Origin: an uncultured Prevotellaceae bacterium
GTDB taxonomy: Bacteria; Bacteroidota; Bacteroidia; Bacteroidales; Bacteroidaceae
Direction of reading: 5' to 3'
Assembly: GCA_902761605.1 (NCBI GenBank)
Contig: CACWLC010000018.1
Location: 16,041 to 80,040 of the forward strand
DNA: 64,000 nucleotides
Part shown: piece by piece, positions 1 through 64,000 of the stretch
Layout of the letters: each line of letters begins with the position of its first letter
How positions within the stretch are numbered: position 1 is the first letter of the stretch
Notes under the pieces: generated by a model
Database searches by the model: none
What the model saw: the letters and a program-made list of their open reading frames with translations, nothing else
Told to the model about the DNA's origin: nothing
Position numbers and translations under genes: made by a program

Positions 1-44
1 CTCTCGACAAAGATTTGAAGAAATTTACAATAGATCTGAAATAA
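1..44 (+). CDS. C-terminal end of an unidentified CDS (partial)
   Basis: A frame open from the window edge ends with TAA at 42-44 and reads LDKDLKKFTIDLK at its end. It is followed at once by a strong terminator hairpin, which supports a real gene end. Too little is present to assign a family. Confidence 0.4.
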   Translation, partial: LDKDLKKFTIDLK

Positions 45-47
45 GAA

Positions 48-72
48 AAATCCCCCAAGCTCTGGGGGATTT
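48..72. terminator. bidirectional intrinsic terminator
   Basis: A perfect 9-bp stem (AAATCCCCC / GGGGGATTT) with a 7-nt loop. A T-rich run follows on the + strand and a T-rich run also follows on the - strand. It sits between two convergent gene ends. Confidence 0.8.
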
Positions 73-73
73 C

Positions 74-1207
74 TTATTTTATTTCTTTTTTATAACATCT
101 GTGTCTGCGATGGTTTCTGGACTCTAAGTACTGCCATTGTGATAGCACACCCATATTCGACTCCATCTGTGGTCCTGTCTCTGCCCAGGTGAAGCCATAG
201 CGCTGGAACTGACGTATCAGATCGTCGAAGATAAGAGCATTGGCTCCCTTGGGGCGATAGTCTGGCAATACGCCTATCAGCAGAAGGTCTACCGTGTCGG
301 TCTTATGCCATTTCAGTGTCTTCAGCAGATGCCACCATCCGAAAGGCAGCATCCGGCCGTCGCGCGTCTTCTGCAAGGCTCTGGAGAAAGAGGGAAACGT
401 GATGCCGAAGCCCACCATGTTGTTGCCGTCCATGATAGCCGTCACAAGGTTAAGGTCGGCTATCTTGATATAGTCGTTTACGAGTTTGTCTATCTGTTTC
501 TGCGACAACTCTGAGAATCCATAGAGATCCTTATACGTGGCATTCAGAAGATGGAACACCTGACGCCCGAAGCCCTCATCTACAAGTTCCTTGCGCGTGA
601 ACTTATGCACCCTCAGACCGTAGCGTTTCTTCACCATATCTGTCAGCTTACAGAACTTATCGGGCACCACTTCTGGTACCCTTACCTTCATCTCAAGATA
701 GTCGTTGTCTTTTGCGAAGCCCTCTATGCGCTCCATGTGCTGGGGATAATAGGGGTAGTTGTAGTTGATATACATAGTGGCCAGCTCCTCAAAACCATCT
801 ACGAGCATACCCTCACGATCTGTATCTATGAATCCCATGGGCCCCACAATCTCAGTCATGCCTTTCTCCTGTCCCCAGTCTTCTACTGCTTTCAATAATG
901 CTGTAGACACTTCGATATCATCGATGAAGTCAAACCATCCGAAACGTACCTGGCGCCTGTCCCATCTCTCGTTGGCTCGATTGTTGATGATGCCGGCCAC
1001 ACGCCCCACCACCTTACCATCCTTAAAAGCAAGGAAATACTTGGCATCGCAACATTCGAACGAGGGGTTCTTGTCGCGACTCAGTGTAGCCACTTCATCA
1101 AAATATAGAAAGGGAACAGCATATTGGCTGCCGCGATATAAGTCGTAGTAGAACTGAAGAAATTGCTTCAGGTCATTGTCTGATTTAACTTCTCTGATCT
1201 CAATCAT
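74..1207 (-). CDS. GNAT-superfamily-like acetyltransferase, 377 aa
   Basis: The protein begins MIEIREVKSDND and has the look of the YghO-like Bacteroidetes family in the N-acetyltransferase superfamily: an N-terminal segment with a KYFLAFKDGKVVGRVAGI strand pattern typical of GNAT folds, and a C-terminal LLLIGVLPDYRPKGANAL segment resembling an acetyl-CoA binding loop. Substrate is unknown. I chose the ATG at 1207 and not a longer reading because the -7 promoter box TAATTTTGC lies only 4 nt upstream, so the transcript probably starts almost at this codon. The gene stands alone and ends at the bidirectional terminator. Family assignment is by eye; moderately sure of GNAT-like, not of function. 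Confidence 0.75.
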   Translation of the reverse strand: MIEIREVKSDNDLKQFLQFYYDLYRGSQYAVPFLYFDEVATLSRDKNPSFECCDAKYFLAFKDGKVVGRVAGIINNRANERWDRRQVRFGWFDFIDDIEVSTALLKAVEDWGQEKGMTEIVGPMGFIDTDREGMLVDGFEELATMYINYNYPYYPQHMERIEGFAKDNDYLEMKVRVPEVVPDKFCKLTDMVKKRYGLRVHKFTRKELVDEGFGRQVFHLLNATYKDLYGFSELSQKQIDKLVNDYIKIADLNLVTAIMDGNNMVGFGITFPSFSRALQKTRDGRMLPFGWWHLLKTLKWHKTDTVDLLLIGVLPDYRPKGANALIFDDLIRQFQRYGFTWAETGPQMESNMGVLSQWQYLESRNHRRHRCYKKEIK

Positions 1208-1211
1208 CGGT

Positions 1212-1220
1212 GCAAAATTA
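1212..1220 (-). promoter_or_regulatory. -7 promoter box of the GNAT-like gene
   Basis: Read on the - strand this is TAATTTTGC, matching the Bacteroidetes -7 consensus TAnnTTTGC. No clear TTTG -33 box at the expected distance. Predicted transcription start is about 3 nt before the ATG. Confidence 0.55.
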
Positions 1221-1280
1221 CAAAAAAAGATGATAATCCATATCTTTTCCGAAGAAAAAAACACCTAACTACCTTAAAAA

Positions 1281-1313
1281 TTTGGCTATATCGTTTTATT
1301 TGCTTACTTTTGC
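1281..1313 (+). promoter_or_regulatory. promoter of the fadD-prfB operon
   Basis: TTTG at 1281-1284, 20-bp spacer, TACTTTTGC at 1305-1313: a complete Bacteroidetes -33/-7 promoter. It fixes the downstream start, because any longer reading frame would begin inside the promoter. Confidence 0.8.
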
Positions 1314-1332
1314 AGCGCGAAAACAAATACAG

Positions 1333-3147
1333 ATGCGTATGCAGACAAACAGTCATTTATCTCGTTTGATACACGACCAGGCAAAGAAGTATGGTGACCG
1401 CGAAGTGCTCATCTATAAGGATTTCGGGGGCAAGGAGTGGAAGTCGATGTCGTGGAACCAGTTCTCGGAAAAGGTAAAGCAGGTGTCGAATGCGATGCTC
1501 AACCTCGGCATAAAGGTACAGGAGAACGTGGGAGTATTCTCTCAGAACTCCGTACAGTATCTGATGTGCGACTTCGGAGCGTGGGGCATCCGTGCCGTAA
1601 CGATACCTTTCTATGCCACCAGCAGCGAGCAGCAGATACAGTTCATGGTGAGCGATGCGAAGGTAAGATTTCTCTTCGTGGGAGAACAGGACCAGTATGA
1701 CAAGGCCCGTCGTGTAGTGTCTATGTGTCAGACACTTGAGCGTATCATTGTATTCGATAAGGACGTACGTATCTCATCGCACGATCCCAATGCGATGTAT
1801 TTCGATGATTTCCTGAAGCTCGGTGAGAATTTCCCGCGTCAGGCAGAGGTGGATACACTCCAGTCGCAGGCATCGATGGACGATATCGCGAACATATTAT
1901 ATACTTCCGGTACCACAGGCGACTCAAAGGGCGTTATCCTCACATGCGGACAGTATCACGCTGCATTCGAGGCCAACAACAAGTGTGTGCCTGTAGGCGA
2001 GAATGATCGTGTGCTTAACTTTCTGCCCTTCACCCATATCTTTGAGAAAGGTTGGAAGATACTCTGTCTCACCGAGGGAGCACGACTTATCGTAAACACC
2101 TATCCTCAGGAAGTGCAGCAGTCAATGAAGGAGACTCATCCTACATGTATGTCGTCTGTTCCCCGTTTCTGGGAGAAGGTGTATATGGGAGTCCTCGAAC
2201 AGATAGAGAGTGCAAATTCCGCCAAGCGTGCGCTGTTTAATCATGCCCTGAAGGTTGGTAAGAAACATAATATCGACTATATCTCCAAAGGTAAGCGACC
2301 TCCTTTGGCACTGCATCTGGAGTATGAGATGATCAATAAGACTATCTTCTCTCTTGTGCGTAAGGAACTGGGACTCGAGAATGCCCATTTCTTCCCAACG
2401 GCAGGTGCTACTGTAAATCCTAAGGTAGAGGAGTTTGTGCATGCCATAGGAATAAACATGATTGTGGGCTATGGTCTTACGGAGAGTCTGGCCACTGTTA
2501 GCTGTAACCACCTTGGCGAGCCTTATACCGTTGGTGGTGTGGGTATCCCCATCGAGGGTATAGAGATAAAGATCAGTGATGAGGGCGAGGTACTTCTCAA
2601 GGGGCCAACCATCACCAAAGGTTATTATAATCGTGCTGACCTCACTGAGGCGGCATTTACAGAGGATGGTTTCTTTAAGACAGGTGATTCAGGCTATCTG
2701 AAGGGTGGCGAGCTCTTCCTTAAGGAGCGTATCAAGGATCTCTATAAGACTTCCAACGGAAAGTATATCGCACCTCAGATGATTGAGTCGAAGCTTCTTG
2801 TGGATAAGTATATAGACCAGATATGCATCATCGCAGACCAGCGTAAGTTCGTGTCGGCGCTCATCATACCGGTTTATCCTCTCCTTGAGGAGTATGCCCG
2901 TGAGCACCATATCGAGTTTAAGGACAGAGACGAACTCTGTGCCAACCAACAGATCAACGATATGATGAAGGAGCGTATCGACACCCTCCAGCAGCAGCTT
3001 GCACATTACGAGCAGATAAAGCGTTTCACGCTGTTGCCTCACCATTTCTCTATGGAGCGCGGCGAACTCACCAACACACTGAAGATCAAGCGTCGTGTGC
3101 TGAATGTGAACTACGCTAAGGAAATTGATAAGATGTACGAGGAATAA
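1333..3147 (+). CDS. fadD: long-chain fatty acid--CoA ligase (AMP-binding), 604 aa
   Basis: An acyl-CoA synthetase of the ANL superfamily, predicted to activate fatty acids to acyl-CoA through an acyl-adenylate. The AMP-binding P-loop-like motif YTSGTTGDSKGV is around residue 195; YGLTES and the KTGDSG and KERIKDLYKTSNGKYI motifs of the hinge and C-terminal domain are all present, so the enzyme looks complete. Length fits bacterial FACS proteins of about 600 aa. The start at 1333 (or 1339, MQTNSH) lies 18 nt downstream of the predicted transcription start. Its TAA abuts the ATG of prfB with no gap, so the two are co-transcribed. The symbol is by family; the chain-length preference is unknown. 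Confidence 0.9.
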   Translation: MRMQTNSHLSRLIHDQAKKYGDREVLIYKDFGGKEWKSMSWNQFSEKVKQVSNAMLNLGIKVQENVGVFSQNSVQYLMCDFGAWGIRAVTIPFYATSSEQQIQFMVSDAKVRFLFVGEQDQYDKARRVVSMCQTLERIIVFDKDVRISSHDPNAMYFDDFLKLGENFPRQAEVDTLQSQASMDDIANILYTSGTTGDSKGVILTCGQYHAAFEANNKCVPVGENDRVLNFLPFTHIFEKGWKILCLTEGARLIVNTYPQEVQQSMKETHPTCMSSVPRFWEKVYMGVLEQIESANSAKRALFNHALKVGKKHNIDYISKGKRPPLALHLEYEMINKTIFSLVRKELGLENAHFFPTAGATVNPKVEEFVHAIGINMIVGYGLTESLATVSCNHLGEPYTVGGVGIPIEGIEIKISDEGEVLLKGPTITKGYYNRADLTEAAFTEDGFFKTGDSGYLKGGELFLKERIKDLYKTSNGKYIAPQMIESKLLVDKYIDQICIIADQRKFVSALIIPVYPLLEEYAREHHIEFKDRDELCANQQINDMMKERIDTLQQQLAHYEQIKRFTLLPHHFSMERGELTNTLKIKRRVLNVNYAKEIDKMYEE

Positions 3148-4269
3148 ATGATAACAAACGACCAGTTAAAAGATGTTTTGGAGAGGGCTGATGCGTTGCA
3201 TCGCTATCTCGAGATAGATAAGAAAAAGATGGAGTACGAAGAGGAAGACCTTCGTACTCAGGCTCCTGACTTCTGGGAAGACCGTCAGCGCGCCGAAGAG
3301 CAGATGAAGAAAGTGAAAGGCATCAAGAAATGGCTCGACGATTATAAGGAGGTTCGTACCCTTGCCGACGAGTTGCAGTTGGCCTTTGACTTCTTCAAGG
3401 ATGAGATGGTGACGGAAGAAGAGGTTGATGATACATATCAGAAAGCCATCAAGGCTATTGAAGACCTCGAGTTGAAGAATATGCTCCGTCAGAAGGAAGA
3501 CCCAATGGAAGCTGTGCTTAAGATCAACAGCGGTGCTGGTGGTACAGAGGCACAGGACTGGGCTTCGATGCTTATGCGTATGTATATGCGCTGGGCTGAG
3601 GCTCATGGATACAAGGTTACTATCTCTAACCTCCTCGATGGTGATGAGGCTGGTATTAAGAGCGTTACGATGCAGATTGAGGGTGGTGAGTTTGCTTATG
3701 GCTACCTTAAGTCTGAGAATGGTGTGCATCGTCTGGTGCGTGTGTCTCCTTTCAATGCCCAGGGTAAGCGTATGACATCGTTTGCCTCTGTGTTCGTCTC
3801 TCCGCTTGTCGATGATACCATTGAGGTATATGTAGACCCAGCGAAACTCTCGTGGGACACCTTCCGTAGCTCTGGAGCAGGAGGACAGAACGTCAACAAG
3901 GTGGAGTCGGGTGTACGTCTGCGCTACTGGTATACCGACCCTGACACAGGCGAGGAAGAGGAGATCCTCATTGAGAATACCGAGACTCGTGACCAGCCTA
4001 AGAACAAGGAACGTGCAATGACCCTTCTGAAATCACAACTCTACGACCGCGCCATGAAGAAACGTCTTGAAGCTCAGGCAAAGATCGAGGCTGGCAAGAA
4101 GAAGATAGAGTGGGGTAGTCAGATACGTTCTTATGTCTTCGATGATCGTCGTGTGAAAGATCATCGCACCAACTATCAGACCACAGATGTCGATGCCGTT
4201 ATGAACGGAAAGATCGATGACTTCATTAAGGCATATCTTATGGAGTTCCCTGTCAATGATGAAGAATAA
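3148..4269 (+). CDS. prfB: peptide chain release factor 2
   Basis: RF2 recognises UGA and UAA stops and triggers peptide release on the ribosome. The GGQ motif (GAGGQNVNKVE) and the tripeptide anticodon SPF (VRVSPFNAQ) are both visible, with the VHRL segment before it. Length, 373 aa, is usual. In many bacteria an in-frame UGA near codon 26 makes RF2 synthesis depend on a +1 frameshift; here the equivalent stretch (ALHRYLEIDKK) is read straight through with no UGA, so this autoregulation is absent. The ATG directly follows the stop of the acyl-CoA ligase gene, and a small membrane protein and a CYTH protein follow in the same direction. Confidence 0.97.
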   Translation: MITNDQLKDVLERADALHRYLEIDKKKMEYEEEDLRTQAPDFWEDRQRAEEQMKKVKGIKKWLDDYKEVRTLADELQLAFDFFKDEMVTEEEVDDTYQKAIKAIEDLELKNMLRQKEDPMEAVLKINSGAGGTEAQDWASMLMRMYMRWAEAHGYKVTISNLLDGDEAGIKSVTMQIEGGEFAYGYLKSENGVHRLVRVSPFNAQGKRMTSFASVFVSPLVDDTIEVYVDPAKLSWDTFRSSGAGGQNVNKVESGVRLRYWYTDPDTGEEEEILIENTETRDQPKNKERAMTLLKSQLYDRAMKKRLEAQAKIEAGKKKIEWGSQIRSYVFDDRRVKDHRTNYQTTDVDAVMNGKIDDFIKAYLMEFPVNDEE

Positions 4270-4300
4270 GTAATATCAACAAAATAAAAGACTAAAAATT

Positions 4301-4459
4301 ATGGCACAGATTGCAAGAGCATCAAAAAGCACCCAGAAGAAGGTCGCTTATGAGAAAAAGGTAGAAGACAAAGGAAAGAAAGTGGTTAACTGGATCTTCG
4401 GTGTACTGGTCCTGTTAGCCATCGCATTCGTTGCTTATTCAGTGTTTATCGTTAGCTGA
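4301..4459 (+). CDS. small single-pass membrane protein, 52 aa
   Basis: A short gene starting MAQIARASKSTQ and ending in TGA at 4457-4459. The first about 28 residues are lysine-rich and polar; residues about 30-50 (WIFGVLVLLAIAFVAYSVFI) form one hydrophobic helix, giving a tail-anchored-like, N-in topology. It lies 31 nt after prfB and overlaps the next ATG (TGATG), which strongly suggests translational coupling and a real gene. No family recognised and no function can be inferred beyond membrane location. Confidence 0.8.
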   Translation: MAQIARASKSTQKKVAYEKKVEDKGKKVVNWIFGVLVLLAIAFVAYSVFIVS

Positions 4460-4947
4460 TGGCTCACGGTTCTGAATTAGAGATAGAACGCAAGTTCCTG
4501 GTTGTCGGCGACAGCTATAAGCAAGAGGCTTACGATAGCAGCCGCATCCGTCAAGGTTATATCTGCAGTAGTCGCGGACGTACTGTCAGGGTACGCATCC
4601 GTGACTCCCGCGGATATCTGACCATCAAGGGCCCTTCAGCGAATGGAGGCCTTGCCAGATATGAGTTTGAGAAGGAGATAACACTCTCAGAGGCAGAGAA
4701 TCTTATGAAACTCTGTGAGCCAGGTATGATCGACAAGACCCGTTACCTTGTTAAGAGCGGAAAACACATATTCGAGGTGGATGAGTTTTATGGTGAGAAT
4801 GAGGGTCTCGTGATGGCTGAGGTAGAGCTCGCCTACGAAGACGAACCCTACGAGAAACCATCGTTCATAGGTAAGGAGGTAACAGGTGATCGCCGTTACT
4901 ATAACTCGCAACTCAAGGAGCACCCTTATACTACTTGGGAGAAATAG
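4459..4947 (+). CDS. CYTH domain protein (triphosphate tunnel metalloenzyme family), 162 aa
   Basis: The N-terminal ELEIERKFLV is the ExExK signature of CYTH/triphosphate tunnel enzymes, followed by alternating basic and acidic strands (TVRVRIRDSRGYLTIKG, RYEFEKEI, FEVDEFYGENEG, MAEVEL) that line the tunnel. Family members hydrolyse inorganic tripolyphosphate or other triphosphates, or act as class IV adenylate cyclases; the short bacterial forms like this one are most often triphosphatases. The full domain is present. It is the last gene of the fadD-prfB operon and its start overlaps the stop of the small membrane protein. Confidence 0.88.
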   Translation: MAHGSELEIERKFLVVGDSYKQEAYDSSRIRQGYICSSRGRTVRVRIRDSRGYLTIKGPSANGGLARYEFEKEITLSEAENLMKLCEPGMIDKTRYLVKSGKHIFEVDEFYGENEGLVMAEVELAYEDEPYEKPSFIGKEVTGDRRYYNSQLKEHPYTTWEK

Positions 4948-4949
4948 GT

Positions 4950-5342
4950 TTATTTCTTCCTTATTGCTGTAGCTGCAAATCCGATTATACCTATAAGTGT
5001 ACATCCTGTGGCATTTGCCGCAAAATCCAGCCAGTCGCCATTACGGTGACCAAAGGTACAGTATGCCTGTAACAGTTCCAGCACTCCGCCCATGATTACT
5101 GGGGCCAGCCAGGCCCATAAGAGCAGTTTCTTATAGTCATATTGCTTGTGCTTGAAGAAATATTCAAGCCAAATAACCATACATGTGCCTCCATACATCA
5201 CGATATGCACCCACTTGTCGATAAACTCCACATCATCGAGAGGTGTCTCTGGGAAAAACGGCACCAGTGAGAGTGTCCATACCAGTGCGATACATATCAT
5301 CGAGAACGGATAATTCCTTATGAAATTGCGCAAAATACTCAT
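4950..5342 (-). CDS. VanZ-like membrane protein, 130 aa
   Basis: A small integral membrane protein with about four hydrophobic helices. The pattern IDKWVHIVMYGG in the second helix and LELLQAYCTFGHRNGDWLDFAANATG near the end match the VanZ-like family, in which conserved DKxxH and RxxDxxDxxxN motifs are seen. VanZ proteins have been linked to low-level teicoplanin resistance, but most members have no known role. It converges on the CYTH gene with only 2 nt between stops. Confidence 0.85.
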   Translation of the reverse strand: MSILRNFIRNYPFSMICIALVWTLSLVPFFPETPLDDVEFIDKWVHIVMYGGTCMVIWLEYFFKHKQYDYKKLLLWAWLAPVIMGGVLELLQAYCTFGHRNGDWLDFAANATGCTLIGIIGFAATAIRKK

Positions 5343-5361
5343 GCTTATCTCTATTTTTGCT

Positions 5362-5370
5362 GCAAAATTA
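5362..5370 (-). promoter_or_regulatory. -7 promoter box of the VanZ-like gene
   Basis: Reads TAATTTTGC on the - strand, 19 nt before the ATG. No good TTTG at the -33 distance, so the promoter may be weak or assisted. Confidence 0.5.
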
Positions 5371-5392
5371 TAAAAAAATCTTTGTTATCGAT

Positions 5393-5408
5393 TCTCAATT
5401 CTCAATTA
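5393..5408. repeat. short-period spacer repeat (ATTCTCA)
   Basis: Two and a half copies of ATTCTCA in the spacer between the VanZ-like gene and the amidase remnant. One of several short-period repeat families found in the spacers of this window. Confidence 0.5.
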
Positions 5409-5460
5409 TTTTGTATTTGATACAATTTAAGCCACACTATAGATACTGCTACCATCAAAA

Positions 5461-5486
5461 AGAGACCCAGATAGCTCTGAGTCTCT
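5461..5486 (-). terminator. intrinsic terminator of the amidase remnant
   Basis: On the - strand an 11-bp stem (AGAGACTCAGA / TCTGGGTCTCT, one G-T pair) with a 4-nt loop is followed by TTTTTG. It is located just after the stop of the amidase remnant and has outlived the gene. Confidence 0.7.
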
Positions 5487-5505
5487 TCCTTCTTGGGGGA
5501 TTATA

Positions 5506-5745
5506 TTACTCCGGCTGCAGATCAGCATACTCATGCACTACATCCTTGATGCACGGACAATCCTTCAGCGGGTTGAGGTCATCATGACCTATTATTATCG
5601 CACGCGGATAGCGCTGGTGCAATTCTTCAAGTAAACGTCTCATGGATGCCTTCTGAGCCTCGGTGCGGGTATCGTCGGGTTGACCTCTGATATTGAGCCC
5701 TACCTCGTAGCAGATGCCTATCGGCGCACCCGCATATACTACCAT
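5506..5745 (-). pseudogene. truncated N-acetylmuramoyl-L-alanine amidase (C-terminal part only)
   Basis: The readable 79 residues match the last half of a T7-lysozyme/PGRP-type amidase: IGICYEVGL, then PDDTRTEAQKASMRRLLEELHQRYPRA in shorter blocks, then IIGHDDL and CPC, where H and C would be zinc-site residues. The N-terminal half with the first zinc histidine is missing, and no frame upstream supplies it. A full enzyme of this class is about 150 aa. It is therefore most likely a dead remnant, cut at about 5745-5760, while its terminator is intact. The start codon given is only the first available ATG. Confidence 0.7.
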
Positions 5746-5763
5746 CAGGACAGGAGCGCGGTG

Positions 5764-5883
5764 AGCATCATCGGTTCAGAAAACGTGCAGGAGCTCATCA
5801 GTTATGACATGCCGGAAACATGGCTCCGCTTCCCGATGCATATGGGCGATAGCGTCTGCGGATACTTCAACGGCACCTGTTGA
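5764..5883 (+). pseudogene. possible gene remnant on the opposite strand to the amidase remnant
   Basis: A + strand frame reads ENVQELISYDMPETWLRFP and continues MHMGDSVCGYFNGTC before TGA at 5881-5883. It has the composition of a genuine secreted Bacteroidetes protein, not of random DNA, and reminds me of the conserved region of large secreted proteins near RHS-like genes, but this is recollection only. No start or continuation is visible. It abuts the cut end of the amidase remnant, so this is probably a rearrangement junction. Confidence 0.35.
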
Positions 5884-5967
5884 CTCGAACACCAGGAGCA
5901 GGTAGTTGCCATCATTCTCAGCTAAAAGAGGCAGAAATTGTCCATCAGTTAAAAAACAATGCAATTT

Positions 5968-6000
5968 CTTGCTGATATCAGCAAAAAGTTGTAATTTTGC
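5968..6000 (+). promoter_or_regulatory. promoter of the NSS transporter pair with an embedded 16-bp palindrome
   Basis: The -7 box TAATTTTGC is at 5992-6000. Twenty base pairs upstream, CTTG at 5968-5971 takes the -33 place. The perfect palindrome TTGCTGATATCAGCAA occupies 5969-5984, overlapping the -33 element and the spacer, where a bound dimeric repressor would block the polymerase. Promoter is likely; the operator role is inference. Confidence 0.55.
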
Positions 6001-6009
6001 AGGCAAAAT

Positions 6010-7395
6010 ATGAGACAACAGCAAATGGCTAAACTGGAAAGAGCGAGTTTTGGAAGTAAACTGGGTATCATCCTGGCCACAGCAGGTTCTGCAGTGGGAC
6101 TGGGTAATGTTTGGAGATTTCCTTACATGACAGGTCAGAACGGAGGTGCAGTGTTTATCATGATATACATCGGTTGTGTGCTCCTCCTTGGCATACCGTG
6201 CATGATCAGCGAGTTTATCATCGGGCGCCATGCTCAGGCGAACACTGCGAGGGCTTTCAGAAAGATTGGTGGACGTAATCCCCTGTCGTTTATAGGATAT
6301 ATGAGTGTACTCACTGGATTCCTTATCACAGGGTATTACGCTGTGGTGTCTGGATGGTGCCTGCAGTATATTGGAACTTCACTAATAGGCGGCATCCAAG
6401 GCGGTACACCTGATCTCTATGCAAATTACTTCACATCATTTATGCAAGATCCCGTGAAACCGGTCTTTTGGACATTCGTTGTACTGGGAATAACCTTCCT
6501 TGTTGTGGTTCATGGCGTGCGTGATGGTATCGAGAAAGCCTCGAAACTGATGATGCCGATACTCTTTATCCTGCTTCTGGTGATTGTGGTGGCATCGTGT
6601 ATGTTGCCTAACGCTTATAAGGGTATTGAGTTCCTCTTCAAGCCTGATTTTACAATGATCAACGGTGATGTGTTCCTCTCGGCCCTTGGACAGGCATTCT
6701 ATTCGATGAGCATCGCTATGGGGTGTATCTGCACCTATGCCAGCTATTTTTCAAAGCAGACGAACCTCACCACTTCTGCTGTACAGATAGGTCTTATCGA
6801 TACCTTTATTGCAGTGTTGGCAGGACTGATGATCTTCCCTGCGGCATTCTCCGTAGGCGTGCAACCGGATAGTGGTCCATCACTGATATTCATCACCTTG
6901 CCTAATGTGTTCCAGCAGGCTTTCGGTTCTGTTCCTGTGCTCTGTTACGTCATCTCCCTGACATTCTTCACACTCTTGTCGATGGCTGCTCTGACATCCC
7001 TGATATCTCTCCACGAGGTGAGCACGGCCTTCTTCCAGGAGGAGTTTCATATTACTCGTCGCAAGGCTGCTGTTATTGTCACTGCTACTTGTTTCCTCAT
7101 GGGTGCTATATGCTCGTTGTCACTGGGTCCTTCAGGTTCAGTGTTCCATGTTTTCGAGAAACCGCTGTTTGACGTCTTCGACTTCGTAACAGGGCAGATA
7201 TTCCTTCCAGTGGTGGGATTCCTGACATGTATACTTATTGGCTGGTTTGTGCCTCATAAACTTGTGCGCGATGAGTTTACTAACAACGGTACACTACGTG
7301 TGGTACATTTCTTCCATGTATATATCTTCCTTATTAAGTATATCTGCCCTCTGTGTATCCTTTGGATCTTCCTCCATCAGCTTGGGCTGATTTAA
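6010..7395 (+). CDS. sodium-dependent NSS-family transporter, 461 aa (first of a tandem pair)
   Basis: A neurotransmitter:sodium symporter, predicted to import an amino acid or related solute with Na+. The hallmark TM1 unwound segment is clear (AGSAVGLGNVWRFPYMTGQNGG), and TM6-8 motifs (ALGQAFYSMSIAMGCICTYASY, GLMIFPAAFSVG, GPSLIFITLPNVF) are complete. About 11-12 membrane helices. The start could be 6010 (MRQQQMAKLE) or 6025 (MAKLERASFG); the second aligns better with the paralogue. The predicted transcription start is near 6002. Co-transcribed with the paralogue, which starts one base after this stop. Substrate cannot be told. Confidence 0.93.
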   Translation: MRQQQMAKLERASFGSKLGIILATAGSAVGLGNVWRFPYMTGQNGGAVFIMIYIGCVLLLGIPCMISEFIIGRHAQANTARAFRKIGGRNPLSFIGYMSVLTGFLITGYYAVVSGWCLQYIGTSLIGGIQGGTPDLYANYFTSFMQDPVKPVFWTFVVLGITFLVVVHGVRDGIEKASKLMMPILFILLLVIVVASCMLPNAYKGIEFLFKPDFTMINGDVFLSALGQAFYSMSIAMGCICTYASYFSKQTNLTTSAVQIGLIDTFIAVLAGLMIFPAAFSVGVQPDSGPSLIFITLPNVFQQAFGSVPVLCYVISLTFFTLLSMAALTSLISLHEVSTAFFQEEFHITRRKAAVIVTATCFLMGAICSLSLGPSGSVFHVFEKPLFDVFDFVTGQIFLPVVGFLTCILIGWFVPHKLVRDEFTNNGTLRVVHFFHVYIFLIKYICPLCILWIFLHQLGLI

Positions 7396-8757
7396 ATGAT
7401 TATGAGCGAGCGCGGTAATTTCGGAAGCAAACTGGGTATAATCCTGGCAACAGCGGGTTCTGCTGTTGGCTTGGGTAATGTGTGGCGGTTCCCATATATG
7501 GCAGGTCAGAATGGTGGTGCTGCCTTTATCATCATCTATCTGGGATGTATCCTCCTGTTAGGAATTCCTGGTATGGTGAGTGAGTTTATCGTGGGACGCC
7601 ATTCTCAGTCAAATGCTGCTCGCGCATATGCCTCATTATCTAAGAGCAAGAGCTGGGGACTGATAGGTATCCTCGGCATCATCACCTCTACCATAATCCT
7701 CGGATTTTATGCGGTAGTGGCAGGATGGTGTCTTTTTTATCTGGGAGCTTCGACTGTCGGGCAACTTAAAGGTGACCCTGCCTTTGTGCAGAGTTATTTC
7801 CAAACTTTTTCCGGCGACCCCATAAAACCCGCTGTCCTTGGTGTCGCTTTTGTCCTCATCACTCATTTCATAATTGTCCGTGGTGTGCGCAATGGTATTG
7901 AGAAAGCTTCAAAACTGTTGATGCCGCTGCTCTTTATACTATTGTTGGTGATAGTGGTGGCTTCGTGTTCGTTGCCAGGAGCATCGAAAGGTATAGAATT
8001 CCTGCTGAAGCCTGATTTCTCGAAAGTCGGTCCTAATGTGTTTCTTGAGGCCTTGGGACAGGCATTCTTCTCGCTGAGTCTTGGAACGGCATGTCTCTGC
8101 ACATACGCCAGCTATTTTTCGCGTCAGACGCGTCTGCATTATTCTGCCACTCAGATAGCTGTTATCGACTTCTTCATTGCCCTGCTCGCAGGACTGATGA
8201 TCTTCCCTGCCGCCTTCTCCGTGGGTGTACAGCCTGACAGTGGTCCCTCGCTGATATTCATCACCTTGCCGAGTGTGTTCCAGCAGGCTTTCAGTTTCTC
8301 GCCAATGTTGGGATATGTCATTTCAATAATGTTCTACGCCCTCTTGGTGTTTGCAGCTCTCACGTCGACGATTTCCATGCATGAGATAGGCACAGCTTTC
8401 TTCCATGAGGAACTGAAGATCCGACGATCCTATGCTGCGTGGATCATTACAATGGTATGCTGCGTGTTGTGCATCTTTTGTTCGTTGTCGGTTGGAAATG
8501 CGGAGATCGGTTTCTTCGGTATGTCGCTGATGAATCTCTGCGATTTCATCACAGCCCAACTGATGCTTCCTGCAGGGGCTCTGCTCACAAGTATCCTTGT
8601 GGGATGGGTGGCTTCTAAATCTCTCGTCCGTGAGGAGTTTACCAATTTTGAGACTGCTCGAGGTAAATCGCTCTTCGGATACTATATCTTCTGCGTACGG
8701 TATGTCGTGCCAGTGTGCATTCTGCTGATACTGCTCCATCAGTTCGGACTGATATGA
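7396..8757 (+). CDS. sodium-dependent NSS-family transporter, 453 aa (second of a tandem pair)
   Basis: Closely similar along its length to the gene before it, with the same TM1 (AVGLGNVWRFPYMAGQNGG) and GLMIFPAAFSVG blocks, so the two arose by tandem duplication. They differ most in the helices around residues 70-120 and in the C-terminal quarter, where substrate or coupling differences may lie. ATG at 7396 follows the previous stop directly; 7402 (MSERGNFG) is an alternative start. Its stop TGA overlaps the next ATG. Confidence 0.93.
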   Translation: MIMSERGNFGSKLGIILATAGSAVGLGNVWRFPYMAGQNGGAAFIIIYLGCILLLGIPGMVSEFIVGRHSQSNAARAYASLSKSKSWGLIGILGIITSTIILGFYAVVAGWCLFYLGASTVGQLKGDPAFVQSYFQTFSGDPIKPAVLGVAFVLITHFIIVRGVRNGIEKASKLLMPLLFILLLVIVVASCSLPGASKGIEFLLKPDFSKVGPNVFLEALGQAFFSLSLGTACLCTYASYFSRQTRLHYSATQIAVIDFFIALLAGLMIFPAAFSVGVQPDSGPSLIFITLPSVFQQAFSFSPMLGYVISIMFYALLVFAALTSTISMHEIGTAFFHEELKIRRSYAAWIITMVCCVLCIFCSLSVGNAEIGFFGMSLMNLCDFITAQLMLPAGALLTSILVGWVASKSLVREEFTNFETARGKSLFGYYIFCVRYVVPVCILLILLHQFGLI

Positions 8758-9446
8758 TTTACTATAGGAAGTCTGACAGAAAGATATTCCTGGCGCTGCT
8801 GGGAGTGATAGCAATAGCTCTGATAGTGATATTCTTTACTGGTGGCAGTAATGATACTAACGAATTGCTCCCTGCCGATACCCTTTCGCAAAAGAAACAG
8901 CATCGTGACTCTTTTCATCGCAAGTCCTATCCCCAACGGACAGTATATGTCCGTACCAAGGTGATTTATCGCGACACTTCTTATCGTCGTGGCAAGGCTC
9001 TTCCTGATGCTGATCACGATTCTATTGTGACTCATTATCAGCAGAAGATAAAGCCAGGTGAACATATAGACCTTAACACTGCCGATACCACGATGCTGAA
9101 GATGGTGCCTGGCATCGGCAGCTATTTTGCCCGTAAGGTGGTGCAGTACGGTGAACGCTTAGGAGGTTATGTAAGCGTTGATCAGCTCGATGAAATCGAG
9201 GGTTTTCCTCTCGATTCAAAGGAATATCTTGTTATAGAGAACCCTTCCCCACGTAAGCTGGATGTCAATCGTCTATCGCTGAACGAACTAAAGAAACACC
9301 CATACATTAACTTCTATCAGGCCCGCGAGATAACCAACTATCGTCGGCTTCACGGTCCACTGAAGTCACTCTCCGACCTTCGTCTCTCCAAAGACTTCCC
9401 TCCAGAGGCCATCGCCCGTCTCGAGCCTTATGTGGAGTTTGAATAG
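8754..9446 (+). CDS. ComEA-like helix-hairpin-helix protein with N-terminal membrane anchor, 230 aa
   Basis: Residues about 10-30 (IFLALLGVIAIALIVIFF) form a membrane anchor; a basic linker follows, then two helix-hairpin-helix repeats: HIDLNTADTTMLKMVPGIG with YFARKVVQYGERLGGY, and LDVNRLSLNELKKHPYI with FYQAREITNYRRLHG. Such proteins bind double-stranded DNA non-specifically at the cell surface and in ComEA take up DNA for transformation; a DNA-uptake role here is only a family inference. The ATG at 8754 overlaps the stop of the second transporter (ATGA), so it is translated from the same mRNA. Ends at a terminator at 9466. Confidence 0.85.
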   Translation: MIYYRKSDRKIFLALLGVIAIALIVIFFTGGSNDTNELLPADTLSQKKQHRDSFHRKSYPQRTVYVRTKVIYRDTSYRRGKALPDADHDSIVTHYQQKIKPGEHIDLNTADTTMLKMVPGIGSYFARKVVQYGERLGGYVSVDQLDEIEGFPLDSKEYLVIENPSPRKLDVNRLSLNELKKHPYINFYQAREITNYRRLHGPLKSLSDLRLSKDFPPEAIARLEPYVEFE

Positions 9447-9465
9447 CTGTTGCGCAAATAAATGG

Positions 9466-9494
9466 CTGAAAGTTTGGTGCTTTCAGTTTTTTTT
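9466..9494 (+). terminator. intrinsic terminator after the HhH gene
   Basis: Perfect 7-bp stem CTGAAAG / CTTTCAG with loop TTTGGTG, followed by eight Ts (9487-9494). Its loop holds the TTTG -33 box of the next promoter. Confidence 0.85.
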
Positions 9495-9505
9495 CATACT
9501 TTTGC
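9473..9505 (+). promoter_or_regulatory. promoter of the tatAC operon
   Basis: TTTG at 9473-9476 inside the terminator loop, exactly 20 bp, then TACTTTTGC at 9497-9505. Predicted transcription start near 9507. Confidence 0.8.
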
Positions 9506-9507
9506 CG

Positions 9508-9528
9508 ATGAAAACTAAAGACTTTTGA
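9508..9528 (+). other. possible leaderless mini-ORF (6 codons) before tatA
   Basis: An ATG at the predicted transcription start opens a reading frame M-K-T-K-D-F-stop that ends 2 nt before the tatA ATG. It could couple translation to tatA or be chance. Confidence 0.25.
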
Positions 9529-9530
9529 AT

Positions 9531-9716
9531 ATGTTTGGACTTGGAATGCAAGAGATACTCGTTATTGCGCTGATAATCCTGCTGCTCTTCGGCGGCAAGA
9601 AGATTCCTGAATTGATGAAAGGCCTTGGTAAAGGCGTGAAGAGTTTCAAGGAAGGAATGAATGAGGTGACTGATATTACAAAGGACGAGGAAAAGAAAGA
9701 GGATGCAGGGAAGTGA
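9531..9716 (+). CDS. tatA: twin-arginine translocase subunit TatA, 61 aa
   Basis: A short protein with one N-terminal helix ([23 protein letters not shown]), the FGxxKxPEL hinge, an amphipathic helix ([18 protein letters not shown]) and a charged tail: the TatA/E pattern. It forms the oligomeric pore that moves folded Tat substrates across the inner membrane. I use ATG 9531, not the TTG six bases earlier. Overlaps tatC by 14 nt. A Tat-signal protein is encoded 2.3 kb downstream in the same direction. Confidence 0.95.
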
Positions 9717-10449
9717 CTCTGAGACGATGACCTTCTGGGATCATCTCGACGAACTGCGCTCTGTCATCATCCGTATCCTTGTGATAACGGCGGTGGCGGC
9801 AGTGGTGGCCTTCGTGATGAAGGACGAGATGTTCGCCATAGTCCTCGCCCCTCGCAGCAGCGACTTCATCACCTATCGACTCATGGGTGTGGAGCCGTTC
9901 TCGATACATCTGATGAATACGGGCTTGACGGAGCAGTTCATGATGCACCTGAAGACCGCGATGTATTTCGGAGTACTGGTGGCATCGCCGTTTATCATCT
10001 GGCAACTCTTCCGTTTCGTGTCGCCTGCGCTCTATGAGGGTGAAAGGAAATATGCTACGGCATTATGCCTCAGCGGATACCTGATGTTTATGCTGGGAAC
10101 ATTATTGGATTACTTCCTTATCTTCCCGCTGACGGTTAAGTTTCTTGGTACTTATCAGGTGAGCCCCGATGTGGCGAATATGCTGACGCTGCAGTCGTAT
10201 ATGGACACGCTGATGATGATGAGTCTCGTGATGGGAATAGTGTTCGAACTGCCTGTGGTGAGTTGGCTCTTAGGACGGATGGGGCTTGTCAACCGCAGTA
10301 TGATGCGCTCTATGCGCCGCCATGCGATAGTGGCGATACTAATCATAGCGGCGATAATCACTCCTACGACAGATGCCTTTACGCTGTTTATAGTGGCATT
10401 GCCGATATGGCTGTTGTATGAGATGAGCATAGTTATTGTGAAAAGGTGA
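9703..10449 (+). CDS. tatC: Sec-independent translocase TatC, 248 aa
   Basis: TatC is the receptor for twin-arginine signals. The N-terminal FWDHLDELR motif and about six membrane helices are present; [24 protein letters not shown] in two stretches and the [10 protein letters not shown] segment in the last part are typical. Start at 9703 overlaps tatA; an internal ATG at 9727 ([11 protein letters not shown]) is also possible. Forms an operon with tatA and probably with the ferredoxin protein and the Tat-exported reductase that follow. Confidence 0.95.
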
Positions 10450-10483
10450 AAAGATAAAAAGGTAAAAAAGTAAAAAGGTAATA
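10450..10483 (+). repeat. short-period spacer repeat (AAAAAGGTA)
   Basis: About four imperfect copies of an 8-9 bp A-rich unit with GGTA or AGTA between tatC and the ferredoxin gene. The same unit recurs at 57541-57565 and inverted at 57623-57652. Confidence 0.6.
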
Positions 10484-10502
10484 ACTAAACAAATACTGAC
10501 TT

Positions 10503-12017
10503 ATGTTACGTAAAATCAGGACAATTGTTGCGGCTGTGGTGTTCGTTTTGATCACCCTGCTGTTTCTGGACTTCACAGGAACGTTGCATCATTGGCTTGG
10601 CTGGCTTGCGAAGATCCAGTTCCTGCCTGCCGTGATGGCTCTCAATGTGGTGGTTATCGTCGTGCTTGTCGCACTGACACTTATCTTCGGACGTATCTAC
10701 TGTTCTGTGATATGTCCTCTTGGTATTCTTCAGGACCTGCTGGCACGTCTGCGCAAAAAGAAGAATAAGTATAGCTACTCCGGTGAGGTGCGCTGGCTGC
10801 GTTATCCTATGCTCCTGGTGTTTATCATCGCTGGGGTTGTGGGAATAGGCTCTCTCTTCCAACTCTTGGCGCCTTATAGCGCCTTCGGACGTATTGCCAC
10901 GATGATTCTCCAGCCGATATGGATGATGGGTAATAATGTTCTGGGAACGATCGCCGAACGTGCTGACAGCTATGCCTTCTATACCGTCGATGTATGGATG
11001 AAGTCACTGCCTGTGCTTATCATCGCATCAGCCACACTGGTGGTGCTTTTTATCCTCGCCTGGCGCGGAGGACGAACATACTGTAACACCATCTGTCCTG
11101 TGGGTACAATACTCTCATTCTTAGCGCGATTCTCTTTCCTGAAGATCCGCTTCGACGAGAAGAAATGTAAGAACTGCTCCCTTTGTTCTAATAACTGCAA
11201 GGCGGCATGCATAGATTACAAGACGCATACTGTCGATTACTCTCGCTGCGTAGTATGCGGCAATTGCATCGACAGCTGTAAATTCGGAGCCCTGAAATAT
11301 GTAGGATCTCTAGGAAATCCTAGGGAATCTAGCAATTCTAGGATATCTAGCGATCCAAATAAATCTGGCGTTTCTGGCGATTCTATCGATACATCCAAGC
11401 GCTCTTTCCTCTTGGCATCTGCCCTGCTTGCTGGTGGCGCGATGGCTCAGAAAAAGGAAAAGCTTATGGATGGTGGTCTTGCCGAGCTTGAGGATAAGGT
11501 TGCTCCAAACCGTCAGACTCCGCTCACGCCTCCGGGCTCTCTCTCTTTCGATCACTTCGCCCAGCATTGTACGGGCTGTCAGCTTTGTGTCTCTGAATGT
11601 CCCAACGATGTCCTTCGACCTTCTTCCGATCTTATGCACCTGATGTTGCCTGAGATGTCGTATGAGCGAGGCTACTGTCGTCCGGAGTGTACTCGTTGTT
11701 CTGAGGTGTGCCCTGCTGGTGCTTTCCATCATGTGGATAAGCCTGAGAAGTCTTCTATCCAGATAGGTCATGCTGTATGGATTAAGAAGAATTGTGTTGT
11801 TCTTACCGATCAGGTGGAGTGCGGCAACTGTGCCCGTCACTGTCCTTCTGGTGCTATCGAGATGGTGCCTATGGATGAGAATGATGAGGAGTCACCAATG
11901 ATTCCTGCCATCAACGAGGCAGCCTGCATCGGATGTGGTGCCTGTGAGTATGTATGTCCGTCGCGGCCGTTCTCGGCGATATATGTTGAGGGGCACGAGG
12001 TACATAAGAAACTTTGA
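10503..12017 (+). CDS. membrane multi-cluster 4Fe-4S ferredoxin protein (NapH/NosR-like), 504 aa
   Basis: The first about 210 residues carry membrane helices with two cytoplasmic CxxxCP motifs (YCSVICPLG and YCNTICPVG), the NapH/NosR-type electron-transfer architecture. Then come ferredoxin motifs CKNCSLCSNNC and CVVCGNCIDSC, a serine-rich linker (residues about 268-298) made of a 9-bp DNA repeat, a hydrophobic KRSFLLASALLAGGAMA segment, and further motifs CTGCQLCVSEC, CRPECTRCSEVC, CGNCARHC and CIGCGACEYVC. It probably passes electrons between the membrane and the exported reductase encoded next; that pairing is inferred from context. The KRSFLLASALL segment could act as a membrane anchor or Tat-like helix that places the second ferredoxin part outside the cell membrane. 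Confidence 0.85.
   Translation: MLRKIRTIVAAVVFVLITLLFLDFTGTLHHWLGWLAKIQFLPAVMALNVVVIVVLVALTLIFGRIYCSVICPLGILQDLLARLRKKKNKYSYSGEVRWLRYPMLLVFIIAGVVGIGSLFQLLAPYSAFGRIATMILQPIWMMGNNVLGTIAERADSYAFYTVDVWMKSLPVLIIASATLVVLFILAWRGGRTYCNTICPVGTILSFLARFSFLKIRFDEKKCKNCSLCSNNCKAACIDYKTHTVDYSRCVVCGNCIDSCKFGALKYVGSLGNPRESSNSRISSDPNKSGVSGDSIDTSKRSFLLASALLAGGAMAQKKEKLMDGGLAELEDKVAPNRQTPLTPPGSLSFDHFAQHCTGCQLCVSECPNDVLRPSSDLMHLMLPEMSYERGYCRPECTRCSEVCPAGAFHHVDKPEKSSIQIGHAVWIKKNCVVLTDQVECGNCARHCPSGAIEMVPMDENDEESPMIPAINEAACIGCGACEYVCPSRPFSAIYVEGHEVHKKL
11307..11396 (+). repeat. in-frame 9-bp degenerate tandem repeat inside the ferredoxin gene
   Basis: About ten 9-bp units of the form NNN-TCT-RGN, for example AATCCTAGG, GAATCTAGC, AATTCTAGG, ATATCTAGC, GTTTCTGGC and GATTCTATC. 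Each encodes x-Ser/Pro-x, giving a serine-rich linker between two ferredoxin parts. A shorter tract of the same unit is at 39504-39540 in another gene. Confidence 0.75.
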
Positions 12018-12037
12018 ACATTGAACATTGAACTTTG
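12012..12037 (+). repeat. short-period spacer repeat (TTGAACA/TTGAACT)
   Basis: Three to four copies of TTGAAC with A/T fill between the ferredoxin gene stop and the next ATG. Confidence 0.5.
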
Positions 12038-12043
12038 AGCTTT

Positions 12044-13465
12044 ATGATTACAAAGAAAGATAAGAATATATCGAGACGTGGGTTCCTGAAGATGCTGGGA
12101 GCGGGGAGTGTAGGTGCTGCCATTTCGCTGGTGGGGTGTAAGGAAGCCAACAAGGCGGAGAACAAAGCCGCTGAGGAATACAAGAATCAGGTAGAGCCGC
12201 CAAAGGGCAAGATGACATATCGTGTGAATCCCAAGACTAAGGAGAAAGTGTCGCTGTTGGGATATGGCATGATGCGCCTGCCGTCGAAGGTGGATAATGG
12301 CGATGAGTTTGATCAGGAGATGATCAACAAACAGGTGGATTATGCTATCGAACATGGCCTGAACTATTTCGATACGTCGCCTGTCTATTGTCAGGGAAAG
12401 TCGGAGGGTTGTACTGGTATCGCCTTGAGCCGTCATAAGCGCGAGGAGTATTTCGTGGCTACGAAACTCTCAAACTTTAACCGAGATTACTGGAAACGGG
12501 AGAAAGCCTTGGAGATGTACCATAACTCGATGAAGGAACTCCAGGTAGATTATATCGACTATTATCTGTTGCATGCCATTGGTGGAGGCATGGATGAGTT
12601 TCATGGACGATATGTCGACAATGGCATCATGGATTTCCTTCTTAAAGAGCGCGAGGCAGGACGTATCCGTAATCTTGGATTCTCGTTCCACGGACAGAAG
12701 AGTGTCTTCGATGAGGTGCTCGCCATGCATGATAAGTATCACTGGGACTTCGTGCAGATAGAGCTCAACTATCTTGACTGGGACTATGCCGACGAGATAA
12801 GCAAGCGTAATGTCGATGCCAGCTATCTTTATGCAGAACTTGCGAAGAAGGGTATACCCGCTGTTATCATGGAGCCTCTGTTGGGTGGTCGCTTGGCAAA
12901 TCTGCCTCAGTATCTTGCCGCCGAGCTTAAGAGCCATGACCCAGAGCGTAGCGTTGCCTCATGGGCTTTCCGTTATGCTGGTACTCCAGAGGGTGTGCTT
13001 ACAGTACTATCTGGAATGACGTATATGGAACATCTTAAGGATAATCTACTCAGTTATTGTCCTCTCGTTCCGCTATCTGACAAGGAGATGCGATATCTTG
13101 ATGATGTGGTGGCACAGAAGATTGTCGGGCTTGAGAATATCCCATGCAACGATTGTAAGTATTGCATGCCTTGTCCTTACGGTGTCGATATCCCTGCCAT
13201 CTTCGTACATTATAATAAATGTAAGAACGAGGGATCGTTGCCGATGGGTGTGGGCGATAGTGAGTATCGCGAGCATCGCCGTCAATATCTTATCTCTCTG
13301 GATCGAGTGGTGCCTCGTGATCGCCAGCCGGACCACTGCATCCAGTGTGGCCAGTGCGAGCCTCACTGCCCGCAGAACATCCGTATTCCTCGTGAGTTGA
13401 GAAAGATCGACGAGATGATCGAGAATCTCAAGCGCAATCCATTCATAATGGATAAGGAAATGTAA
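12044..13465 (+). CDS. Tat-signal aldo/keto reductase lipoprotein with C-terminal 4Fe-4S domain, 473 aa
   Basis: The N-terminus has a twin-arginine signal (SRRGFLKMLGAGSVGAA) that ends in a lipobox (SLVGC), so the protein is probably exported folded and lipid-anchored. An aldo/keto reductase barrel follows (LGYGMMRLP, LNYFDTSPVY, DYIDYYLLH, IRNLGFSFHG), then a C-terminal ferredoxin part with CNDCKYCMPCPYGVDIP and CIQCGQCEPHCPQN. This architecture is known in anaerobes; substrate and electron partner are unknown. Export of a cofactor-bearing enzyme explains the linked tatAC genes, and the preceding ferredoxin membrane protein could feed it electrons. ATG 12044 is preferred to an upstream TTG because it sits directly before the Tat signal. 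Confidence 0.88.
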   Translation: MITKKDKNISRRGFLKMLGAGSVGAAISLVGCKEANKAENKAAEEYKNQVEPPKGKMTYRVNPKTKEKVSLLGYGMMRLPSKVDNGDEFDQEMINKQVDYAIEHGLNYFDTSPVYCQGKSEGCTGIALSRHKREEYFVATKLSNFNRDYWKREKALEMYHNSMKELQVDYIDYYLLHAIGGGMDEFHGRYVDNGIMDFLLKEREAGRIRNLGFSFHGQKSVFDEVLAMHDKYHWDFVQIELNYLDWDYADEISKRNVDASYLYAELAKKGIPAVIMEPLLGGRLANLPQYLAAELKSHDPERSVASWAFRYAGTPEGVLTVLSGMTYMEHLKDNLLSYCPLVPLSDKEMRYLDDVVAQKIVGLENIPCNDCKYCMPCPYGVDIPAIFVHYNKCKNEGSLPMGVGDSEYREHRRQYLISLDRVVPRDRQPDHCIQCGQCEPHCPQNIRIPRELRKIDEMIENLKRNPFIMDKEM

Positions 13466-13493
13466 ATAAACCAAGCCGATTTCTTTCAAGATT

Positions 13494-14117
13494 TTACACC
13501 AATTTCTTTTCTAATGCCAGTCTTACGAGGCCGACGGTGTTCTTCACGTTGAATTTCGCCAGCAGACGCTTACGGTACCAGTTCACCGTCTCTGTGCTCA
13601 GGTGCAGTTGGGCGGCGATCTCAGGATTAGTCATTCCATCGCAGATGAGGCGCAGGATGTTCTTCTCCACATCCGTCAGCACCACGCTGTTTATTTTGCC
13701 TTTCTGGAGAATGGCTTCCACATGCGGCGACACATACTGCTGTTTCTGCCATACGCTGACGATAGCCTCAATCAACTCTTCTACGGGAGAGCTCTTCAGC
13801 ACGTAGCCGTGGGCACCGCACTCCATCATGCGTTGAATCATGGAGTACTCATCGTGAATGGTGACAGCGACGACGCGGACTATCGGATATTCGCTGACAA
13901 CCAGCCGGCAGAAGGCTACCCCGTCTCCATCTGGCATCGAAAGGTCGAGCAGGAGCACGTCGGGACGCCGGTCTTGTAGGGCTTGCTTGCAGGCTTCCAG
14001 AGTGTTGAAGCTACGGCTGACGTGGGCCTTGCCGCTGTTGTTGATTAGTTCCGTGAGTCCCTCGCAAACCATCTGGTGGTCGTCAACGATATACACGTCT
14101 ATCAGATAATTCTTCAT
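13494..14117 (-). CDS. NarL/LuxR-family response regulator, 207 aa
   Basis: An N-terminal receiver domain with the acidic pair D12-D13, phospho-acceptor D58 (VLLLDLSMPDGDG), a conserved threonine in VAVTIHDE and lysine in YVLKSSP. The C-terminal LuxR-type helix-turn-helix (VLTDVEKNILRLICDGMTN, EIAAQLHLSTETVNWYRKR) binds DNA as a dimer. It overlaps the histidine kinase stop (ATGA), so the two are one unit. The twin palindromes at 16031-16086, upstream of the kinase and of a divergent operon, are the natural candidate binding sites. Confidence 0.93.
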   Translation of the reverse strand: MKNYLIDVYIVDDHQMVCEGLTELINNSGKAHVSRSFNTLEACKQALQDRRPDVLLLDLSMPDGDGVAFCRLVVSEYPIVRVVAVTIHDEYSMIQRMMECGAHGYVLKSSPVEELIEAIVSVWQKQQYVSPHVEAILQKGKINSVVLTDVEKNILRLICDGMTNPEIAAQLHLSTETVNWYRKRLLAKFNVKNTVGLVRLALEKKLV

Positions 14118-15994
14118 AGTGGTAATATGATGTTTATGTCTGTTCCCTTGCTCTCGGCTGACACGATGTCGATCCTGCCATTGTATGACTCGATGCGCTC
14201 ACGGATATTCTGCAGACCCATGCCCTCGCCCGAAACGGTTCCCCTCTGTATCCCCCTTCCGTTGTCGCTGACGGTGAGTGTCACTTCGTGTTCGTCCTGC
14301 ATCAGCTGAATACTGATGCTGCTGGCCTGGGCATGCTTTAGGGCATTGTTTACCAGTTCGTAGGCACAGCGATAGAGCACAAGTTCAACGTCTTTTTCGA
14401 GATGGATGTCTCCAACGGCTTGGAATATCGCCCCAGGCACGGATACAGCGAAGTCGTTAAGAGCAGAAGCCAGTCCGTTCTTCAGCAGTTCCTCGGGCAT
14501 CAGGTGATGGGCCGTGCGGCGCAGTTCGATAATTATATCGTCGAGCAGATCACGGGGAGAACCGTCTCCTTGATTCACTAGCTTCATCCGTAGCAGCGAC
14601 AGCATCCCTCCGAGTCCGTCGTGCAGGTCACGTGCCAGTATTCTTCGCTCCTTAGTCTCTGCCTCCAGTGCCACCTTAGCAGCCAACAGTGCTCTCTTTC
14701 GTTTGTGCATCACCACCATTAGTACGAATCCAGCCACAAGGGCAGTGATGGCGATGATGGCGGCAGCTAGGAGCCATAGGTAGAGTGAGCGTTGCTTGTC
14801 TAGTGTTACAATCTGCGCCTCCTTCTGGGCTGTCTCGTAGAGCACCTCCATCTGCGAGAGTCCGCTCTGGTAGTTCCTCGTGGAGAGCCTCTCCTGTAGC
14901 GTGCGTACCTTTTTTATAAATATGGATGCCTGCTCTTTGTTGCCCAGCTGCATGTATATCTGTGCCAGGAGCTCGTAGCAGCCGATATCACCGTAGGTTG
15001 CCTCGTCGTCGTTTTCGTGTATTGACTTCAGGGCATATTCGAGGGCCTGCTGCCATCGGTGCTCTTCTATCGCTACCATAGTGGCGGCTGCATAGATGTC
15101 GCACTGGGTCTCCATCATCATCTCGCCGTTCACCAGCGAGAGGGCTTCCGTCGCGTATGCCTTTGCCTTAGCCAAGTCAGTGTGGACGTCCATCAGGTGG
15201 AGCTTTGTCATTGAGGCAAGCACTTCAGGGTAGTCGCTCGTTTCCTCTTTGCGATGTGAGTGATAGTAGTCGTAGGCAGGGAGGATGGTCTGACGGGCCT
15301 TTTCATAGTCACCTTCTTCGATGTATATCTTCACCAGACCTTTTCTGGGCAGTGCAGCCATCAGTGAGTCGCCTGATGCTTCGCCTGTCTTGATGGCTTT
15401 CAGATACTCTGCCTCAGCCTTCTTGTTGTTGCCCATCGAGAGCCACAGTTCAGCCACGTTGTGATGCAGGATGGTCTGCGACTCCAGCCAGCCGTGCTTC
15501 TCGAAGATGGGTAGTGCCTTCTGGTAGTACTCGATGGCCAGCAGCGCCTTGTCCTGGATGTTGTAGAGATTGCCGATGGCACCGTAGAGCTGCGAAAGGT
15601 TATCATCGATGTCGCTCTCGGTGTAGCGCTTGTCGTTTTTCATCGAGTCGGTGACGGCGAGCGCCCAGAGGAAGTAGCGTTCTGCCTCTTGGTATTTCTC
15701 TTGTCCGTAACTCTGCAGCCCTAGATTGTAGAGGGCACTCTCACGCACGTTTTTGGCATCCATCTTGTAAGTCAGGGCGAGCATCTCGCGGCAGTAGCGT
15801 TCGTGCTTCTCGCCGTCCTTGCCTATATAGCCGCGTATCAGGATGCTGTAACAGCTCAAGCGCTCCTTGTCGCTGAGGTGCTTGTTGCTTAGCAATACTT
15901 GTTCAGCCGAGTCCACTTTGGCATTGCGGTGATCGATATAGCCATGAGCTGTCATACAGGCAACCAGACACGCAAAAAAGATAATTGTTCTCAT
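14114..15994 (-). CDS. HisKA_3-type sensor histidine kinase with periplasmic TPR domain, 626 aa
   Basis: Signal peptide at 1-18 (IIFFACLVACMTAHG), then about 350 residues of TPR-like helical repeats (for example ALYNLGLQSYGQEKYQEAERYF and AIEYYQKALPIFEKHG), a membrane helix near residues 405-428, and a kinase core with H458 in RDLHDGLGGMLSLLR and ATPase motifs SDNGRG and GMGLQNIRERI. The TPR part would sense a ligand or protein in the periplasm. This class is common in Bacteroidetes. The start lies 6 nt downstream of the predicted transcription start, so its mRNA is nearly leaderless. Divergent from the OmpA-like operon. Confidence 0.92.
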   Translation of the reverse strand: MRTIIFFACLVACMTAHGYIDHRNAKVDSAEQVLLSNKHLSDKERLSCYSILIRGYIGKDGEKHERYCREMLALTYKMDAKNVRESALYNLGLQSYGQEKYQEAERYFLWALAVTDSMKNDKRYTESDIDDNLSQLYGAIGNLYNIQDKALLAIEYYQKALPIFEKHGWLESQTILHHNVAELWLSMGNNKKAEAEYLKAIKTGEASGDSLMAALPRKGLVKIYIEEGDYEKARQTILPAYDYYHSHRKEETSDYPEVLASMTKLHLMDVHTDLAKAKAYATEALSLVNGEMMMETQCDIYAAATMVAIEEHRWQQALEYALKSIHENDDEATYGDIGCYELLAQIYMQLGNKEQASIFIKKVRTLQERLSTRNYQSGLSQMEVLYETAQKEAQIVTLDKQRSLYLWLLAAAIIAITALVAGFVLMVVMHKRKRALLAAKVALEAETKERRILARDLHDGLGGMLSLLRMKLVNQGDGSPRDLLDDIIIELRRTAHHLMPEELLKNGLASALNDFAVSVPGAIFQAVGDIHLEKDVELVLYRCAYELVNNALKHAQASSISIQLMQDEHEVTLTVSDNGRGIQRGTVSGEGMGLQNIRERIESYNGRIDIVSAESKGTDINIILPL

Positions 15995-16002
15995 TCTGCC
16001 TA

Positions 16003-16010
16003 CAAATTTA
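16003..16010 (-). promoter_or_regulatory. -7 promoter box of the histidine kinase operon
   Basis: Reads TAAATTTG on the - strand, 8 nt before the ATG at 15994. Downstream of the twin palindromes for this direction, so they could regulate both ways. Confidence 0.45.
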
Positions 16011-16030
16011 CCTTTTTTTTTCCATTTTCA

Positions 16031-16086
16031 CCACCCAAATGGGTGGAAAATCTATACTCTTATGCAAAATCCACCCTTTTGGGTGG
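16031..16086. promoter_or_regulatory. twin palindromic operators CCACCC-N4-GGGTGG
   Basis: Two perfect inverted repeats: CCACCCAAATGGGTGG at 16031-16046 and CCACCCTTTTGGGTGG at 16071-16086. Their centres are exactly 40 bp apart, about four helical turns, so two dimers would bind on the same face of the DNA. The centres are about 40 and 80 bp upstream of the + start site predicted from the -7 box at 16109. The high G/C arms stand out in an AT-rich spacer. Most likely bound by the adjacent LuxR-type response regulator; this is inference. Confidence 0.75.
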
Positions 16087-16108
16087 CTGTATCATAGGGA
16101 AAAACGAC

Positions 16109-16117
16109 TATCTTTGC
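16109..16117 (+). promoter_or_regulatory. -7 promoter box of the OmpA-like operon
   Basis: TATCTTTGC with no TTTG at -33. The downstream palindrome ends 22 bp before it, roughly in the -33 place, which suits activator-dependent transcription. Confidence 0.6.
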
Positions 16118-16153
16118 GGATATATGTGTTTAATTAATCAAAAACCAATAAAT

Positions 16154-17440
16154 ATGAAAAGACTATTATTAATTCTGATGGTGATGTTCGCTTTTGCAGT
16201 GAATGCTGATGCACAGGGATTCTTGAAGAGACTGAAAGAGCGTGCTATCAATGCTGCTGAGAACGCCGTAGAACGTAAGGTGGAACGTAAGGTCGACAAG
16301 GAGACCGACAAGGCGATGGACGACGTGCTCGACGGAAAGAAGTCAAAGTCCAGCAAGAAGAGCAAGAAGTCGAAGAACGACGATGCTGACGCCGAGGACG
16401 ATACGCCCGATGCTGTGGCTCAGAATCAGAAGAGCGACTTCGTTCGTGGTAGCGTGATTCTCTTCGAGGATGATTTTGCCAACGAGCAGCTGGGTGAGTT
16501 CCCTTCGAAGTGGGATATCAGCGACGGTAGTATCGAGGTCGCCTCTGTCAATGGCAAGAAGTATGCGCATAGCAATGCTCCGTCCAGCGTTTTCTCACCA
16601 TTGATGGAAAACATGCAGTCTTATCTGCCTGATGTCTTCACCCTTGAGTGGGATGTCTTCTATTGCAAGCCGGGCGATATTGACCAGGCAGCGCAGCAGA
16701 TTACTTTCTATTCTGGGAAGGATGAAGTCGGCTATATTTATTTGATGTTTCGCCCGGGTTCTCCTGATAGCTACGGTAACTATCGTCTTAAGAAGGGCGG
16801 AGGTTCTGGCGATGAGGTAGCTGGTCAGATTGAGTGGGATCATATCCAGAAATATGTCAAGCTAGGCCAGTGGAATCACTTTGCCATTTCGTTTAATAAG
16901 CGTGCTTTTAAGTACTATATCAACGGCAACCGTGTCATTAATCTTCCGAATGTGAAGGCTCCCAGTCGTTTTGAATACTACATTCACTACGGCGAATATC
17001 CCTATCGCGGCGTAGGCCATGTGGTCATTGCCAAAGGTGCTAAGGATCTTTATGAGAGAAATACTACAGACATGTCTGCCGTTGAGAAGGCTATTGCCGA
17101 GACGGGTAAGTTCGTGACTAACAATATCCTTTTCAAGACAGGCAAGGCTGATCTGCTGCCGGAGTCTATGGCTGAGATTCAGAAAGTTGCCGACTATATG
17201 AAGAAGAATCCGACGGCTCGCTTTGAGGTGCAGGGTCATACTGACAATCAGGGTTCTGACAAGATCAATGATCCTCTCTCTCAACAACGTGCTGAGGCTG
17301 TCGTGAAGGCTCTCGAAAGTCTGGGCTGCGATCCGTTTAATATGCGTGCCGTAGGTAAGGGCTCTCACGAACCTATTGCTGACAATAAGACCGAGAATGG
17401 TCGCGCCAAGAATCGCCGAGTAGAGTTTATTAAGAAATAA
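16154..17440 (+). CDS. OmpA-family cell-envelope protein, 428 aa
   Basis: Signal peptide at 1-20 (MKRLLLILMVMFAFAVNADA), then QGFLKRLKERAINAAENAVE, a lysine/serine-rich low-complexity stretch at about 50-80, a central beta-rich domain (residues 100-300; VILFEDDFANEQLGEFPSKW resembles a concanavalin-like fold), and a C-terminal OmpA domain (ILFKTGKADLLPESMAEIQ, VQGHTDNQG, LSQQRAEAVVKAL, NRRVEF) that binds peptidoglycan. First gene of a three-gene operon divergent from the two-component system and likely controlled by it. The ATG at 16154 is the only start downstream of the -7 box that gives a signal peptide. Confidence 0.88.
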   Translation: MKRLLLILMVMFAFAVNADAQGFLKRLKERAINAAENAVERKVERKVDKETDKAMDDVLDGKKSKSSKKSKKSKNDDADAEDDTPDAVAQNQKSDFVRGSVILFEDDFANEQLGEFPSKWDISDGSIEVASVNGKKYAHSNAPSSVFSPLMENMQSYLPDVFTLEWDVFYCKPGDIDQAAQQITFYSGKDEVGYIYLMFRPGSPDSYGNYRLKKGGGSGDEVAGQIEWDHIQKYVKLGQWNHFAISFNKRAFKYYINGNRVINLPNVKAPSRFEYYIHYGEYPYRGVGHVVIAKGAKDLYERNTTDMSAVEKAIAETGKFVTNNILFKTGKADLLPESMAEIQKVADYMKKNPTARFEVQGHTDNQGSDKINDPLSQQRAEAVVKALESLGCDPFNMRAVGKGSHEPIADNKTENGRAKNRRVEFIKK

Positions 17441-17467
17441 TAAAGTCAGTAACTTATTCATAAAGAG

Positions 17468-19081
17468 ATGAAGAAAGTTTTATTCTTGTTAGCTGTAGTT
17501 TTAATGTCCGATGCTACAGATGCCAATGCACAGGGATTCCTGAAGAAGCTGAAGCAGAAGGCCCAGGCCGCTGTCAGCAGCATCAAAGGTACAGATAATG
17601 AAGATAGTGAAGAGCAGCAGGATGCCGACAGCGACGAACCTGCCGATCCCTCAAACCTTACTGTGGCACAGGGCAGCGACATCGTGCCCAAGCGCAAGAC
17701 ATCAACCATCACGTGGGACGGCACCATCACTCCAAGTACGGCATCCACAGCAGCTGCCCTGATGAAGGAGCTGCCTGCTCTGCCATCAGCAGAGAAGATG
17801 GCACGCAGCTCGATGGAGGAGCGTGATGCCTATACACAGAAGATAGCCGCTGTCACCCTGCGTGCCGAGCAGTTGCAGAAAGGTACTGACGAGTGCTCCG
17901 ACGCAGAGATGGAAGCCCAGCGACAGAAATGGGAGAACAAGATACAGGATATGTTCGGTCTGACGAAAGAAGAGTTTGCCATCCTTAACGACGAGAATGC
18001 CAGCGAAGCCAAGAAGGAGCCTATCCGTCAGAAGATGCTGTCGAAGATAATGGGTACTGACGGTGCCGACATGGCTGAGATGAAACGCTTCGAGCAGATG
18101 AGCGAGAAGGAGCAGGAGGCATACATCAAGGCTCATCCTGACTTTATGCAGAGGATGATGAAGATAGGTCAGAACGCAGGCAGCTTCGCTAAGAAAGCCA
18201 ATCTGATGAATGCCGCTCTCAACGATTATACGGCTAAGTTGGGGATGCTCGCAATGGACTATTCGAAAACGATAGAACGTGAGGAGAACCATAGTTATGA
18301 AGGCATTGCCAGAAAATATAACACCAAACTTCAGAAACTGTATGCGCAAATATGCGATATTGACGATGCCTCACAGATTGACAAGCTCTATGCAGAGGCC
18401 GATGAGTTGCTCTATGAATATCGTCTGGAGGCAGCCAAAGAATATCGTGAATCGTTACGGCGCCAAATTGCCGAAGTAAAGAAGTTCGCTTCCGAGTATG
18501 CTCGTCTTTCTCAGGAGGTTATCGACAGTGGTGATCTGCCTGAGTGTGCTGTTGGACGTATGGACTTGAATGCTGTCATCATGGTTGGCAATCTGCTTGA
18601 CGAGGCTTATAAGGAACTTCCGGAACTGGAAGCTCAGCCTGTATGCATGGAGACCATTTACTCATTGCCTCAGGACTGGAGCTTTGGCTTGTGGGAGTGT
18701 CGTGGATTCATTGGGGCTGTAGATGGTTTCAAGGCTGGCGCCAACTGGCCGCTGCTTGCCGAAAAAGCTTTAGGCGATGAGAGAGAGTATGGAGTAGTAG
18801 AAAATGGCAAGTTCCGAAAGATCAGTGAATACGAACTGAAGAGCATAAACAAACAGGCCGACTTGCGTCAGAAGAATACTGACAAAACACGACAAAAACC
18901 ACCTTACGGAACCTACAAGAGCCGTAGTGGTCAGCGTATGGTAGAATACAGTAAAACAGGTGAGCTGATTGTCAACGGTATGACTTCATTTGCTCCTATC
19001 GCCTTCACAGCCAAAAGCAATTTGTTGGAGTGGATTATCCTGAGTGATAGAAATATCGTGAAGTGCACTTATAAGCTATAA
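17468..19081 (+). CDS. secreted coiled-coil protein of unknown function, 537 aa
   Basis: Signal peptide at 1-21 (KKVLFLLAVVLMSDATDANA) followed by QGFLKKLKQKAQAAVSSIKG, nearly the same N-terminal module as in the OmpA-like protein before it. Next is an acidic low-complexity segment (DNEDSEEQQDADSDE), then long alpha-helical stretches rich in Glu, Lys and Ala (residues about 100-380) that suggest coiled coils, and a C-terminal 150 residues with tryptophans (SFGLWECRGFIGAV). No catalytic motif recognised. Shared module and operon with an OmpA protein suggest an envelope role. It overlaps the next gene by one base. Confidence 0.75.
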   Translation: MKKVLFLLAVVLMSDATDANAQGFLKKLKQKAQAAVSSIKGTDNEDSEEQQDADSDEPADPSNLTVAQGSDIVPKRKTSTITWDGTITPSTASTAAALMKELPALPSAEKMARSSMEERDAYTQKIAAVTLRAEQLQKGTDECSDAEMEAQRQKWENKIQDMFGLTKEEFAILNDENASEAKKEPIRQKMLSKIMGTDGADMAEMKRFEQMSEKEQEAYIKAHPDFMQRMMKIGQNAGSFAKKANLMNAALNDYTAKLGMLAMDYSKTIEREENHSYEGIARKYNTKLQKLYAQICDIDDASQIDKLYAEADELLYEYRLEAAKEYRESLRRQIAEVKKFASEYARLSQEVIDSGDLPECAVGRMDLNAVIMVGNLLDEAYKELPELEAQPVCMETIYSLPQDWSFGLWECRGFIGAVDGFKAGANWPLLAEKALGDEREYGVVENGKFRKISEYELKSINKQADLRQKNTDKTRQKPPYGTYKSRSGQRMVEYSKTGELIVNGMTSFAPIAFTAKSNLLEWIILSDRNIVKCTYKL

Positions 19082-19857
19082 TGCCAAACGTAAAATACAT
19101 TTATATGCTGTGGCTATTGCTCGTGATGGGCAACGCCACAGCTTTTTCTGTCAATTACCCTAAGGTTTTTGGTAGTGACTGGACAGATGCAGAACGATAT
19201 GTCATTGAGCATCACGAGGCATGGAAAAAGGAATTCGATGTATTTGGGGTCGATGCACGTTTGGCTGAAGCTGTCGTGTTTCCTGAGCTTATACGTTATT
19301 CTTTCTGGAAGGATGAGATAGAGAAAGTGGCAGTCAATGGGCTATATGTCAAAAAAGGCAGGGATGGTGCTGATTTCTCTGTCGGAAGGTTCCAAATGAA
19401 ACCTTCGTTTGCAGAAAAAGTGGAACGGACCTGGAACTCTTCGCCTCTTGCACAAGAATATGGGTTTTCGTTTAATATTGCAGACAACGCTGAAGCTCGT
19501 CGCAGTCGTGTATTACGTCTAGGTACAGAGGAGGGACAGTGCCGATACCTTGCCATCTTCATCCGTCTTCAAGAGCTGCGTCTTCCACAACTGGCAAAAG
19601 TGTCTAGGAAACAAAAGGTGCGCCTTCTTGCCACAGCATATAATCGTTCGTTCTCTGCCTCATGGCTGTCTTTATGCCAGATTCAGTATGAACGCCATTT
19701 CCATACCGATGTTATCAAGACCCGAAGCACACAATTGTACTGCTATGCTGACATCGCTGAGAGTTTTTTTTTAAAATGCTCTAACCCTAACACGAATCTC
19801 GCGGAAGCCCTGTGTTTATCATACTTTCGCGAATTGTATACCCTAACAGAACCCTAA
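19081..19857 (+). CDS. secreted protein, possibly lysozyme/transglycosylase-like, 258 aa
   Basis: Hydrophobic signal at about 5-22, then a helical domain. EAVVFPELIRYSFW with a conserved-looking Glu, followed by SVGRFQMKPSFAEKVE, recalls the catalytic Glu and the GxxQ(I/M)xP segment of lytic transglycosylases, so a peptidoglycan-cleaving role is possible, but the match is partial and I am not sure. The last about 25 residues (from FFLKCSNPNTN on) are encoded by a run of eight Ts followed by CCCTAAC repeats; the original C-terminus has probably been replaced or extended. Starts on the last base of the preceding stop (TAATG). Confidence 0.65.
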   Translation: MPNVKYIYMLWLLLVMGNATAFSVNYPKVFGSDWTDAERYVIEHHEAWKKEFDVFGVDARLAEAVVFPELIRYSFWKDEIEKVAVNGLYVKKGRDGADFSVGRFQMKPSFAEKVERTWNSSPLAQEYGFSFNIADNAEARRSRVLRLGTEEGQCRYLAIFIRLQELRLPQLAKVSRKQKVRLLATAYNRSFSASWLSLCQIQYERHFHTDVIKTRSTQLYCYADIAESFFLKCSNPNTNLAEALCLSYFRELYTLTEP

Positions 19858-20172
19858 CATATCCCTCACCCAACCCTAACATTTTTAATTCTGTCGTTGT
19901 TTTTCAAAATAAGGTTACTATCTGGCTTTTGCTAATAGCCTATGAAAAACTTGTTGCTTGCCTATGTCGCAAATTTTCCCTCGCTGGGAATAAAAACGGG
20001 GTCTTGACGGCGTGTGAATATTGTTCAATAATTTCAAAATACAGTAAAGGTCTGCGTACTGAATAGGTGAGAGATGATGTTAGGGTTATGTTAGGGATAT
20101 GTTAGGGTTTCTGCCTTACCCTAACACGTCTAACAATCTTATTTCTAAATACTTGCCTTTTAAATGTTAGGG
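19785..20172. repeat. CCCTAACA repeat region with a 35-36 bp inverted repeat
   Basis: At least ten copies of CCCTAAC(A) or its complement. Arms at 19848-19882 and 20077-20112 are inverted copies of each other (about 30 of 36 positions alike), enclosing about 195 bp (19883-20076) in which I see no convincing gene. More copies lie outside the arms, and the left outer copies fall within the end of the preceding gene. No transposase and no clear target duplication. Confidence 0.65.
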
Positions 20173-20211
20173 AATGGCTCTTTTTTGTCAATAAGAGCAT
20201 AGTGTTGAGAA

Positions 20212-20283
20212 GTAATCTCGTCGGGCACGAGCTGTAATCTCATCAAGGATGAGCCGTAACCTCCTTAATGGTTTGCTTACGGC
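20212..20283. repeat. tandem 22-bp hairpin repeats
   Basis: Units at 20212-20233 and 20234-20255 start GTAATCTC, each with a small stem (CTCGT/ACGAG, then CTCAT/ATGAG), and a degenerate third unit begins at 20256 with GTAACCTC. They lie just downstream of the esterase gene (- strand). Confidence 0.6.
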
Positions 20284-20290
20284 TCTCTTA

Positions 20291-20308
20291 TAGTCCCACC
20301 CTATGGGA

Positions 20309-20311
<3 letters not shown>
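20291..20311. terminator. hairpin overlapping the esterase stop codon
   Basis: TAGTCCCA / TGGGACTA, 8-bp perfect stem, 5-nt loop, sharing bases with the stop codon of the CE1 gene. No T-run follows, so termination is uncertain; it may protect mRNA 3' ends. Confidence 0.45.
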
Positions 20312-21523
<1,212 letters not shown>

Positions 21524-21549
21524 CTATATAATTTTAGCTATTCATTGGT

Positions 21550-21582
21550 GCAAATATAAACATTTTATTTTAATTAGCCAAA
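21550..21582 (-). promoter_or_regulatory. promoter of the CE1 esterase gene
   Basis: On the - strand: TTTG (21582-21579), exactly 20 bp, TATATTTGC (21558-21550). A canonical Bacteroidetes promoter with a leader of about 28 nt. Confidence 0.8.
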
Positions 21583-21633
21583 GAAATGAACATAAATGTG
21601 AAATTACCGCTACCAGTTGTGCCTGTAGCATCA

Positions 21634-21667
21634 AAATAAATCCCTGCCAGGCGACAGGGATTTATTT
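21634..21667 (-). terminator. intrinsic terminator of the GH43 gene
   Basis: Perfect 13-bp stem AAATAAATCCCTG / CAGGGATTTATTT with an 8-nt loop, starting 2 nt after the GH43 stop. Confidence 0.75.
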
Positions 21668-21669
21668 GT

Positions 21670-23121
21670 TTAGTGTTTCTTGAAGTTCCACTTGGAGTTG
21701 TCGGAGTTGAAATCAAACTCTGCGAGGGTAGGAGTGGAGTCGCCTGCAGAATAGATACAGTATTTTGTATTAAACTCCTTTTGACCAGGAATAGCGAAGG
21801 GCATGATACGGTAAGTACCGTCTGTAAGCTGCTCTATCCACCAAAGCTGAGAATCCTCACCCTGAAATTCCTTTGTGGTAAGTTCGAGATTTGCTGTAGC
21901 TGTAAGGGCACGGTTGGTGCCTTCAATCTTTATCTCATAGAGAGGACCTGTAAGACGTCCGCCAGCCTCAGGACGAGGAATGATGGTCCAGTGCTGCCAA
22001 GGACGGAACATATAGTCGCTGCAACGAACAGCAATCTCTCCCTCCGGCCATGTGCCGATAACCTCTTCCAGTTTCTGGTTAGGGATGGGTTTTACAGGCT
22101 GCTTCATCTGCTCGCGGTTAAACCAACCCTGACGTTCCTGTTGCATACGAACAAAGTCTACACTCAGCTCAAGAGAGTATCCTCGTCGCTCTGACTCTAT
22201 CCAGAAATCACCACCTTTGAACAATTCGCCAGCTACAGGCCAGCCGTTTTTCCACAACAGAGGTCGGATGCCAAGAGTAGAACGTCCGCTAAGATCGAAA
22301 TCGGCCTCGAAGTGACAAGACATCACCTCTACGCCATCCTCGATGACGGTTCGTCCGAAATGTCCAGGACCGGTCTTGCGGTCACCAGCGGCAATAACCA
22401 TCTTTCCACCTCCGTGAAACATATCACGGCCAACATTGTCTATATATGGTCCCTCTACACTGCGAGAACGACCTACTACAATATTATATGTAGAGTTGAC
22501 ACCATCGCAGCAGGTACCGTGTGTGCCCAGCAGATAATACCAGCCATCGCGATACAGAAGGTCTGTAGCCTCACAGTCGATTGCGATATCCTTCTCTTTG
22601 TTACCCTTTACACGGAATCCTGTCTTTGGATCGAGCTCTATAAGACGGATGGTGCCGAAATAAGTACCGTAGCTTGCCCACAGACGACCAGTTGTGGGAT
22701 CTAAGAGCAGTCCCGGGTCGATGGCATCCTGATCTTCCATACCGTCAGAGGCGCATACCTCTACAGCCTCACTCCATTTGAAATCAGGCGACTTGGGGTC
22801 GAGGGTCTTGTTCCACATGGTGAGTATACGTCCTGCATGACCACCACCGAGTCCACCGCCTGTAGCACCATAGATACAAAGGTAACGGTCGCCTATCTTC
22901 ATAACGTCAGGAGCAGCTCCGCCACCAGGACGCTCTGCACCACTGTTCCAAGTCCAGCCGTCTTCAGAGATAAGACCTCCGCCACCTGTTCCAAAGGTAT
23001 AGTATTTGCCATCGCACTCAGCAATTGTCGAGGGGTCGTGGATATATGGTGCGCCGATTTGCGCCCTTATGGGGCTAAATAAAAAATATAAAATAAAAAA
23101 TAAAAAATATCTTGCTTTCAT
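21670..23121 (-). CDS. GH43 family glycoside hydrolase with C-terminal lectin-like domain, 483 aa
   Basis: A five-bladed propeller enzyme of the endo-arabinanase/arabinofuranosidase type. Catalytic-site blocks: IHDPSTIAECDGKYY (general base Asp), DAIDPGLLLDPTTG (pKa-tuning Asp) and CEATDLLYRDGWYYLL (general acid Glu); VMSCHFEADFD follows. The last about 130 residues (YEIKIEGTNRALTATANLE, QLWWIEQLTDGTYRIMPF) resemble a ricin-type carbohydrate-binding domain. The start is ATG 23121; a TTG nine bases earlier is less likely. The signal peptide core (YFLFFILYFLF) is encoded by an A/T short-period repeat. Four bases after the stop of the broken GH43 gene, so probably the same transcript. Confidence 0.88.
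   Translation of the reverse strand: MKARYFLFFILYFLFSPIRAQIGAPYIHDPSTIAECDGKYYTFGTGGGGLISEDGWTWNSGAERPGGGAAPDVMKIGDRYLCIYGATGGGLGGGHAGRILTMWNKTLDPKSPDFKWSEAVEVCASDGMEDQDAIDPGLLLDPTTGRLWASYGTYFGTIRLIELDPKTGFRVKGNKEKDIAIDCEATDLLYRDGWYYLLGTHGTCCDGVNSTYNIVVGRSRSVEGPYIDNVGRDMFHGGGKMVIAAGDRKTGPGHFGRTVIEDGVEVMSCHFEADFDLSGRSTLGIRPLLWKNGWPVAGELFKGGDFWIESERRGYSLELSVDFVRMQQERQGWFNREQMKQPVKPIPNQKLEEVIGTWPEGEIAVRCSDYMFRPWQHWTIIPRPEAGGRLTGPLYEIKIEGTNRALTATANLELTTKEFQGEDSQLWWIEQLTDGTYRIMPFAIPGQKEFNTKYCIYSAGDSTPTLAEFDFNSDNSKWNFKKH
23077..23110 (-). repeat. AAATAAAAAAT short-period repeat encoding a signal peptide core
   Basis: Runs of A broken by T at 6-8 bp intervals. Read on the - strand in frame they encode the Phe/Leu/Ile/Tyr hydrophobic core of the GH43 signal peptide. 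Confidence 0.6.
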
Positions 23122-23133
23122 AATCTTCAATGC

Positions 23134-25023
23134 TTATTTGTTAGTGCTTATTGTATAGCTTTTCACAGGGTTGCCTTTCTCATCGATGAAACGGGCACAG
23201 AGGTCGCTCAAACCGGGGCCGTTGATGACAGCACAGCGCAGGATATTGCGACCTTTCTTCAGAGTGAGACGTGGAGACATACCATCGTCCTCTACCATAC
23301 GCCTGTCGCCTTCGAGCAACAACACCTCTTCACCATTGATCCACCATTTTGAGGCTCCGTTTGATCCAGCTGCAAGTCGTACGTCAGAAATCTCTTCAGG
23401 ACAATCTATGTAGGTCACGATCCAGAACAGTGATCCGTAGGTCTGCTGGCCCCATTTCTCTGCGAAACGGAAGAGTTTTATGTTGTAGTTCTCGCTGTCT
23501 ATAGCATGCCAGGCAAGTGTCTGTTTGCCAGCTTTGACCTTCTGTCCATCCTTAGGCAGGATGGTCATCTGATCCTTGAAGTATGTCTTTGCGAGATTCT
23601 CTTCCAACCAGGTGTTAGTGAAGATAATGTTTGAACGGATGTCGTACTTTATGGGTTCAAGCAGCAGCCATCGACGGATGAAACCAGCTTCGTCAGGCTG
23701 TGCAGACTGTGCTGTCGCAGGCGAGAAGTACTTCGGACGATTCTTGAACTGAACATTGTCTACGCTGATGCCAGCATCGCCTTCAACGGTGATAACCAGA
23801 TCTGTAACACCTTTTGGAGTATAATCCAGAGGAGCAGTCAGAGAGAGCCACTGGTTACTGAAGTCACGACGGAACATTGCCGGCATGCCTGCAGGCGCCT
23901 CTGGCTTAACTGTCAGATCAACCTTGGCGATAATCTTTCCGTTAGCAGCTTTCTCGCGGATAAAGAACTTTGTGTTTTCAGATGCTTTCGCTTTAACAAT
24001 CACATATCCGTCGGTAATACAACTGAAATCGATATCATTATATCTCATCCAACTGCCCTTAACTGGGAGTGTGGCCTCAAAGCTTCGGAAGGTATTGATG
24101 GTATCGATGAGTTGTGTGGTGACATCGCTGCTGGATGCACTGAAACGGTCAATCTCGATCTTTTCTGTAGCTTTGTTGATACCTACGCCTCGCATTGTTG
24201 GTTTCACTTCTTTGATAGTACCATCGGCATTGAAGTATAACTTCTCTATGCATACAGAACGACGCTTGTCATCGCGTGGTGAGAAGTCGTTGTGATGATA
24301 GAACAGGTACCACTGTCCTTTGTAATTGATGATACTGTGATGATTCGTCCAACACCCATTCTCATGCTCAGCCATGATAATACCCTTGTATTCGTATGGT
24401 CCCATAGGATTCTTGCTCATGGCATATTTTCCCTTACATAAGGATAAGTAAGGTAATAGTTGCCGTTGTACTCGAAAGCGAACGGCCCTTCAGCCTGACG
24501 ATTCGGAAGTCCCTTGAGACAATTTACACCATACATCTCAAACTCGCGCTCACCCCATTTTACCTTTTCCTTTGGGGTGTCATCGGCTAATTCCTTCATA
24601 TTGTCCTTGAGCTTTGCGCAACGACCATTACCCCAGAAGATATATGCATTACCGTCGGAAGCCAGAAGAACGCATGGATCGATACCGTTGATGCCTTTTA
24701 TAGGCTCTGACTCACAAACGAAAGGTCCTTCAGGACTGTCGGCGATGGCTACTCCTACGCCAAATCCCATTCCTCCTTTAGGAGCAGAGGGGAAATAGAA
24801 ATAGTACTTCCCGTTTCTCTCAACACAGTCGGGTGCCCACATCGAATACCCAGTCCTGACGCTGTCCCTCAGGGGGCACAATGTCATGCGACGGGTAGAC
24901 GTACACCTTATTATTAAATACGCGTGCGGTAGGGTCAGCGCTGAACTGATCCCTGATAATCGGGTTCTGTGCCGACATCATCATCGGCATTCCCAGTAAT
25001 AACAATAATAGCTTTCTCTTCAT
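23134..25023 (-). pseudogene. GH43 family hydrolase broken by two out-of-frame deletions
   Basis: Three frames together make one GH43 protein. Piece 1 (25023-24820) has signal peptide, SADPTARVF and PSHDIVPPEGQRQDW. Piece 2 starts in a new frame with GYSMWAPDCVERNGKYYFYF and includes INGIDPCVLL and RQAEGPFAFEYNGNYY. Piece 3 takes over at 24420 with YAMSKNPMGPYEYKG and runs through a carbohydrate-binding region (residues about 100-220 of that piece) to 23134. At the first junction about 30 residues expected in GH43 enzymes between the DW and the YSMWAPD blocks are missing; at the second, a few codons between VREN and YAMSK. All three catalytic acids are still encoded. Promoter intact. Either real decay or assembly error. 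Confidence 0.85.
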
Positions 25024-25045
25024 CGTCAGTTAGAAATTAGATGAT

Positions 25046-25078
25046 GCAAAGTTAACCATAAATATGATATACTCCAAA
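25046..25078 (-). promoter_or_regulatory. promoter of the broken GH43 gene
   Basis: On the - strand: TTTG (25078-25075), 20 bp, TAACTTTGC (25054-25046). Canonical. Confidence 0.75.
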
Positions 25079-25131
25079 CTAATTAAGTGTAGTTATACAA
25101 TTATGATACACCACATATAGTTTGTGATACA
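25064..25131. promoter_or_regulatory. phased TGATA(C/T)A repeats between divergent hydrolase genes
   Basis: TGATATA at 25064, TGATACA at 25104 and TGATACA at 25125: spacings of 40 and 21 bp, close to whole helical turns. A candidate site for the transcription factor that controls this carbohydrate locus. Confidence 0.35.
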
Positions 25132-25161
25132 TATAATAAAACCCAAGTCGTGGTTTTTCCG

Positions 25162-25170
25162 TAACTTTGC
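25162..25170 (+). promoter_or_regulatory. -7 promoter box of the GH43-GH3-esterase operon
   Basis: TAACTTTGC, 27 nt before the ATG at 25198. No TTTG at -33, in contrast to the divergent promoter, so activation is probably needed. Confidence 0.6.
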
Positions 25171-25197
25171 ACCCGTAATAATTTTAAACTCCCCAAA

Positions 25198-26682
25198 ATG
25201 AAAAGATTAAAAAAATACCTGGCTTCAACCATAATCCTCAGTGGTTCCATTCTTACTATTTCTGCACAGGCGGAAAATGGTGAGTCAATAGCAGAACGTT
25301 TGCGTCAGGATTCACTTTTGCTGCAGGCGGCAGTCAGTGGAGAGGCAGAGATCAACCTCCCTCTTTTCCAGACGAAATATACTGCTGACCCGTCACCGAT
25401 TGTCGTGGGTGATACTCTGTTTCTTTTTACTTCGCATGATGCATCGCCAGAAGATATTCCCGATGAGAATGAGAAGAGCTCTGCAGGATTCTTTATGTAC
25501 GACTGGCTCCTGTGGTCAACCACCGACATGGTTAACTGGACGGAGCACGGTGCTGTGGCATCGCTGAAGGATATCCCCTGGCGGAGCAGGGAGAATGGAG
25601 CCTGGGCTATACAGACTGTTGAGCGTGACGGGAAATACTATCTCTATGCACCACTTCATGGACATGGCATCGCTGTGCTGAAGGCGGATTCTCCCTATGG
25701 ACCTTTCAAGGACCCTATAGGAAAACCGCTGGTATGGGATCAGAGCAACTGGTATGACATTGATCCTTCTGTTTATACCGATGATGACGGACAGGCATAT
25801 ATGTATTGGGGTAATCCACACACCTTCTATGCCCGCCTGAATGACGATATGATATCGCTGAAGGACAGTGTTGTGAAACTCCCACATATAGAGAATTACC
25901 AGGAAGGTCCTTGGTTCTATAAGCGTAACGGACACTATTATCTTGGCTATGCCACTACCTGTTGTCCTGAGGCTCTGGGGTATGCCATGAGTGATTCTCC
26001 CACAGGCCCTTGGGAGAGCAAGGGATATATCATGCGTCCCACACAGCGTGACAGGGGCAACCATCCTGGCATCATAGATTACAAGGGCCATTCTTATATC
26101 TTCGGACAGAACTATGACCTGATGCATATAGAAACATTCGTACACCACGAACGTCGCAGTGTATCAGCTGTTGAGATAACATATAATCCTGACGGAACGA
26201 TACAGGAAGTGCCTTACTGGCTGGATCAGAAACCTCTGAAACAGCTTTCGTGGCTTAATCCGTATCAGCGTGTAGAGGCAGAGACGATGGCATGGGGCTT
26301 TGGCCTTAAGTCGGCAAAGATGGGTATAGAGAATACTGGTGTCGTGGCCGACATGCCGGAGTCGACAGGAAAAAAGAATATGTATGTCTTCGATATCGAT
26401 GATGGAGAACTGATACGTCTGCGAGGCGTAGACTTTGGTAATGGTGCAAAGAACTTTAATATCATTGCATCGGCAAAGGGAAAGATTACTGTTACTTTGC
26501 GTCTCGATAGTCAGAAGGGCCCTGTAATGGGAAAGGTAAACATCACTCCTACAGGATCATCGGAAGATTATCGTGTTTTCAGCACTAAGGTGAAGAAGAT
26601 AGCTGGCGTACATGACCTCTATCTGTGTTTCGGCAATACCACAGGTGATGTTCGTCTTGACTGGTGGCAATTTAAAAAATAA
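25198..26682 (+). CDS. GH43 family arabinofuranosidase/xylosidase with CBM6-like domain, 494 aa
   Basis: Signal peptide at 1-24, then a GH43 propeller with YTADPSPIVVGDTLFLF (general base), WYDIDPSVYTDDDGQAYMYW (pKa modulator) and NYQEGPWFYKRNGHYYLGY (general acid Glu). Residues about 355-494 (YQRVEAETMAWGFGLK, GVDFGNGAKNFNI, GVHDLYLCF, RLDWWQF) form a CBM6-like beta-sandwich. This combination is typical of enzymes that trim arabinose or xylose from arabinoxylan. First gene of the + strand operon; 15 nt before GH3. Confidence 0.92.
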   Translation: MKRLKKYLASTIILSGSILTISAQAENGESIAERLRQDSLLLQAAVSGEAEINLPLFQTKYTADPSPIVVGDTLFLFTSHDASPEDIPDENEKSSAGFFMYDWLLWSTTDMVNWTEHGAVASLKDIPWRSRENGAWAIQTVERDGKYYLYAPLHGHGIAVLKADSPYGPFKDPIGKPLVWDQSNWYDIDPSVYTDDDGQAYMYWGNPHTFYARLNDDMISLKDSVVKLPHIENYQEGPWFYKRNGHYYLGYATTCCPEALGYAMSDSPTGPWESKGYIMRPTQRDRGNHPGIIDYKGHSYIFGQNYDLMHIETFVHHERRSVSAVEITYNPDGTIQEVPYWLDQKPLKQLSWLNPYQRVEAETMAWGFGLKSAKMGIENTGVVADMPESTGKKNMYVFDIDDGELIRLRGVDFGNGAKNFNIIASAKGKITVTLRLDSQKGPVMGKVNITPTGSSEDYRVFSTKVKKIAGVHDLYLCFGNTTGDVRLDWWQFKK

Positions 26683-26697
26683 AAATAGGGCGTAATT

Positions 26698-29031
26698 ATG
26701 AAGATTTCAATATTTATTCTGATGTGTACAACGATGATTATGGCTGGTTGCTCTGCTCCTGATATGGAGCAACAGATAGATGAGCTGTATGGTAAGATGT
26801 CGCAGGAAGAGCGCATCGCACAGTTGAGGAGCATGTATATGGATGACCTCTTCAATGAGGAGGGACAGTTGGATACTTCAAAGTGTCGTGAACTGATTCC
26901 TAATGGTATCGGACATTTCTCACAGTTTGCCATGCAGAAACCCCGTGATCCTAACGAGTTGAGAGATCGTGTGAAGGCAGTACAAGACTGGCTGATGAAT
27001 AATACTCCTAACGGCATTCCTGCCCTCTGTCATGAGGAGGTGCTCTCTGGTGTCAACACCAAGGGCTCTACCATCTATCCCCAACAGATTGGACAGGCTT
27101 GTTCGTTTAATCCTGAGTTGGCTGAGCTGAAAACCCTACAGACTTCCACTGCCATGCGTAAGATGGGTGGTGTGTTGTCGCTTTCTCCGATGGTTGATGT
27201 ATGCCGTATCCCAAGTTTCAATCGTCTTGAGGAGTCGTATGGTGAGGATGGCTATCTGTCGGCAGTAATGGGTGTCGCTTTTGTGAATGGCCTACAGCAA
27301 GGTGATTTGAAGAAGGGTGTTGGTGCTTGTTCGAAGCACTATCTTGGCTATGGCGGAGGTGGTGATGCCGATGAGAAGGAGATGATGGAGGAGATACTCC
27401 TGCCTCATGAGGCAATGATTCGTCTTGCTGGCAGCAAGGCTGTTATGCCGGGATATCATGAGGTACACGGCACAAAATGTGTGTGCAACAGTGAGATCCT
27501 TGAGGATATCCTTCGTGGTTATGTGGGATTTGACGGAATGATAGTAAGTGACTATACTGCCATCGACCAGATTCCAAATATAGAGGATGCTTTGCATAAG
27601 GCTGCTGCGGCTATTAATGGTGGTAATGATGTTGACTTCCCATTCGGAGCCAACTATCAGTATCTTCAGCAGGCCATCGATGAAGGACTTGTAAAGCCTG
27701 AGACTCTGGAAAGGGCTGTTAAGAATGTGCTTCGTTATAAGTTCCGTGCTGGTCTCTTTGATAAGAATCCATATCTGTATAGCTCTGAGGAGATAAAGCT
27801 CGACACCCCTGATGAGCGCAAGACGGCTTATGATATCGCCACACAGTCGGTAGTGCTCCTTGAGAATAATGGCATCCTGCCTCTTAAGAACGCTAAGAAT
27901 ATACTTCTCACAGGACCTAATGCAAATACCATGTGGGCAATGTTGGGCGACTATTCTTTCCCTGCAATGTCTTATTTCTGGAAAAAGGTGGAGAGTGATC
28001 TCGATTATCCGCACACCATCACACTGCTTGAAGGTATGAAGGCAAGCACTCCTGCTGGTGTAAATCTGATGTATGAGCGTGGATGCGACTGGACTGAAGA
28101 GATTGAGACGAAGTTCTCTGAGCTTGGCGACGAACGGGCCTGGGAGTACGAGATACTGCATCGTAAGGTGAATTCCGGCGAGAAGGCAGATAAGGTTGAG
28201 GCTCTCAGACTCGCTAAGAATGCTGATGTCATCGTGGCTGCTGTTGGTGAGAATGTGATGCTTTGTGGAGAGAACCGTGATCGTCAGGGACTCCGACTCC
28301 CAGGCAAACAGGAAGAGTATGTAAAAGAGCTTCTTAGCACTGGCAAACCAGTGATATTAGTAGTCTTTGGAGGTCGTGCCCAGGTAATCTCTGGTATCGC
28401 AGAGAAGTGTGCCGCTGTTATCCAGGCGTGGTATCCGGGCGAGGAGGGTGGTAATGCTGTCGCAGATATCCTTTATGGTAAGGTGTCGCCATCGGCAAAA
28501 CTCTCTGTAAGCTATCCTAATACTGAGGTGTATGAGCCTTTGTGTTATAACAATTCTGATTCTAAGGATCCTCGTGTTCAGTGGCCTTTCGGCTATGGCC
28601 TGAGCTATACATCATTCGAATATCGGAATCTGAAGGCTGATGAAGCGGTTGCTACTGACGCAAAGGCTATAAACCTCTCATTCGAGGTAAAGAATACTGG
28701 AAAGGTGGCTGCTGATGAGATTGCACAGGTTTATATCTCTCCAAAGCATGAAGGACAGAATATCCGTCCAATCCAGCTTCATGGATTCGCACGTGTATCC
28801 CTCCAACCAGGCGAGACAAAGACTGTTAACGTAAAACTCTATACAGAGCAGTTTGGATTCTATTCCAACAAAGGTAAGCGCCTTTGGAACATCCTGCCAG
28901 GCATATTTACAATCGGAATCGGTGCTTCATCACAGGATATCAGGCTGCAACAGGATATAACCCTTACGGGTGAGACTGTAACAAAGCCCTTAAGAGAATT
29001 CTATTTCTCGGAGAGTTCTGTAAAAAAATAG
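26698..29031 (+). CDS. GH3 family beta-glycosidase lipoprotein (beta-xylosidase/beta-glucosidase type), 777 aa
   Basis: Lipoprotein signal with lipobox MIMAGC at 13-18. An N-terminal TIM barrel with KHYLGYGGG and nucleophile D285 in GMIVSDYTAI, then the alpha/beta sandwich (AVGENVMLCGENRDRQGLRLP, where ENRDR-type residues hold the acid/base region) and a C-terminal fibronectin III-like domain (FEVKNTGKVAADEIAQVYIS). Length is usual for GH3. Acts in the periplasm or on the surface on oligosaccharides made by the GH43 enzymes and esterases of the locus. Whether it prefers xylose or glucose cannot be read here. Confidence 0.93.
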   Translation: MKISIFILMCTTMIMAGCSAPDMEQQIDELYGKMSQEERIAQLRSMYMDDLFNEEGQLDTSKCRELIPNGIGHFSQFAMQKPRDPNELRDRVKAVQDWLMNNTPNGIPALCHEEVLSGVNTKGSTIYPQQIGQACSFNPELAELKTLQTSTAMRKMGGVLSLSPMVDVCRIPSFNRLEESYGEDGYLSAVMGVAFVNGLQQGDLKKGVGACSKHYLGYGGGGDADEKEMMEEILLPHEAMIRLAGSKAVMPGYHEVHGTKCVCNSEILEDILRGYVGFDGMIVSDYTAIDQIPNIEDALHKAAAAINGGNDVDFPFGANYQYLQQAIDEGLVKPETLERAVKNVLRYKFRAGLFDKNPYLYSSEEIKLDTPDERKTAYDIATQSVVLLENNGILPLKNAKNILLTGPNANTMWAMLGDYSFPAMSYFWKKVESDLDYPHTITLLEGMKASTPAGVNLMYERGCDWTEEIETKFSELGDERAWEYEILHRKVNSGEKADKVEALRLAKNADVIVAAVGENVMLCGENRDRQGLRLPGKQEEYVKELLSTGKPVILVVFGGRAQVISGIAEKCAAVIQAWYPGEEGGNAVADILYGKVSPSAKLSVSYPNTEVYEPLCYNNSDSKDPRVQWPFGYGLSYTSFEYRNLKADEAVATDAKAINLSFEVKNTGKVAADEIAQVYISPKHEGQNIRPIQLHGFARVSLQPGETKTVNVKLYTEQFGFYSNKGKRLWNILPGIFTIGIGASSQDIRLQQDITLTGETVTKPLREFYFSESSVKK

Positions 29032-29060
29032 CGTAATTCAACCATAATTAATTTCTATCT

Positions 29061-30578
29061 ATGATTAAAAAACTATTCTTACTCTTGCCGTTAACGGCAA
29101 TGCTTATTGGTTGCACCTCTAATCAAGAGGGTGCTGAGTGTCCAGTCCTCACTGTTGAGGGTGGTCAGATTCAGGGTGTCGTAGCAGAATCCCCAGGCGT
29201 TTTTGCTTATAAGGGAATCCCTTATGCCGCTGCTCCTATTGGTGATCTCCGTTGGAAAGAACCACAACCCGTTGAGAAGTGGGAAGGTGTGAGAGACTGC
29301 TCAAAATTTGGTCATCCTGGATACCAGGCAGTACACTATCCCGGTGGCTATGCCACAGAGTGGGGCTATGGAGATGAGGCTCCATATAGTGAGGACTGTC
29401 TCTATCTGAATGTCTACACCAAGGCTCCTGGTCAAGTGGATAAGAAACTTCCTGTTGCTCTGTGGATTCATGGTGGAGGCTATCGTGAAGGCTGGGGCAC
29501 GGAGCCTGAGTTTGATGGTAAGGAGTGGGCAAAGAAGGATGTCGTACTCGTGACAATCAACTATCGTTTGGGTATCTTCGGTTTCATGCCTTATGCCGAG
29601 CTTTCTGCAGAGAGTCCTCACGGAGTATCTGGCAACTATGGCATCCTCGACCAGATACAGTCGTTGAAATGGATTAAGGAGAACATTGCTCAGTTTGGTG
29701 GTGATCCTGATAATGTTACTATCTTCGGACAGAGTGCCGGAGCAGGTAGTGTACGTACCATCTGTGAATCTCCTCTGGCACGTGGATTGTTCCATAAGGC
29801 TATTATTATGAGTGGCGGTGGCTTGAATATACCTCCTAAGGATGGTGAGGCGGTAAAACCTGCTACACCTATGGTTAAGTTCTTTACCTACAATCCTACA
29901 CTTAAAGAGGCTGAGGCAGAGACAAAGAAGGTGATGGACTGGGCTGGTCTTACTAATCTTGAAATGCTTCGTAAGGCTCCTACTGAGATTCTCTATACTG
30001 TGGCTACTATTTATAATATGGTAAACAAGAGCGATGTGTATGTTATGGAACGTCCTATTATTGATGGTTATGTGTCGCTGAAGAGTTTTGATGAGGCTGC
30101 TCGCGAGGGTTCAATTGCTGATGTTCCTTATATGATTGGTTACACTCTTAACGATATGGGTTCGATGGCTCCTGGAATAGCAGAGTTCTGTAAGGTTCGT
30201 GAGAGTCAGGGTGCAAAGGCCTGGGCTTATGAGTTTGCACGTCCTCTGCCTGATGATGGCTCACATCCTGAAGTGACTCAGCGTCTGAAAGGAGCTTTCC
30301 ATTCCAGCGACCTGTGGTATGTCTTCAAGAGTCTGGAGCATTGCTGGCGTCCTTGGACTCAGGGCGACTGGGATCTCTCTGAGAAGATGATCACTGCCTG
30401 GACTAATTTTGCAAAGTTCAGTGATCCGAATGGCGAAGGTGAAGGACTTGGTTGGAAACCATGTACGGAAAAAGAAACTGACTTCATGCTCTTTAAACTT
30501 GACGAAAAAGATGCAGAAGCATCTGAAATGGGTCAGCCAATTATCCCTGAGCCGATTCAACTGCCTGATAGGCGGTAA
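29061..30578 (+). CDS. type-B carboxylesterase lipoprotein, 505 aa
   Basis: Lipobox MLIGC near residue 18. The alpha/beta hydrolase of the carboxylesterase/cholinesterase family shows the oxyanion motif LWIHGGGYREGWG, the EDCLYLNVY motif and nucleophile S225 in FGQSAGAGSVR; FHSSDLWYVF carries a likely catalytic His. In hemicellulose loci such enzymes can remove acetyl or aromatic esters; this is context only. Last gene of the operon; a large hairpin follows at 30598. Confidence 0.9.
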   Translation: MIKKLFLLLPLTAMLIGCTSNQEGAECPVLTVEGGQIQGVVAESPGVFAYKGIPYAAAPIGDLRWKEPQPVEKWEGVRDCSKFGHPGYQAVHYPGGYATEWGYGDEAPYSEDCLYLNVYTKAPGQVDKKLPVALWIHGGGYREGWGTEPEFDGKEWAKKDVVLVTINYRLGIFGFMPYAELSAESPHGVSGNYGILDQIQSLKWIKENIAQFGGDPDNVTIFGQSAGAGSVRTICESPLARGLFHKAIIMSGGGLNIPPKDGEAVKPATPMVKFFTYNPTLKEAEAETKKVMDWAGLTNLEMLRKAPTEILYTVATIYNMVNKSDVYVMERPIIDGYVSLKSFDEAAREGSIADVPYMIGYTLNDMGSMAPGIAEFCKVRESQGAKAWAYEFARPLPDDGSHPEVTQRLKGAFHSSDLWYVFKSLEHCWRPWTQGDWDLSEKMITAWTNFAKFSDPNGEGEGLGWKPCTEKETDFMLFKLDEKDAEASEMGQPIIPEPIQLPDRR

Positions 30579-30597
30579 ACGAAATTTTTGTTAAATA

Positions 30598-30661
30598 TAA
30601 CGCAGAGTTTGCGGTATGTAACATTTTTGGCAATGTTACATTTCTTGCAAACTCTGCGTTA
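30598..30661. terminator. large double-stem hairpin between the esterase and susC genes
   Basis: Perfect outer stem TAACGCAGAGTTTGC (30598-30612) / 30647-30661 and perfect inner stem ATGTAACATT (30616-30625) / 30632-30641. No T-run follows. It lies after the esterase stop and before the susC promoter box, so it is probably an end-of-operon structure, possibly acting as a factor-dependent terminator or 3' end protector. Confidence 0.55.
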
Positions 30662-30693
30662 CTTATAATAAAGTATTGATACTAAAAATGCAA

Positions 30694-30702
30694 TATCTTT
30701 GC
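30694..30702 (+). promoter_or_regulatory. -7 promoter box of the susCD operon
   Basis: TATCTTTGC without a TTTG at -33, as expected for a regulated promoter. Leader of about 100 nt before the susC ATG, with no small ORF or riboswitch recognised. Confidence 0.6.
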
Positions 30703-30804
30703 AACGAATTTGAAAAATAATGAGACGTGTTCCTTCGTGATCACATTCCATATACCTAACAGAATTTATATTTATTGTCAATTATCTAACTAAATTAAAA
30801 AAGT

Positions 30805-33800
30805 ATGTTAAATTTCAAATCACTGCAAAAGCCGTTAATGGCACTGTTCTTGCTCTGTTTGTTCCCAATGGGAGCACTGGCTCAGAGTCTCGTCAAGGGA
30901 ACAGTCAAAGATGCTTCTGGCGATCCGATTATTGGTGCTAGTGTGACAATTCAAGGTGTCAAGTCGGGTGTTATTACAGATTTTGATGGTAACTTCAGTA
31001 TTCAGGCTAAGAGCGATGCAACATTGGTTATCTCTTACATTGGTTATGTTACTGAAACGGTAAAACTGAATGGCCGTACCGCCATCTCCGTTACTCTTAA
31101 AGAGGATGCTCAGACACTGAATGACGTCGTAGTTATCGGTTATGGTATTCAGAAGAAGAGCGACCTTACTGGTGCTGTTGCTTCAGTTAAGGCAGAAGAC
31201 CTCAAGAACCGCTCTACAACTGATGCCGCAGCTGCCATTCAGGGTAAAGCTGCTGGTGTACAAGTTTTGAATGGTTCTGGTAAACCTGGACAGGGTGCTA
31301 ATATCCGTGTACGTGGTTACTCTTCTAACTCAAGCAACATCGGACCTCTGTTGATCGTCGACGGTCTGCAGGTTTCAAGCATCCAGTACCTCGATCCTTC
31401 TATGATTGAGTCTATGGAAGTTCTGAAGGACGCCGCTTCTGCAGCTATCTACGGTGCTGAGGCTGGTAATGGTGTTATCCTTATTACAACAAAGACAGGT
31501 AAGAAGGGAACAGGTACTATTACATATGATGCTAAGTTTACTAATCAGTCACTCGGGCGCGTTGGCAAGCTTCTTAATGCGGCAGAGTTCCAGGACTGGA
31601 TGGGAATGCAGATTGGACATGATGTAGTAAAGAAAGATATGGCTGATGCTACAAAAACGTATGGTTGGAATCCCAATACCGATACTGATTGGATGGACGC
31701 TTTCTTTGAGAACTCATGGGCTCAGCAGCATACTATCACTTTCCAGGGTGCCAACGATCGTGGTTCTTACTTCCTGAGCGGTAGTTATGTTAATCAGGAC
31801 GGTATCGTTAAGGGCAGTAAGGATACGTATGAGCGCCTGACTGCTCAGATTAATGCAGACTACAAGATTAAGGATTGGTTGCAGGTAGGTACTAATACAT
31901 CTATTGAGAAGTGGTCTACTAGTGGAATTTCTGAGAATGGTTATGGTTCTTCATTCGAAATGCTGCTCCTTATAGATCCTATGACTCCACTATACTGGAC
32001 TTCTCCAAACCAGATGCTCGGATCATATCGTGATTACTATGATGCAATCCAAGCAGGTAACTCTAGATATACTCTCTTTGGTGACGAGAACGGTTATTAT
32101 GCAACCTCATATTTTAATGATCGTCTTGCAGGAGGTAACCCATTCTCTCAGCGTGATCGTGCAGAGGGAAAGAACGATGGTGTAAATGTAAACGGTACAA
32201 TTTTCTTGAATGTTACTCCTATCAAGTATGTGACATTCACCTCTCGTCTTGGTTATCGTCTCTCATTCAGCAACAGCTCTAACTGGGAGTATCCATATTA
32301 CCTGAACGCACAGACAAAGGGTGATAACTACAGAATCGAAGGTTCAAGCAGTAACTCTACCTGGTATCAGTGGGAGAACTTCATCAACTATAATCAGGAT
32401 TTTGGCAAGCACAATGTAGGTGCCATGGTCGGTATGTCGTTCCGCCAGTATGACTCTAATGGGGTCAGCGCCAATGCTTCAGGTCCAGATATCCTCAAGG
32501 CATATGAGCCTAACTATATTTACCTTAATTGTGTAAATGGTAATGATGACACCACAAAGAATATCGGCGGTATGCCTAATACAACACGTGCCCTCTCTTA
32601 CTTCGGTCGTGTTCTTTACAACTATGACAACCGTTATAGCTTGCAGGCTAACTTCCGTGCAGACGCTTTCTCTTCTGAGAAGCTCTCTAAAGATAAACGT
32701 TGGGGTAAATTCTTCTCTGCATCTGCCGGATGGACATTCTCTAACGAGAAGTTCTTCAAGGATGCAATTGATCCTAGCATTTGGTCATTTGGTAAGATTC
32801 GTGCATCTTGGGGTACCAATGGTAACGTAAACGTGCTGAAAGACTATTCTTATCAGGCTGGTATCTCTCTGAATGGTCAGATTTACAACTATGGTCCAAC
32901 AAGTGTTGTAGCCTACGGTTCAATGCCAAATGGTATTGCCAATCCCGACCTGACTTGGGAGAAGTCTGAGCAAATCGACCTTGGTCTTGACCTTCGTTTC
33001 CTGAACGATCGACTCTCTGTTGGTATCGACTGGTATAAGAAGACCACAAAGGACCTGCTTGTTCCTGCTCCTGTAATGCCAGAGTCAGGCTACTCTACAA
33101 TGACTATTAATGCTGGTAAAATACAGAACAGCGGTCTTGAGTTCGAGGTTAGTTGGAAAGACCATATCGGTGACTTCAAGTATAGTGTATCCGGAAACCT
33201 GGCTACGCTGAAGAATAAGGCCACTTATCTTGATCCTTCTATCGAGCGCATAGCTGGTGCAACTGTTGAGGGCGCAAGTCCAGAGGCTGTACGCTGCTAC
33301 TTCGAGGAAGGTGAGCCAGTTTGGTACATGCGTGGTTACAAGTATGCAGGCCGTGCAAGTGATGGCACAGCTCTCTATTATGCAAAGGACGGTTCAACAA
33401 CTAACGACCCACAGGCAGAAGATATGACCAATATCGGTTCTGGTCTTCCTGATGTCACTTTCGGTCTTACATTGAATGCTGAATATAAGGGATTCGACCT
33501 CACAGTATTCGGTGCTGGACAGGCTGGCAACGATGTTTACTACGGTCTCTATCGTGCAAGATACCATAATGTTGCAAAGGGTGTTTATGACGACTTCAAA
33601 TCTGGCAGTCTTCCAGAACTTAAGAGTGTAGCTGGTAGTGGTCAGTTCTGGCGTTCTTCTGCAATGGTTTACAATGGTTCATTCTTCAAAATTAAGCAGA
33701 TTCAGCTTGGCTATACATTGCCAAAGAACATTACGAAGAAAGTATATATGGAGAACGTACGTGCGTACATATCTCTTGACGACTTCTTTACATTCACCTC

Positions 33801-33915
33801 GTATCCTGGCCTAGATCCAGAAACTACAACTCAGGAGTACAATTGCCCAGGTCTTGACAAGGGTGTTTATCCTACTATGAAGAAGTTGGTTCTTGGTTTA
33901 AGTGTTACATTCTAA
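30805..33915 (+). CDS. SusC-like TonB-dependent outer membrane transporter, 1036 aa
   Basis: Signal peptide ending ALAQ near residue 27, an N-terminal CarboxypepD-like domain (VKGTVKDASGDPIIGASVTI), a TonB box region and plug (VVVIGYGIQKKSDLTGAVAS, IRVRGYSS, LLIVDGLQV, GVILITTKTG), then a 22-strand barrel ending in aromatic Phe (LVLGLSVTF), which the BAM complex recognises. Imports oligosaccharides together with the SusD-like lipoprotein encoded next. Length is usual. The locus suggests arabinoxylan fragments as cargo. Confidence 0.96.
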   Translation: MLNFKSLQKPLMALFLLCLFPMGALAQSLVKGTVKDASGDPIIGASVTIQGVKSGVITDFDGNFSIQAKSDATLVISYIGYVTETVKLNGRTAISVTLKEDAQTLNDVVVIGYGIQKKSDLTGAVASVKAEDLKNRSTTDAAAAIQGKAAGVQVLNGSGKPGQGANIRVRGYSSNSSNIGPLLIVDGLQVSSIQYLDPSMIESMEVLKDAASAAIYGAEAGNGVILITTKTGKKGTGTITYDAKFTNQSLGRVGKLLNAAEFQDWMGMQIGHDVVKKDMADATKTYGWNPNTDTDWMDAFFENSWAQQHTITFQGANDRGSYFLSGSYVNQDGIVKGSKDTYERLTAQINADYKIKDWLQVGTNTSIEKWSTSGISENGYGSSFEMLLLIDPMTPLYWTSPNQMLGSYRDYYDAIQAGNSRYTLFGDENGYYATSYFNDRLAGGNPFSQRDRAEGKNDGVNVNGTIFLNVTPIKYVTFTSRLGYRLSFSNSSNWEYPYYLNAQTKGDNYRIEGSSSNSTWYQWENFINYNQDFGKHNVGAMVGMSFRQYDSNGVSANASGPDILKAYEPNYIYLNCVNGNDDTTKNIGGMPNTTRALSYFGRVLYNYDNRYSLQANFRADAFSSEKLSKDKRWGKFFSASAGWTFSNEKFFKDAIDPSIWSFGKIRASWGTNGNVNVLKDYSYQAGISLNGQIYNYGPTSVVAYGSMPNGIANPDLTWEKSEQIDLGLDLRFLNDRLSVGIDWYKKTTKDLLVPAPVMPESGYSTMTINAGKIQNSGLEFEVSWKDHIGDFKYSVSGNLATLKNKATYLDPSIERIAGATVEGASPEAVRCYFEEGEPVWYMRGYKYAGRASDGTALYYAKDGSTTNDPQAEDMTNIGSGLPDVTFGLTLNAEYKGFDLTVFGAGQAGNDVYYGLYRARYHNVAKGVYDDFKSGSLPELKSVAGSGQFWRSSAMVYNGSFFKIKQIQLGYTLPKNITKKVYMENVRAYISLDDFFTFTSYPGLDPETTTQEYNCPGLDKGVYPTMKKLVLGLSVTF

Positions 33916-33941
33916 TCCAAAAATATTAATTGAACAGAAAT

Positions 33942-35681
33942 ATGAAAAAGATATTATTTTTCGCAGCTATGCTTTCTGCAGGTATGATGCTTACATCATG
34001 CGAAGATAAGCTGGATGTTGAGCAGAAGGCAACTAGCAGCACAGGTAACTTCTATAAGACGGATGCTGATGCTCAGTCTGCTCTTACAGCAATGTATGCA
34101 ACATATAGCAATGAGATCAGCGGTAATGAAGGTATTTGGAATGCATATATTATGGGTCTGAACTATTCCGCTGACGATGTGTTCGCAGCTGGTGGTGATA
34201 TGAATGACCATGCTGATTTCCGTATCCTTAACGAGATGCGTTATGATGCAAGTTCTGCTCCAATAAGTACGCTTTACAACCATATTTACAAGGCTATCTA
34301 CTCTGCAAACCTTGTAATCAATTATTTCGGTGAGAGTGCTGATACTCAAATGAAAAAACAAGCTGTAGCAGAGGCAAAGGTTATGCGTGCATGGGCTCAC
34401 ATGCTGGCTGCACAGGTTTATTACCAGCCACCATTGATTGATCATCTTGTAACTAATGATAAGCCGACAAATGCAGAGTCACAGAAAGCAATCTTCGATT
34501 TCTGTATAAAGGATTGTGAGGATGCTATACCTGACCTGCCCGAGCGTAAGGGCCAGAGCGACAAGGAAGGTTCTTGGCGTGTAACTAAGGGCTTTGCTCA
34601 GTTTGTTGGTGGTAAGTGTGCACTCTTTGAAGGTGACAACGCTAAGGCTGTAAGCCTGTTGAAGCCGCTCGTTGAGTCTGCTAACTATGCACTTGTTCCT
34701 GGTGAGCGTTTCCGCGACCTGTTCCATGTTGAGGGTGACGGTTGTGAGGAGAAGATATTTGAGTTCAACTATATTACAAATACAGCTGCCTCAGGTGGTA
34801 CAGCTCCTTGGTCTCCAAGTAATAATCGTGGTCGTTGGATGGTTGCTAACGTTCTTAACTGGCGTGGTGATGATATTGTCGGAGGTGGTAAGAATCCTCA
34901 GATATGTGCAACTGGCGGTTGGGGCGGTGGCTCTATCAATCAGGACTTTGCTCATAAAATGCTTGAGAATGATGGAGATAGCTACCGTCGTAAGGCAACA
35001 TTCCTTACTTCCGACGAGTTCTTCTATGACGCATCTCTTATGCCATGGAAAAATGACGTAGAGGCAGGCGGCACGCTGTCAACACGTGCTGAAAAGGAAT
35101 TTGATGCGAACCGTGGTATCAACAAGTCTGCAGGTTCATTCTCTCGTAGTGATGTCATGGAGGTGAAGATGATGTGTCATCCTAATGATGTAGACCTTGC
35201 TGTCGGTGACAACTGTAATAACACCAACCTGTGTATTGCCCGTCTCGGTGAGGCTTACCTGCTCTACGCAGAGGCAGCTCTTGCATCTGGCAACAACGCA
35301 GAAGCTCTTAAATATGTAAACAAGATCCAGGAGCGTGCAGGCTCAAAGACCATCTCTTCTTCAGTAAGTCTCCAGACTATTCAGGACGAGAAGCAGTATG
35401 AGCTTTGGTTCGAGGGCTGCCGTTGGTTCGATATCGTTCGCTGGGGTATTGCTAAGCAGTGCTACGATAAGGTTCTTGACAATATTCCTCTGCAGTGGGA
35501 TGAGTACTGGCAGTCTGGCGGAACAAAGGCTCACAAGCTTGTTTACACAATTCACCACCCATTCAAGGATGCTGGTATTACACTTTCGTTCAAGGAGGGT
35601 AAAAACGAGTACTGGCCAATCCCACAGACTGTAATCGAGGTTAACGACCAGATGCATCAGGTGCGTGGCTGGGCTAACTAA
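33942..35681 (+). CDS. SusD/RagB-family surface glycan-binding lipoprotein, 579 aa
   Basis: Lipobox MLTSC at about residues 16-20 followed by an acidic +2/+3 (EDK), which favours surface export in Bacteroidetes. TPR-like helices in the N-terminal half (AEAKVMRAWAHMLAAQVYYQ) and the C-terminal RagB block with LARLGEAYLLYAEAAL-like and YELWFEGCRWFDIVRWG sequences. It forms the lid of the SusC transporter. ATG 33942 is chosen over a TTG 12 bases upstream because it starts the signal peptide. 26 nt after susC. Confidence 0.95.
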   Translation: MKKILFFAAMLSAGMMLTSCEDKLDVEQKATSSTGNFYKTDADAQSALTAMYATYSNEISGNEGIWNAYIMGLNYSADDVFAAGGDMNDHADFRILNEMRYDASSAPISTLYNHIYKAIYSANLVINYFGESADTQMKKQAVAEAKVMRAWAHMLAAQVYYQPPLIDHLVTNDKPTNAESQKAIFDFCIKDCEDAIPDLPERKGQSDKEGSWRVTKGFAQFVGGKCALFEGDNAKAVSLLKPLVESANYALVPGERFRDLFHVEGDGCEEKIFEFNYITNTAASGGTAPWSPSNNRGRWMVANVLNWRGDDIVGGGKNPQICATGGWGGGSINQDFAHKMLENDGDSYRRKATFLTSDEFFYDASLMPWKNDVEAGGTLSTRAEKEFDANRGINKSAGSFSRSDVMEVKMMCHPNDVDLAVGDNCNNTNLCIARLGEAYLLYAEAALASGNNAEALKYVNKIQERAGSKTISSSVSLQTIQDEKQYELWFEGCRWFDIVRWGIAKQCYDKVLDNIPLQWDEYWQSGGTKAHKLVYTIHHPFKDAGITLSFKEGKNEYWPIPQTVIEVNDQMHQVRGWAN

Positions 35682-35737
35682 AAAGGAACTTTTAATACAA
35701 CTAGTATTTTAAGTATACATTGTTTTGGTATTTTTTT

Positions 35738-35767
35738 GAGGTGCCACGTCGTGAGACGCGGCACCTC
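35738..35767. terminator. hairpin downstream of susD
   Basis: GAGGTGCCACGTC / GACGCGGCACCTC, 12 of 13 pairs with a 4-nt loop. A T-run lies before it and not after it on the + strand, so it is not a standard intrinsic terminator; likely an mRNA 3' end structure. Confidence 0.5.
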
Positions 35768-35801
35768 TGTAAATTTAGCCTAATACTATAATACCTCTAC
35801 C

Positions 35802-35850
35802 CTAACACTAAAGGTGCTCTAGTATAATACTAAAGCACCTTTAGTGTTAG
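35802..35850. terminator. 17-bp perfect inverted repeat at a convergent gene end
   Basis: CTAACACTAAAGGTGCT and its exact complement enclose 15 nt that contain a further TAGTAT/ATACTA stem. The right arm covers the stop codon of the EamA gene. The left arm includes CCCTAACAC, the unit found at 19.8-20.2 kb. Confidence 0.55.
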
Positions 35851-36764
35851 ACTAGGAAAAACAAACTGACACCAAGGACTGAGATTACAGCTCCAAGGAC
35901 AACACGCCATGTTATCCTCTGATGAAACAGCCAATATGAGGGTAGGATAATAATGATGGGTGTCAATGCCATCAGTGTAGAAGCAATACCTGCATTTGTA
36001 TACTGTACAGCCATCAGCGAGAACCCTACCCCTACAAAAGGGCCGAAAATAGTTGTGAACGTAGCAACTGTCATGCCTTTATGGTCGTGCAGGGCCTCGC
36101 GCAAAGGTTGGAATCCTTCGCGGAAATAGAGCAGAAGACTGAATCCGAATATTCCAGCAATGCAACGCAGAAAGTTGGCACTGAAGGGAATGAGCCAGTC
36201 GGGCATTGTTCCTGTTTCGTAGTGATCCATACCAATCTTGCTCAGCACCAAGCCGATTCCTTGGCAGAGAGCAGCACCGACGGCAAAGAGTACACCGTTG
36301 AGCGGCAGTTTCAACGAAACTTTGTGATGCTCGCCACGACCTAATACGGAAATGCCGATACCAATAAGCGTGATGAACATTGCAACGATACTCATGGGTG
36401 CCATCTGCTGCCCCAAGGTAATCCATGCCATCAACGCTGCTGCAAGTGGAGCCAGCGTCATAAACAGCTGGCCATAACGTGAACCGATAATGATATAGCA
36501 CTGGAAGAGACAGAAATCGCCAATAACATAACCGACCAACCCTGAAAGCAACATCCATCCGCATGCTTCCATGGAACCGACAGGTGGAAGAGGCGAGTCT
36601 GTCAGAACCCAGAAGAATATGATGGAAAAGAGAAGAGCAAATGCCATACGAAGTACGTTCAGCGTCAGGTTGCCGAGTCGTTTGCTGCCAAATTCGCTAA
36701 GTAGCGCAGTGGCCGTCCATGAAAAAGCCACGCCAATGGATATCAGTTCTCCTAAATATGTCAT
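35847..36764 (-). CDS. EamA/DMT-family transporter, 305 aa
   Basis: About ten membrane helices in two repeated five-helix halves, the drug/metabolite transporter fold (GLVGYVIGDFCLFQCYIIIGSRYG; later VGFSLMAVQYTNAGIASTLMALTPIIIILPSY). Members export metabolites or import vitamins and nucleotides; no substrate can be deduced. Monocistronic; converges with susD. Confidence 0.9.
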   Translation of the reverse strand: MTYLGELISIGVAFSWTATALLSEFGSKRLGNLTLNVLRMAFALLFSIIFFWVLTDSPLPPVGSMEACGWMLLSGLVGYVIGDFCLFQCYIIIGSRYGQLFMTLAPLAAALMAWITLGQQMAPMSIVAMFITLIGIGISVLGRGEHHKVSLKLPLNGVLFAVGAALCQGIGLVLSKIGMDHYETGTMPDWLIPFSANFLRCIAGIFGFSLLLYFREGFQPLREALHDHKGMTVATFTTIFGPFVGVGFSLMAVQYTNAGIASTLMALTPIIIILPSYWLFHQRITWRVVLGAVISVLGVSLFFLV

Positions 36765-36817
36765 TAATTTTACCTATAGTTCATAAACAATCATTAATCT
36801 ATGATTTTGTGAAAAAT

Positions 36818-36848
36818 AAGGAAGTGGTTGATATTCAATCACTTCCTT
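36818..36848 (-). terminator. intrinsic terminator of tRNA-Pro
   Basis: On the - strand AAGGAAGTGATTG pairs with CAACCACTTCCTT (one mismatch) and is followed by ATTTTT, directly downstream of the tRNA. Confidence 0.75.
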
Positions 36849-36869
36849 TGCATACGACCCTTGATCCTG

Positions 36870-36942
36870 TCGGGATGAGGCGACTCGAACGCCCGACCCC
36901 TACGTCCCGAACGTAGTGCGCTACCAACTGCGCTACATCCCG
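36870..36942 (-). tRNA. tRNA-Pro (anticodon CGG)
   Basis: Read on the - strand: acceptor stem CGGGATG/CATCCCG with discriminator A, D arm GCGC-AGTTGGTA-GCGC, anticodon stem CTACG/CGTAG with loop TTCGGGA (anticodon CGG, G37), T arm with TTCGAGT. Length 73; the 3' CCA is not encoded. All four arms pair well. Confidence 0.95.
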
Positions 36943-36980
36943 AATCTACCATTTTAGGACGGTAGGGGTCGTATTTGGCT

Positions 36981-36989
36981 GCAAAGGTA
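36981..36989 (-). promoter_or_regulatory. -7 promoter box of tRNA-Pro
   Basis: TACCTTTGC on the - strand, 38 bp upstream of the tRNA 5' end. No -33 TTTG at the usual distance. Confidence 0.5.
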
Positions 36990-37076
36990 CTGCAAATTTT
37001 TCAAATACGTGCAGAAAAAAGGGAAAAACTTACGTTTATCCAAAAAGTTAGCGGGGTGTTACCCCCGCCAACAGTA

Positions 37077-39146
37077 TTATTTTTTGTACTTGCGATAGTA
37101 ATTACGGAACTGGTCAAACTCGTCGCACTTCCTTATGAAATCCTCCTGAGGATTGTCGTTGGTAAGGTCAAAGAGTGACTGGAACGCACGATACTGTGGA
37201 GACGTAGGATTATACTTGTTAATGTATTCTTGCTTATCTGTGTCCCACTCGTCATAGCGCCATAGTTTCTTGTTGGGCTGGCCATAAGATGTCATTCCAT
37301 ATAGCTCACGATAACCCATGGCGAAGAGAGCCTTGCGCTTCAGTGCCGGATCGGATGTCATTGCAGCCTTCTGTAGCATCTCCAGAGCCTTATCATCTAA
37401 GTTAACCTCGTTTACACGGAAATTGTCATAGCAGCTCTTTGAGTAGCGAAGCAGCCACCAGCAGTCGCCATGTATGCTGGCCTGGGCGTAACGAACGGCG
37501 AGGTTATAATAACGCTGGTCGAGGGCCTTACCCTTCAACAGGTTCAAAGAGCCTTCCATCATCTGCATTTCTTTACAGAAGTCGAGTTTCTTATGCTTCC
37601 ACCACTTATACTCTTTCTCGTATATATCACTTTCATCGAGCCACTGACGCTTGATCCAAGGCTCTACCTCGTAGCTGCGAAGCACAGAGTAGTAACGGTA
37701 TCCAGGGCCATGATGTTCGTTGTAGAAAGATACAGGTATGTCCTTAAGCCATTGGATGGCCTTGTCCCACTGACAGAGACGCATATACTTCGTGCCGATG
37801 AGGTCTGCTAATACAGTGTCGTTCTTGTAGATGTGCGACTTCAGGAACTTGTCGAGCTTGTTCTTTGCGGGGGTATTGGTGTAGAAGAGATATTTCTCCA
37901 GCTTGTCCACGCGTAAAGTATCTTTGTCGAAACCGCTGCATGCACTATTACATGCCTCAGCGATGGCAACATGACGCTCTGCGCTGTTGGCGTAGTGCTT
38001 CAGAAGCACCCTGTTTGTAAGGCGGTTCTCTGCATTACTGAAGAAATAATCCTCATCGCCTTTCTTCTTAAGCCATTCGAGCTCATCAGCCAGATAGTCG
38101 TCGAATGCCTCACCTTGTTTTGCCTGAGAAGCTGTGATATAAAGCATAATCACTCGGGCATTATCCTTCATTCGGTCTGTGCCCTCGAGCTTGATGGCAT
38201 CGAAGATATCCTTTGTGGCATCCTTGGTGTTGCCTGAAAGGAACTCAAGCCATGCCTTTGCCATCTTCCACATGATAGGACAATCGGTCTTGCCCTCGCG
38301 AACCACCATCTCACAGAACTGCTGCATCTGCCACGACTCCTGTTTGTTGATGTCGCGGATGAACTGTTTTCCTATGGAACCGCCTCCGCCATCGTTGGCA
38401 GCATCGGCTGCTTCCTGGGCATTGTTTACAAAGTCTGTCATAAGCCAGGGGAGAACCTTAGAGGTGGGATTCTGTTTGTAATGCTGGCTGATAGCTAGGT
38501 ATGAGCGTTTCTTGTAGAACATCGTCATCAGACTCTCATCGTCGTCCATCTCTGCAAACAGTTCAGCAGCCTCTGCTGCGCGGTTGGTCTTGTAGAGAGC
38601 ACCGGCATAGATGTTCTTCATCATATCCTTATATACAGTCTCAATGAAGTTGGTGGCTGTCTGCTCCCAGAATGTGATATTGTCCTGATGGCGCCCAAGC
38701 ATCATGTTACAACGCATATAAAGCAGGGCATGCTGTGAGCGCAGCTTGGTCTTGATCTTACTGAAAGCGTATGTTCGAACGGCCTGAAGGTTGCGCTTCT
38801 GACCATCGATATCCTCTTTCGTGGGGTAGTTCCACTCATATTGCTTGCGCTGTTCGATGTCTACGCAATCGAGATACTTCTGCAGATTCTCGATATAGCT
38901 GACCATCAGTGCGTCGCCTTTCTGACGTGCTGCCTTAGTGACTTCTTCTGGGTTGAACCAGAAATACTCTTCTGTAGAGCCAAGATAGGCTTTCCAGTTG
39001 TCTTTGCAGATATTATCCACGCGACTCCTGAAGTTGTGGCTCTTGTATGGGCTGAACAGGTAGTAGTTGTCAGTACCATACCAACCACAAGCGAGCATCG
39101 GCAGTGTCATTGCCGACAACAGACTAATGATGATAAATCTCTTCAT
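37077..39146 (-). CDS. exported helical-repeat protein of unknown function, 689 aa
   Basis: Signal peptide at 1-18 (KRFIIISLLSAMTLPMLAC), with a Cys at 20 that could be a lipid site, followed by a protein rich in Tyr, Trp and charged residues arranged as alpha-helical repeats that resemble TPR/SEL1 arrays (ALYKTNRAAEAAELFAEMDD, KYMRLCQWDKAIQWLKDI, YNLAVRYAQASIHGDCWWLL). No catalytic motif. The start overlaps the end of the lipoprotein gene before it by 23 nt, and murF precedes both, so the two exported proteins are probably co-expressed with cell-wall synthesis. I do not recognise the family. Confidence 0.75.
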   Translation of the reverse strand: MKRFIIISLLSAMTLPMLACGWYGTDNYYLFSPYKSHNFRSRVDNICKDNWKAYLGSTEEYFWFNPEEVTKAARQKGDALMVSYIENLQKYLDCVDIEQRKQYEWNYPTKEDIDGQKRNLQAVRTYAFSKIKTKLRSQHALLYMRCNMMLGRHQDNITFWEQTATNFIETVYKDMMKNIYAGALYKTNRAAEAAELFAEMDDDESLMTMFYKKRSYLAISQHYKQNPTSKVLPWLMTDFVNNAQEAADAANDGGGGSIGKQFIRDINKQESWQMQQFCEMVVREGKTDCPIMWKMAKAWLEFLSGNTKDATKDIFDAIKLEGTDRMKDNARVIMLYITASQAKQGEAFDDYLADELEWLKKKGDEDYFFSNAENRLTNRVLLKHYANSAERHVAIAEACNSACSGFDKDTLRVDKLEKYLFYTNTPAKNKLDKFLKSHIYKNDTVLADLIGTKYMRLCQWDKAIQWLKDIPVSFYNEHHGPGYRYYSVLRSYEVEPWIKRQWLDESDIYEKEYKWWKHKKLDFCKEMQMMEGSLNLLKGKALDQRYYNLAVRYAQASIHGDCWWLLRYSKSCYDNFRVNEVNLDDKALEMLQKAAMTSDPALKRKALFAMGYRELYGMTSYGQPNKKLWRYDEWDTDKQEYINKYNPTSPQYRAFQSLFDLTNDNPQEDFIRKCDEFDQFRNYYRKYKK

Positions 39147-40038
39147 AGGTTTCGGGTTTATAACGGTTTATATTATCTTCATCCAGGTGATATGTGATGA
39201 TAGAACGGCTGAGGTCGTTGCGCTCTTCCTCCATAGCCTTCTTTACCTTCAGAATCTCTTCTGCTTCAACGAAATGCTCCACTCTTACCCCCTGAATATC
39301 CCTTACCCATATAAACACAGGATAGGCGGAAGCGAGTGGAAGGGGATATTTATTGAGGCGCTTAAGATAGGGATACACGTCGCGATAATCGAGGATGGGG
39401 TTGCGCTCCTGCCACTTTCGCGGATCACCAGTATTATATATCATCAGGGCTCCGTAATCCACTGGCGGAGCTTCCATCGAGAGCTGATGAAGGCGGATGG
39501 TCGTCGAAATCCTAGATTCCCCAGAATCTCCAGGATGTCCTTCCTTCCAATATTTACCGACCTCCTCGAGGAATCGATAGTATCTCTTTCTGCTCTTTGA
39601 TGTATAATCACAGTCTATCTGTATCTCCTGCACATTTTTGATATCGTTGGTCTCGTTCATCTGACGGATACGCTTTACGAGTTTCTCTGCAAGACCTTTA
39701 GGCTCCTTGTGCATGCAGTCTTCCGTGATATATATGGTAGGGATAATCTCAATGCTGTCGGGCAGTGCGTCTGAGAAAGTGATGGTGGCATTGGGTCTGG
39801 GTTCGGTGCCGTCGTCGCTCATCACAACATCAAAGTATCGGCAATACACCTTTTTTATATTATATTGCGCAAGAAAGGCTCTCTCTGCAGAGTCGAGTCT
39901 AAGGTCTGTGCGCCAGTAATATACAGCATTGCCAATCTCCAAAGGCTCTCTTTTCCTGGATGCCTCCTCCTGACATGCTGTAGCCATCAACAGGCCCACC
40001 AACATACACAGCCCTATGACAAATCCCTCACCTCTCAC
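39124..40038 (-). CDS. lipoprotein of unknown function, 304 aa
   Basis: Signal with lipobox LLMATAC near residue 22. The mature part begins with NAVYYWRTDLRLDSAERAFL and contains alternating beta and helix blocks (KKVYCRYFDVV, IEIIPTIYIT, VQEIQIDCDYT, YGALMIYNTGDP, PLASAYPVFIWV) suggestive of a TIM barrel like that of glycoside hydrolases; the D-x-D in QIDCDY would be near the active site, but no family is recognised. Contains a short 9-bp repeat tract (GDSGES region) also seen in the ferredoxin gene. Three nt after murF; overlaps the next gene by 23 nt. Confidence 0.75.
   Translation of the reverse strand: MRGEGFVIGLCMLVGLLMATACQEEASRKREPLEIGNAVYYWRTDLRLDSAERAFLAQYNIKKVYCRYFDVVMSDDGTEPRPNATITFSDALPDSIEIIPTIYITEDCMHKEPKGLAEKLVKRIRQMNETNDIKNVQEIQIDCDYTSKSRKRYYRFLEEVGKYWKEGHPGDSGESRISTTIRLHQLSMEAPPVDYGALMIYNTGDPRKWQERNPILDYRDVYPYLKRLNKYPLPLASAYPVFIWVRDIQGVRVEHFVEAEEILKVKKAMEEERNDLSRSIITYHLDEDNINRYKPETYEEIYHH
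39504..39540 (-). repeat. in-frame 9-bp repeat tract inside the lipoprotein gene
   Basis: On the - strand the codons CAT-CCT-GGA, GAT-TCT-GGG, GAA-TCT-AGG, ATT-TCG-ACG follow the same NNN-TCT-RGN unit as at 11307-11396. Confidence 0.6.
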
Positions 40039-40041
40039 CTC

Positions 40042-41406
40042 TTATAATATCTCTGGCAATTGGAACAGCTTATTACTATTACTGCCCTTGATGAGTATGT
40101 AATATCCCTCTGGACAATTGTCTTTTATTGCGGCCTTTACCTCTTCCACATCGTGGAACTTCCTGAACGGACATTCGATATCCTTGAAGTTGTCACCCAC
40201 GAGCCATACCTCATCATAGCCGGCATTCTCCAGATAGCTTACCATCTTACGATGTTCATTATCGCTGTCTGCACCCAGTTCGCCCATCTGTCCGAGGATG
40301 GCCATCTTCCTGTCTGCCTGTATCATACTGAAGTTCTCGAGTGCGGCCTGCATGGAAGTGGGATTGGCGTTATAGGCATCAACGATGAGGTGGTTCTTAT
40401 CAGTTACTGTCATCTGACTGCGATTGTTGGAAGGGGTATATTCCTCCAGCGCGGCACATATCTTCTTACGGTCCACTCCGAAATTGATACCCACGGAGAT
40501 GGCTGCAAGGAGGTTGTCGATGTTATATGCTCCAATGAGCTTTGTCTGTACCTTATGCCACTTTGTGCTGCGGCCTTCCTCTTCGAGGGTCATCAGGGGC
40601 TCTCGCCAACGGAACTTCAGAAAAGGATTACACTCTATCACCTCACCGCTGATGCAGGCATACTGGTTCTCCGGGTCGGTGGAGTAGGGGGTAAGCCATA
40701 CCTCCTCGTCATCACCTATCTGGTTCATCAGGTGCTCGTTGTCGGCGTTGATGAAGATAAGCCCGTCTTCTCTGGTGCGGAGGAAGTCGTACAGCTCGCA
40801 CTTGGTCTTGATGACTCCCTCAAAACTACCGAATCCCTGAAGATGCGCCCTTCCCACATTAGTGATAAGACCACATGTGGGCTCGGCTGTCTCTACGAGG
40901 GTCTTGATGTCGCCAGGATGCGATGCTCCCATCTCGATGACAGCTATCTCGTGCTCTTTCGTGAGACGGAACAGCGTCTTGGGCACTCCCACGTCATTAT
41001 TGAAATTACCCTGAGTGTAGAGCACATTATATTTCTGTGACAGCACTGCTGCGACGAGTTCCTTAGTGGTGGTCTTGCCGTTGGTGCCGGTGATGCCGAT
41101 CACGGGGATGTCGAATTGGCGACGATGCTCGCGGGCCAGGTCCTTGAAGGTCTGAAGGCAGTCGTCGACGAGAATGAGTTTTGAGGAATCATAACTGTCC
41201 ACAGTCAACTTTCCACTCTCCATTATCTCCGGCTCGTCGATAATAGCATACGCGCATCCCTTCTCCAGTGCCTGAATAGCAAACTTGTTTCCATCAAACG
41301 ATTCGCCTTTCAGAGCGAGGAAGATACTACCCTTAGGACAATCACGGCTATCGGTGGTGATGCAGGGGTGCTGCTGGTAAAGTTTATAAAGTTCCTTTAT
41401 ATCCAT
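40042..41406 (-). CDS. murF: UDP-N-acetylmuramoyl-tripeptide--D-alanyl-D-alanine ligase
   Basis: Adds the D-Ala-D-Ala dipeptide to the peptidoglycan precursor in the cytoplasm. N-terminal uridine-binding part (CITTDSRDCPKGSIFLALKG), ATP site GITGTNGKTTTKELV, central IEMGASHPGDI and NVGRAHLQGFGS motifs, and C-terminal DAYNANPTSM. From ATG 41406 (MDIKELYKLY) it has 454 aa, a usual length; a longer frame upstream would overlap the promoter. First gene of an operon with two exported proteins. Confidence 0.96.
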   Translation of the reverse strand: MDIKELYKLYQQHPCITTDSRDCPKGSIFLALKGESFDGNKFAIQALEKGCAYAIIDEPEIMESGKLTVDSYDSSKLILVDDCLQTFKDLAREHRRQFDIPVIGITGTNGKTTTKELVAAVLSQKYNVLYTQGNFNNDVGVPKTLFRLTKEHEIAVIEMGASHPGDIKTLVETAEPTCGLITNVGRAHLQGFGSFEGVIKTKCELYDFLRTREDGLIFINADNEHLMNQIGDDEEVWLTPYSTDPENQYACISGEVIECNPFLKFRWREPLMTLEEEGRSTKWHKVQTKLIGAYNIDNLLAAISVGINFGVDRKKICAALEEYTPSNNRSQMTVTDKNHLIVDAYNANPTSMQAALENFSMIQADRKMAILGQMGELGADSDNEHRKMVSYLENAGYDEVWLVGDNFKDIECPFRKFHDVEEVKAAIKDNCPEGYYILIKGSNSNKLFQLPEIL

Positions 41407-41425
41407 ATAGTTGCTAATTTTGGGT

Positions 41426-41458
41426 GCAAAGATAGTGTAAATTGAGCGAAATACCAAA
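41426..41458 (-). promoter_or_regulatory. promoter of the murF operon
   Basis: On the - strand: TTTG (41458-41455), 20 bp, TATCTTTGC (41434-41426). Canonical. Confidence 0.8.
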
Positions 41459-41460
41459 TT

Positions 41461-41492
41461 TAAAGTGGTTAAAGGAGTTAAAGGGAGTTAAA
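41461..41492 (+). repeat. short-period spacer repeat (GTTAAAGGA)
   Basis: Three to four copies of a 9-bp unit GTTAAAGGA/GTTAAAGGG in the spacer between the divergent murF and folP genes. Confidence 0.55.
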
Positions 41493-41539
41493 CAATATCA
41501 CTTTTCATCTTTCGCGTTCTACTTTTCACTTCTTTTTCG

Positions 41540-41548
41540 TAACTTTGC
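41540..41548 (+). promoter_or_regulatory. -7 promoter box of folP
   Basis: TAACTTTGC, 7 nt before the ATG, predicting a leader of about 6 nt. Confidence 0.6.
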
Positions 41549-41555
41549 GGTCGGA

Positions 41556-42353
41556 ATGAACTATACGCTCAATTTACACGGGCGGTTGATGGATCTTACA
41601 GAACCGCAAGTGATGGGTATCCTCAATGTGACACCCGATTCCTTCTTTGCAGGCAGTAGAAGCCAGACAGAGAAGGAAATAGTTGTGCGCTGTAATCAGA
41701 TAGTGAGCGAGGGGGCATCGATAATAGATATAGGTGCCTGTAGCACCCGCCCGGGTTCTGTGCCTGTGTCTGAAGCCGAGGAGATGGAGCGTCTGAGGAT
41801 GGCTCTGGATATCGTTCGACGTGAGTTGCCCTATAGTGTCATCTCTGTGGATACTTTCCGTCCTGACGTGGCTCGAATGGTAGTAGAGGAGTTTGGGGCA
41901 GACCTCATCAACGATGTAGGTGAAGACAAGTCGATGTTCCGTATGGTGGCCCGTCTTGGAGTGCCCTACATACTGATGTCAAGCAAGGCAACGACAAGGG
42001 AGATATTGTTAGACTTCGCATCCGCTGTTCAGCAACTGCGTGACTATGGTGCAAAGGATATCATCCTCGATCCGGGTTTCGGATTCGGAAAGACTCTTGA
42101 ACAGAACTATGAGATCATGAACGAACTGGAGAAACTGCAGGTGATGGATCTTCCTGTTCTTGTGGGCATATCCCGTAAGTCGATGATTTATAATAAGCTC
42201 GGCTTCACGGCCAACGAGGCTCTCAACGGCACCACTGCCCTCAACACCATTGCCCTGATGAAGGGTGCGTCCATCCTTAGGGTGCACGATGTTCGCGAGG
42301 CCGTGGAGTGCGTGAAAATTGTCAAATCGTTAAATAGTCAAATAGTCAAATAA
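41556..42353 (+). CDS. folP: dihydropteroate synthase, 265 aa
   Basis: Joins p-aminobenzoate to the pterin pyrophosphate in folate synthesis; the sulfonamide target. VMGILNVTPDSFFAGS, IDIGACSTRPGS, ISVDTFRPDVAR, INDVGED, DPGFGFGKTLEQN and GISRKSM are all in place. ATG 41556 is preferred because it follows the -7 box closely and MNYTLNLHGRLMDL fits homologues. The last codons are formed by a short-period TCAAATAGT repeat. The diadenylate cyclase gene follows after 2 nt. Confidence 0.95.
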   Translation: MNYTLNLHGRLMDLTEPQVMGILNVTPDSFFAGSRSQTEKEIVVRCNQIVSEGASIIDIGACSTRPGSVPVSEAEEMERLRMALDIVRRELPYSVISVDTFRPDVARMVVEEFGADLINDVGEDKSMFRMVARLGVPYILMSSKATTREILLDFASAVQQLRDYGAKDIILDPGFGFGKTLEQNYEIMNELEKLQVMDLPVLVGISRKSMIYNKLGFTANEALNGTTALNTIALMKGASILRVHDVREAVECVKIVKSLNSQIVK

Positions 42354-42355
42354 TT
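42325..42355 (+). repeat. short-period repeat (TCAAATAGT) at the folP end
   Basis: About three copies of TCAAATAGT/TTAAATAGT encode the C-terminal SLNSQIVK of folP and reach the cdaA start. Confidence 0.5.
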
Positions 42356-43135
42356 ATGTTTTTCGAATTTGGCATAAAAGATCTCATTGACATCCTCCTG
42401 GTAGCGATACTGCTCTACTACATCTACAGGCTGATGCGCGACTCACGTTCAGGGAATGTGTTCAACGGGATCATGGTGTTTATCGTGATATGGCTGTTGA
42501 CATCGCAGGTGCTGGAGATGCGGTTGCTGGGTTCTATCATGGACAAGTTGGTCAGCGTGGGTGTCATAGCCCTTATCGTGATGTTCCAGGATGACATCCG
42601 TAAGGTGCTATATAATCTCGGAGCCCATCAGAGGGTGAGAGCATTGATTAAGCTCTTCTCTTCATCAAAGTTGAAGGACAAGGTGAAACGTGATATTAAG
42701 GATACCATCATGCCGGTGGTAATGGCATCGATGAATATGAGTCGTGGTAAGGTGGGTGCCCTCATCGTGATTGAGCGTACTTCGTTGCTCGATGATATCG
42801 TGGCCACCGGTGATACCATCGATGCAAATATCAACCAGCGTCTGATAGAGAATATCTTCTTCAAGAACTCTCCTCTTCACGATGGTGCTATGGTGATATC
42901 CAAGAAGAGGATAAAGGCTGCAGGATGTATCCTTCCTGTGAGCCACGACCTGAGCATACCCAAGGAACTGGGTCTTCGTCACCGCGCTGCTATGGGAATC
43001 TCTCAGGAGACCGACGCTCTGGCAGTGGTTGTCAGCGAAGAGACGGGAGGCATATCCGTAGCTGTGAGGGGTGAGTTCCGGCTCCGTCTCTCGGCTGAGG
43101 AACTGGAGGGTATCTTAACAAAAGAATTAGAATAA
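42356..43135 (+). CDS. cdaA: membrane diadenylate cyclase CdaA, 259 aa
   Basis: Makes the second messenger cyclic di-AMP from two ATP. Three N-terminal membrane helices (residues about 8-75), a short linker, and the DAC domain with SPLHDGAMVI and LGLRHRAAMGISQE, the DGA and RHR motifs of the active site. Complete. Directly follows folP with a 2-nt gap, an arrangement seen in other Bacteroidetes, so both are likely translated from one mRNA. Confidence 0.95.
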   Translation: MFFEFGIKDLIDILLVAILLYYIYRLMRDSRSGNVFNGIMVFIVIWLLTSQVLEMRLLGSIMDKLVSVGVIALIVMFQDDIRKVLYNLGAHQRVRALIKLFSSSKLKDKVKRDIKDTIMPVVMASMNMSRGKVGALIVIERTSLLDDIVATGDTIDANINQRLIENIFFKNSPLHDGAMVISKKRIKAAGCILPVSHDLSIPKELGLRHRAAMGISQETDALAVVVSEETGGISVAVRGEFRLRLSAEELEGILTKELE

Positions 43136-43167
43136 TGTTTTACTAATATTTTTAATAAAAACAAATT

Positions 43168-44178
43168 ATGGATCTATTAAGTCAAATTGTAGCGCGTGCA
43201 AAAAGTAACAAGCAGCGCATCGTGCTCCCAGAAGCAGAAGAGGAGCGTACACTCTGTGCAGCCGATAAGGCTCTTGGTGATGATATCGCAGACATCATCC
43301 TGATAGGTAACCCTGCTAAGGTTGAGGCTCTCGCTAAGGAAAAGGGACTCACCAACATTGGTAAGGCAACACTCATCGACCCTGAGAACTATGAGAAGAG
43401 CGAGGAGCTTGCTGAGAAACTGGCCGAAATCCGCAAGTCTAAAGGTATGACCATCGAGGAGGCTCGCAAACTGGTTAAGAATCCTCTGTATCTTGGATGT
43501 ATGATCATCAAGACCGAGGGTGCCGATGGTCAGATCTCTGGTGCTCTATCAACAACAGGTGACACTCTGCGTCCTGCTCTGCAGATCATCAAGTGTGCTC
43601 CTGGCATCACATGTGTAAGTGGCGGTCTGCTGCTCATCTCTAAGGAGAAGCAGTATGGTGAGGATGGTGTTCTCGTTGTTGGCGACGTTGCCGTTACTCC
43701 AATGCCTGATGCTGCTCAGCTCTCTCAGATTGCTGTATGTACAGCTCAGACAGCTAAGTCGGTTGCTGGTTTCGCTGAGCCGCGTGTCGCTATGCTGAGC
43801 TTCTCAACAAAGGGTTCTGCAAAGCACGAGGTATGCGACAAGGTTATTGAGGCTACTCGTCTGGCCAAGGAGATGGCTCCTGAGCTGAAGATCGACGGTG
43901 AGCTCCAGGCTGATGCTGCTCTTGTTCCAAGTGTTGGCGCCAAGAAGGCTCCTGGTTCTGATATCGCTGGTAAGGCTAACGTATTGGTATTCCCTAACCT
44001 CGAGGTTGGAAACATCGGTTATAAGATGGTTCAGCGCCTTGGTGATGCTATCGCCATCGGCCCAATCCTCCAGGGTATCGCCCGTCCAGTAAACGACCTC
44101 TCTCGTGGCTGCTCTGTCGATGACATCTACTACATGATTGCCATCACCTCATGCCAGGCCATGGACGCTAAAAAGTAA
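43168..44178 (+). CDS. pta: phosphate acetyltransferase, 336 aa
   Basis: Converts acetyl-CoA and phosphate to acetyl phosphate, the first half of the ATP-yielding acetate route. PTA_PTB domain throughout: SNKQRIVLPEAEEERTL, GALSTTGDTLRPALQII, LQADAALVPSVGAKKAPGS, VLVFPNLEVGNIGYKMVQRL. Short form with no regulatory N-terminus. Normally followed at once by ackA; here an inverted-repeat cassette of about 255 bp lies between them. Confidence 0.96.
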   Translation: MDLLSQIVARAKSNKQRIVLPEAEEERTLCAADKALGDDIADIILIGNPAKVEALAKEKGLTNIGKATLIDPENYEKSEELAEKLAEIRKSKGMTIEEARKLVKNPLYLGCMIIKTEGADGQISGALSTTGDTLRPALQIIKCAPGITCVSGGLLLISKEKQYGEDGVLVVGDVAVTPMPDAAQLSQIAVCTAQTAKSVAGFAEPRVAMLSFSTKGSAKHEVCDKVIEATRLAKEMAPELKIDGELQADAALVPSVGAKKAPGSDIAGKANVLVFPNLEVGNIGYKMVQRLGDAIAIGPILQGIARPVNDLSRGCSVDDIYYMIAITSCQAMDAKK

Positions 44179-44197
44179 TAAAAAGAAATTTAAAAGT

Positions 44198-44452
44198 AAA
44201 GAAATTGGAATAATAAGAATAATATGACGCGCCAAGAGTATGTTGACATCTATGACTTTGTGGGTGCTGCCCAGGAAGTTCACAAGGTGCTTGGAAGAGG
44301 GATGAACGAGGCTGTTTATCAGGAGGCTCTTGCGATAGAACTCAAAACTAGGGGAATGTCTTTTGAGCGCGAGAAACATCTGCAGTTGCAGGAGAACTAC
44401 AAGGACTATATAGACGAAGTCTAATAATTATTCTTATTATTCTAATTTCTTT
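44198..44452. repeat. inverted-repeat-bounded cassette between pta and ackA
   Basis: The arm AAAGAAATTGGAATAATAAG plus AATAA (44198-44222) recurs inverted at 44428-44452 with 24 of 25 positions identical. The 205 bp between hold a truncated GxxExxY gene. No target duplication seen. In mRNA the arms would pair and loop out the small gene. Confidence 0.7.
44224..44424 (+). CDS. truncated GxxExxY-family protein, 66 aa
   Basis: LGRGMNEAVYQEALAIELK matches the GxxExxY signature (here G-x-x-E-x-x-Y as GMNEAVY) followed by RGMSFEREKHLQLQENYKD. Full family members are about 125-130 aa and continue with two further conserved strands (a PD-(D/E)xK-like fold), which are missing; the frame stops after YIDEV. 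The whole piece lies inside the inverted-repeat cassette. Probably a remnant, although the start and first half look well kept. Confidence 0.65.
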   Translation: MTRQEYVDIYDFVGAAQEVHKVLGRGMNEAVYQEALAIELKTRGMSFEREKHLQLQENYKDYIDEV

Positions 44453-44488
44453 CTTATATATTTGGTCATTTTTTTTAATTAATTTAAT

Positions 44489-45682
44489 ATGAAGATTTTA
44501 GTTCTTAACTGTGGCAGCAGTTCTATTAAATATGCATTGTATAACATGGATGACAAGTCCGTGATGACCAGTGGTGGTGCTGAGCGCGTAGGCTTGGACG
44601 GAGCTTTTGTAAAGGTTAAGCTGGCCAATGGCGAGAAGAAGCAGATTATGCACGATATCCCTGAGCATACTGAGGGCGTGAAGTTTATCTTTTCTCTGCT
44701 CACTGACCCGGAGATCGGTGTAATCAAGAGTCTCGATGAGATTAACGCAGTAGGTCATCGTATGGTGCATGGCGGTGAGAAGTTCAATAAGTCTGTGATC
44801 CTTACTGACGAGGTCCTGAAGGCTTTCGAGGAATGCTCTGACCTTGCTCCTCTGCACAACCCAGCCAACCTTAAGGGCGTTAACGCCGTTAAGGAGCTGA
44901 TGCCTGGTCTGCCCCAGGTAGGCGTATTCGACACAGCCTTCCATCAGACCATGCCTCCAAAGGCTTATATGTATGCTATTCCTTATGAGCTTTACGAGAA
45001 GTATGGCATCCGTCGCTATGGCTTCCACGGTACATCTCACCGTTATGTCTCAGCTCGTGCTTGTGAGTTCTTAGGTATCCCTGCAGAGGGCACAAAGATG
45101 GTAACTTGTCACGTTGGTAATGGTGGGTCTATTGCTGCTGTCGTTGACGGTAAGTGTATCGACACCTCAATGGGTCTCACTCCTCTCGAGGGTCTTGTGA
45201 TGGGTACTCGTGCCGGTGATATCGATGGTGGTGCAGTTACTTTCATTGAGAAGAAGCTCGGCCTTGATGCTGACGGTATGTCTAACCTGCTCAATAAGAA
45301 GAGTGGTGTTGCCGGCCTCACTGGCGGTTCTTCAGACATGCGTGACGTAGAGAACGCAGCCAAGGCTGGTGATCCAAAGGCTAAACTGGCTCAGGACATG
45401 TATTTCTATCGCATTAAGAAGTACATCGGTGCCTATGCAGCTGCTATGGGTGGTCTCGATGTTGTGGTCTTCACTGCTGGCGTAGGCGAGAACCAGATAT
45501 CTATGCGTTCTGAGGTATGTAAGGATATGGAGTTCCTCGGCATCAAGTTCGATGAGTCGAAGAACAATGTCCGTGGCGAGGAGGCTGTCATCTCTGCCGA
45601 CGATTCAAAGGTAAAGGTCGTTGTCATCCCAACCGATGAGGAGCTTATGATTGCTACAGATACAATGAACCTGCTGAAATAA
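44489..45682 (+). CDS. ackA: acetate kinase, 397 aa
   Basis: Transfers phosphate from acetyl phosphate to ADP, completing the acetate route with Pta. ASKHA fold: MKILVLNCGSSSIKY (phosphate 1), FDTAFHQTMP, YGFHGTSHRYVS, CHVGNGGSI (phosphate 2) and FTAGVGENQ (adenosine) are all complete. 64 nt downstream of the GxxExxY fragment; may still be co-transcribed with pta through the cassette. Ends at a terminator. Confidence 0.97.
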   Translation: MKILVLNCGSSSIKYALYNMDDKSVMTSGGAERVGLDGAFVKVKLANGEKKQIMHDIPEHTEGVKFIFSLLTDPEIGVIKSLDEINAVGHRMVHGGEKFNKSVILTDEVLKAFEECSDLAPLHNPANLKGVNAVKELMPGLPQVGVFDTAFHQTMPPKAYMYAIPYELYEKYGIRRYGFHGTSHRYVSARACEFLGIPAEGTKMVTCHVGNGGSIAAVVDGKCIDTSMGLTPLEGLVMGTRAGDIDGGAVTFIEKKLGLDADGMSNLLNKKSGVAGLTGGSSDMRDVENAAKAGDPKAKLAQDMYFYRIKKYIGAYAAAMGGLDVVVFTAGVGENQISMRSEVCKDMEFLGIKFDESKNNVRGEEAVISADDSKVKVVVIPTDEELMIATDTMNLLK

Positions 45683-45705
45683 AAATATTATTCCGCAATA
45701 CTTAT

Positions 45706-45736
45706 AGGGTGTACCGGATTCAATCAGGTACACCCT
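45706..45736 (+). terminator. intrinsic terminator after ackA
   Basis: Perfect 10-bp stem AGGGTGTACC / GGTACACCCT, 11-nt loop, followed by TT and an AT-rich stretch. Confidence 0.7.
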
Positions 45737-45822
45737 TTAATAGACACAAACTTTGTACTCAGAAAAAGATAAAGAAATTGCTTAAAGAGTCGCATCGGTG
45801 TCACTAATTTTTATTAGCGATT

Positions 45823-47874
45823 ATGAGAATGAAAAGGATTTTTAATTGGTTGCTAGCCACCACACTGACTATCTGTGCTTCGATAGTGTTTACGTCGTGT
45901 ACCAATAGTATTGATAATCCGACTCCAGACCCAGAGCCTACGCCAACGGAGGATCTGGCTGACTATACCGTGTTCGTCTACGGTCACTCTGGCGGACGTA
46001 TGGATTTTATCATTGAAAGAGTATATAAGGGAATAATGCCGTTGCTTACCGACAAGAAGAAAGTACGCGTGCTTTTTTTCTACAAGTATGGCAATTCCAA
46101 GAATAGTGAATTTATCTCAGAATATGCTAATGAGGACGAGGTGTTGCGCTTCGAACTGACGGCAGATACCGACTTAAGCAAGCTGAGGACTGAGGCCTGC
46201 TACGAGGAGAAGTCGAGGTTCCAGTTATACAACTCGCAGAATCTGACGGAACAGCTTAATTGGGTGGCAAAAACGGCTCCTGCCAAGCAATACATTGTGA
46301 TGCTCTGGGGCCATGGTGCCGGTTTCAATGCAAAGGACGACTATTACAAAATGCCTACTACCACTCGTGCCGTGCTCTATGACGAGGGCTTTGATGGTCA
46401 GGGTATGAACATGTATGAGTTTAAGCAGGCATTGGAGGAATCGGCCATCAAGCACCCACTGATGATCTTTTTCCATAACTGCCTGATGGGTAATCTGGAA
46501 TCGCTTACCACATTGCGTAATCTGACCGACTACTTTGTCGCTTCCCAGCACCTGCTTGCCAGCGACGGATATATTGCCATAGAGTTCATGAAATCTCTGC
46601 TACAGACCACTGATATTGAGGCAGCCACCAAGCGCCTGTTCAACAATCTTGATCCCTGGAGAGAACGATATGGTTCATTCAACGGTGACCTCTCATTTAT
46701 CAAGTCCCAGGGCATAGAGAAAATCAATGAACAGATGGATCGTCTCTGCTATCGTCTCTGCGACATCTATGCCACCCAGCGTGTAGCTATAGACAAGGCA
46801 ACATGCAGTGTCTATAAGCCTAAGAAAGAGAAAGACCTCTACGACGCTGCCGACTATGCCGCCTGTCTGGCCCGTGAGACTAACGACGAGCAGCTGAAAG
46901 CCATAAGTAACGACCTGAACGCTGCCTTTGCTGAAGCTTTACTCGCACGTGCTTCTGTCAACAATAGAAAAGACCGCCTCGACAACTACTCTCTCTCAGT
47001 GACCATCGTAGATAAGAATACTTTTGCCGGTGAGTTAAAAGATGACGTTGACAACTGGACCTTCACATTCGAGGAGTCGTATAAAGCAACAGCCTTCCAT
47101 GACAACACGGGCTGGGGCCACTGGTTAAATACCAACGAGCAGAAACCCACAGGCAATCCCTTCGGTTTCTCAAATTCTTATGATGACGATATAGAGCCAG
47201 GATTTCCATCTTCTGATATGAAGTATCTCCAGGAATGGAGTGCTGGCACAACAGTGTCGCCACAGGCTGTTGAAGCATTTGGTGGATTGGACAAATGCTT
47301 TGCTGCTGAGCCTATTCCTGATGGCGTGTGGGAGCGTATGCAGGGCAAGACATATAAGGAGAACCCATACATAGGCCGGGATGACTTGCGCCATGTCAGG
47401 GCACTTCACCACGACTATGACGGGCAGATACATATAGGCGAGATGATCTGCAACAAGCTGATAGCTGACCGCGTGGTCAAGATCTTGCGCCAGCTCTACG
47501 ATGAGAGTTATCCTATCCAGATGATGCTGCTCCCTGATGTCTTCAATGCCAATGATGAGGAGCAGATGTGTGCCAACAATTCGTCGTGTTTCTGTTACCG
47601 TGTCATCGCTGGTTCCACCAAGCTCTCGAAGCATGCACGCGGACTGGCAGTAGACATCAACACACTATACAATCCCTACTACAAGGATCTTGAGGACGGT
47701 ACGCGCATCGTGCAACCCTCAATCGCCAGCGCATACTGTGACCGTACTCAGTCATTCCAATACAAGATCGACCACGATGACCTCTGCTTCAAACTCTTCA
47801 CTGCTGCAGGTTTCGAGTGGGGCGGTGACTGGACAACGTGTAAGGACTACCAGCATTTCGAACTCATCGAATAA
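45823..47874 (+). CDS. clostripain-like (C11) protease fused to an M15 peptidoglycan peptidase, lipoprotein, 683 aa
   Basis: Lipobox FTSC near residue 26, then a Pro/Thr linker (PTPDPEPTPTE). Residues about 45-430 are a clostripain-family domain: YTVFVYGHSGG, catalytic His164 in VMLWGHGAGF and Cys220 in MIFFHNCLMGNLE. Residues about 495-683 are a complete M15 D-Ala-D-Ala carboxypeptidase / endopeptidase domain: DLRHVRALHHDYDGQIHIGE, zinc ligands His604 and Asp611 in SKHARGLAVDIN and His678 in DYQHFEL, and GFEWGGDW. Both sets of catalytic residues are present. I know both families separately in Bacteroidetes; the fusion is unusual to me. It would be a lipid-anchored enzyme able to cut both protein and peptidoglycan. 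ATG 45829 is an alternative start. Confidence 0.88.
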   Translation: MRMKRIFNWLLATTLTICASIVFTSCTNSIDNPTPDPEPTPTEDLADYTVFVYGHSGGRMDFIIERVYKGIMPLLTDKKKVRVLFFYKYGNSKNSEFISEYANEDEVLRFELTADTDLSKLRTEACYEEKSRFQLYNSQNLTEQLNWVAKTAPAKQYIVMLWGHGAGFNAKDDYYKMPTTTRAVLYDEGFDGQGMNMYEFKQALEESAIKHPLMIFFHNCLMGNLESLTTLRNLTDYFVASQHLLASDGYIAIEFMKSLLQTTDIEAATKRLFNNLDPWRERYGSFNGDLSFIKSQGIEKINEQMDRLCYRLCDIYATQRVAIDKATCSVYKPKKEKDLYDAADYAACLARETNDEQLKAISNDLNAAFAEALLARASVNNRKDRLDNYSLSVTIVDKNTFAGELKDDVDNWTFTFEESYKATAFHDNTGWGHWLNTNEQKPTGNPFGFSNSYDDDIEPGFPSSDMKYLQEWSAGTTVSPQAVEAFGGLDKCFAAEPIPDGVWERMQGKTYKENPYIGRDDLRHVRALHHDYDGQIHIGEMICNKLIADRVVKILRQLYDESYPIQMMLLPDVFNANDEEQMCANNSSCFCYRVIAGSTKLSKHARGLAVDINTLYNPYYKDLEDGTRIVQPSIASAYCDRTQSFQYKIDHDDLCFKLFTAAGFEWGGDWTTCKDYQHFELIE

Positions 47875-47880
47875 GCATAT

Positions 47881-48110
47881 TACTTGTTAGCATACCAGCT
47901 GACAATCTGGTCGCCTATGCTGGGGGCATAGAAGGCCGAGAAGTCAGAATACGCCACATCGTCGCCGCTATCATCCTTACCCGTTGCCTTTTTCACCTCA
48001 AGGGCAATGTGAGGCTCTATACCGGCGTCGATGTTTTCACCAGCCTTGTTGACGAGGCGCGCACGGGCTGAGGACAGGATATAGCGGGATTTTTCAGAGA
48101 ATACCTACCC
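47881..48110 (-). pseudogene. C-terminal remnant of an S41-family peptidase
   Basis: A - strand frame reads SEKSRYILSSARARLVNKAG, ENIDAGIEPHIALEV and, before TAA, FYAPSIGDQIVSWYANK, matching the end of C-terminal-processing (S41) peptidases, where a NKAGE-x-I block is followed by P-D/H. The frame is stopped upstream at about 48113, and the catalytic Ser/Lys region is absent. A remnant. Confidence 0.6.
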
Positions 48111-48232
48111 ATATCGGCTGGCGACTACCAGTTTGTCTGCAATCTGTCTGCCAAGCACGACGACATTATCGAGATGTATAAAGTAAAGAGACACAGGTAT
48201 TCTGAAATGATTGCGATTTTTTTCTATAATGC

Positions 48233-48264
48233 TTTGGTATTTGAAAACAAAGTCGTATCTTTGC
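48233..48264 (+). promoter_or_regulatory. promoter before a short secreted ORF
   Basis: TTTG at 48233-48236, 19 bp, TATCTTTGC at 48256-48264. Confidence 0.7.
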
Positions 48265-48293
48265 AGCGTATTTTCAATAAATTACTAACAAAT

Positions 48294-48482
48294 ATGAAAA
48301 ATAGATTAATTGTTTTGTCAATCCTTGGAGCAATGATAATTGTTCCTGCAAATGCTCAGTGGAACACCTGGCACACCACTCAGGCCATAAGTGGCGGCTT
48401 TGGACTTTTAGGCCTTATCAGAAACTCCGCTTCGCTCTTCTTTTCCCGGCACTGCCTGCATCAGCAGAAGTGTTCGAACTGA
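48294..48482 (+). CDS. short secreted protein or remnant, 62 aa
   Basis: A signal peptide at 1-21 (KNRLIVLSILGAMIIVPANA) is followed by QWNTWHTTQAISGGFGLLG and then a tail that looks out of frame. A second frame continues after about 48415 with PASAEVFELIEPSSDWKFKD and ends at 48529, so the gene is probably frameshifted or cut. It has a good promoter. Either a decaying gene or a truly short secreted protein. Confidence 0.4.
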   Translation: MKNRLIVLSILGAMIIVPANAQWNTWHTTQAISGGFGLLGLIRNSASLFFSRHCLHQQKCSN

Positions 48483-48537
48483 TTGAACCATCCAGCGACT
48501 GGAAGTTCAAGGATATCAGATGTAAGTAAAATCATTC

Positions 48538-49599
48538 ATGAACAGACGTAGAATTGTAACTTTTGGAGAACTGCTTCTCCGTTTCTCAAAGCCAGGTCAG
48601 CTGAGACTGACGCAGGGCGATATGTTTACCAGTAAGTATGGTGGCAGCGAGGCTAACGTGGCTGTATCGCTGGCAACGCAGGGCGAGGAAGTGACATATA
48701 TCACCCGTCTGCCAGACACTCCTGTGGGTCATGCCGGAGCAATGAACCTTGCACAACTGGGAGTTGACACCAGCCGTGTGCTCTACGGCGGCCAGCGTAT
48801 CGGTACATATTACTTCGAGCCACCAGCAGGCATGCGTGCTGCGAAGGTGATATATGACCGTAGCGGCTCGGCTTATTATGACCTCAAGCCTGGTATGATT
48901 CCCTGGCGCGAGATACTTAAGGATTGTGCCTATTTCCATGTGTCGGGCATCACAGCAGCAATCTCTCCACAGGCGGCAGAGGCTACTTTCGAGGCATTGG
49001 ACATCGCTGACGAGTTGGGAGTGACTGTGTGTTTCGACATCAACTACCGTAAGAATCTCTGGAAATACGAAGGGGCTGCACCTCGAGAGACGCTGAGTCG
49101 TATGCTCTCACGCTGCGACATGATGTTTGGCGATGCCATCGAGTTCGACTGGCTCTCACAGCATACACAGCCACCGTTCACCGCCACCGACTCGAACTTC
49201 GAGATGCAGATGGATGAGTATGGCGAGTGGTTTGATGAGCTTCATGCCAAGTATCCCCGTCTGAAACATTGGATGATGGGAATGCGAAACATCGTAAGCT
49301 CCAACCATCACACTCTGACAGCACTCCTCTGGACTGAGGGTAAGCTGCTTCAGGCTCCTATCATCGATATCCCCGATGTGGTTGACCCTGTAGGTGTTGG
49401 CGATGCCTTTATGGGTGGATGGCTGCATGCAGTAAATCTCTTCCCTGACGACAGACAGAAGCAGCTGAACTACTCACTTGCCGCTGCAGCACTGAAGAAC
49501 ACCATCCCTGGTGACTTCAACCTGTCATCGGAAGAAGAGATAATGGATGCGATGCTTGGCAAATACGATTCCAAGACGCTTTACAAGACAATAGAATAG
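48538..49599 (+). CDS. kdgK: 2-dehydro-3-deoxygluconokinase (PfkB family), 353 aa
   Basis: Phosphorylates KDG in uronate or modified Entner-Doudoroff breakdown. ITFGELLLRFSKPGQ-type N-terminus, GGSEANVAVSLATQG, CFDINYRKNLW and the anion-hole/catalytic motif VDPVGVGDAFMGG (base Asp). Length slightly above the PfkB average, with an insertion around 200-225. Neither the aldolase kdgA nor other uronate genes are adjacent, so the symbol rests on family resemblance. Ends at a strong terminator. Confidence 0.85.
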   Translation: MNRRRIVTFGELLLRFSKPGQLRLTQGDMFTSKYGGSEANVAVSLATQGEEVTYITRLPDTPVGHAGAMNLAQLGVDTSRVLYGGQRIGTYYFEPPAGMRAAKVIYDRSGSAYYDLKPGMIPWREILKDCAYFHVSGITAAISPQAAEATFEALDIADELGVTVCFDINYRKNLWKYEGAAPRETLSRMLSRCDMMFGDAIEFDWLSQHTQPPFTATDSNFEMQMDEYGEWFDELHAKYPRLKHWMMGMRNIVSSNHHTLTALLWTEGKLLQAPIIDIPDVVDPVGVGDAFMGGWLHAVNLFPDDRQKQLNYSLAAAALKNTIPGDFNLSSEEEIMDAMLGKYDSKTLYKTIE

Positions 49600-49600
49600 A

Positions 49601-49636
49601 AATAATCATCCCCGCCGTTTGGCGGGGATGATTATT
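49601..49636. terminator. bidirectional intrinsic terminator
   Basis: Perfect 16-bp stem AATAATCATCCCCGCC / GGCGGGGATGATTATT with loop GTTT, between convergent kdgK and lpxH. T-rich on both outer sides. Confidence 0.9.
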
Positions 49637-50401
49637 TTATGGGCGGCTCTCGCCTTCGATGTATTGTGACATCAGGAGGTGCTCGCCATCGTAGACGATA
49701 TAAGAGAATTGTGTTATCCAGTCGCCAAGGATGATCATTCGGGCCTTCTTTGTGAGCTGTAAGTCAACCTCGATATGGCGATGGCCGTAGATGAAATAGT
49801 CAACATTAGAGTGATACTGGATATATTTCTTCGTGAAGAGCACGAGGTGTTCGCGGTTCTCGCCCATATATGCCGGCTCTTCGTTGTTGGGGCGTTTCAT
49901 GCGCGAGTGCTTGGCCCAGTTGAGACCGAACCACATTCCCCAACGTGGATGGAGTGAGGAGAAAGCCCACTGGCAGGTCTTGTTGTGGAAGATGCTCCTG
50001 ATGATTTTGAAACTCTTATTGGGGTCGCCCAGTCCGTCGCCATGAGCCAGGAAGAATACCTTACCGTATATCTCTGTGGTCAGGGGCTGCTTATGCAGGA
50101 TAACGCCACATTCCTTCTCCAGATATTCGTAGGCCCAGATATCATGATTGCCAGTGAAGTAATGCACCTCGACACCCATGTCAGTGAGTTCGGATATTTT
50201 TCCGAGGAATCGGGTAAAACCCTTTGGCACCACATATTTGTATTCGTACCAGAAGTCGAACATATCGCCCAACAGATATACGGCAGCTGCCTTCTCCTTG
50301 ATAGAGTCAAGGAAACGCACGAGCCTTCGCTCTTGCATCCTCTGGTGAGGTATTGCAAGCGATCCTAAATGGGCATCGGAGAGAAAATAGATATTTTTCA
50401 T
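49637..50401 (-). CDS. lpxH: UDP-2,3-diacylglucosamine diphosphatase, 254 aa
   Basis: Cleaves UDP-diacylglucosamine to lipid X in lipid A synthesis. Calcineurin-type metallophosphatase with all metal-binding blocks: FLSDAHLGS, LLGDMFDFWYEY, FTGNHDIW, FLAHGDGLGD and YGHRHIEV. I use ATG 50401, not the TTG 6 nt earlier. Follows the DUF59 gene on the same strand with a 6-nt gap. Confidence 0.92.
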   Translation of the reverse strand: MKNIYFLSDAHLGSLAIPHQRMQERRLVRFLDSIKEKAAAVYLLGDMFDFWYEYKYVVPKGFTRFLGKISELTDMGVEVHYFTGNHDIWAYEYLEKECGVILHKQPLTTEIYGKVFFLAHGDGLGDPNKSFKIIRSIFHNKTCQWAFSSLHPRWGMWFGLNWAKHSRMKRPNNEEPAYMGENREHLVLFTKKYIQYHSNVDYFIYGHRHIEVDLQLTKKARMIILGDWITQFSYIVYDGEHLLMSQYIEGESRP

Positions 50402-50407
50402 TATCAA

Positions 50408-50728
50408 CTAGTCGAATCCCAGTTCTACCCTTGCTTCTTCACTCATCATACTCTGGTCCCAGGCAGGCTCGAAGACGAGGTTGACATTAGCGCTCTTCAC
50501 CCCCTCTACACTCTCCACTTTCGTGCGTACATCTTCTAATATAAAGTCGGCAGCGGGACAGTTTGGGGCAGTAAAGGTCATGTCCAGTTCCACTGAGGAG
50601 TCGTCCTGAACATCGATCTTGTATATCATTCCCAGGTCGTAGATATTGACGGGAATCTCCGGGTCGTAGACGGTCTTAAGCACATCCACGATACGCTCTT
50701 CTATCTTTGTCTTTTCTTCTTGTGTCAT
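50408..50728 (-). CDS. DUF59/MIP18-family protein (SufT-like), 106 aa
   Basis: Small metal-sulfur cluster assembly protein: VYDPEIPVNIYDLGMIYKI is the DPE and NIxDLG signature, and MTFTAPNCPAADFI contains the conserved Cys. Homologues (SufT, PaaD) help mature Fe-S proteins. No other suf genes are in the window. Own promoter; probably co-transcribed with lpxH. Confidence 0.88.
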   Translation of the reverse strand: MTQEEKTKIEERIVDVLKTVYDPEIPVNIYDLGMIYKIDVQDDSSVELDMTFTAPNCPAADFILEDVRTKVESVEGVKSANVNLVFEPAWDQSMMSEEARVELGFD

Positions 50729-50750
50729 TACCTTTATTATATTATATGGT

Positions 50751-50782
50751 GCAAAGGTAATGAATAATCTTGAAAAATCAAA
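50751..50782 (-). promoter_or_regulatory. promoter of the SufT-like/lpxH operon
   Basis: On the - strand: TTTG (50782-50779), 19 bp, TACCTTTGC (50759-50751). Confidence 0.75.
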
Positions 50783-50797
50783 GAAAACTAATTATTT

Positions 50798-51484
50798 TTA
50801 GCATTTACCCACTTCATGGAAGCTGTAGTACTGTCCGTCGGTAACAATCACATGGTCCATAAAATGGATATGCATCAGCTCGCAGGCCCGTTGGATACCA
50901 CGTGTAAGTTCATTGTCGGCCCTGCTGGGGGTGAGGCTTCCCGATGGGTGGTTGTGGCACACTGCCATGATGGTGGCATTACACAGCACTGCCTCGCGGA
51001 TGATGATGCGGATATCGACAGTTGTCTCGCTGATGCCTCCTCGGGCGATACGTACCTTCTTGATTAGGCGGTAGTTTTGGTTGAGATATAGGGCCCAGAA
51101 CTCTTCCACATCGAGGTCTTTCATCTGGGCTATCATCTCGTTGTAGATGCGTGTTGCCGTCTCAAGCTTAGGACGTTCTTCAGGACTCTCAGCCTGACGA
51201 CGCTTGCCCAGTTCACAGGCTGCGAGGATGGAGATGGCCTTTGCCTCGCCGATACCGTTATACTGGCAGAGTTCGTGGATGGTTTTCTTACCGAGGGTGT
51301 TGAGGTTGTTGTTACAGTCGTTAAGCACACGTTTCATCAGGTCTACGGCACTCTCCTTTGTAGAACCGGAGCCGATAAGTATGGCCAACAACTCGGCATT
51401 GCTCAGTGCTTCCGAACCGAGTGCCATCATCTTTTCTCTCGGACGGTCTTCTTCCGCCCATTGATTGATTTTTAGTTTTTCCAT
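50798..51484 (-). CDS. radC: RadC/UPF0758-family JAB1-MPN domain protein, 228 aa
   Basis: N-terminal helix-hairpin-helix part (GIGEAKAISILAACELGKR) and a C-terminal metalloprotease-like fold with the JAMM motif HNHPSGSLTPSRAD. Despite its name there is no proven repair role; family members are often induced with competence or DNA damage. Complete length. 24 nt downstream of the glycosyltransferase gene start region on the same strand. Confidence 0.92.
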   Translation of the reverse strand: MEKLKINQWAEEDRPREKMMALGSEALSNAELLAILIGSGSTKESAVDLMKRVLNDCNNNLNTLGKKTIHELCQYNGIGEAKAISILAACELGKRRQAESPEERPKLETATRIYNEMIAQMKDLDVEEFWALYLNQNYRLIKKVRIARGGISETTVDIRIIIREAVLCNATIMAVCHNHPSGSLTPSRADNELTRGIQRACELMHIHFMDHVIVTDGQYYSFHEVGKC

Positions 51485-51508
51485 AGAAGATTAACAATAA
51501 CTATTTTT

Positions 51509-52546
51509 TTATTTATAGAATGTCTTTTCAAATGCCTGGAACTCGTCTTGCTTCCTTACGCACCGTTTCCACCAGGATTCGATGAAGCCTAAGCCATATC
51601 CCATCAGTTGTGTGAATGCTGCAGGTATGGAGAGAAGGCCCACCCATAGGCTCTTGTTTTTTATGCTTGAATCGATAAAGATGATCAGACTATATAATAA
51701 TATAGGTATCCAAGGGGCGAAACACATCCAGTAGAACTGGTCTCTGTCGACATAATGCATCAGCGCACGGCCAACAGCAGAGATGAGTATCAGCCCGATG
51801 ACACCAACTGTGAATACCGTAGGCAACAGATGAACGAGTTTCATAGTGCCGGGATGGCGTTTCTCGAGGTTTATGCGCGCGATACCACTATTATATACCT
51901 GGCGGAAGAACTTCCTGAAGTCTGTACGGCGCTTATGCCATACCCATGCCTCTGGGAATAGCTGGGGCTTGTAACCTGCCTCCACGATACGGTAGGAGAA
52001 GTCTATGTCCTCACCGAAACGCATCTTTGAGAATCCTCCGAGCTTCAGATATACGTCTCTGCGTATACCCATATTAAAGGACCGTGGATAGAACTTATCC
52101 AGCTTAGCCTTACCTCCACGGATACCGCCAGTGGTGAAGAAAGAGGTCATCGAGTAGCTGATGGCTTTCTGTACTGGGGTAAAGGAGTCGTGGGCAGCAT
52201 CGGGACCGCCAAAAGCCTCTGATGGATTCTGGCGGAGCTCGTCGTCTATTGCCTGTAGATAGCCCGTAGGCAATACCACATCTGAATCAAGTATTATCAC
52301 ATAGTCACCTTGGGCGCGTTCTGCACCGTAGTTACGGCTCTGTCCGGGGCCGCTGTTCTCCTTGGCATAATAATGCAAAGAAAGGATGCCTGCGTATTTA
52401 TCGCAAACATCCTTGCAGGGCTTTGCCGATCCGTCCTCCACAATGACTACCTCGAAATCCTTTAGTGTCTGATTAGATAGGCTTTCGAGTAACTCGTCCA
52501 CTTCATCGGGACGATTGTATACGGGGACGATGATCGAGTATTTCAT
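51509..52546 (-). CDS. family 2 glycosyltransferase with C-terminal membrane segments, 345 aa
   Basis: GT-A fold: SIIVPVYNRPDEVDELLESL, VVIVEDGS, nucleotide and metal site VIILDSDVVLP (DxD), and FGEDIDFSYRIVEAGY (ED base). After residue 225 there are three hydrophobic segments (LLPTVFTVGVIGLILIS, WIPILLYSLIIFI, LLSIPAAFTQLMGYGLGFI) that anchor it in the inner membrane. Resembles enzymes that build surface glycans; sugar unknown. Its ATG overlaps the efp stop by one base. Confidence 0.9.
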   Translation of the reverse strand: MKYSIIVPVYNRPDEVDELLESLSNQTLKDFEVVIVEDGSAKPCKDVCDKYAGILSLHYYAKENSGPGQSRNYGAERAQGDYVIILDSDVVLPTGYLQAIDDELRQNPSEAFGGPDAAHDSFTPVQKAISYSMTSFFTTGGIRGGKAKLDKFYPRSFNMGIRRDVYLKLGGFSKMRFGEDIDFSYRIVEAGYKPQLFPEAWVWHKRRTDFRKFFRQVYNSGIARINLEKRHPGTMKLVHLLPTVFTVGVIGLILISAVGRALMHYVDRDQFYWMCFAPWIPILLYSLIIFIDSSIKNKSLWVGLLSIPAAFTQLMGYGLGFIESWWKRCVRKQDEFQAFEKTFYK

Positions 52547-53112
52547 TATTCCTTCACGCGGTTCAGGTATGAGCCGTCGCGAGTGTCAACCTGAATAAGG
52601 TCGCCCTCGTTGATGAACAGAGGCACACGGATCTCAACACCTGTCTCCAGAGTTGCTGGCTTCAGGGTGTTTGTTGCTGTGTCGCCCTTTACGCCTGGCT
52701 CAGAGTGAACAACACGAAGGTTGGTCTTTACTGGCATCTCGGCGTAGAGCACTGTACCGTCGGTGGTGTCAGAAACAACCTCCACGATATCGCTCTCCTT
52801 CATATACTCATGACCGATAACGAGTTCGTTGTCGATGGGAATCTGCTCGAAAGTCTCCTGATTCATGAAGATACGACCGCTCTGGTCCTCATACAGATAC
52901 TGGTAAGGACGACGCTCGATGATAACGTCCTCCAGCTTCTCACCGATGTTGAAGCGGCGCTCCAGCACGCGACCGTCAGATACGTTCTTTACCTTGATGA
53001 TCATAATTGTGTTACCCTTGCCTGGCTTGCGATGCTGGAAATCGATGCAAACCCAAATACTGCCGTCCATACGGATAGCAGTTCCTTTTTTAATGTCTTG
53101 CGAATTAATCAT
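52546..53112 (-). CDS. efp: elongation factor P, 188 aa
   Basis: Relieves ribosomes stalled at polyproline. Three beta domains are visible: KGTAIRMDGSIWVCIDF with the loop PGKGNT whose tip lysine (K32) is the usual modification site, the central RRPYQYLYEDQSGRIFMNQE in two pieces, and C-terminal KGDTATNTLKPATLETG with VPLFINEGDLIQVDTRDGSY. Complete. Divergent from rpmH. Confidence 0.97.
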   Translation of the reverse strand: MINSQDIKKGTAIRMDGSIWVCIDFQHRKPGKGNTIMIIKVKNVSDGRVLERRFNIGEKLEDVIIERRPYQYLYEDQSGRIFMNQETFEQIPIDNELVIGHEYMKESDIVEVVSDTTDGTVLYAEMPVKTNLRVVHSEPGVKGDTATNTLKPATLETGVEIRVPLFINEGDLIQVDTRDGSYLNRVKE

Positions 53113-53149
53113 ATTACCTTAAACTATTGATATTGTTACTTTTTCGGGT

Positions 53150-53158
53150 GCAAAGTTA
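53150..53158 (-). promoter_or_regulatory. -7 promoter box of efp
   Basis: TAACTTTGC on the - strand; no clear -33 box; leader about 36 nt. Confidence 0.55.
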
Positions 53159-53228
53159 CTAATTTTAATCGTTATTTCTTCGTTTTTTGAGAAAAAACAT
53201 AAAAAAATGCACTAATTTTAATGATTTT

Positions 53229-53261
53229 CTTGCGTAATTAAAAAGAAATGAGTACTTTTGC
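53229..53261 (+). promoter_or_regulatory. promoter of rpmH
   Basis: CTTG at 53229-53232, 20 bp, TACTTTTGC at 53253-53261; leader about 45 nt. Confidence 0.65.
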
Positions 53262-53307
53262 ACCCCAAATCGATTAGAATTGAATAAAAAATAAATAAGT
53301 TAAAGCA

Positions 53308-53463
53308 ATGAAGAGAACATTTCAGCCACACAATCGCCGTCGCGTAAACAAGCACGGCTTCCGTGAGAGAATGGCCACAAAGAATGGTCGTCGTGTATTG
53401 GCAGCTCGTCGCGCCAAGGGTCGTAAGAAGTTAACTGTTTCTGACGAGCATCACGGAAAGTAA
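53308..53463 (+). CDS. rpmH: 50S ribosomal protein L34, 51 aa
   Basis: [20 protein letters not shown] followed by [20 protein letters not shown] is the unmistakable L34 sequence, highly basic. A few extra C-terminal residues ([10 protein letters not shown]) are usual in Bacteroidetes. Monocistronic with its own promoter and terminator; dnaA and rnpA, the neighbours in many bacteria, are not here. Confidence 0.98.
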
Positions 53464-53496
53464 TCCGAGAAGAAACGTAGAAAAAACAGCTAAAAT

Positions 53497-53539
53497 AGAA
53501 AGAAGTAGAGCGAAAACTTTACTTCTTTCTGTTTTTTTT
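53497..53539 (+). terminator. intrinsic terminator of rpmH
   Basis: Perfect 11-bp stem AGAAAGAAGTA / TACTTCTTTCT followed by G and eight Ts. Confidence 0.85.
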
Positions 53540-53547
53540 GTAACTAA

Positions 53548-53580
53548 TTTGGTTTTTCGAATTATTTTGTGTACTTTTGT
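53548..53580 (+). promoter_or_regulatory. promoter of the PASTA-rluD-ddl operon
   Basis: TTTG at 53548-53551, 20 bp, TACTTTTGT at 53572-53580. The ATG follows 4 nt later, so the mRNA is nearly leaderless. Confidence 0.75.
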
Positions 53581-53584
53581 GCCC

Positions 53585-54247
53585 ATGAAGACAAAAGAAT
53601 TCTTCGGAAAGTTTGTTAGCGCCTATCTGCTGGGTCATCTGGCAGCTATGGTTGTGTTCATTGTCCTTATCTGCTTCGGAGTGAAATATGGACTTGAGTG
53701 GTATACCCATCATGGTGAAGGAATAGAGGTGCCTAAGGTCGAGAATATGTTATATGCCAATGCCCGAACGCTTATTGAGCAGAAAGGGCTTAATATCATG
53801 GTTACCGACTCAGGATATAACAAGAAGCTTCCTGAAGACTGTATCTTAGCCCAGAGTCCTGGCGAGGGTACAAAGGTAAAGGAAGGACATATGGTATATG
53901 TCACTGTGAATGCCCCGTCATCGCCAACTTTCGCCATCCCTGACATTGTGGACAACAGCAGTTACCGCGAGGCAATGGCTAAGCTGACGGCAATGGGATT
54001 CAGACTCCTTCCTCCTAAGAAGGTGCCCGGAGAGAAAGACTGGGTATATGGTATCATCAGTCGTGGCCGTAGGATATCTACAGGCGATTTGGTTAACATT
54101 GACTCACCTCTGACACTTATGATCGGTAGTGGATTGTACAGTGAGGAAGAGGAGGATCTCGACTATGTTGAGCCCGTATATCATCAGGCACATGAGGGCA
54201 CTATGCCTGAAGAGGATGATTTTGAGGAGGTGAAGGTACCGGAATAG
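53585..54247 (+). CDS. membrane-anchored PASTA domain protein, 220 aa
   Basis: An N-terminal membrane helix (YLLGHLAAMVVFIVLICFGV) is followed by three PASTA-like units that start at VPKVENMLYANARTLIEQKG, IPDIVDNSSYREAMAKLTAM and the shorter DWVYGIISRG region, with an acidic tail. PASTA modules bind muropeptides or beta-lactam-like ligands; unlike in Firmicutes, no kinase domain is attached. Position before rluD and ddl suggests a cell-wall role. ATG 53585 is set by the promoter. Confidence 0.87.
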   Translation: MKTKEFFGKFVSAYLLGHLAAMVVFIVLICFGVKYGLEWYTHHGEGIEVPKVENMLYANARTLIEQKGLNIMVTDSGYNKKLPEDCILAQSPGEGTKVKEGHMVYVTVNAPSSPTFAIPDIVDNSSYREAMAKLTAMGFRLLPPKKVPGEKDWVYGIISRGRRISTGDLVNIDSPLTLMIGSGLYSEEEEDLDYVEPVYHQAHEGTMPEEDDFEEVKVPE

Positions 54248-54254
54248 AATTGAG

Positions 54255-54289
54255 AGTGTAGAGTTTAGAGTGTAGAGTTTGCTACCGCT
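54255..54289 (+). repeat. 7-bp TAGAGTT repeat, copy 1, before rluD
   Basis: AGTGTAGAGTTTAGAGTGTA then GAGTTTGCTACCGCT. The same 35 bp recurs at 56367-56408 with one extra 7-bp unit. Confidence 0.75.
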
Positions 54290-54292
54290 GTG

Positions 54293-55357
54293 ATGATTGA
54301 GGATTTTGAAATAGAGGACGAGGAACTGTTGGAAGCTGGTGACGAACCGGCCGACGACGGGCAGCTATATGAGCATTTCCGTATAGAGGTGGATCGTGGT
54401 CAGGTGCCTGTACGCATCGATAAGTTCCTTTCCGAACATCAGCCTCACTCCAGCCGTAACCGTATTCAGAAAGCCGCAGAGGCTGGATTCATACATGTGA
54501 ACGGCACTCCTGTAAAGAGCAACTATAAGGTCCGGGCTGGCGATATCGTCACTCTGATGCTCGATCGTCCTCACTATGATACTACAATAGAACCGGAGGA
54601 CATCCCCCTTGAGGTGGTTTATGAAGACGACGACCTGATGGTCATAAACAAACCGGCAGGTATGGTGGTACATCCCGGATGCGGCAACTTCAACGGTACA
54701 CTTGTCAATGCCATCGCCTGGCATCTGAAGGATCTGGAGTCGTATGACCCTAATGATCCGGAGGTGGGACTGGTACACCGTATCGACAAGGATACCAGCG
54801 GATTGCTCGTGGTGGCCAAGACTCCTGATGCAAAGACATCGCTGGGCAAGCAGTTCTTCAACAAGACAACCCATCGCAGCTATAACGCACTCGTATGGGG
54901 TAACTTCGTGGAAGACGAGGGTAGGATAGAGGGTAATATCGGTCGTGACCCTAAAGACCGTCTGCGTATGGATGTCTTTCCTCCTGACTCAGAGATAGGC
55001 AAACCAGCAGTGACTCATTACAAGGTGCTGGAGAGATATGGTTATACTACTCTCGTGGAGTGTATCCTCGAAACAGGACGTACTCATCAGATCCGTGCCC
55101 ACATGAAACATATCGGTCATCCGCTGTTCTGCGATGAGAGATATGGAGGATGTGAGATACGGCGTGGTGAACGTACTGCCAGTTACAAGGCATATATCCA
55201 GAACTGTTTCAAACTCTGTCCGCGTCAGGTGCTGCATGCAAAGACCCTTGGCTTTGTGCATCCTACTACAGGCAAGCAGATGGACTTCACCTCGGAGTGG
55301 CCTGAGGATATGGCGGCACTGATAGATAAGTGGAGGAAGTACGTGGGAAATAAATAA
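54293..55357 (+). CDS. rluD: RluA-family 23S rRNA pseudouridine synthase (RluD-like), 354 aa
   Basis: N-terminal S4 RNA-binding domain (VRIDKFLSEHQPHSSRNRIQ, VNGTPVKSNYKVRAGD) and the synthase domain with catalytic Asp165 in VGLVHRIDKDTSGLLV, plus LVECILETGRTHQIRAHM. Makes pseudouridine in large-subunit rRNA helix 69 if it is a true RluD; RluC or RluA-like specificity cannot be excluded. ATG 54293 is preferred to GTG 54290. Lies between repeat copies. Confidence 0.9.
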   Translation: MIEDFEIEDEELLEAGDEPADDGQLYEHFRIEVDRGQVPVRIDKFLSEHQPHSSRNRIQKAAEAGFIHVNGTPVKSNYKVRAGDIVTLMLDRPHYDTTIEPEDIPLEVVYEDDDLMVINKPAGMVVHPGCGNFNGTLVNAIAWHLKDLESYDPNDPEVGLVHRIDKDTSGLLVVAKTPDAKTSLGKQFFNKTTHRSYNALVWGNFVEDEGRIEGNIGRDPKDRLRMDVFPPDSEIGKPAVTHYKVLERYGYTTLVECILETGRTHQIRAHMKHIGHPLFCDERYGGCEIRRGERTASYKAYIQNCFKLCPRQVLHAKTLGFVHPTTGKQMDFTSEWPEDMAALIDKWRKYVGNK

Positions 55358-55378
55358 ACTATAAAAATAAAATATAAT

Positions 55379-56368
55379 ATGGAGATGAAGAGAACGATAG
55401 CTATCGTATGTGGTGGCGACTCATCAGAACATGATGTATCCCTGCGTTCAGCACAGGGACTCTATTCCTTTTTTGACAAGGAGCGTTACAATGTGTATAT
55501 CGTAGATATCAAAGGCCTCGACTGGCATGTAGAACTGCATGATGGCACAACGACGAAGATCGATCGTAATGACTTCTCATTCGTTGAGGATGGAAAAAAA
55601 CGGGTTTTCGACTATGCATATATCACCATCCATGGCACCCCGGGCGAGAATGGTAAGCTGCAGGGATATTTCGACCTTATTCGTCTGCCTTATTCTACCA
55701 GTAGTCTGCTCGTTGAGGCTATGACCTTTGATAAGTTCGTCCTTAACCAGTACCTGCGTAGCTATGGTGTCAGCGTGGCCGATTCACTGCTCATCCGTAA
55801 GGGATATGAGGAACTGGTAAGCGATGACGAGGTAGAGGAGCGCATCGGTATGCCTTGCTTCGTAAAACCAGCTGCCGACGGTTCGTCGTTCGGTGTGTCG
55901 AAGGTAAAAAACAAGGATCAGTTGGCTCCTGCCATTCGAAAGGCCATGCTCGAGAGTCCTGAGATAATGGTAGAGTCTCTGCTTGAGGGAACAGAGATAA
56001 CACAGGGTATCTATAAGACCCGTGAGAAAACAGTTGTGTTCCCTATCACAGAGGTGGTGACATCTAACGAGTTCTTCGATTACGATGCAAAATACAATGG
56101 TCAGGTGCAGGAGATTACTCCAGCCCGTCTGTCACCTGAGATCGCTGAGCGTGTGTCAAAGATTACATCGCATATATATGACATCCTCCATTGTAATGGT
56201 ATCATCCGTATCGATTATATCGTGTCCAAGGAGGGAAAGATATCCATGCTTGAGGTGAATACCACTCCAGGAATGACAGCTACCAGCTTTATACCGCAGC
56301 AGGTTCGTGCCGCCGGACTTAATATGGCTGATGTGCTGACGGATATCGTGGAGAATCAGATGGAGTAG
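55379..56368 (+). CDS. ddl: D-alanine--D-alanine ligase, 329 aa
   Basis: ATP-grasp enzyme that makes the D-Ala-D-Ala dipeptide used by MurF. IAIVCGGDSSEHDVSLRSA, HGTPGENGKLQGYFDLIRLP, CFVKPAADGSSFGVSKV, and the C-terminal RIDYIVSKEGKISMLEVNT with PGMTATSFIPQ. The HDVSL form in place of HEVS is as in other Bacteroidetes. The alternative ATG is 55385. The stop lies inside the second copy of the TAGAGTT repeat. Confidence 0.95.
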   Translation: MEMKRTIAIVCGGDSSEHDVSLRSAQGLYSFFDKERYNVYIVDIKGLDWHVELHDGTTTKIDRNDFSFVEDGKKRVFDYAYITIHGTPGENGKLQGYFDLIRLPYSTSSLLVEAMTFDKFVLNQYLRSYGVSVADSLLIRKGYEELVSDDEVEERIGMPCFVKPAADGSSFGVSKVKNKDQLAPAIRKAMLESPEIMVESLLEGTEITQGIYKTREKTVVFPITEVVTSNEFFDYDAKYNGQVQEITPARLSPEIAERVSKITSHIYDILHCNGIIRIDYIVSKEGKISMLEVNTTPGMTATSFIPQQVRAAGLNMADVLTDIVENQME

Positions 56369-56408
56369 TGTAGAGTTTAGAGTGTAGAGTTTAGAGTTTG
56401 CTACCGCT
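56367..56408 (+). repeat. 7-bp TAGAGTT repeat, copy 2, before the acyltransferase gene
   Basis: 42-bp version of the repeat at 54255-54289, with one extra TAGAGTT unit and the same end TTTGCTACCGCT. Both copies lie directly before an ATG-ATT start. Confidence 0.75.
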
Positions 56409-57554
56409 ATGATTGCGACAAAGGAGTTTGACGAGATAAGACCGTACGAGCCGGAAGAGATGAGGCAGGCCTTCGAGGACTTGCTGGGTGACCGACAGTT
56501 TAACATCATCATGAAGGGCTTCGCACCATGGTTGCCAAAGTCCGTACGTAATGGATTGCTGCGTCTTGCCTTCAAGGGAGTGAAGACACCGCTCGACTTC
56601 CAGAAGCGGTTTATGAAGCCCGTCGTCAACTACATCATCCGTAAGCATACTGATGGCTGTAGTTTTGACGATGCAAGTTTGAGAGACTCTCCACTAAGAT
56701 ACACCTTTGTCAGCAATCATCGTGACATCGTGCTCGACTCTGCCTTCCTCGACGTGAAACTCTTTGAGGCCGGATATCCCACAACAGTGGAGATTGGCAT
56801 CGGCGATAATCTTCTAATCTATCCCTGGATAAAGAACCTTGTCCGCATGAACAAGGCCTTTACCGTTCGTCGAGGACTCTCTCTCCGTGAGACTCTTGCT
56901 GCATCACAACTGATGAGCCGTTATATCCATTATGCTGTTACCCAGAAGAAGGAGAATATATGGATTGCCCAACGCGAGGGTAGGGCTAAGGACTCTAATG
57001 ACCGAACTCAGGATGCAGTACTTAAGATGCTGGCTATGGGCGGAGATCTTCAGGAACTGAACATCGTGCCATTGACTATCAGCTATGAATACGACCCCTG
57101 CGATTATCTCAAGGCCCAGGAGTTCCAACAAAAGCGCGACAATCCCAGTTTCAAGAAAAGCAAACAGGATGACCTTGACAATATGAAGACTGGCATCCTG
57201 GGATATAAGGGTAGGGTGGTGTATCGTACTGCTGCTCCGATTAATACATGGATTGAGGAACTGAAGGATGTTCCAAAGACCGAGTTCTTCAAGGCTGTGG
57301 CAGAGCGTATGGACCGTGAGATACATCGTGGCTACGAACTCTTCCCCTGTAACTATATCGCCCTCGATGAACTCAATGGCAATACGGATAATGCCAGCCA
57401 TTATACCGATACCGACAAGCAGCGCTTTGAGAAATATCTCTCAGGGCAGATAGCAAAGATCAGTATCCCAAATAAGGATGAGGCTTTCCTTCGTGAGCGG
57501 ATACTTACAATGTATGCCAACCCTGTTAGAAACTATTTAAGGGTAAAAAAGTAA
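56409..57554 (+). CDS. PlsC-like acyltransferase, 381 aa
   Basis: The HX4D motif of glycerolipid acyltransferases is in FVSNHRDIVLDSAFL, with later blocks ENIWIAQREGRAKD (EGR-type substrate site) and VPLTISYEYDPCD. Probably transfers an acyl chain to a lysophospholipid or similar lipid at the membrane; no clear transmembrane helix at the N-terminus. The last residues (VRNYLRVKK) run into the A-rich repeat that follows. Confidence 0.88.
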   Translation: MIATKEFDEIRPYEPEEMRQAFEDLLGDRQFNIIMKGFAPWLPKSVRNGLLRLAFKGVKTPLDFQKRFMKPVVNYIIRKHTDGCSFDDASLRDSPLRYTFVSNHRDIVLDSAFLDVKLFEAGYPTTVEIGIGDNLLIYPWIKNLVRMNKAFTVRRGLSLRETLAASQLMSRYIHYAVTQKKENIWIAQREGRAKDSNDRTQDAVLKMLAMGGDLQELNIVPLTISYEYDPCDYLKAQEFQQKRDNPSFKKSKQDDLDNMKTGILGYKGRVVYRTAAPINTWIEELKDVPKTEFFKAVAERMDREIHRGYELFPCNYIALDELNGNTDNASHYTDTDKQRFEKYLSGQIAKISIPNKDEAFLRERILTMYANPVRNYLRVKK

Positions 57555-57652
57555 AAGGGTAAAAGATATGTACGCGAATATTCGGTTCAAGGCATACCTG
57601 ATGAAGGCTGGTAAGATGTTGTCTTACCTTTTTACCTTTTTACCTTTTTGCC
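57541..57652. repeat. inverted pair of AAAAAGGTA-type repeats around a lipoprotein start
   Basis: The left tract, 57541-57565, is GGGTAAAAAAGTAAAAGGGT plus AAAAG; the right tract, 57623-57652, is its approximate complement (CTTACCTTTTTACCTTTTTA and on) and encodes the signal peptide core of the NigD-like protein. The start codon lies between the arms. Confidence 0.65.
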
Positions 57653-58299
57653 TTTTCTTGTCTTGCACTCAGGATGCCTACGACAAAGGCGAGGGCAAAT
57701 ACTCGCTGATGCGTGCTGATTTTGTTGAGGCAAATTCCAACACTCAGAAAGAGATTGACCGTATAACTACCGACGATGGGGATATCCTGTCGGCATCGAA
57801 ACCGTTCAAGGTCAAGTTCGTTAATACCCCTGACTCTGTTTATCGTTGTGTCTTATATTATAATAAGGTGAAGGATGAGAAGAATCAGGATGTCTTCGAA
57901 CCGATATCTATCGGTCAGGTTGCATGTCCGAAGATTATCCCATTGGCAGAGCTCGACACAGAGATGAAGACCGATCCGGTGAAGTTTGAGAGTGCTTGGA
58001 TGAGCAAGTCGGGCAAATACATCAACTTGAGTCTCTATCTGATGACAGGCACTTCAGATGATGAGGAGGCAAAACAGACCCTGCGTATCGTTCAGGATGC
58101 TATCGTCACAAATCCCGACGCCACCCAAACAAGTTATCTTCGTATCTACCACGATCAGGGTGGAGTGCCGGAATATTATTCTACGCAAGTCTACCTCAGC
58201 ATCATCACTCCTGAAATCCATACCGACTCGGTGCGAATCCAAATTCCTACATATAAGGGGACTGTGGAGAAGGCATTTCAGATAAACAGTAAACGATGA
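57601..58299 (+). CDS. NigD-like lipoprotein, 232 aa
   Basis: Lipoprotein signal MLSYLFTFLPFCLFLSC, whose core is encoded by the CTTTTTAC repeat. The mature part (YSLMRADFVEANSNTQKEID, RCVLYYNKV, ESAWMSKSGKYINLSLYLMT) matches NigD-like proteins of Bacteroidetes; their function is not established. Starts are possible at 57568, 57601 or 57616; I chose 57601 for a normal signal length. Its stop overlaps the DUF6057 start by 4 nt, linking it to the module downstream. Confidence 0.82.
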   Translation: MKAGKMLSYLFTFLPFCLFLSCTQDAYDKGEGKYSLMRADFVEANSNTQKEIDRITTDDGDILSASKPFKVKFVNTPDSVYRCVLYYNKVKDEKNQDVFEPISIGQVACPKIIPLAELDTEMKTDPVKFESAWMSKSGKYINLSLYLMTGTSDDEEAKQTLRIVQDAIVTNPDATQTSYLRIYHDQGGVPEYYSTQVYLSIITPEIHTDSVRIQIPTYKGTVEKAFQINSKR

Positions 58300-59702
58300 A
58301 AGTACGGATTATCATATTTGTTTTAGCAATCATTGCGGTTTTCAGCTTCTTCCAGTTCTGCTATCCGTATCATTTCTTTTACCACGAGCAGAATCAGATC
58401 TTCCTTTGGGAATGGGAATATATATCCGGATATTTCGATAATATAGGGGGATTGGCGTCGCTCGTAGGTGATTTCCTTACTCAGTTTTATTATTATTTGT
58501 ATGCTGGAGCTACAATCCTGACTTTATGCATTGCATTGGCAGGACTTATGTTGTTTAGGGCTTTAACAAATTTCAAAGTCAGTCCATGGATTGCTCTTGT
58601 TGCAGGACTTGCTGTGATTGGCTTTCTTTCAGTATGTCATTTTAGTACAAGTTATAAGATGTCGTCAACGATAACTTTTATAGGCTGGTTCCTGGCTCTT
58701 TGGCTTGTTTCTACTATCAGACATAGGTGGTTGAGATTATCATGTCTCTTAATGATGCTCTTACCGGCATATCTGCTTTTTGGTACACCAAAGATAAAGC
58801 GTCTGCAGGCTCCAGACTTTGTTCTTGAGAAAGACTTTGCAGTAGATAATGAATACCGTTTTGGCAACTATAATAAAGTGCTTGACATAGTAAAGAACTC
58901 TGATGGCTGGACAGACCAGATGCTGTTCTTCTATAATCTCGTACTGGCTCAACGAGACGAGTTGCCTGATCATCTGCTTGACTTCACACCGAATTATCTT
59001 GGCACGTTTGAGAAAATAGGACCGGAGAGTCCGATGCTGACAATCTTGAATATGAACGAGCTTTATTGGGTATTAGGTGATATGACGTTCACTGAGCGAG
59101 CTGCAATGATGACAAATGTCTTTGCTCCCAAGAATCGTAATGTCAGGATGATGAAACGTCTGGCAGAATGTAATATCGTCAGTGGCGACAACTTGGCAGC
59201 ACAGAAATATCTCCGTATACTCAGCAAGACCTTTGTGTATGGAAAATGGGCTGATGCCACACGGGCTTTCATGTCAAAAGGACATACTCCACCATATCTT
59301 AAGCAGAAGATGCAGTTCGTAAATGTTCATGATACTATCACAGTAAGCGACAATGCCCACTTCCTGATGATGCAGTTGCTTGATCATAACGCGGACAACA
59401 CAATAGCACTCGATTATATCCTCTGCAGTAACCTATTGTTGAAAGACATCGCCAACTTTAAGCGCGACTACGACCGTTATTGCATCGATACAGCAAAGCC
59501 TCGTATGAAACGTCTTTATCAGGAAGCCCTGTGCATCTGGTTGGCTGGTTCTAATGCTCCACAGGAGGAGTGGCAGAAGTATATCAAAATGCCTGATGTG
59601 ATGAAGAGGTTCATAGATTATAACAACCAGCGTGGAAATCCGAAATTCAAGGGCACATACTGGTACTTTTTCGATAAAGTAAAAACGACAAATGATAAAT
59701 GA
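58296..59702 (+). CDS. DUF6057-type membrane protein, 468 aa
   Basis: An N-terminal membrane part with about five helices (residues 5-170; IIIFVLAIIAVFSFFQFCYP first) and a soluble helical-repeat part from about residue 180 (FGNYNKVLDIVKNSDGWTDQ, MKRLAECNIVSGDNLAAQKYL). Resembles the Bacteroidetes DUF6057 family, of unknown function. A paralogue lies on the opposite strand at the window end, sharing the block V-KRLAE-N--NGEY--A-KYL. Overlaps its neighbours at both ends (4 nt with NigD-like, 11 nt or none with the CxxCH lipoprotein depending on start). Confidence 0.8.
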   Translation: MKVRIIIFVLAIIAVFSFFQFCYPYHFFYHEQNQIFLWEWEYISGYFDNIGGLASLVGDFLTQFYYYLYAGATILTLCIALAGLMLFRALTNFKVSPWIALVAGLAVIGFLSVCHFSTSYKMSSTITFIGWFLALWLVSTIRHRWLRLSCLLMMLLPAYLLFGTPKIKRLQAPDFVLEKDFAVDNEYRFGNYNKVLDIVKNSDGWTDQMLFFYNLVLAQRDELPDHLLDFTPNYLGTFEKIGPESPMLTILNMNELYWVLGDMTFTERAAMMTNVFAPKNRNVRMMKRLAECNIVSGDNLAAQKYLRILSKTFVYGKWADATRAFMSKGHTPPYLKQKMQFVNVHDTITVSDNAHFLMMQLLDHNADNTIALDYILCSNLLLKDIANFKRDYDRYCIDTAKPRMKRLYQEALCIWLAGSNAPQEEWQKYIKMPDVMKRFIDYNNQRGNPKFKGTYWYFFDKVKTTNDK

Positions 59703-59787
59703 TAAACTTATGCGGAATATAACCTATATAACTATGCAGAAGATGATGGTATCACGTTTATCATTTATCATTTATCATTTATCATTT
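59690..59787. repeat. perfect inverted repeat of AAATGATAAATGATAAAC around a lipoprotein start
   Basis: The 18-bp left arm at 59690-59707 contains the stop of the DUF6057 gene; its exact complement at 59756-59773 begins a longer TTTATCA repeat (to 59787) that encodes the signal peptide core (SFIIYHLSF). In mRNA the arms can pair, enclosing all candidate start codons in a 48-nt loop. Confidence 0.8.
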
Positions 59788-61203
59788 CTATTCCTGCTGT
59801 CTGCCTGTACACCTACTCCGGAGAATATCCAGAAGAGCGACCTCTTGCCGCCACTCTATCCTGACTACTGCGACGTTACTATTCCGGAGAATATTGCTCC
59901 ATTGAACTTCCTGCTGCGTGCTGACGGGTGCGATGCCATAGAGGTAGATGTACGTGGGACAGATGTAGTACGTACCGACCAGCGTACCATTACCATTAAT
60001 GCCAGAGGCAATGAGGCTGTCTTTGATATTGGTGAATGGAAAGCTTTACTTGAGCAGGCTGCTGAATGGGAGATGCCGCTCGTCGTTACCGTTACAGCAC
60101 GTATCAACGGTCAGTGGATACAATACAAGCCATTCCAATGGAAAGTGGCCAGAGACAAGATTGACCCTTATCTGACATATCGTCTTATAGAACCTGATTA
60201 TGAGATATGGAATCATGTTCAGATACAACAACGCTGCGTTGAGAACTTCGAAGTAAATGCCCTTGGGCACCACGAACAGTTGGAAAACCGCTGTATGAAC
60301 TGTCACACCTACGCCAACCAAGACCCACAGCTTTCTATGATGTATGTACGTGGACCTGGCGGTGGAGCAATCCTGAATCAGGGAGGACAACTCAGCAAGT
60401 TGAACATACCGGGCAGTGTGTATTTCTGTTTCAGTCCAAGTGGGCGTTATATTACCTACTCCACTCAGAAAATCATACCTGCTTTCCATAGCGATCCAAG
60501 TAAGCGGCTGGAAGTATATGATTCTTCTTCGAATGTGTTCGTGGCTGATATGCAGGAGCACCGCATAATCTCCTCACCTCTGCTAAGCGACAGCTTGAAG
60601 TTCGAAACCTTCCCTACATTCTCTCCCGATGGCAAGTACATCTACTATTGCGAAGCTGATAGCGTCATTCTTCCTGAGGATATCAGACAACTGCAATACA
60701 GGCTTGTTCGTATCGCCTTCGATGAGCATACCGGACAAATAGGTAATAGGATTGACACCATTTTCTCTGAGAGGAGTGTCTGTCATCCCCGTGTTTCGCC
60801 CGATGGCAAGATGATTCTTTATACTGTTGCCGACTATGGTACCTTCCCTATCTGGCATCCGGAAGCCGACTTGCAGATGATGAACCTGCAGACAGGTGCT
60901 ATAGATAGGCTTTCAATAGTTAATAGTCGGAAAAGTGACACCTATCACTCCTGGAGCAGCAACAGCCGTTGGTTCGTCTTTGCTTCAAAACGCGATGATG
61001 GCTTATACGGGAAACCATACTTCTGCTATGTTGATAAGGACGGTAAGGCACACAAACCATTCTGTCTGCCACAGGAGCATCCTACATTCTACGATAATAA
61101 TCTGAAGTCATTCAATGCACCAGAGTTAGGTAAGGGCAAAGTGCCCTTCGATGTTGATGATGTTGCTAAGGCAATGAAGATGGAAGCAGAGAGTTTCAAA
61201 TAG
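59710..61203 (+). CDS. CxxCH haem-motif lipoprotein with PD40/TolB-like propeller, 497 aa
   Basis: Signal core SFIIYHLSFLFLLSAC with lipobox LLSAC. N-terminal beta domain (residues about 40-150; YPDYCDVTIPENIAPLNF), a single haem-attachment motif C-M-N-C-H at 60292-60306, then propeller blades with PD40-type repeats (YFCFSPSGRYITYS, FPTFSPDGKYIYYC, HPRVSPDGKMILYT, WSSNSRWFVFAS). Probably a periplasmic c-type cytochrome or haem-bearing sensor; axial partner and role unknown. Starts 59692, 59710 or 59734 are possible; 59710 (MRNITY) aligns with MQNIIY in the paralogue. Confidence 0.82.
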   Translation: MRNITYITMQKMMVSRLSFIIYHLSFLFLLSACTPTPENIQKSDLLPPLYPDYCDVTIPENIAPLNFLLRADGCDAIEVDVRGTDVVRTDQRTITINARGNEAVFDIGEWKALLEQAAEWEMPLVVTVTARINGQWIQYKPFQWKVARDKIDPYLTYRLIEPDYEIWNHVQIQQRCVENFEVNALGHHEQLENRCMNCHTYANQDPQLSMMYVRGPGGGAILNQGGQLSKLNIPGSVYFCFSPSGRYITYSTQKIIPAFHSDPSKRLEVYDSSSNVFVADMQEHRIISSPLLSDSLKFETFPTFSPDGKYIYYCEADSVILPEDIRQLQYRLVRIAFDEHTGQIGNRIDTIFSERSVCHPRVSPDGKMILYTVADYGTFPIWHPEADLQMMNLQTGAIDRLSIVNSRKSDTYHSWSSNSRWFVFASKRDDGLYGKPYFCYVDKDGKAHKPFCLPQEHPTFYDNNLKSFNAPELGKGKVPFDVDDVAKAMKMEAESFK

Positions 61204-61232
61204 AAATATGGCGGCAACTGCCGCCATATTTC
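61203..61232. terminator. bidirectional intrinsic terminator
   Basis: Perfect stem GAAATATGGCGGCA / TGCCGCCATATTTC from stop codon to stop codon of the two convergent paralogues. Confidence 0.85.
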
Positions 61233-62710
61233 TATTTCACTTTTGTCTCTACGCGTTTGTCTGATTCTATTTCGTGACCAGCTTCGTAGGCATCGAATTC
61301 AACCTTCGTCTTTGTGAAGTCAGGGGTGTTGAATGAGAATAGGCTCTCGCTGTAATACTCCATAGGATGACGCTGAGGCAACATAAAGGGCTTGGAGAAA
61401 TGTCCCTTATCGTCAACACACGCCAAATACAGGCGAGTGTAGTATCCGTCATCACGTCGACTAGTAAAGACAACCCAGTGCGAATTCAGGCTCCAGTTAT
61501 GATAGCTGTCTGCCTTCTCGCTGTTTATCTCTTTCAATTCGCGAGCCTCTCCAGTCTGCAAGTCAAGCAGCCATTGATCACTCTCGTTATGCCAGATGGA
61601 GAAATATCCATAATCCATCAGGGTAAACATCATGTACTTGCCGTCGTATGATGGACGTGGCCAAGTCAGACTCTTACCCATTGCTACGGCATTAAAGATG
61701 GTGTCCGCCTTCTCACCGAATTTTCCCGTCTCAGGATCAAAGGATATCTTACAGAGGTTATATTTCTCATCCTTATAATGGACTGGATAATCCTGTTGCT
61801 TGCAGGTCATATAATATAATGTACGTCCGTCGGGAGAGAATACGGGCGAGTTCTCGCTCCAGTCTTTTGTCTGCAAGAGAGAGTCTGTCAGAATCTCATG
61901 GGTCGCAGGATTATATACAAAGACATCGCTGGAGAGGTCGAACACCTCGATGCGTTCATCCTTTATCACATGGAACCCCTGCCGGGTCTGATTAGTTGAG
62001 AAAGCACAGTATTTCCCACTTGGATGCCAGTATGGGTATACCATAGAACCTCCAAGCAAATCGTTTTTCGCCTTTAGCCATTCCCGCTTGCCGTCAATCT
62101 GGAACATAGTGGCTCCATGATTACCTCTAACGTGGAAAACAAACTTCGACGGGTCGGTCTGATGGGCGCTATGACAGTTGACACACATGCCTGGCACCTG
62201 AGTGTTCTCTATGATGGCATATTCATTGAAGTTTGACAGGTCGCGCTGATAGAGCCCCATCTTGCTATATGTCTCATAGCCAGGAGCTATACGACGATAG
62301 GTCAGTCCCCATTCGTCGATGGCATAAGGACTTACGTTTACGGTAAAGTCTTTATATTGCTTCCATTCGCCATCCATCTTAGCGCAGACAGTGAAAGTGA
62401 GTTTTCCTCCCTTGTTCTGCGCAGTAAGCGAGTGCCACTCATCTATTTCGAAGTCTGCATATTCTCCCTGAGAGTGTATCTCTCCACCCTTAGAACCTCG
62501 TATTGACACGTCTACCAAGTCAGCATCGTCAGCAGACAGGTCGAAGTTAAGCGGGGCAATCTCAGCAGGAATCGTGACCCCGATGTAATCAGGATAGATA
62601 TTTGGCATCTCTTCGACTACAATAGGATTCTCTGGCCTCGATGTACAGGCAAGAAGAAGTAGCACAAATGATAAATATATTATATTCTGCATAAGTTTAT
62701 CCTTTTTCAT
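61232..62710 (-). CDS. CxxCH haem-motif lipoprotein with PD40/TolB-like propeller (paralogue), 492 aa
   Basis: Same architecture as the convergent gene: lipobox LLLAC near residue 21, YPDYIGVTIPAEIAPLNF domain, haem motif C-V-N-C-H (near residue 177) in MCVNCHSAHQTDP, then propeller repeats (YCAFSTNQTR, SPVFSPDGRTLYYM, RPSYDGKYMMFT, WSLNSHWVVFTSRRDDG). The two proteins are clearly homologous from end to end but far from identical, so the duplication is old. Ten nt after the DUF6057 paralogue on the same strand. Confidence 0.84.
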   Translation of the reverse strand: MKKDKLMQNIIYLSFVLLLLACTSRPENPIVVEEMPNIYPDYIGVTIPAEIAPLNFDLSADDADLVDVSIRGSKGGEIHSQGEYADFEIDEWHSLTAQNKGGKLTFTVCAKMDGEWKQYKDFTVNVSPYAIDEWGLTYRRIAPGYETYSKMGLYQRDLSNFNEYAIIENTQVPGMCVNCHSAHQTDPSKFVFHVRGNHGATMFQIDGKREWLKAKNDLLGGSMVYPYWHPSGKYCAFSTNQTRQGFHVIKDERIEVFDLSSDVFVYNPATHEILTDSLLQTKDWSENSPVFSPDGRTLYYMTCKQQDYPVHYKDEKYNLCKISFDPETGKFGEKADTIFNAVAMGKSLTWPRPSYDGKYMMFTLMDYGYFSIWHNESDQWLLDLQTGEARELKEINSEKADSYHNWSLNSHWVVFTSRRDDGYYTRLYLACVDDKGHFSKPFMLPQRHPMEYYSESLFSFNTPDFTKTKVEFDAYEAGHEIESDKRVETKVK

Positions 62711-62720
62711 TTATCCATTA

Positions 62721-64000
62721 TCATTTAACCAGGTAGTACCATGCTGTATTCCTGAATCTTTCCAGTTCTGCGGAGCTCTTATTGGCAGAATAGACTCTTG
62801 CAAAATCACTCATCTGCTGGAGTGTCAGCTGGTTAACCATGCCTTGTGGAGGCTGTTGGCGCTTCTGCATGAAAGCGAAGGCAATAGCTTCCTGAATGGC
62901 ACGGGGATTATATGGAATGGTGTTTTGCACATACTGTATATACGACATAAACCTTGGGATGTCTCTGTCTAGCAGAGGTGCCATAACCAGATATTGTGCC
63001 GCCATCTGGTTCTCTTTGTTATGCATAAACAGTTGTCCGCAAATCTTGTCCAACTCATCTTCGCTGAACAGGAAGTCTTCGTCGAGGCGATACTGTCGCA
63101 GGGTGCCGTACAGAGGGTGGGCATCTATCTGTTTCTCGTCGCCAAGCATTGCCATGGTGCGCTTTGCCCATGGGCGGTAGAAGATGGTCTTCTCAAGCAT
63201 CTGCAGGTATTTCCTTGCCACTTCATATTCTCCGTTTATAAGGTTCGTCTCCGCAAGGCGTTTTACCACTCTGGCACTCTTGTTATAGTTAGGTATGGCC
63301 TCCATTGCCTCGAAGGCAAAGCGCTGGGCGGTGTTGACGAGACCGAGATGGAAATATATCTCTCCGTTCAGTTGTGACGTTGCATAATTGCGCTCAAACT
63401 TGGGGAGCAGCCCCTCGCTGGTGCGCTGATAGAAATCAAAGGCGCGCTCACCAAGCTGGTTTGTCATGGCTAAAGCTAGGTTCGTAGCACAGACACTCAT
63501 CGGAAGGTCGGGTGTCTGTTTCTCCGCCTTAGCGATGATGCCTTGCCAGTCTTTTATTCTTACCAGATAGTCGTATTCCAGCAGTTCGTATTTCTTGCTG
63601 TCATATCCCATGTCGGGAATCCCTGAAACAAGTGCTCCAAGAGCAAGAGCCTCACTGTACCTGACCCATGATTTCTGTTTTGGCAGAAGTCTGATAGCGA
63701 TGCTAAGAATCCAGATGAGGGCTGGTATTGCAATAAGAACGTATGGCATCGTCTCGGGGAAACGGTAATAGCTTATGCCGAGCATTACTCTTGACATAGG
63801 AAATGGTACGAAGTGAGTACTTATCAGCATCACAGCGAGAGCCCATATCAAAGATACAGGCATCACGCATAAAGCCACAAGTATTACCATTGGCCCTATA
63901 AGCCAGTATATAATAGGTATGAGTATAAACAGTGCTATTGACTTGGCTATTATCTGGCCTCGTGGATTATCATTCTTTGGAAATGCTGTCATCAATGCCC
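62721..64000 (-). CDS. DUF6057-type membrane protein, C-terminal part (runs off the window)
   Basis: The frame is open to the window edge; an internal ATG at 63992 (MTAFPKND) is available, but homologues have further N-terminal membrane helices, so the gene most likely begins outside. Visible: about four helices (SIALFILIPIIYWLIGPMVI, LIWALAVMLISTHFVPF, LIAIPALIWILSIAIRLL) and a soluble helical-repeat part with VVKRLAETNLINGEYEVARKY and a C-terminal LQQMSDFARVYS. It forms, with the CxxCH lipoprotein gene after it, a mirror image of the module at 58296-61203. Confidence 0.8.
   Translation of the reverse strand, partial: ALMTAFPKNDNPRGQIIAKSIALFILIPIIYWLIGPMVILVALCVMPVSLIWALAVMLISTHFVPFPMSRVMLGISYYRFPETMPYVLIAIPALIWILSIAIRLLPKQKSWVRYSEALALGALVSGIPDMGYDSKKYELLEYDYLVRIKDWQGIIAKAEKQTPDLPMSVCATNLALAMTNQLGERAFDFYQRTSEGLLPKFERNYATSQLNGEIYFHLGLVNTAQRFAFEAMEAIPNYNKSARVVKRLAETNLINGEYEVARKYLQMLEKTIFYRPWAKRTMAMLGDEKQIDAHPLYGTLRQYRLDEDFLFSEDELDKICGQLFMHNKENQMAAQYLVMAPLLDRDIPRFMSYIQYVQNTIPYNPRAIQEAIAFAFMQKRQQPPQGMVNQLTLQQMSDFARVYSANKSSAELERFRNTAWYYLVK

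Follow-up and report, generated by a model that had tools for sequence, protein, structure and literature searches.

Predicted operator palindromes of a two-component regulator at near-fixed distances from two divergent promoters in Prevotella-like bacteria

Response regulators of the NarL/FixJ family usually recognise a palindrome of ~16–20 bp per dimer. The class I and class II architectures of activator-dependent promoters are known mainly from proteobacterial sigma-70 promoters, and two-component systems are known to recombine their sensor and kinase modules. To our knowledge, little has been described about the action of activators at the promoters of Bacteroidales, which have a sigma factor and -7/-33 elements unlike those of E. 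coli. One study of these bacteria (PMC7366714) gives the sigma-ABfr promoter of Bacteroidales as TAnnTTTG at -7 and TTTG at about -33.

The locus presented here lies in the window, i.e., the whole stretch of 64,000 nucleotides that was analysed, from an uncultured Prevotellaceae bacterium. Its spacer separates a minus-strand kinase/regulator gene pair from a plus-strand OmpA-family gene and two further genes (Table 1). The initial annotation had placed the spacer between a kinase/regulator operon and an OmpA-like operon, and the Pfam domain matches agree with this assignment (for the regulator, Response_reg at 3.1e-24 and GerE at 2.5e-17). The twin CCACCC-N4-GGGTGG palindromes that it described are both exact, with AAAT and TTTT as their centres and with starts 40 bp apart. 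The regulator and kinase genes overlap by 4 bp, and the gene of the 258-aa protein probably belongs to the same operon as that of the 537-aa protein (orf537). The five named relatives of the kinase all come from MAGs, four of them called Prevotella and one Bacteroidaceae, and three of the names refer to the rumen or reticulum.

Table 1. Features of the locus, with positions in the window
Feature	Position	Strand	Remarks
Response regulator, 207 aa	13494..14117	-	Receiver and LuxR/GerE HTH; class A recognition helix TETVNWYRKRLLAK
Sensor kinase, 626 aa	14114..15994	-	TPR sensor (~1-400), transmembrane stretch, HisKA_3 and HATPase_c (Pfam)
Kinase promoter -7 box (predicted), TAAATTTG	16003..16010	-	TAnnTTTG match; distance to sites kept in relatives
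Operator palindrome 1 (predicted)	16031..16046		CCACCC-AAAT-GGGTGG = CCACCCAAATGGGTGG
Operator palindrome 2 (predicted)	16071..16086		CCACCC-TTTT-GGGTGG = CCACCCTTTTGGGTGG
OmpA-gene promoter -7 box (predicted), TATCTTTG	16109..16116	+	TAnnTTTG match; distance to sites
OmpA-family envelope protein, 428 aa	16154..17440	+	OmpA domain 326-421; divergent candidate target gene
537-aa protein (orf537)	17468..19081	+	No Pfam match at E 0.01
258-aa protein	19081..19857	+	No Pfam match at E 0.01; overlaps end of 537-aa gene

The two palindromes very likely serve as operators for the NarL/LuxR-type regulator encoded next to them, which would activate both divergent promoters. The adjoining gene encodes a receiver with a GerE HTH, and predicted dyad sites lie upstream of its own promoter as well as of the target promoter. 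The reading of the palindromes as landing sites rests on their fixed distances to both promoters and on the presence of a different palindrome beside a different regulator. In the proposed mechanism, a phosphorylated regulator dimer would occupy each 16-bp inverted repeat and would activate the regulator's own kinase/regulator operon (positive autoregulation), together with the divergent OmpA envelope operon. Each promoter would use one site ~70 bp upstream of its TAnnTTTG box, which corresponds to about -82 relative to a presumed start located ~12 bp downstream of the box's first T. In the window layout a second site ~29–30 bp upstream, at about -41, would replace the -33 box. Steps of 40–42 bp would put all sites on about the same face of the DNA, where dimers may bind cooperatively.

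Orthologous loci were collected by a kinase search in 398 same-genus genomes, 42 of which were positive at E <= 1e-60, at 45 places. These places, together with L028, L029 and one locus from another genus of the family (L142, genome G427), make up a set of 48; L025, L026 and L027 were dropped as repeats of G081, G246 and G393. After removal of two loci without the kinase start (L066, L105) and two without a readable regulator (L107, L108), 44 remained, namely 28 of class A, defined by a regulator >50% identical to that of the window, 13 of class B and 3 of class C. Two class A loci, L094 and L095, are near copies in one genome, and L095 was counted in the 28-locus geometry and left out of the kinase tree, the -33 TTG count and the module identity comparison. 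The locus of G427 matches that of the window in kinase, regulator, OmpA gene and geometry; it entered the 28-locus geometry count only and is absent from the regulator alignment, the -33 count and the identity comparison.

Absence of the motif upstream of orthologous operons had been named as a refuting result, and the motif was instead present in all 28 loci with a linked class A regulator, each kinase-upstream spacer holding at least one site with 11–12 of the 12 bases. At a threshold of at least 10/12 these loci contain 49 sites (34 with 12 matching bases, 14 with 11 and 1 with 10). Distances were measured from the site centre to the first T of TAnnTTTG, taking the box nearest to the gene, a rule that skipped a second + box closer to the site in L051 (26.5 bp) and L097 (41.5 bp); the boxes are consensus matches and the promoters are predicted. 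All 94 distances in the 28 loci fall within 28.5–30.5, 68.5–71.5 or 110.5–111.5 bp. On the kinase side they measure 28.5–29.5 or 68.5–71.5 bp, and on the + side 30.5, 69.5–70.5 or 110.5–111.5 bp. These bins are narrow and ~40 bp apart, so that the sites are in phase along the helix, both among themselves and relative to the promoters. The gap between the two -7 boxes is either 99–100 bp (15 loci) or 139–141 bp (11 loci), and never between.

Three layouts account for most of the loci. Fourteen of them, including the window, have twins 40 bp apart between -7 boxes separated by 99–100 bp; six have one site ~70 bp from both -7 boxes, which are 140–141 bp apart; and five have twins 41–42 bp apart with boxes 139–141 bp apart, their sites lying 28.5–29.5 and 69.5–71.5 bp from the kinase box and 69.5–70.5 and 110.5–111.5 bp from the other. 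The remaining loci carry twins without a + box (L052, L096) or one site 28.5 and 70.5 bp from boxes 99 bp apart (L103). Among the 26 + promoters with a box, a site stands at 69.5–70.5 bp in all 26 and at 30.5 bp in 14, which makes the distal slot near-invariant and the proximal one optional; at the 28 kinase promoters the corresponding numbers are 27 (68.5–71.5 bp) and 22 (28.5–29.5 bp). Twins are spaced by 40 bp in 14 loci, 41 bp in 3 and 42 bp in 4, and a single site is present in 7/28 (10/12 threshold), so twinning appears dispensable. The emphasis of the initial annotation on the proximal site therefore has to be shifted. Palindrome 2 does sit there in the window, centred 30.5 bp upstream of the OmpA box (68.5 bp upstream of the kinase box), but this slot is optional, and the near-constant site lies ~70 bp upstream. 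Similarly, the early view of a single + promoter gave only half of the arrangement, as the kinase gene has a promoter of its own, with palindrome 1 centred 28.5 bp upstream of the predicted -7 box; from the OmpA box this centre is 70.5 bp away, again on the upstream side.

Several further observations concern these spacers. By eye, several class A loci share a ATGGAAAGAAT-like stretch that follows the proximal site and precedes the kinase -7 box, for example in the kinase promoters of L060, L052, L090 and L099. The second kinase copy of G246 (L107), whose core is of class A type, has in its spacer only a 9/12 version of the palindrome, at 70.5 bp from either -7 box (by eye); this copy may be in decay or diverging. 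In the same genome, the other locus (L026/L090) shows a perfect twin layout, after which the + reading frame stops after 24 codons (by eye). The start codon of the window's kinase (window 15994-16010) is 16 bp from the first T of its own -7 box, an offset also seen in class A at large (17/28 loci), so the kinase mRNA is expected to be nearly leaderless. For B. thetaiotaomicron, PMC7366714 lists two sensor-kinase genes among the rare 5' UTRs of <10 nt.

The -33 element sets the class A promoters apart from those of OmpA genes encoded elsewhere. A search for OmpA orthologues in 150 genomes gave 29 matches in 28 genomes, 10 adjoining the kinase and 19 not doing so within the flanks fetched; L168, which comes without upstream DNA, was dropped, leaving 18 unlinked genes, and -7 boxes, sought 30–130 bp upstream, were present in 13 of these. 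Eleven of the 13 have TTG at N20, and nine have the full TTTG at N19-21. In class A (L095 and L142 not included), TTG at N19-21 occurs in 3/24 promoters of the + side (1/12 with a close site, 2/12 with the distal site only) and in 0/26 of the kinase side (split as 0/20 and 0/6), i.e., in 3/50 vs 11/13 for unlinked OmpA genes. The missing -33 box of the window's + promoter, suspected from the start, was borne out, since there is no TTG at N19-21 and palindrome 2 covers the usual -33 position. Such absence of the -33 TTG in class A is what would be expected of activator-dependent promoters. Taken together, the missing -33 element, the near-constant distal site and the ~40 bp slots point to activation by dimers bound on the same face of the DNA.

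Autoregulation can be negative, and the same regulator might use these operators for repression of one or both promoters, e.g., by occlusion over -33, a position that the proximal sites do overlap. We consider this unlikely. The near-constant site ~70 bp upstream of the -7 box is probably too far away to block polymerase alone, yet 6/28 loci have only a site at ~70 bp from both boxes. Moreover, a repressor does not need promoters devoid of the -33 TTG. Activation of both promoters by the adjacent regulator thus remains the preferred reading.

That the palindromes belong to this regulator is further suggested by the comparison of regulator classes. The 27 aligned class A regulators have in common the recognition helix E-T-V/I-x-W-Y-R-K-R (by eye), whereas the 13 class B regulators have F-E-T-V-H-S-Y-T-K, with H for T in L111 (by eye). 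The A site at >=11/12 was found in none of the 16 class B or C spacers. An A-like 10/12 match of L104, which lies ~340 bp from the kinase start and beyond the OmpA start, was not counted. Class B loci carry a ACCCCCATTTGGGGGATTG-like palindrome (CCCCC-N4-GGGGG-like), centred 31.5 bp from the -7 box of the + promoter; the score is 9–10/10 in 10/13 loci and 8/10 in L109, the match is weaker at the same place in L065 (by eye), and no such palindrome was found in the spacer of L111. In 11/11 loci the class B palindrome runs directly into TTG at N20, setting aside L112, a class C locus that met the loose B threshold and was not counted as having a real B site. An 8/10 B site at 31.5 bp was also seen by eye in L108, whose regulator is unreadable and whose kinase core is of class B type. 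Classes A and B thus differ in the site as well as in the recognition helix, and regulator class and operator class appear to go together. The early attribution of the palindromes to the adjacent LuxR-type regulator is upheld at the level of predicted sites (28/28 class A loci vs 0/16 of class B/C). In the kinase tree, class B forms one clade, while class A does not come out as one group, owing to L090, which sits weakly beside B. As class B is one clade, the switch of regulator and operator may have been one event, so the counts of co-segregation are not independent.

Service of the palindromes to another transcription factor, encoded elsewhere, is a distinctly less probable explanation than repression. 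Two genomes speak for it. In G368, an amidohydrolase-like gene is preceded by a -7 box with twins, 42 bp apart, at 28.5 and 70.5 bp from it (L141, 6102-6159), and a class A regulator was not found in this 63%-complete assembly (best match 27% identity). In G075, one exact copy is present, and neither kinase nor regulator was found in the assembly; no -7 box lies within 130 bp of this copy, however. More generally, the class of the motif tracks the recognition-helix class of the linked regulator. A site followed by N19-23 and TAnnTTTG occurs in 16 of the 398 genus genomes, and the kinase is present in 15 of these 16, all 15 being among the 42 kinase-positive ones; no match of the reversed control was seen.

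The formation of RNA hairpins, or of a bidirectional transcription terminator, is highly improbable. One terminator-like match does exist on the minus strand (16086-16071; shuffle mean 0.2), but the palindromes, being upstream of the two predicted -7 boxes, would not form part of either predicted mRNA. Most relatives do not keep the T-rich tail (flanks, by eye), and fixed distances to two -7 boxes would not be expected of a terminator. This candidate was rejected for its position upstream of both boxes and its poor conservation.

The rarity of the motif bears on the remaining alternative. The genome search proposed at the outset confirmed that the twins are the only exact copies of CCACCC-N4-GGGTGG in the 2.73 Mb assembly (G000); three one-mismatch copies occur elsewhere in it, and the reversed-pattern control also gives three. 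With up to two mismatches in the 64 kb window alone, at least two matches were reached in 32/100 shuffles, and the significance of the motif therefore derives from the exactness of both copies, the whole-genome rarity and the conservation. Among 150 same-genus genomes, exact copies are found in 23 (10/20 kinase-positive and 13/130 others), and those with an A/T-only centre in the same 10 kinase-positive genomes and 1/130 others (counted by eye). The reversed pattern likewise gives scattered single matches in the 150 genomes, so that motif copies far from the kinase look like background. No wider regulon was found in the window's own genome by a search for the site, 22 bp and TAnnTTTG with <=3 mismatches, which returned two places, both in this spacer (reversed control 2). 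Chance or a local repeat, although such loose pairs are not rare per 64 kb, can practically be dismissed given the whole-genome rarity of the exact pair and its conservation in 28/28 class A loci with kinase identities down to ~52%.

What the operators serve on the + side is less constant than their position. An OmpA match is present there in only 14/28 class A loci. Non-OmpA divergent genes, related to each other, were noted in L053, L057, L060, L061, L092, L094, L099, L101 and L103; their products have a signal-peptide-like start and a DxDxDG stretch, and the promoter geometry is unchanged. A fragment from L057, the only one run against Pfam, gave EF-hand below the cut-off. Additionally, no A site (>=10/12) or B site (>=9/10) was found within 330 bp upstream of the 18 unlinked OmpA genes. 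Two of the genomes concerned, G051 and G119, hold a class A locus together with an unlinked OmpA gene without the site (L145, L156). OmpA is thus not a constant target, and the motif follows the regulator locus rather than OmpA. The OmpA proteins of L093 and L104, which form a supported pair in the OmpA tree (396/428 identical residues), stand beside class A and class B regulators, respectively, each with the matching operator; operator type here goes with the linked regulator and not with the ancestry of OmpA. In the whole OmpA tree (37 rows, with a warning of long branches and with L063 as a partial row), the three states are interleaved, and the 14 changes, compared with a shuffled mean of 16.1 and reached or undercut in 24/200 shuffles, mean that the states are hardly more clustered than by chance. 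In G081, the orf537 orthologue has a third exact copy of the palindrome, 69.5 bp upstream of its -7 box, and on this predicted geometry the copy is a putative independent use of the 70-bp slot.

The kinase itself shows a break between its modules. Over sensor residues 1-400, identity is 51% between classes A and B and 53% within B, vs 22% to class C (L111 left out). From about residue 401 onwards classes A and B share much less, with identities of 28% over 401-440 and 42% over the kinase core, the latter no higher than the A–C core identity of 46%. The regulators are 36% identical between A and B, 43% between A and C and 39% between B and C, the A–A and A–B means coming from 120 sampled pairs each. 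The simplest reading of these sequence comparisons is an exchange of kinase core and regulator while the TPR sensor was conserved, accompanied by a change of operator. We lean, by a small measure, towards a joint reading in which this is a modular signalling cassette of Prevotella-like bacteria. In such a cassette, the TPR sensor would be kept while the transmembrane/kinase core, the regulator and the operator are swapped as one unit; the class A regulator would use a ladder of slots at ~30, 70 and 110 bp on two divergent promoters without a -33 element; and OmpA-type genes would have moved repeatedly among class A, class B and an unlinked state with a -33 box.

The family offers a set of natural experiments, in which one gene type is met with and without the operator, with and without the -33 box, and with two regulator/operator pairs at near-fixed spacing. 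It makes testable which positions an activator may take on a TAnnTTTG promoter and whether an operator can replace the -33 box, and it provides a ready, predicted operator code for the TPR-sensor system. A description of the motif or of this TPR-sensor system was not found, by title or start of abstract, among the literature matches listed. Regulator operators as such are known; this family stands out by the unusually regular shared operator layout and the natural operator swap.

In comparison with known systems, the regulator resembles members of the NarL/FixJ family (DevR/DosR, VraR, DesR, NarL) in its receiver and GerE/LuxR HTH, and its best-scoring solved chains are DevR 3c3w, VraR 5hev and DesR 4ldz. 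It differs in the predicted CCACCC/GGGTGG arms and in the two or three fixed slots common to two divergent Bacteroidales promoters. With class I and class II CRP-like activators, the locus shares site centres near -41 and -82 from the presumed starts, as well as the helical phase, whereas the promoter here is of the sigma-ABfr type. Both promoters of the window carry the TAnnTTTG of sigma-ABfr promoters, and most unlinked OmpA promoters with a -7 box (11/13) have the -33 TTG, but 47 of the 50 class A promoters are without TTG at N19-21. Finally, as in the domain shuffling of other two-component systems, modules appear to recombine; here, however, the sensor stays, and classes A and B differ jointly in kinase core, regulator and cis operator.
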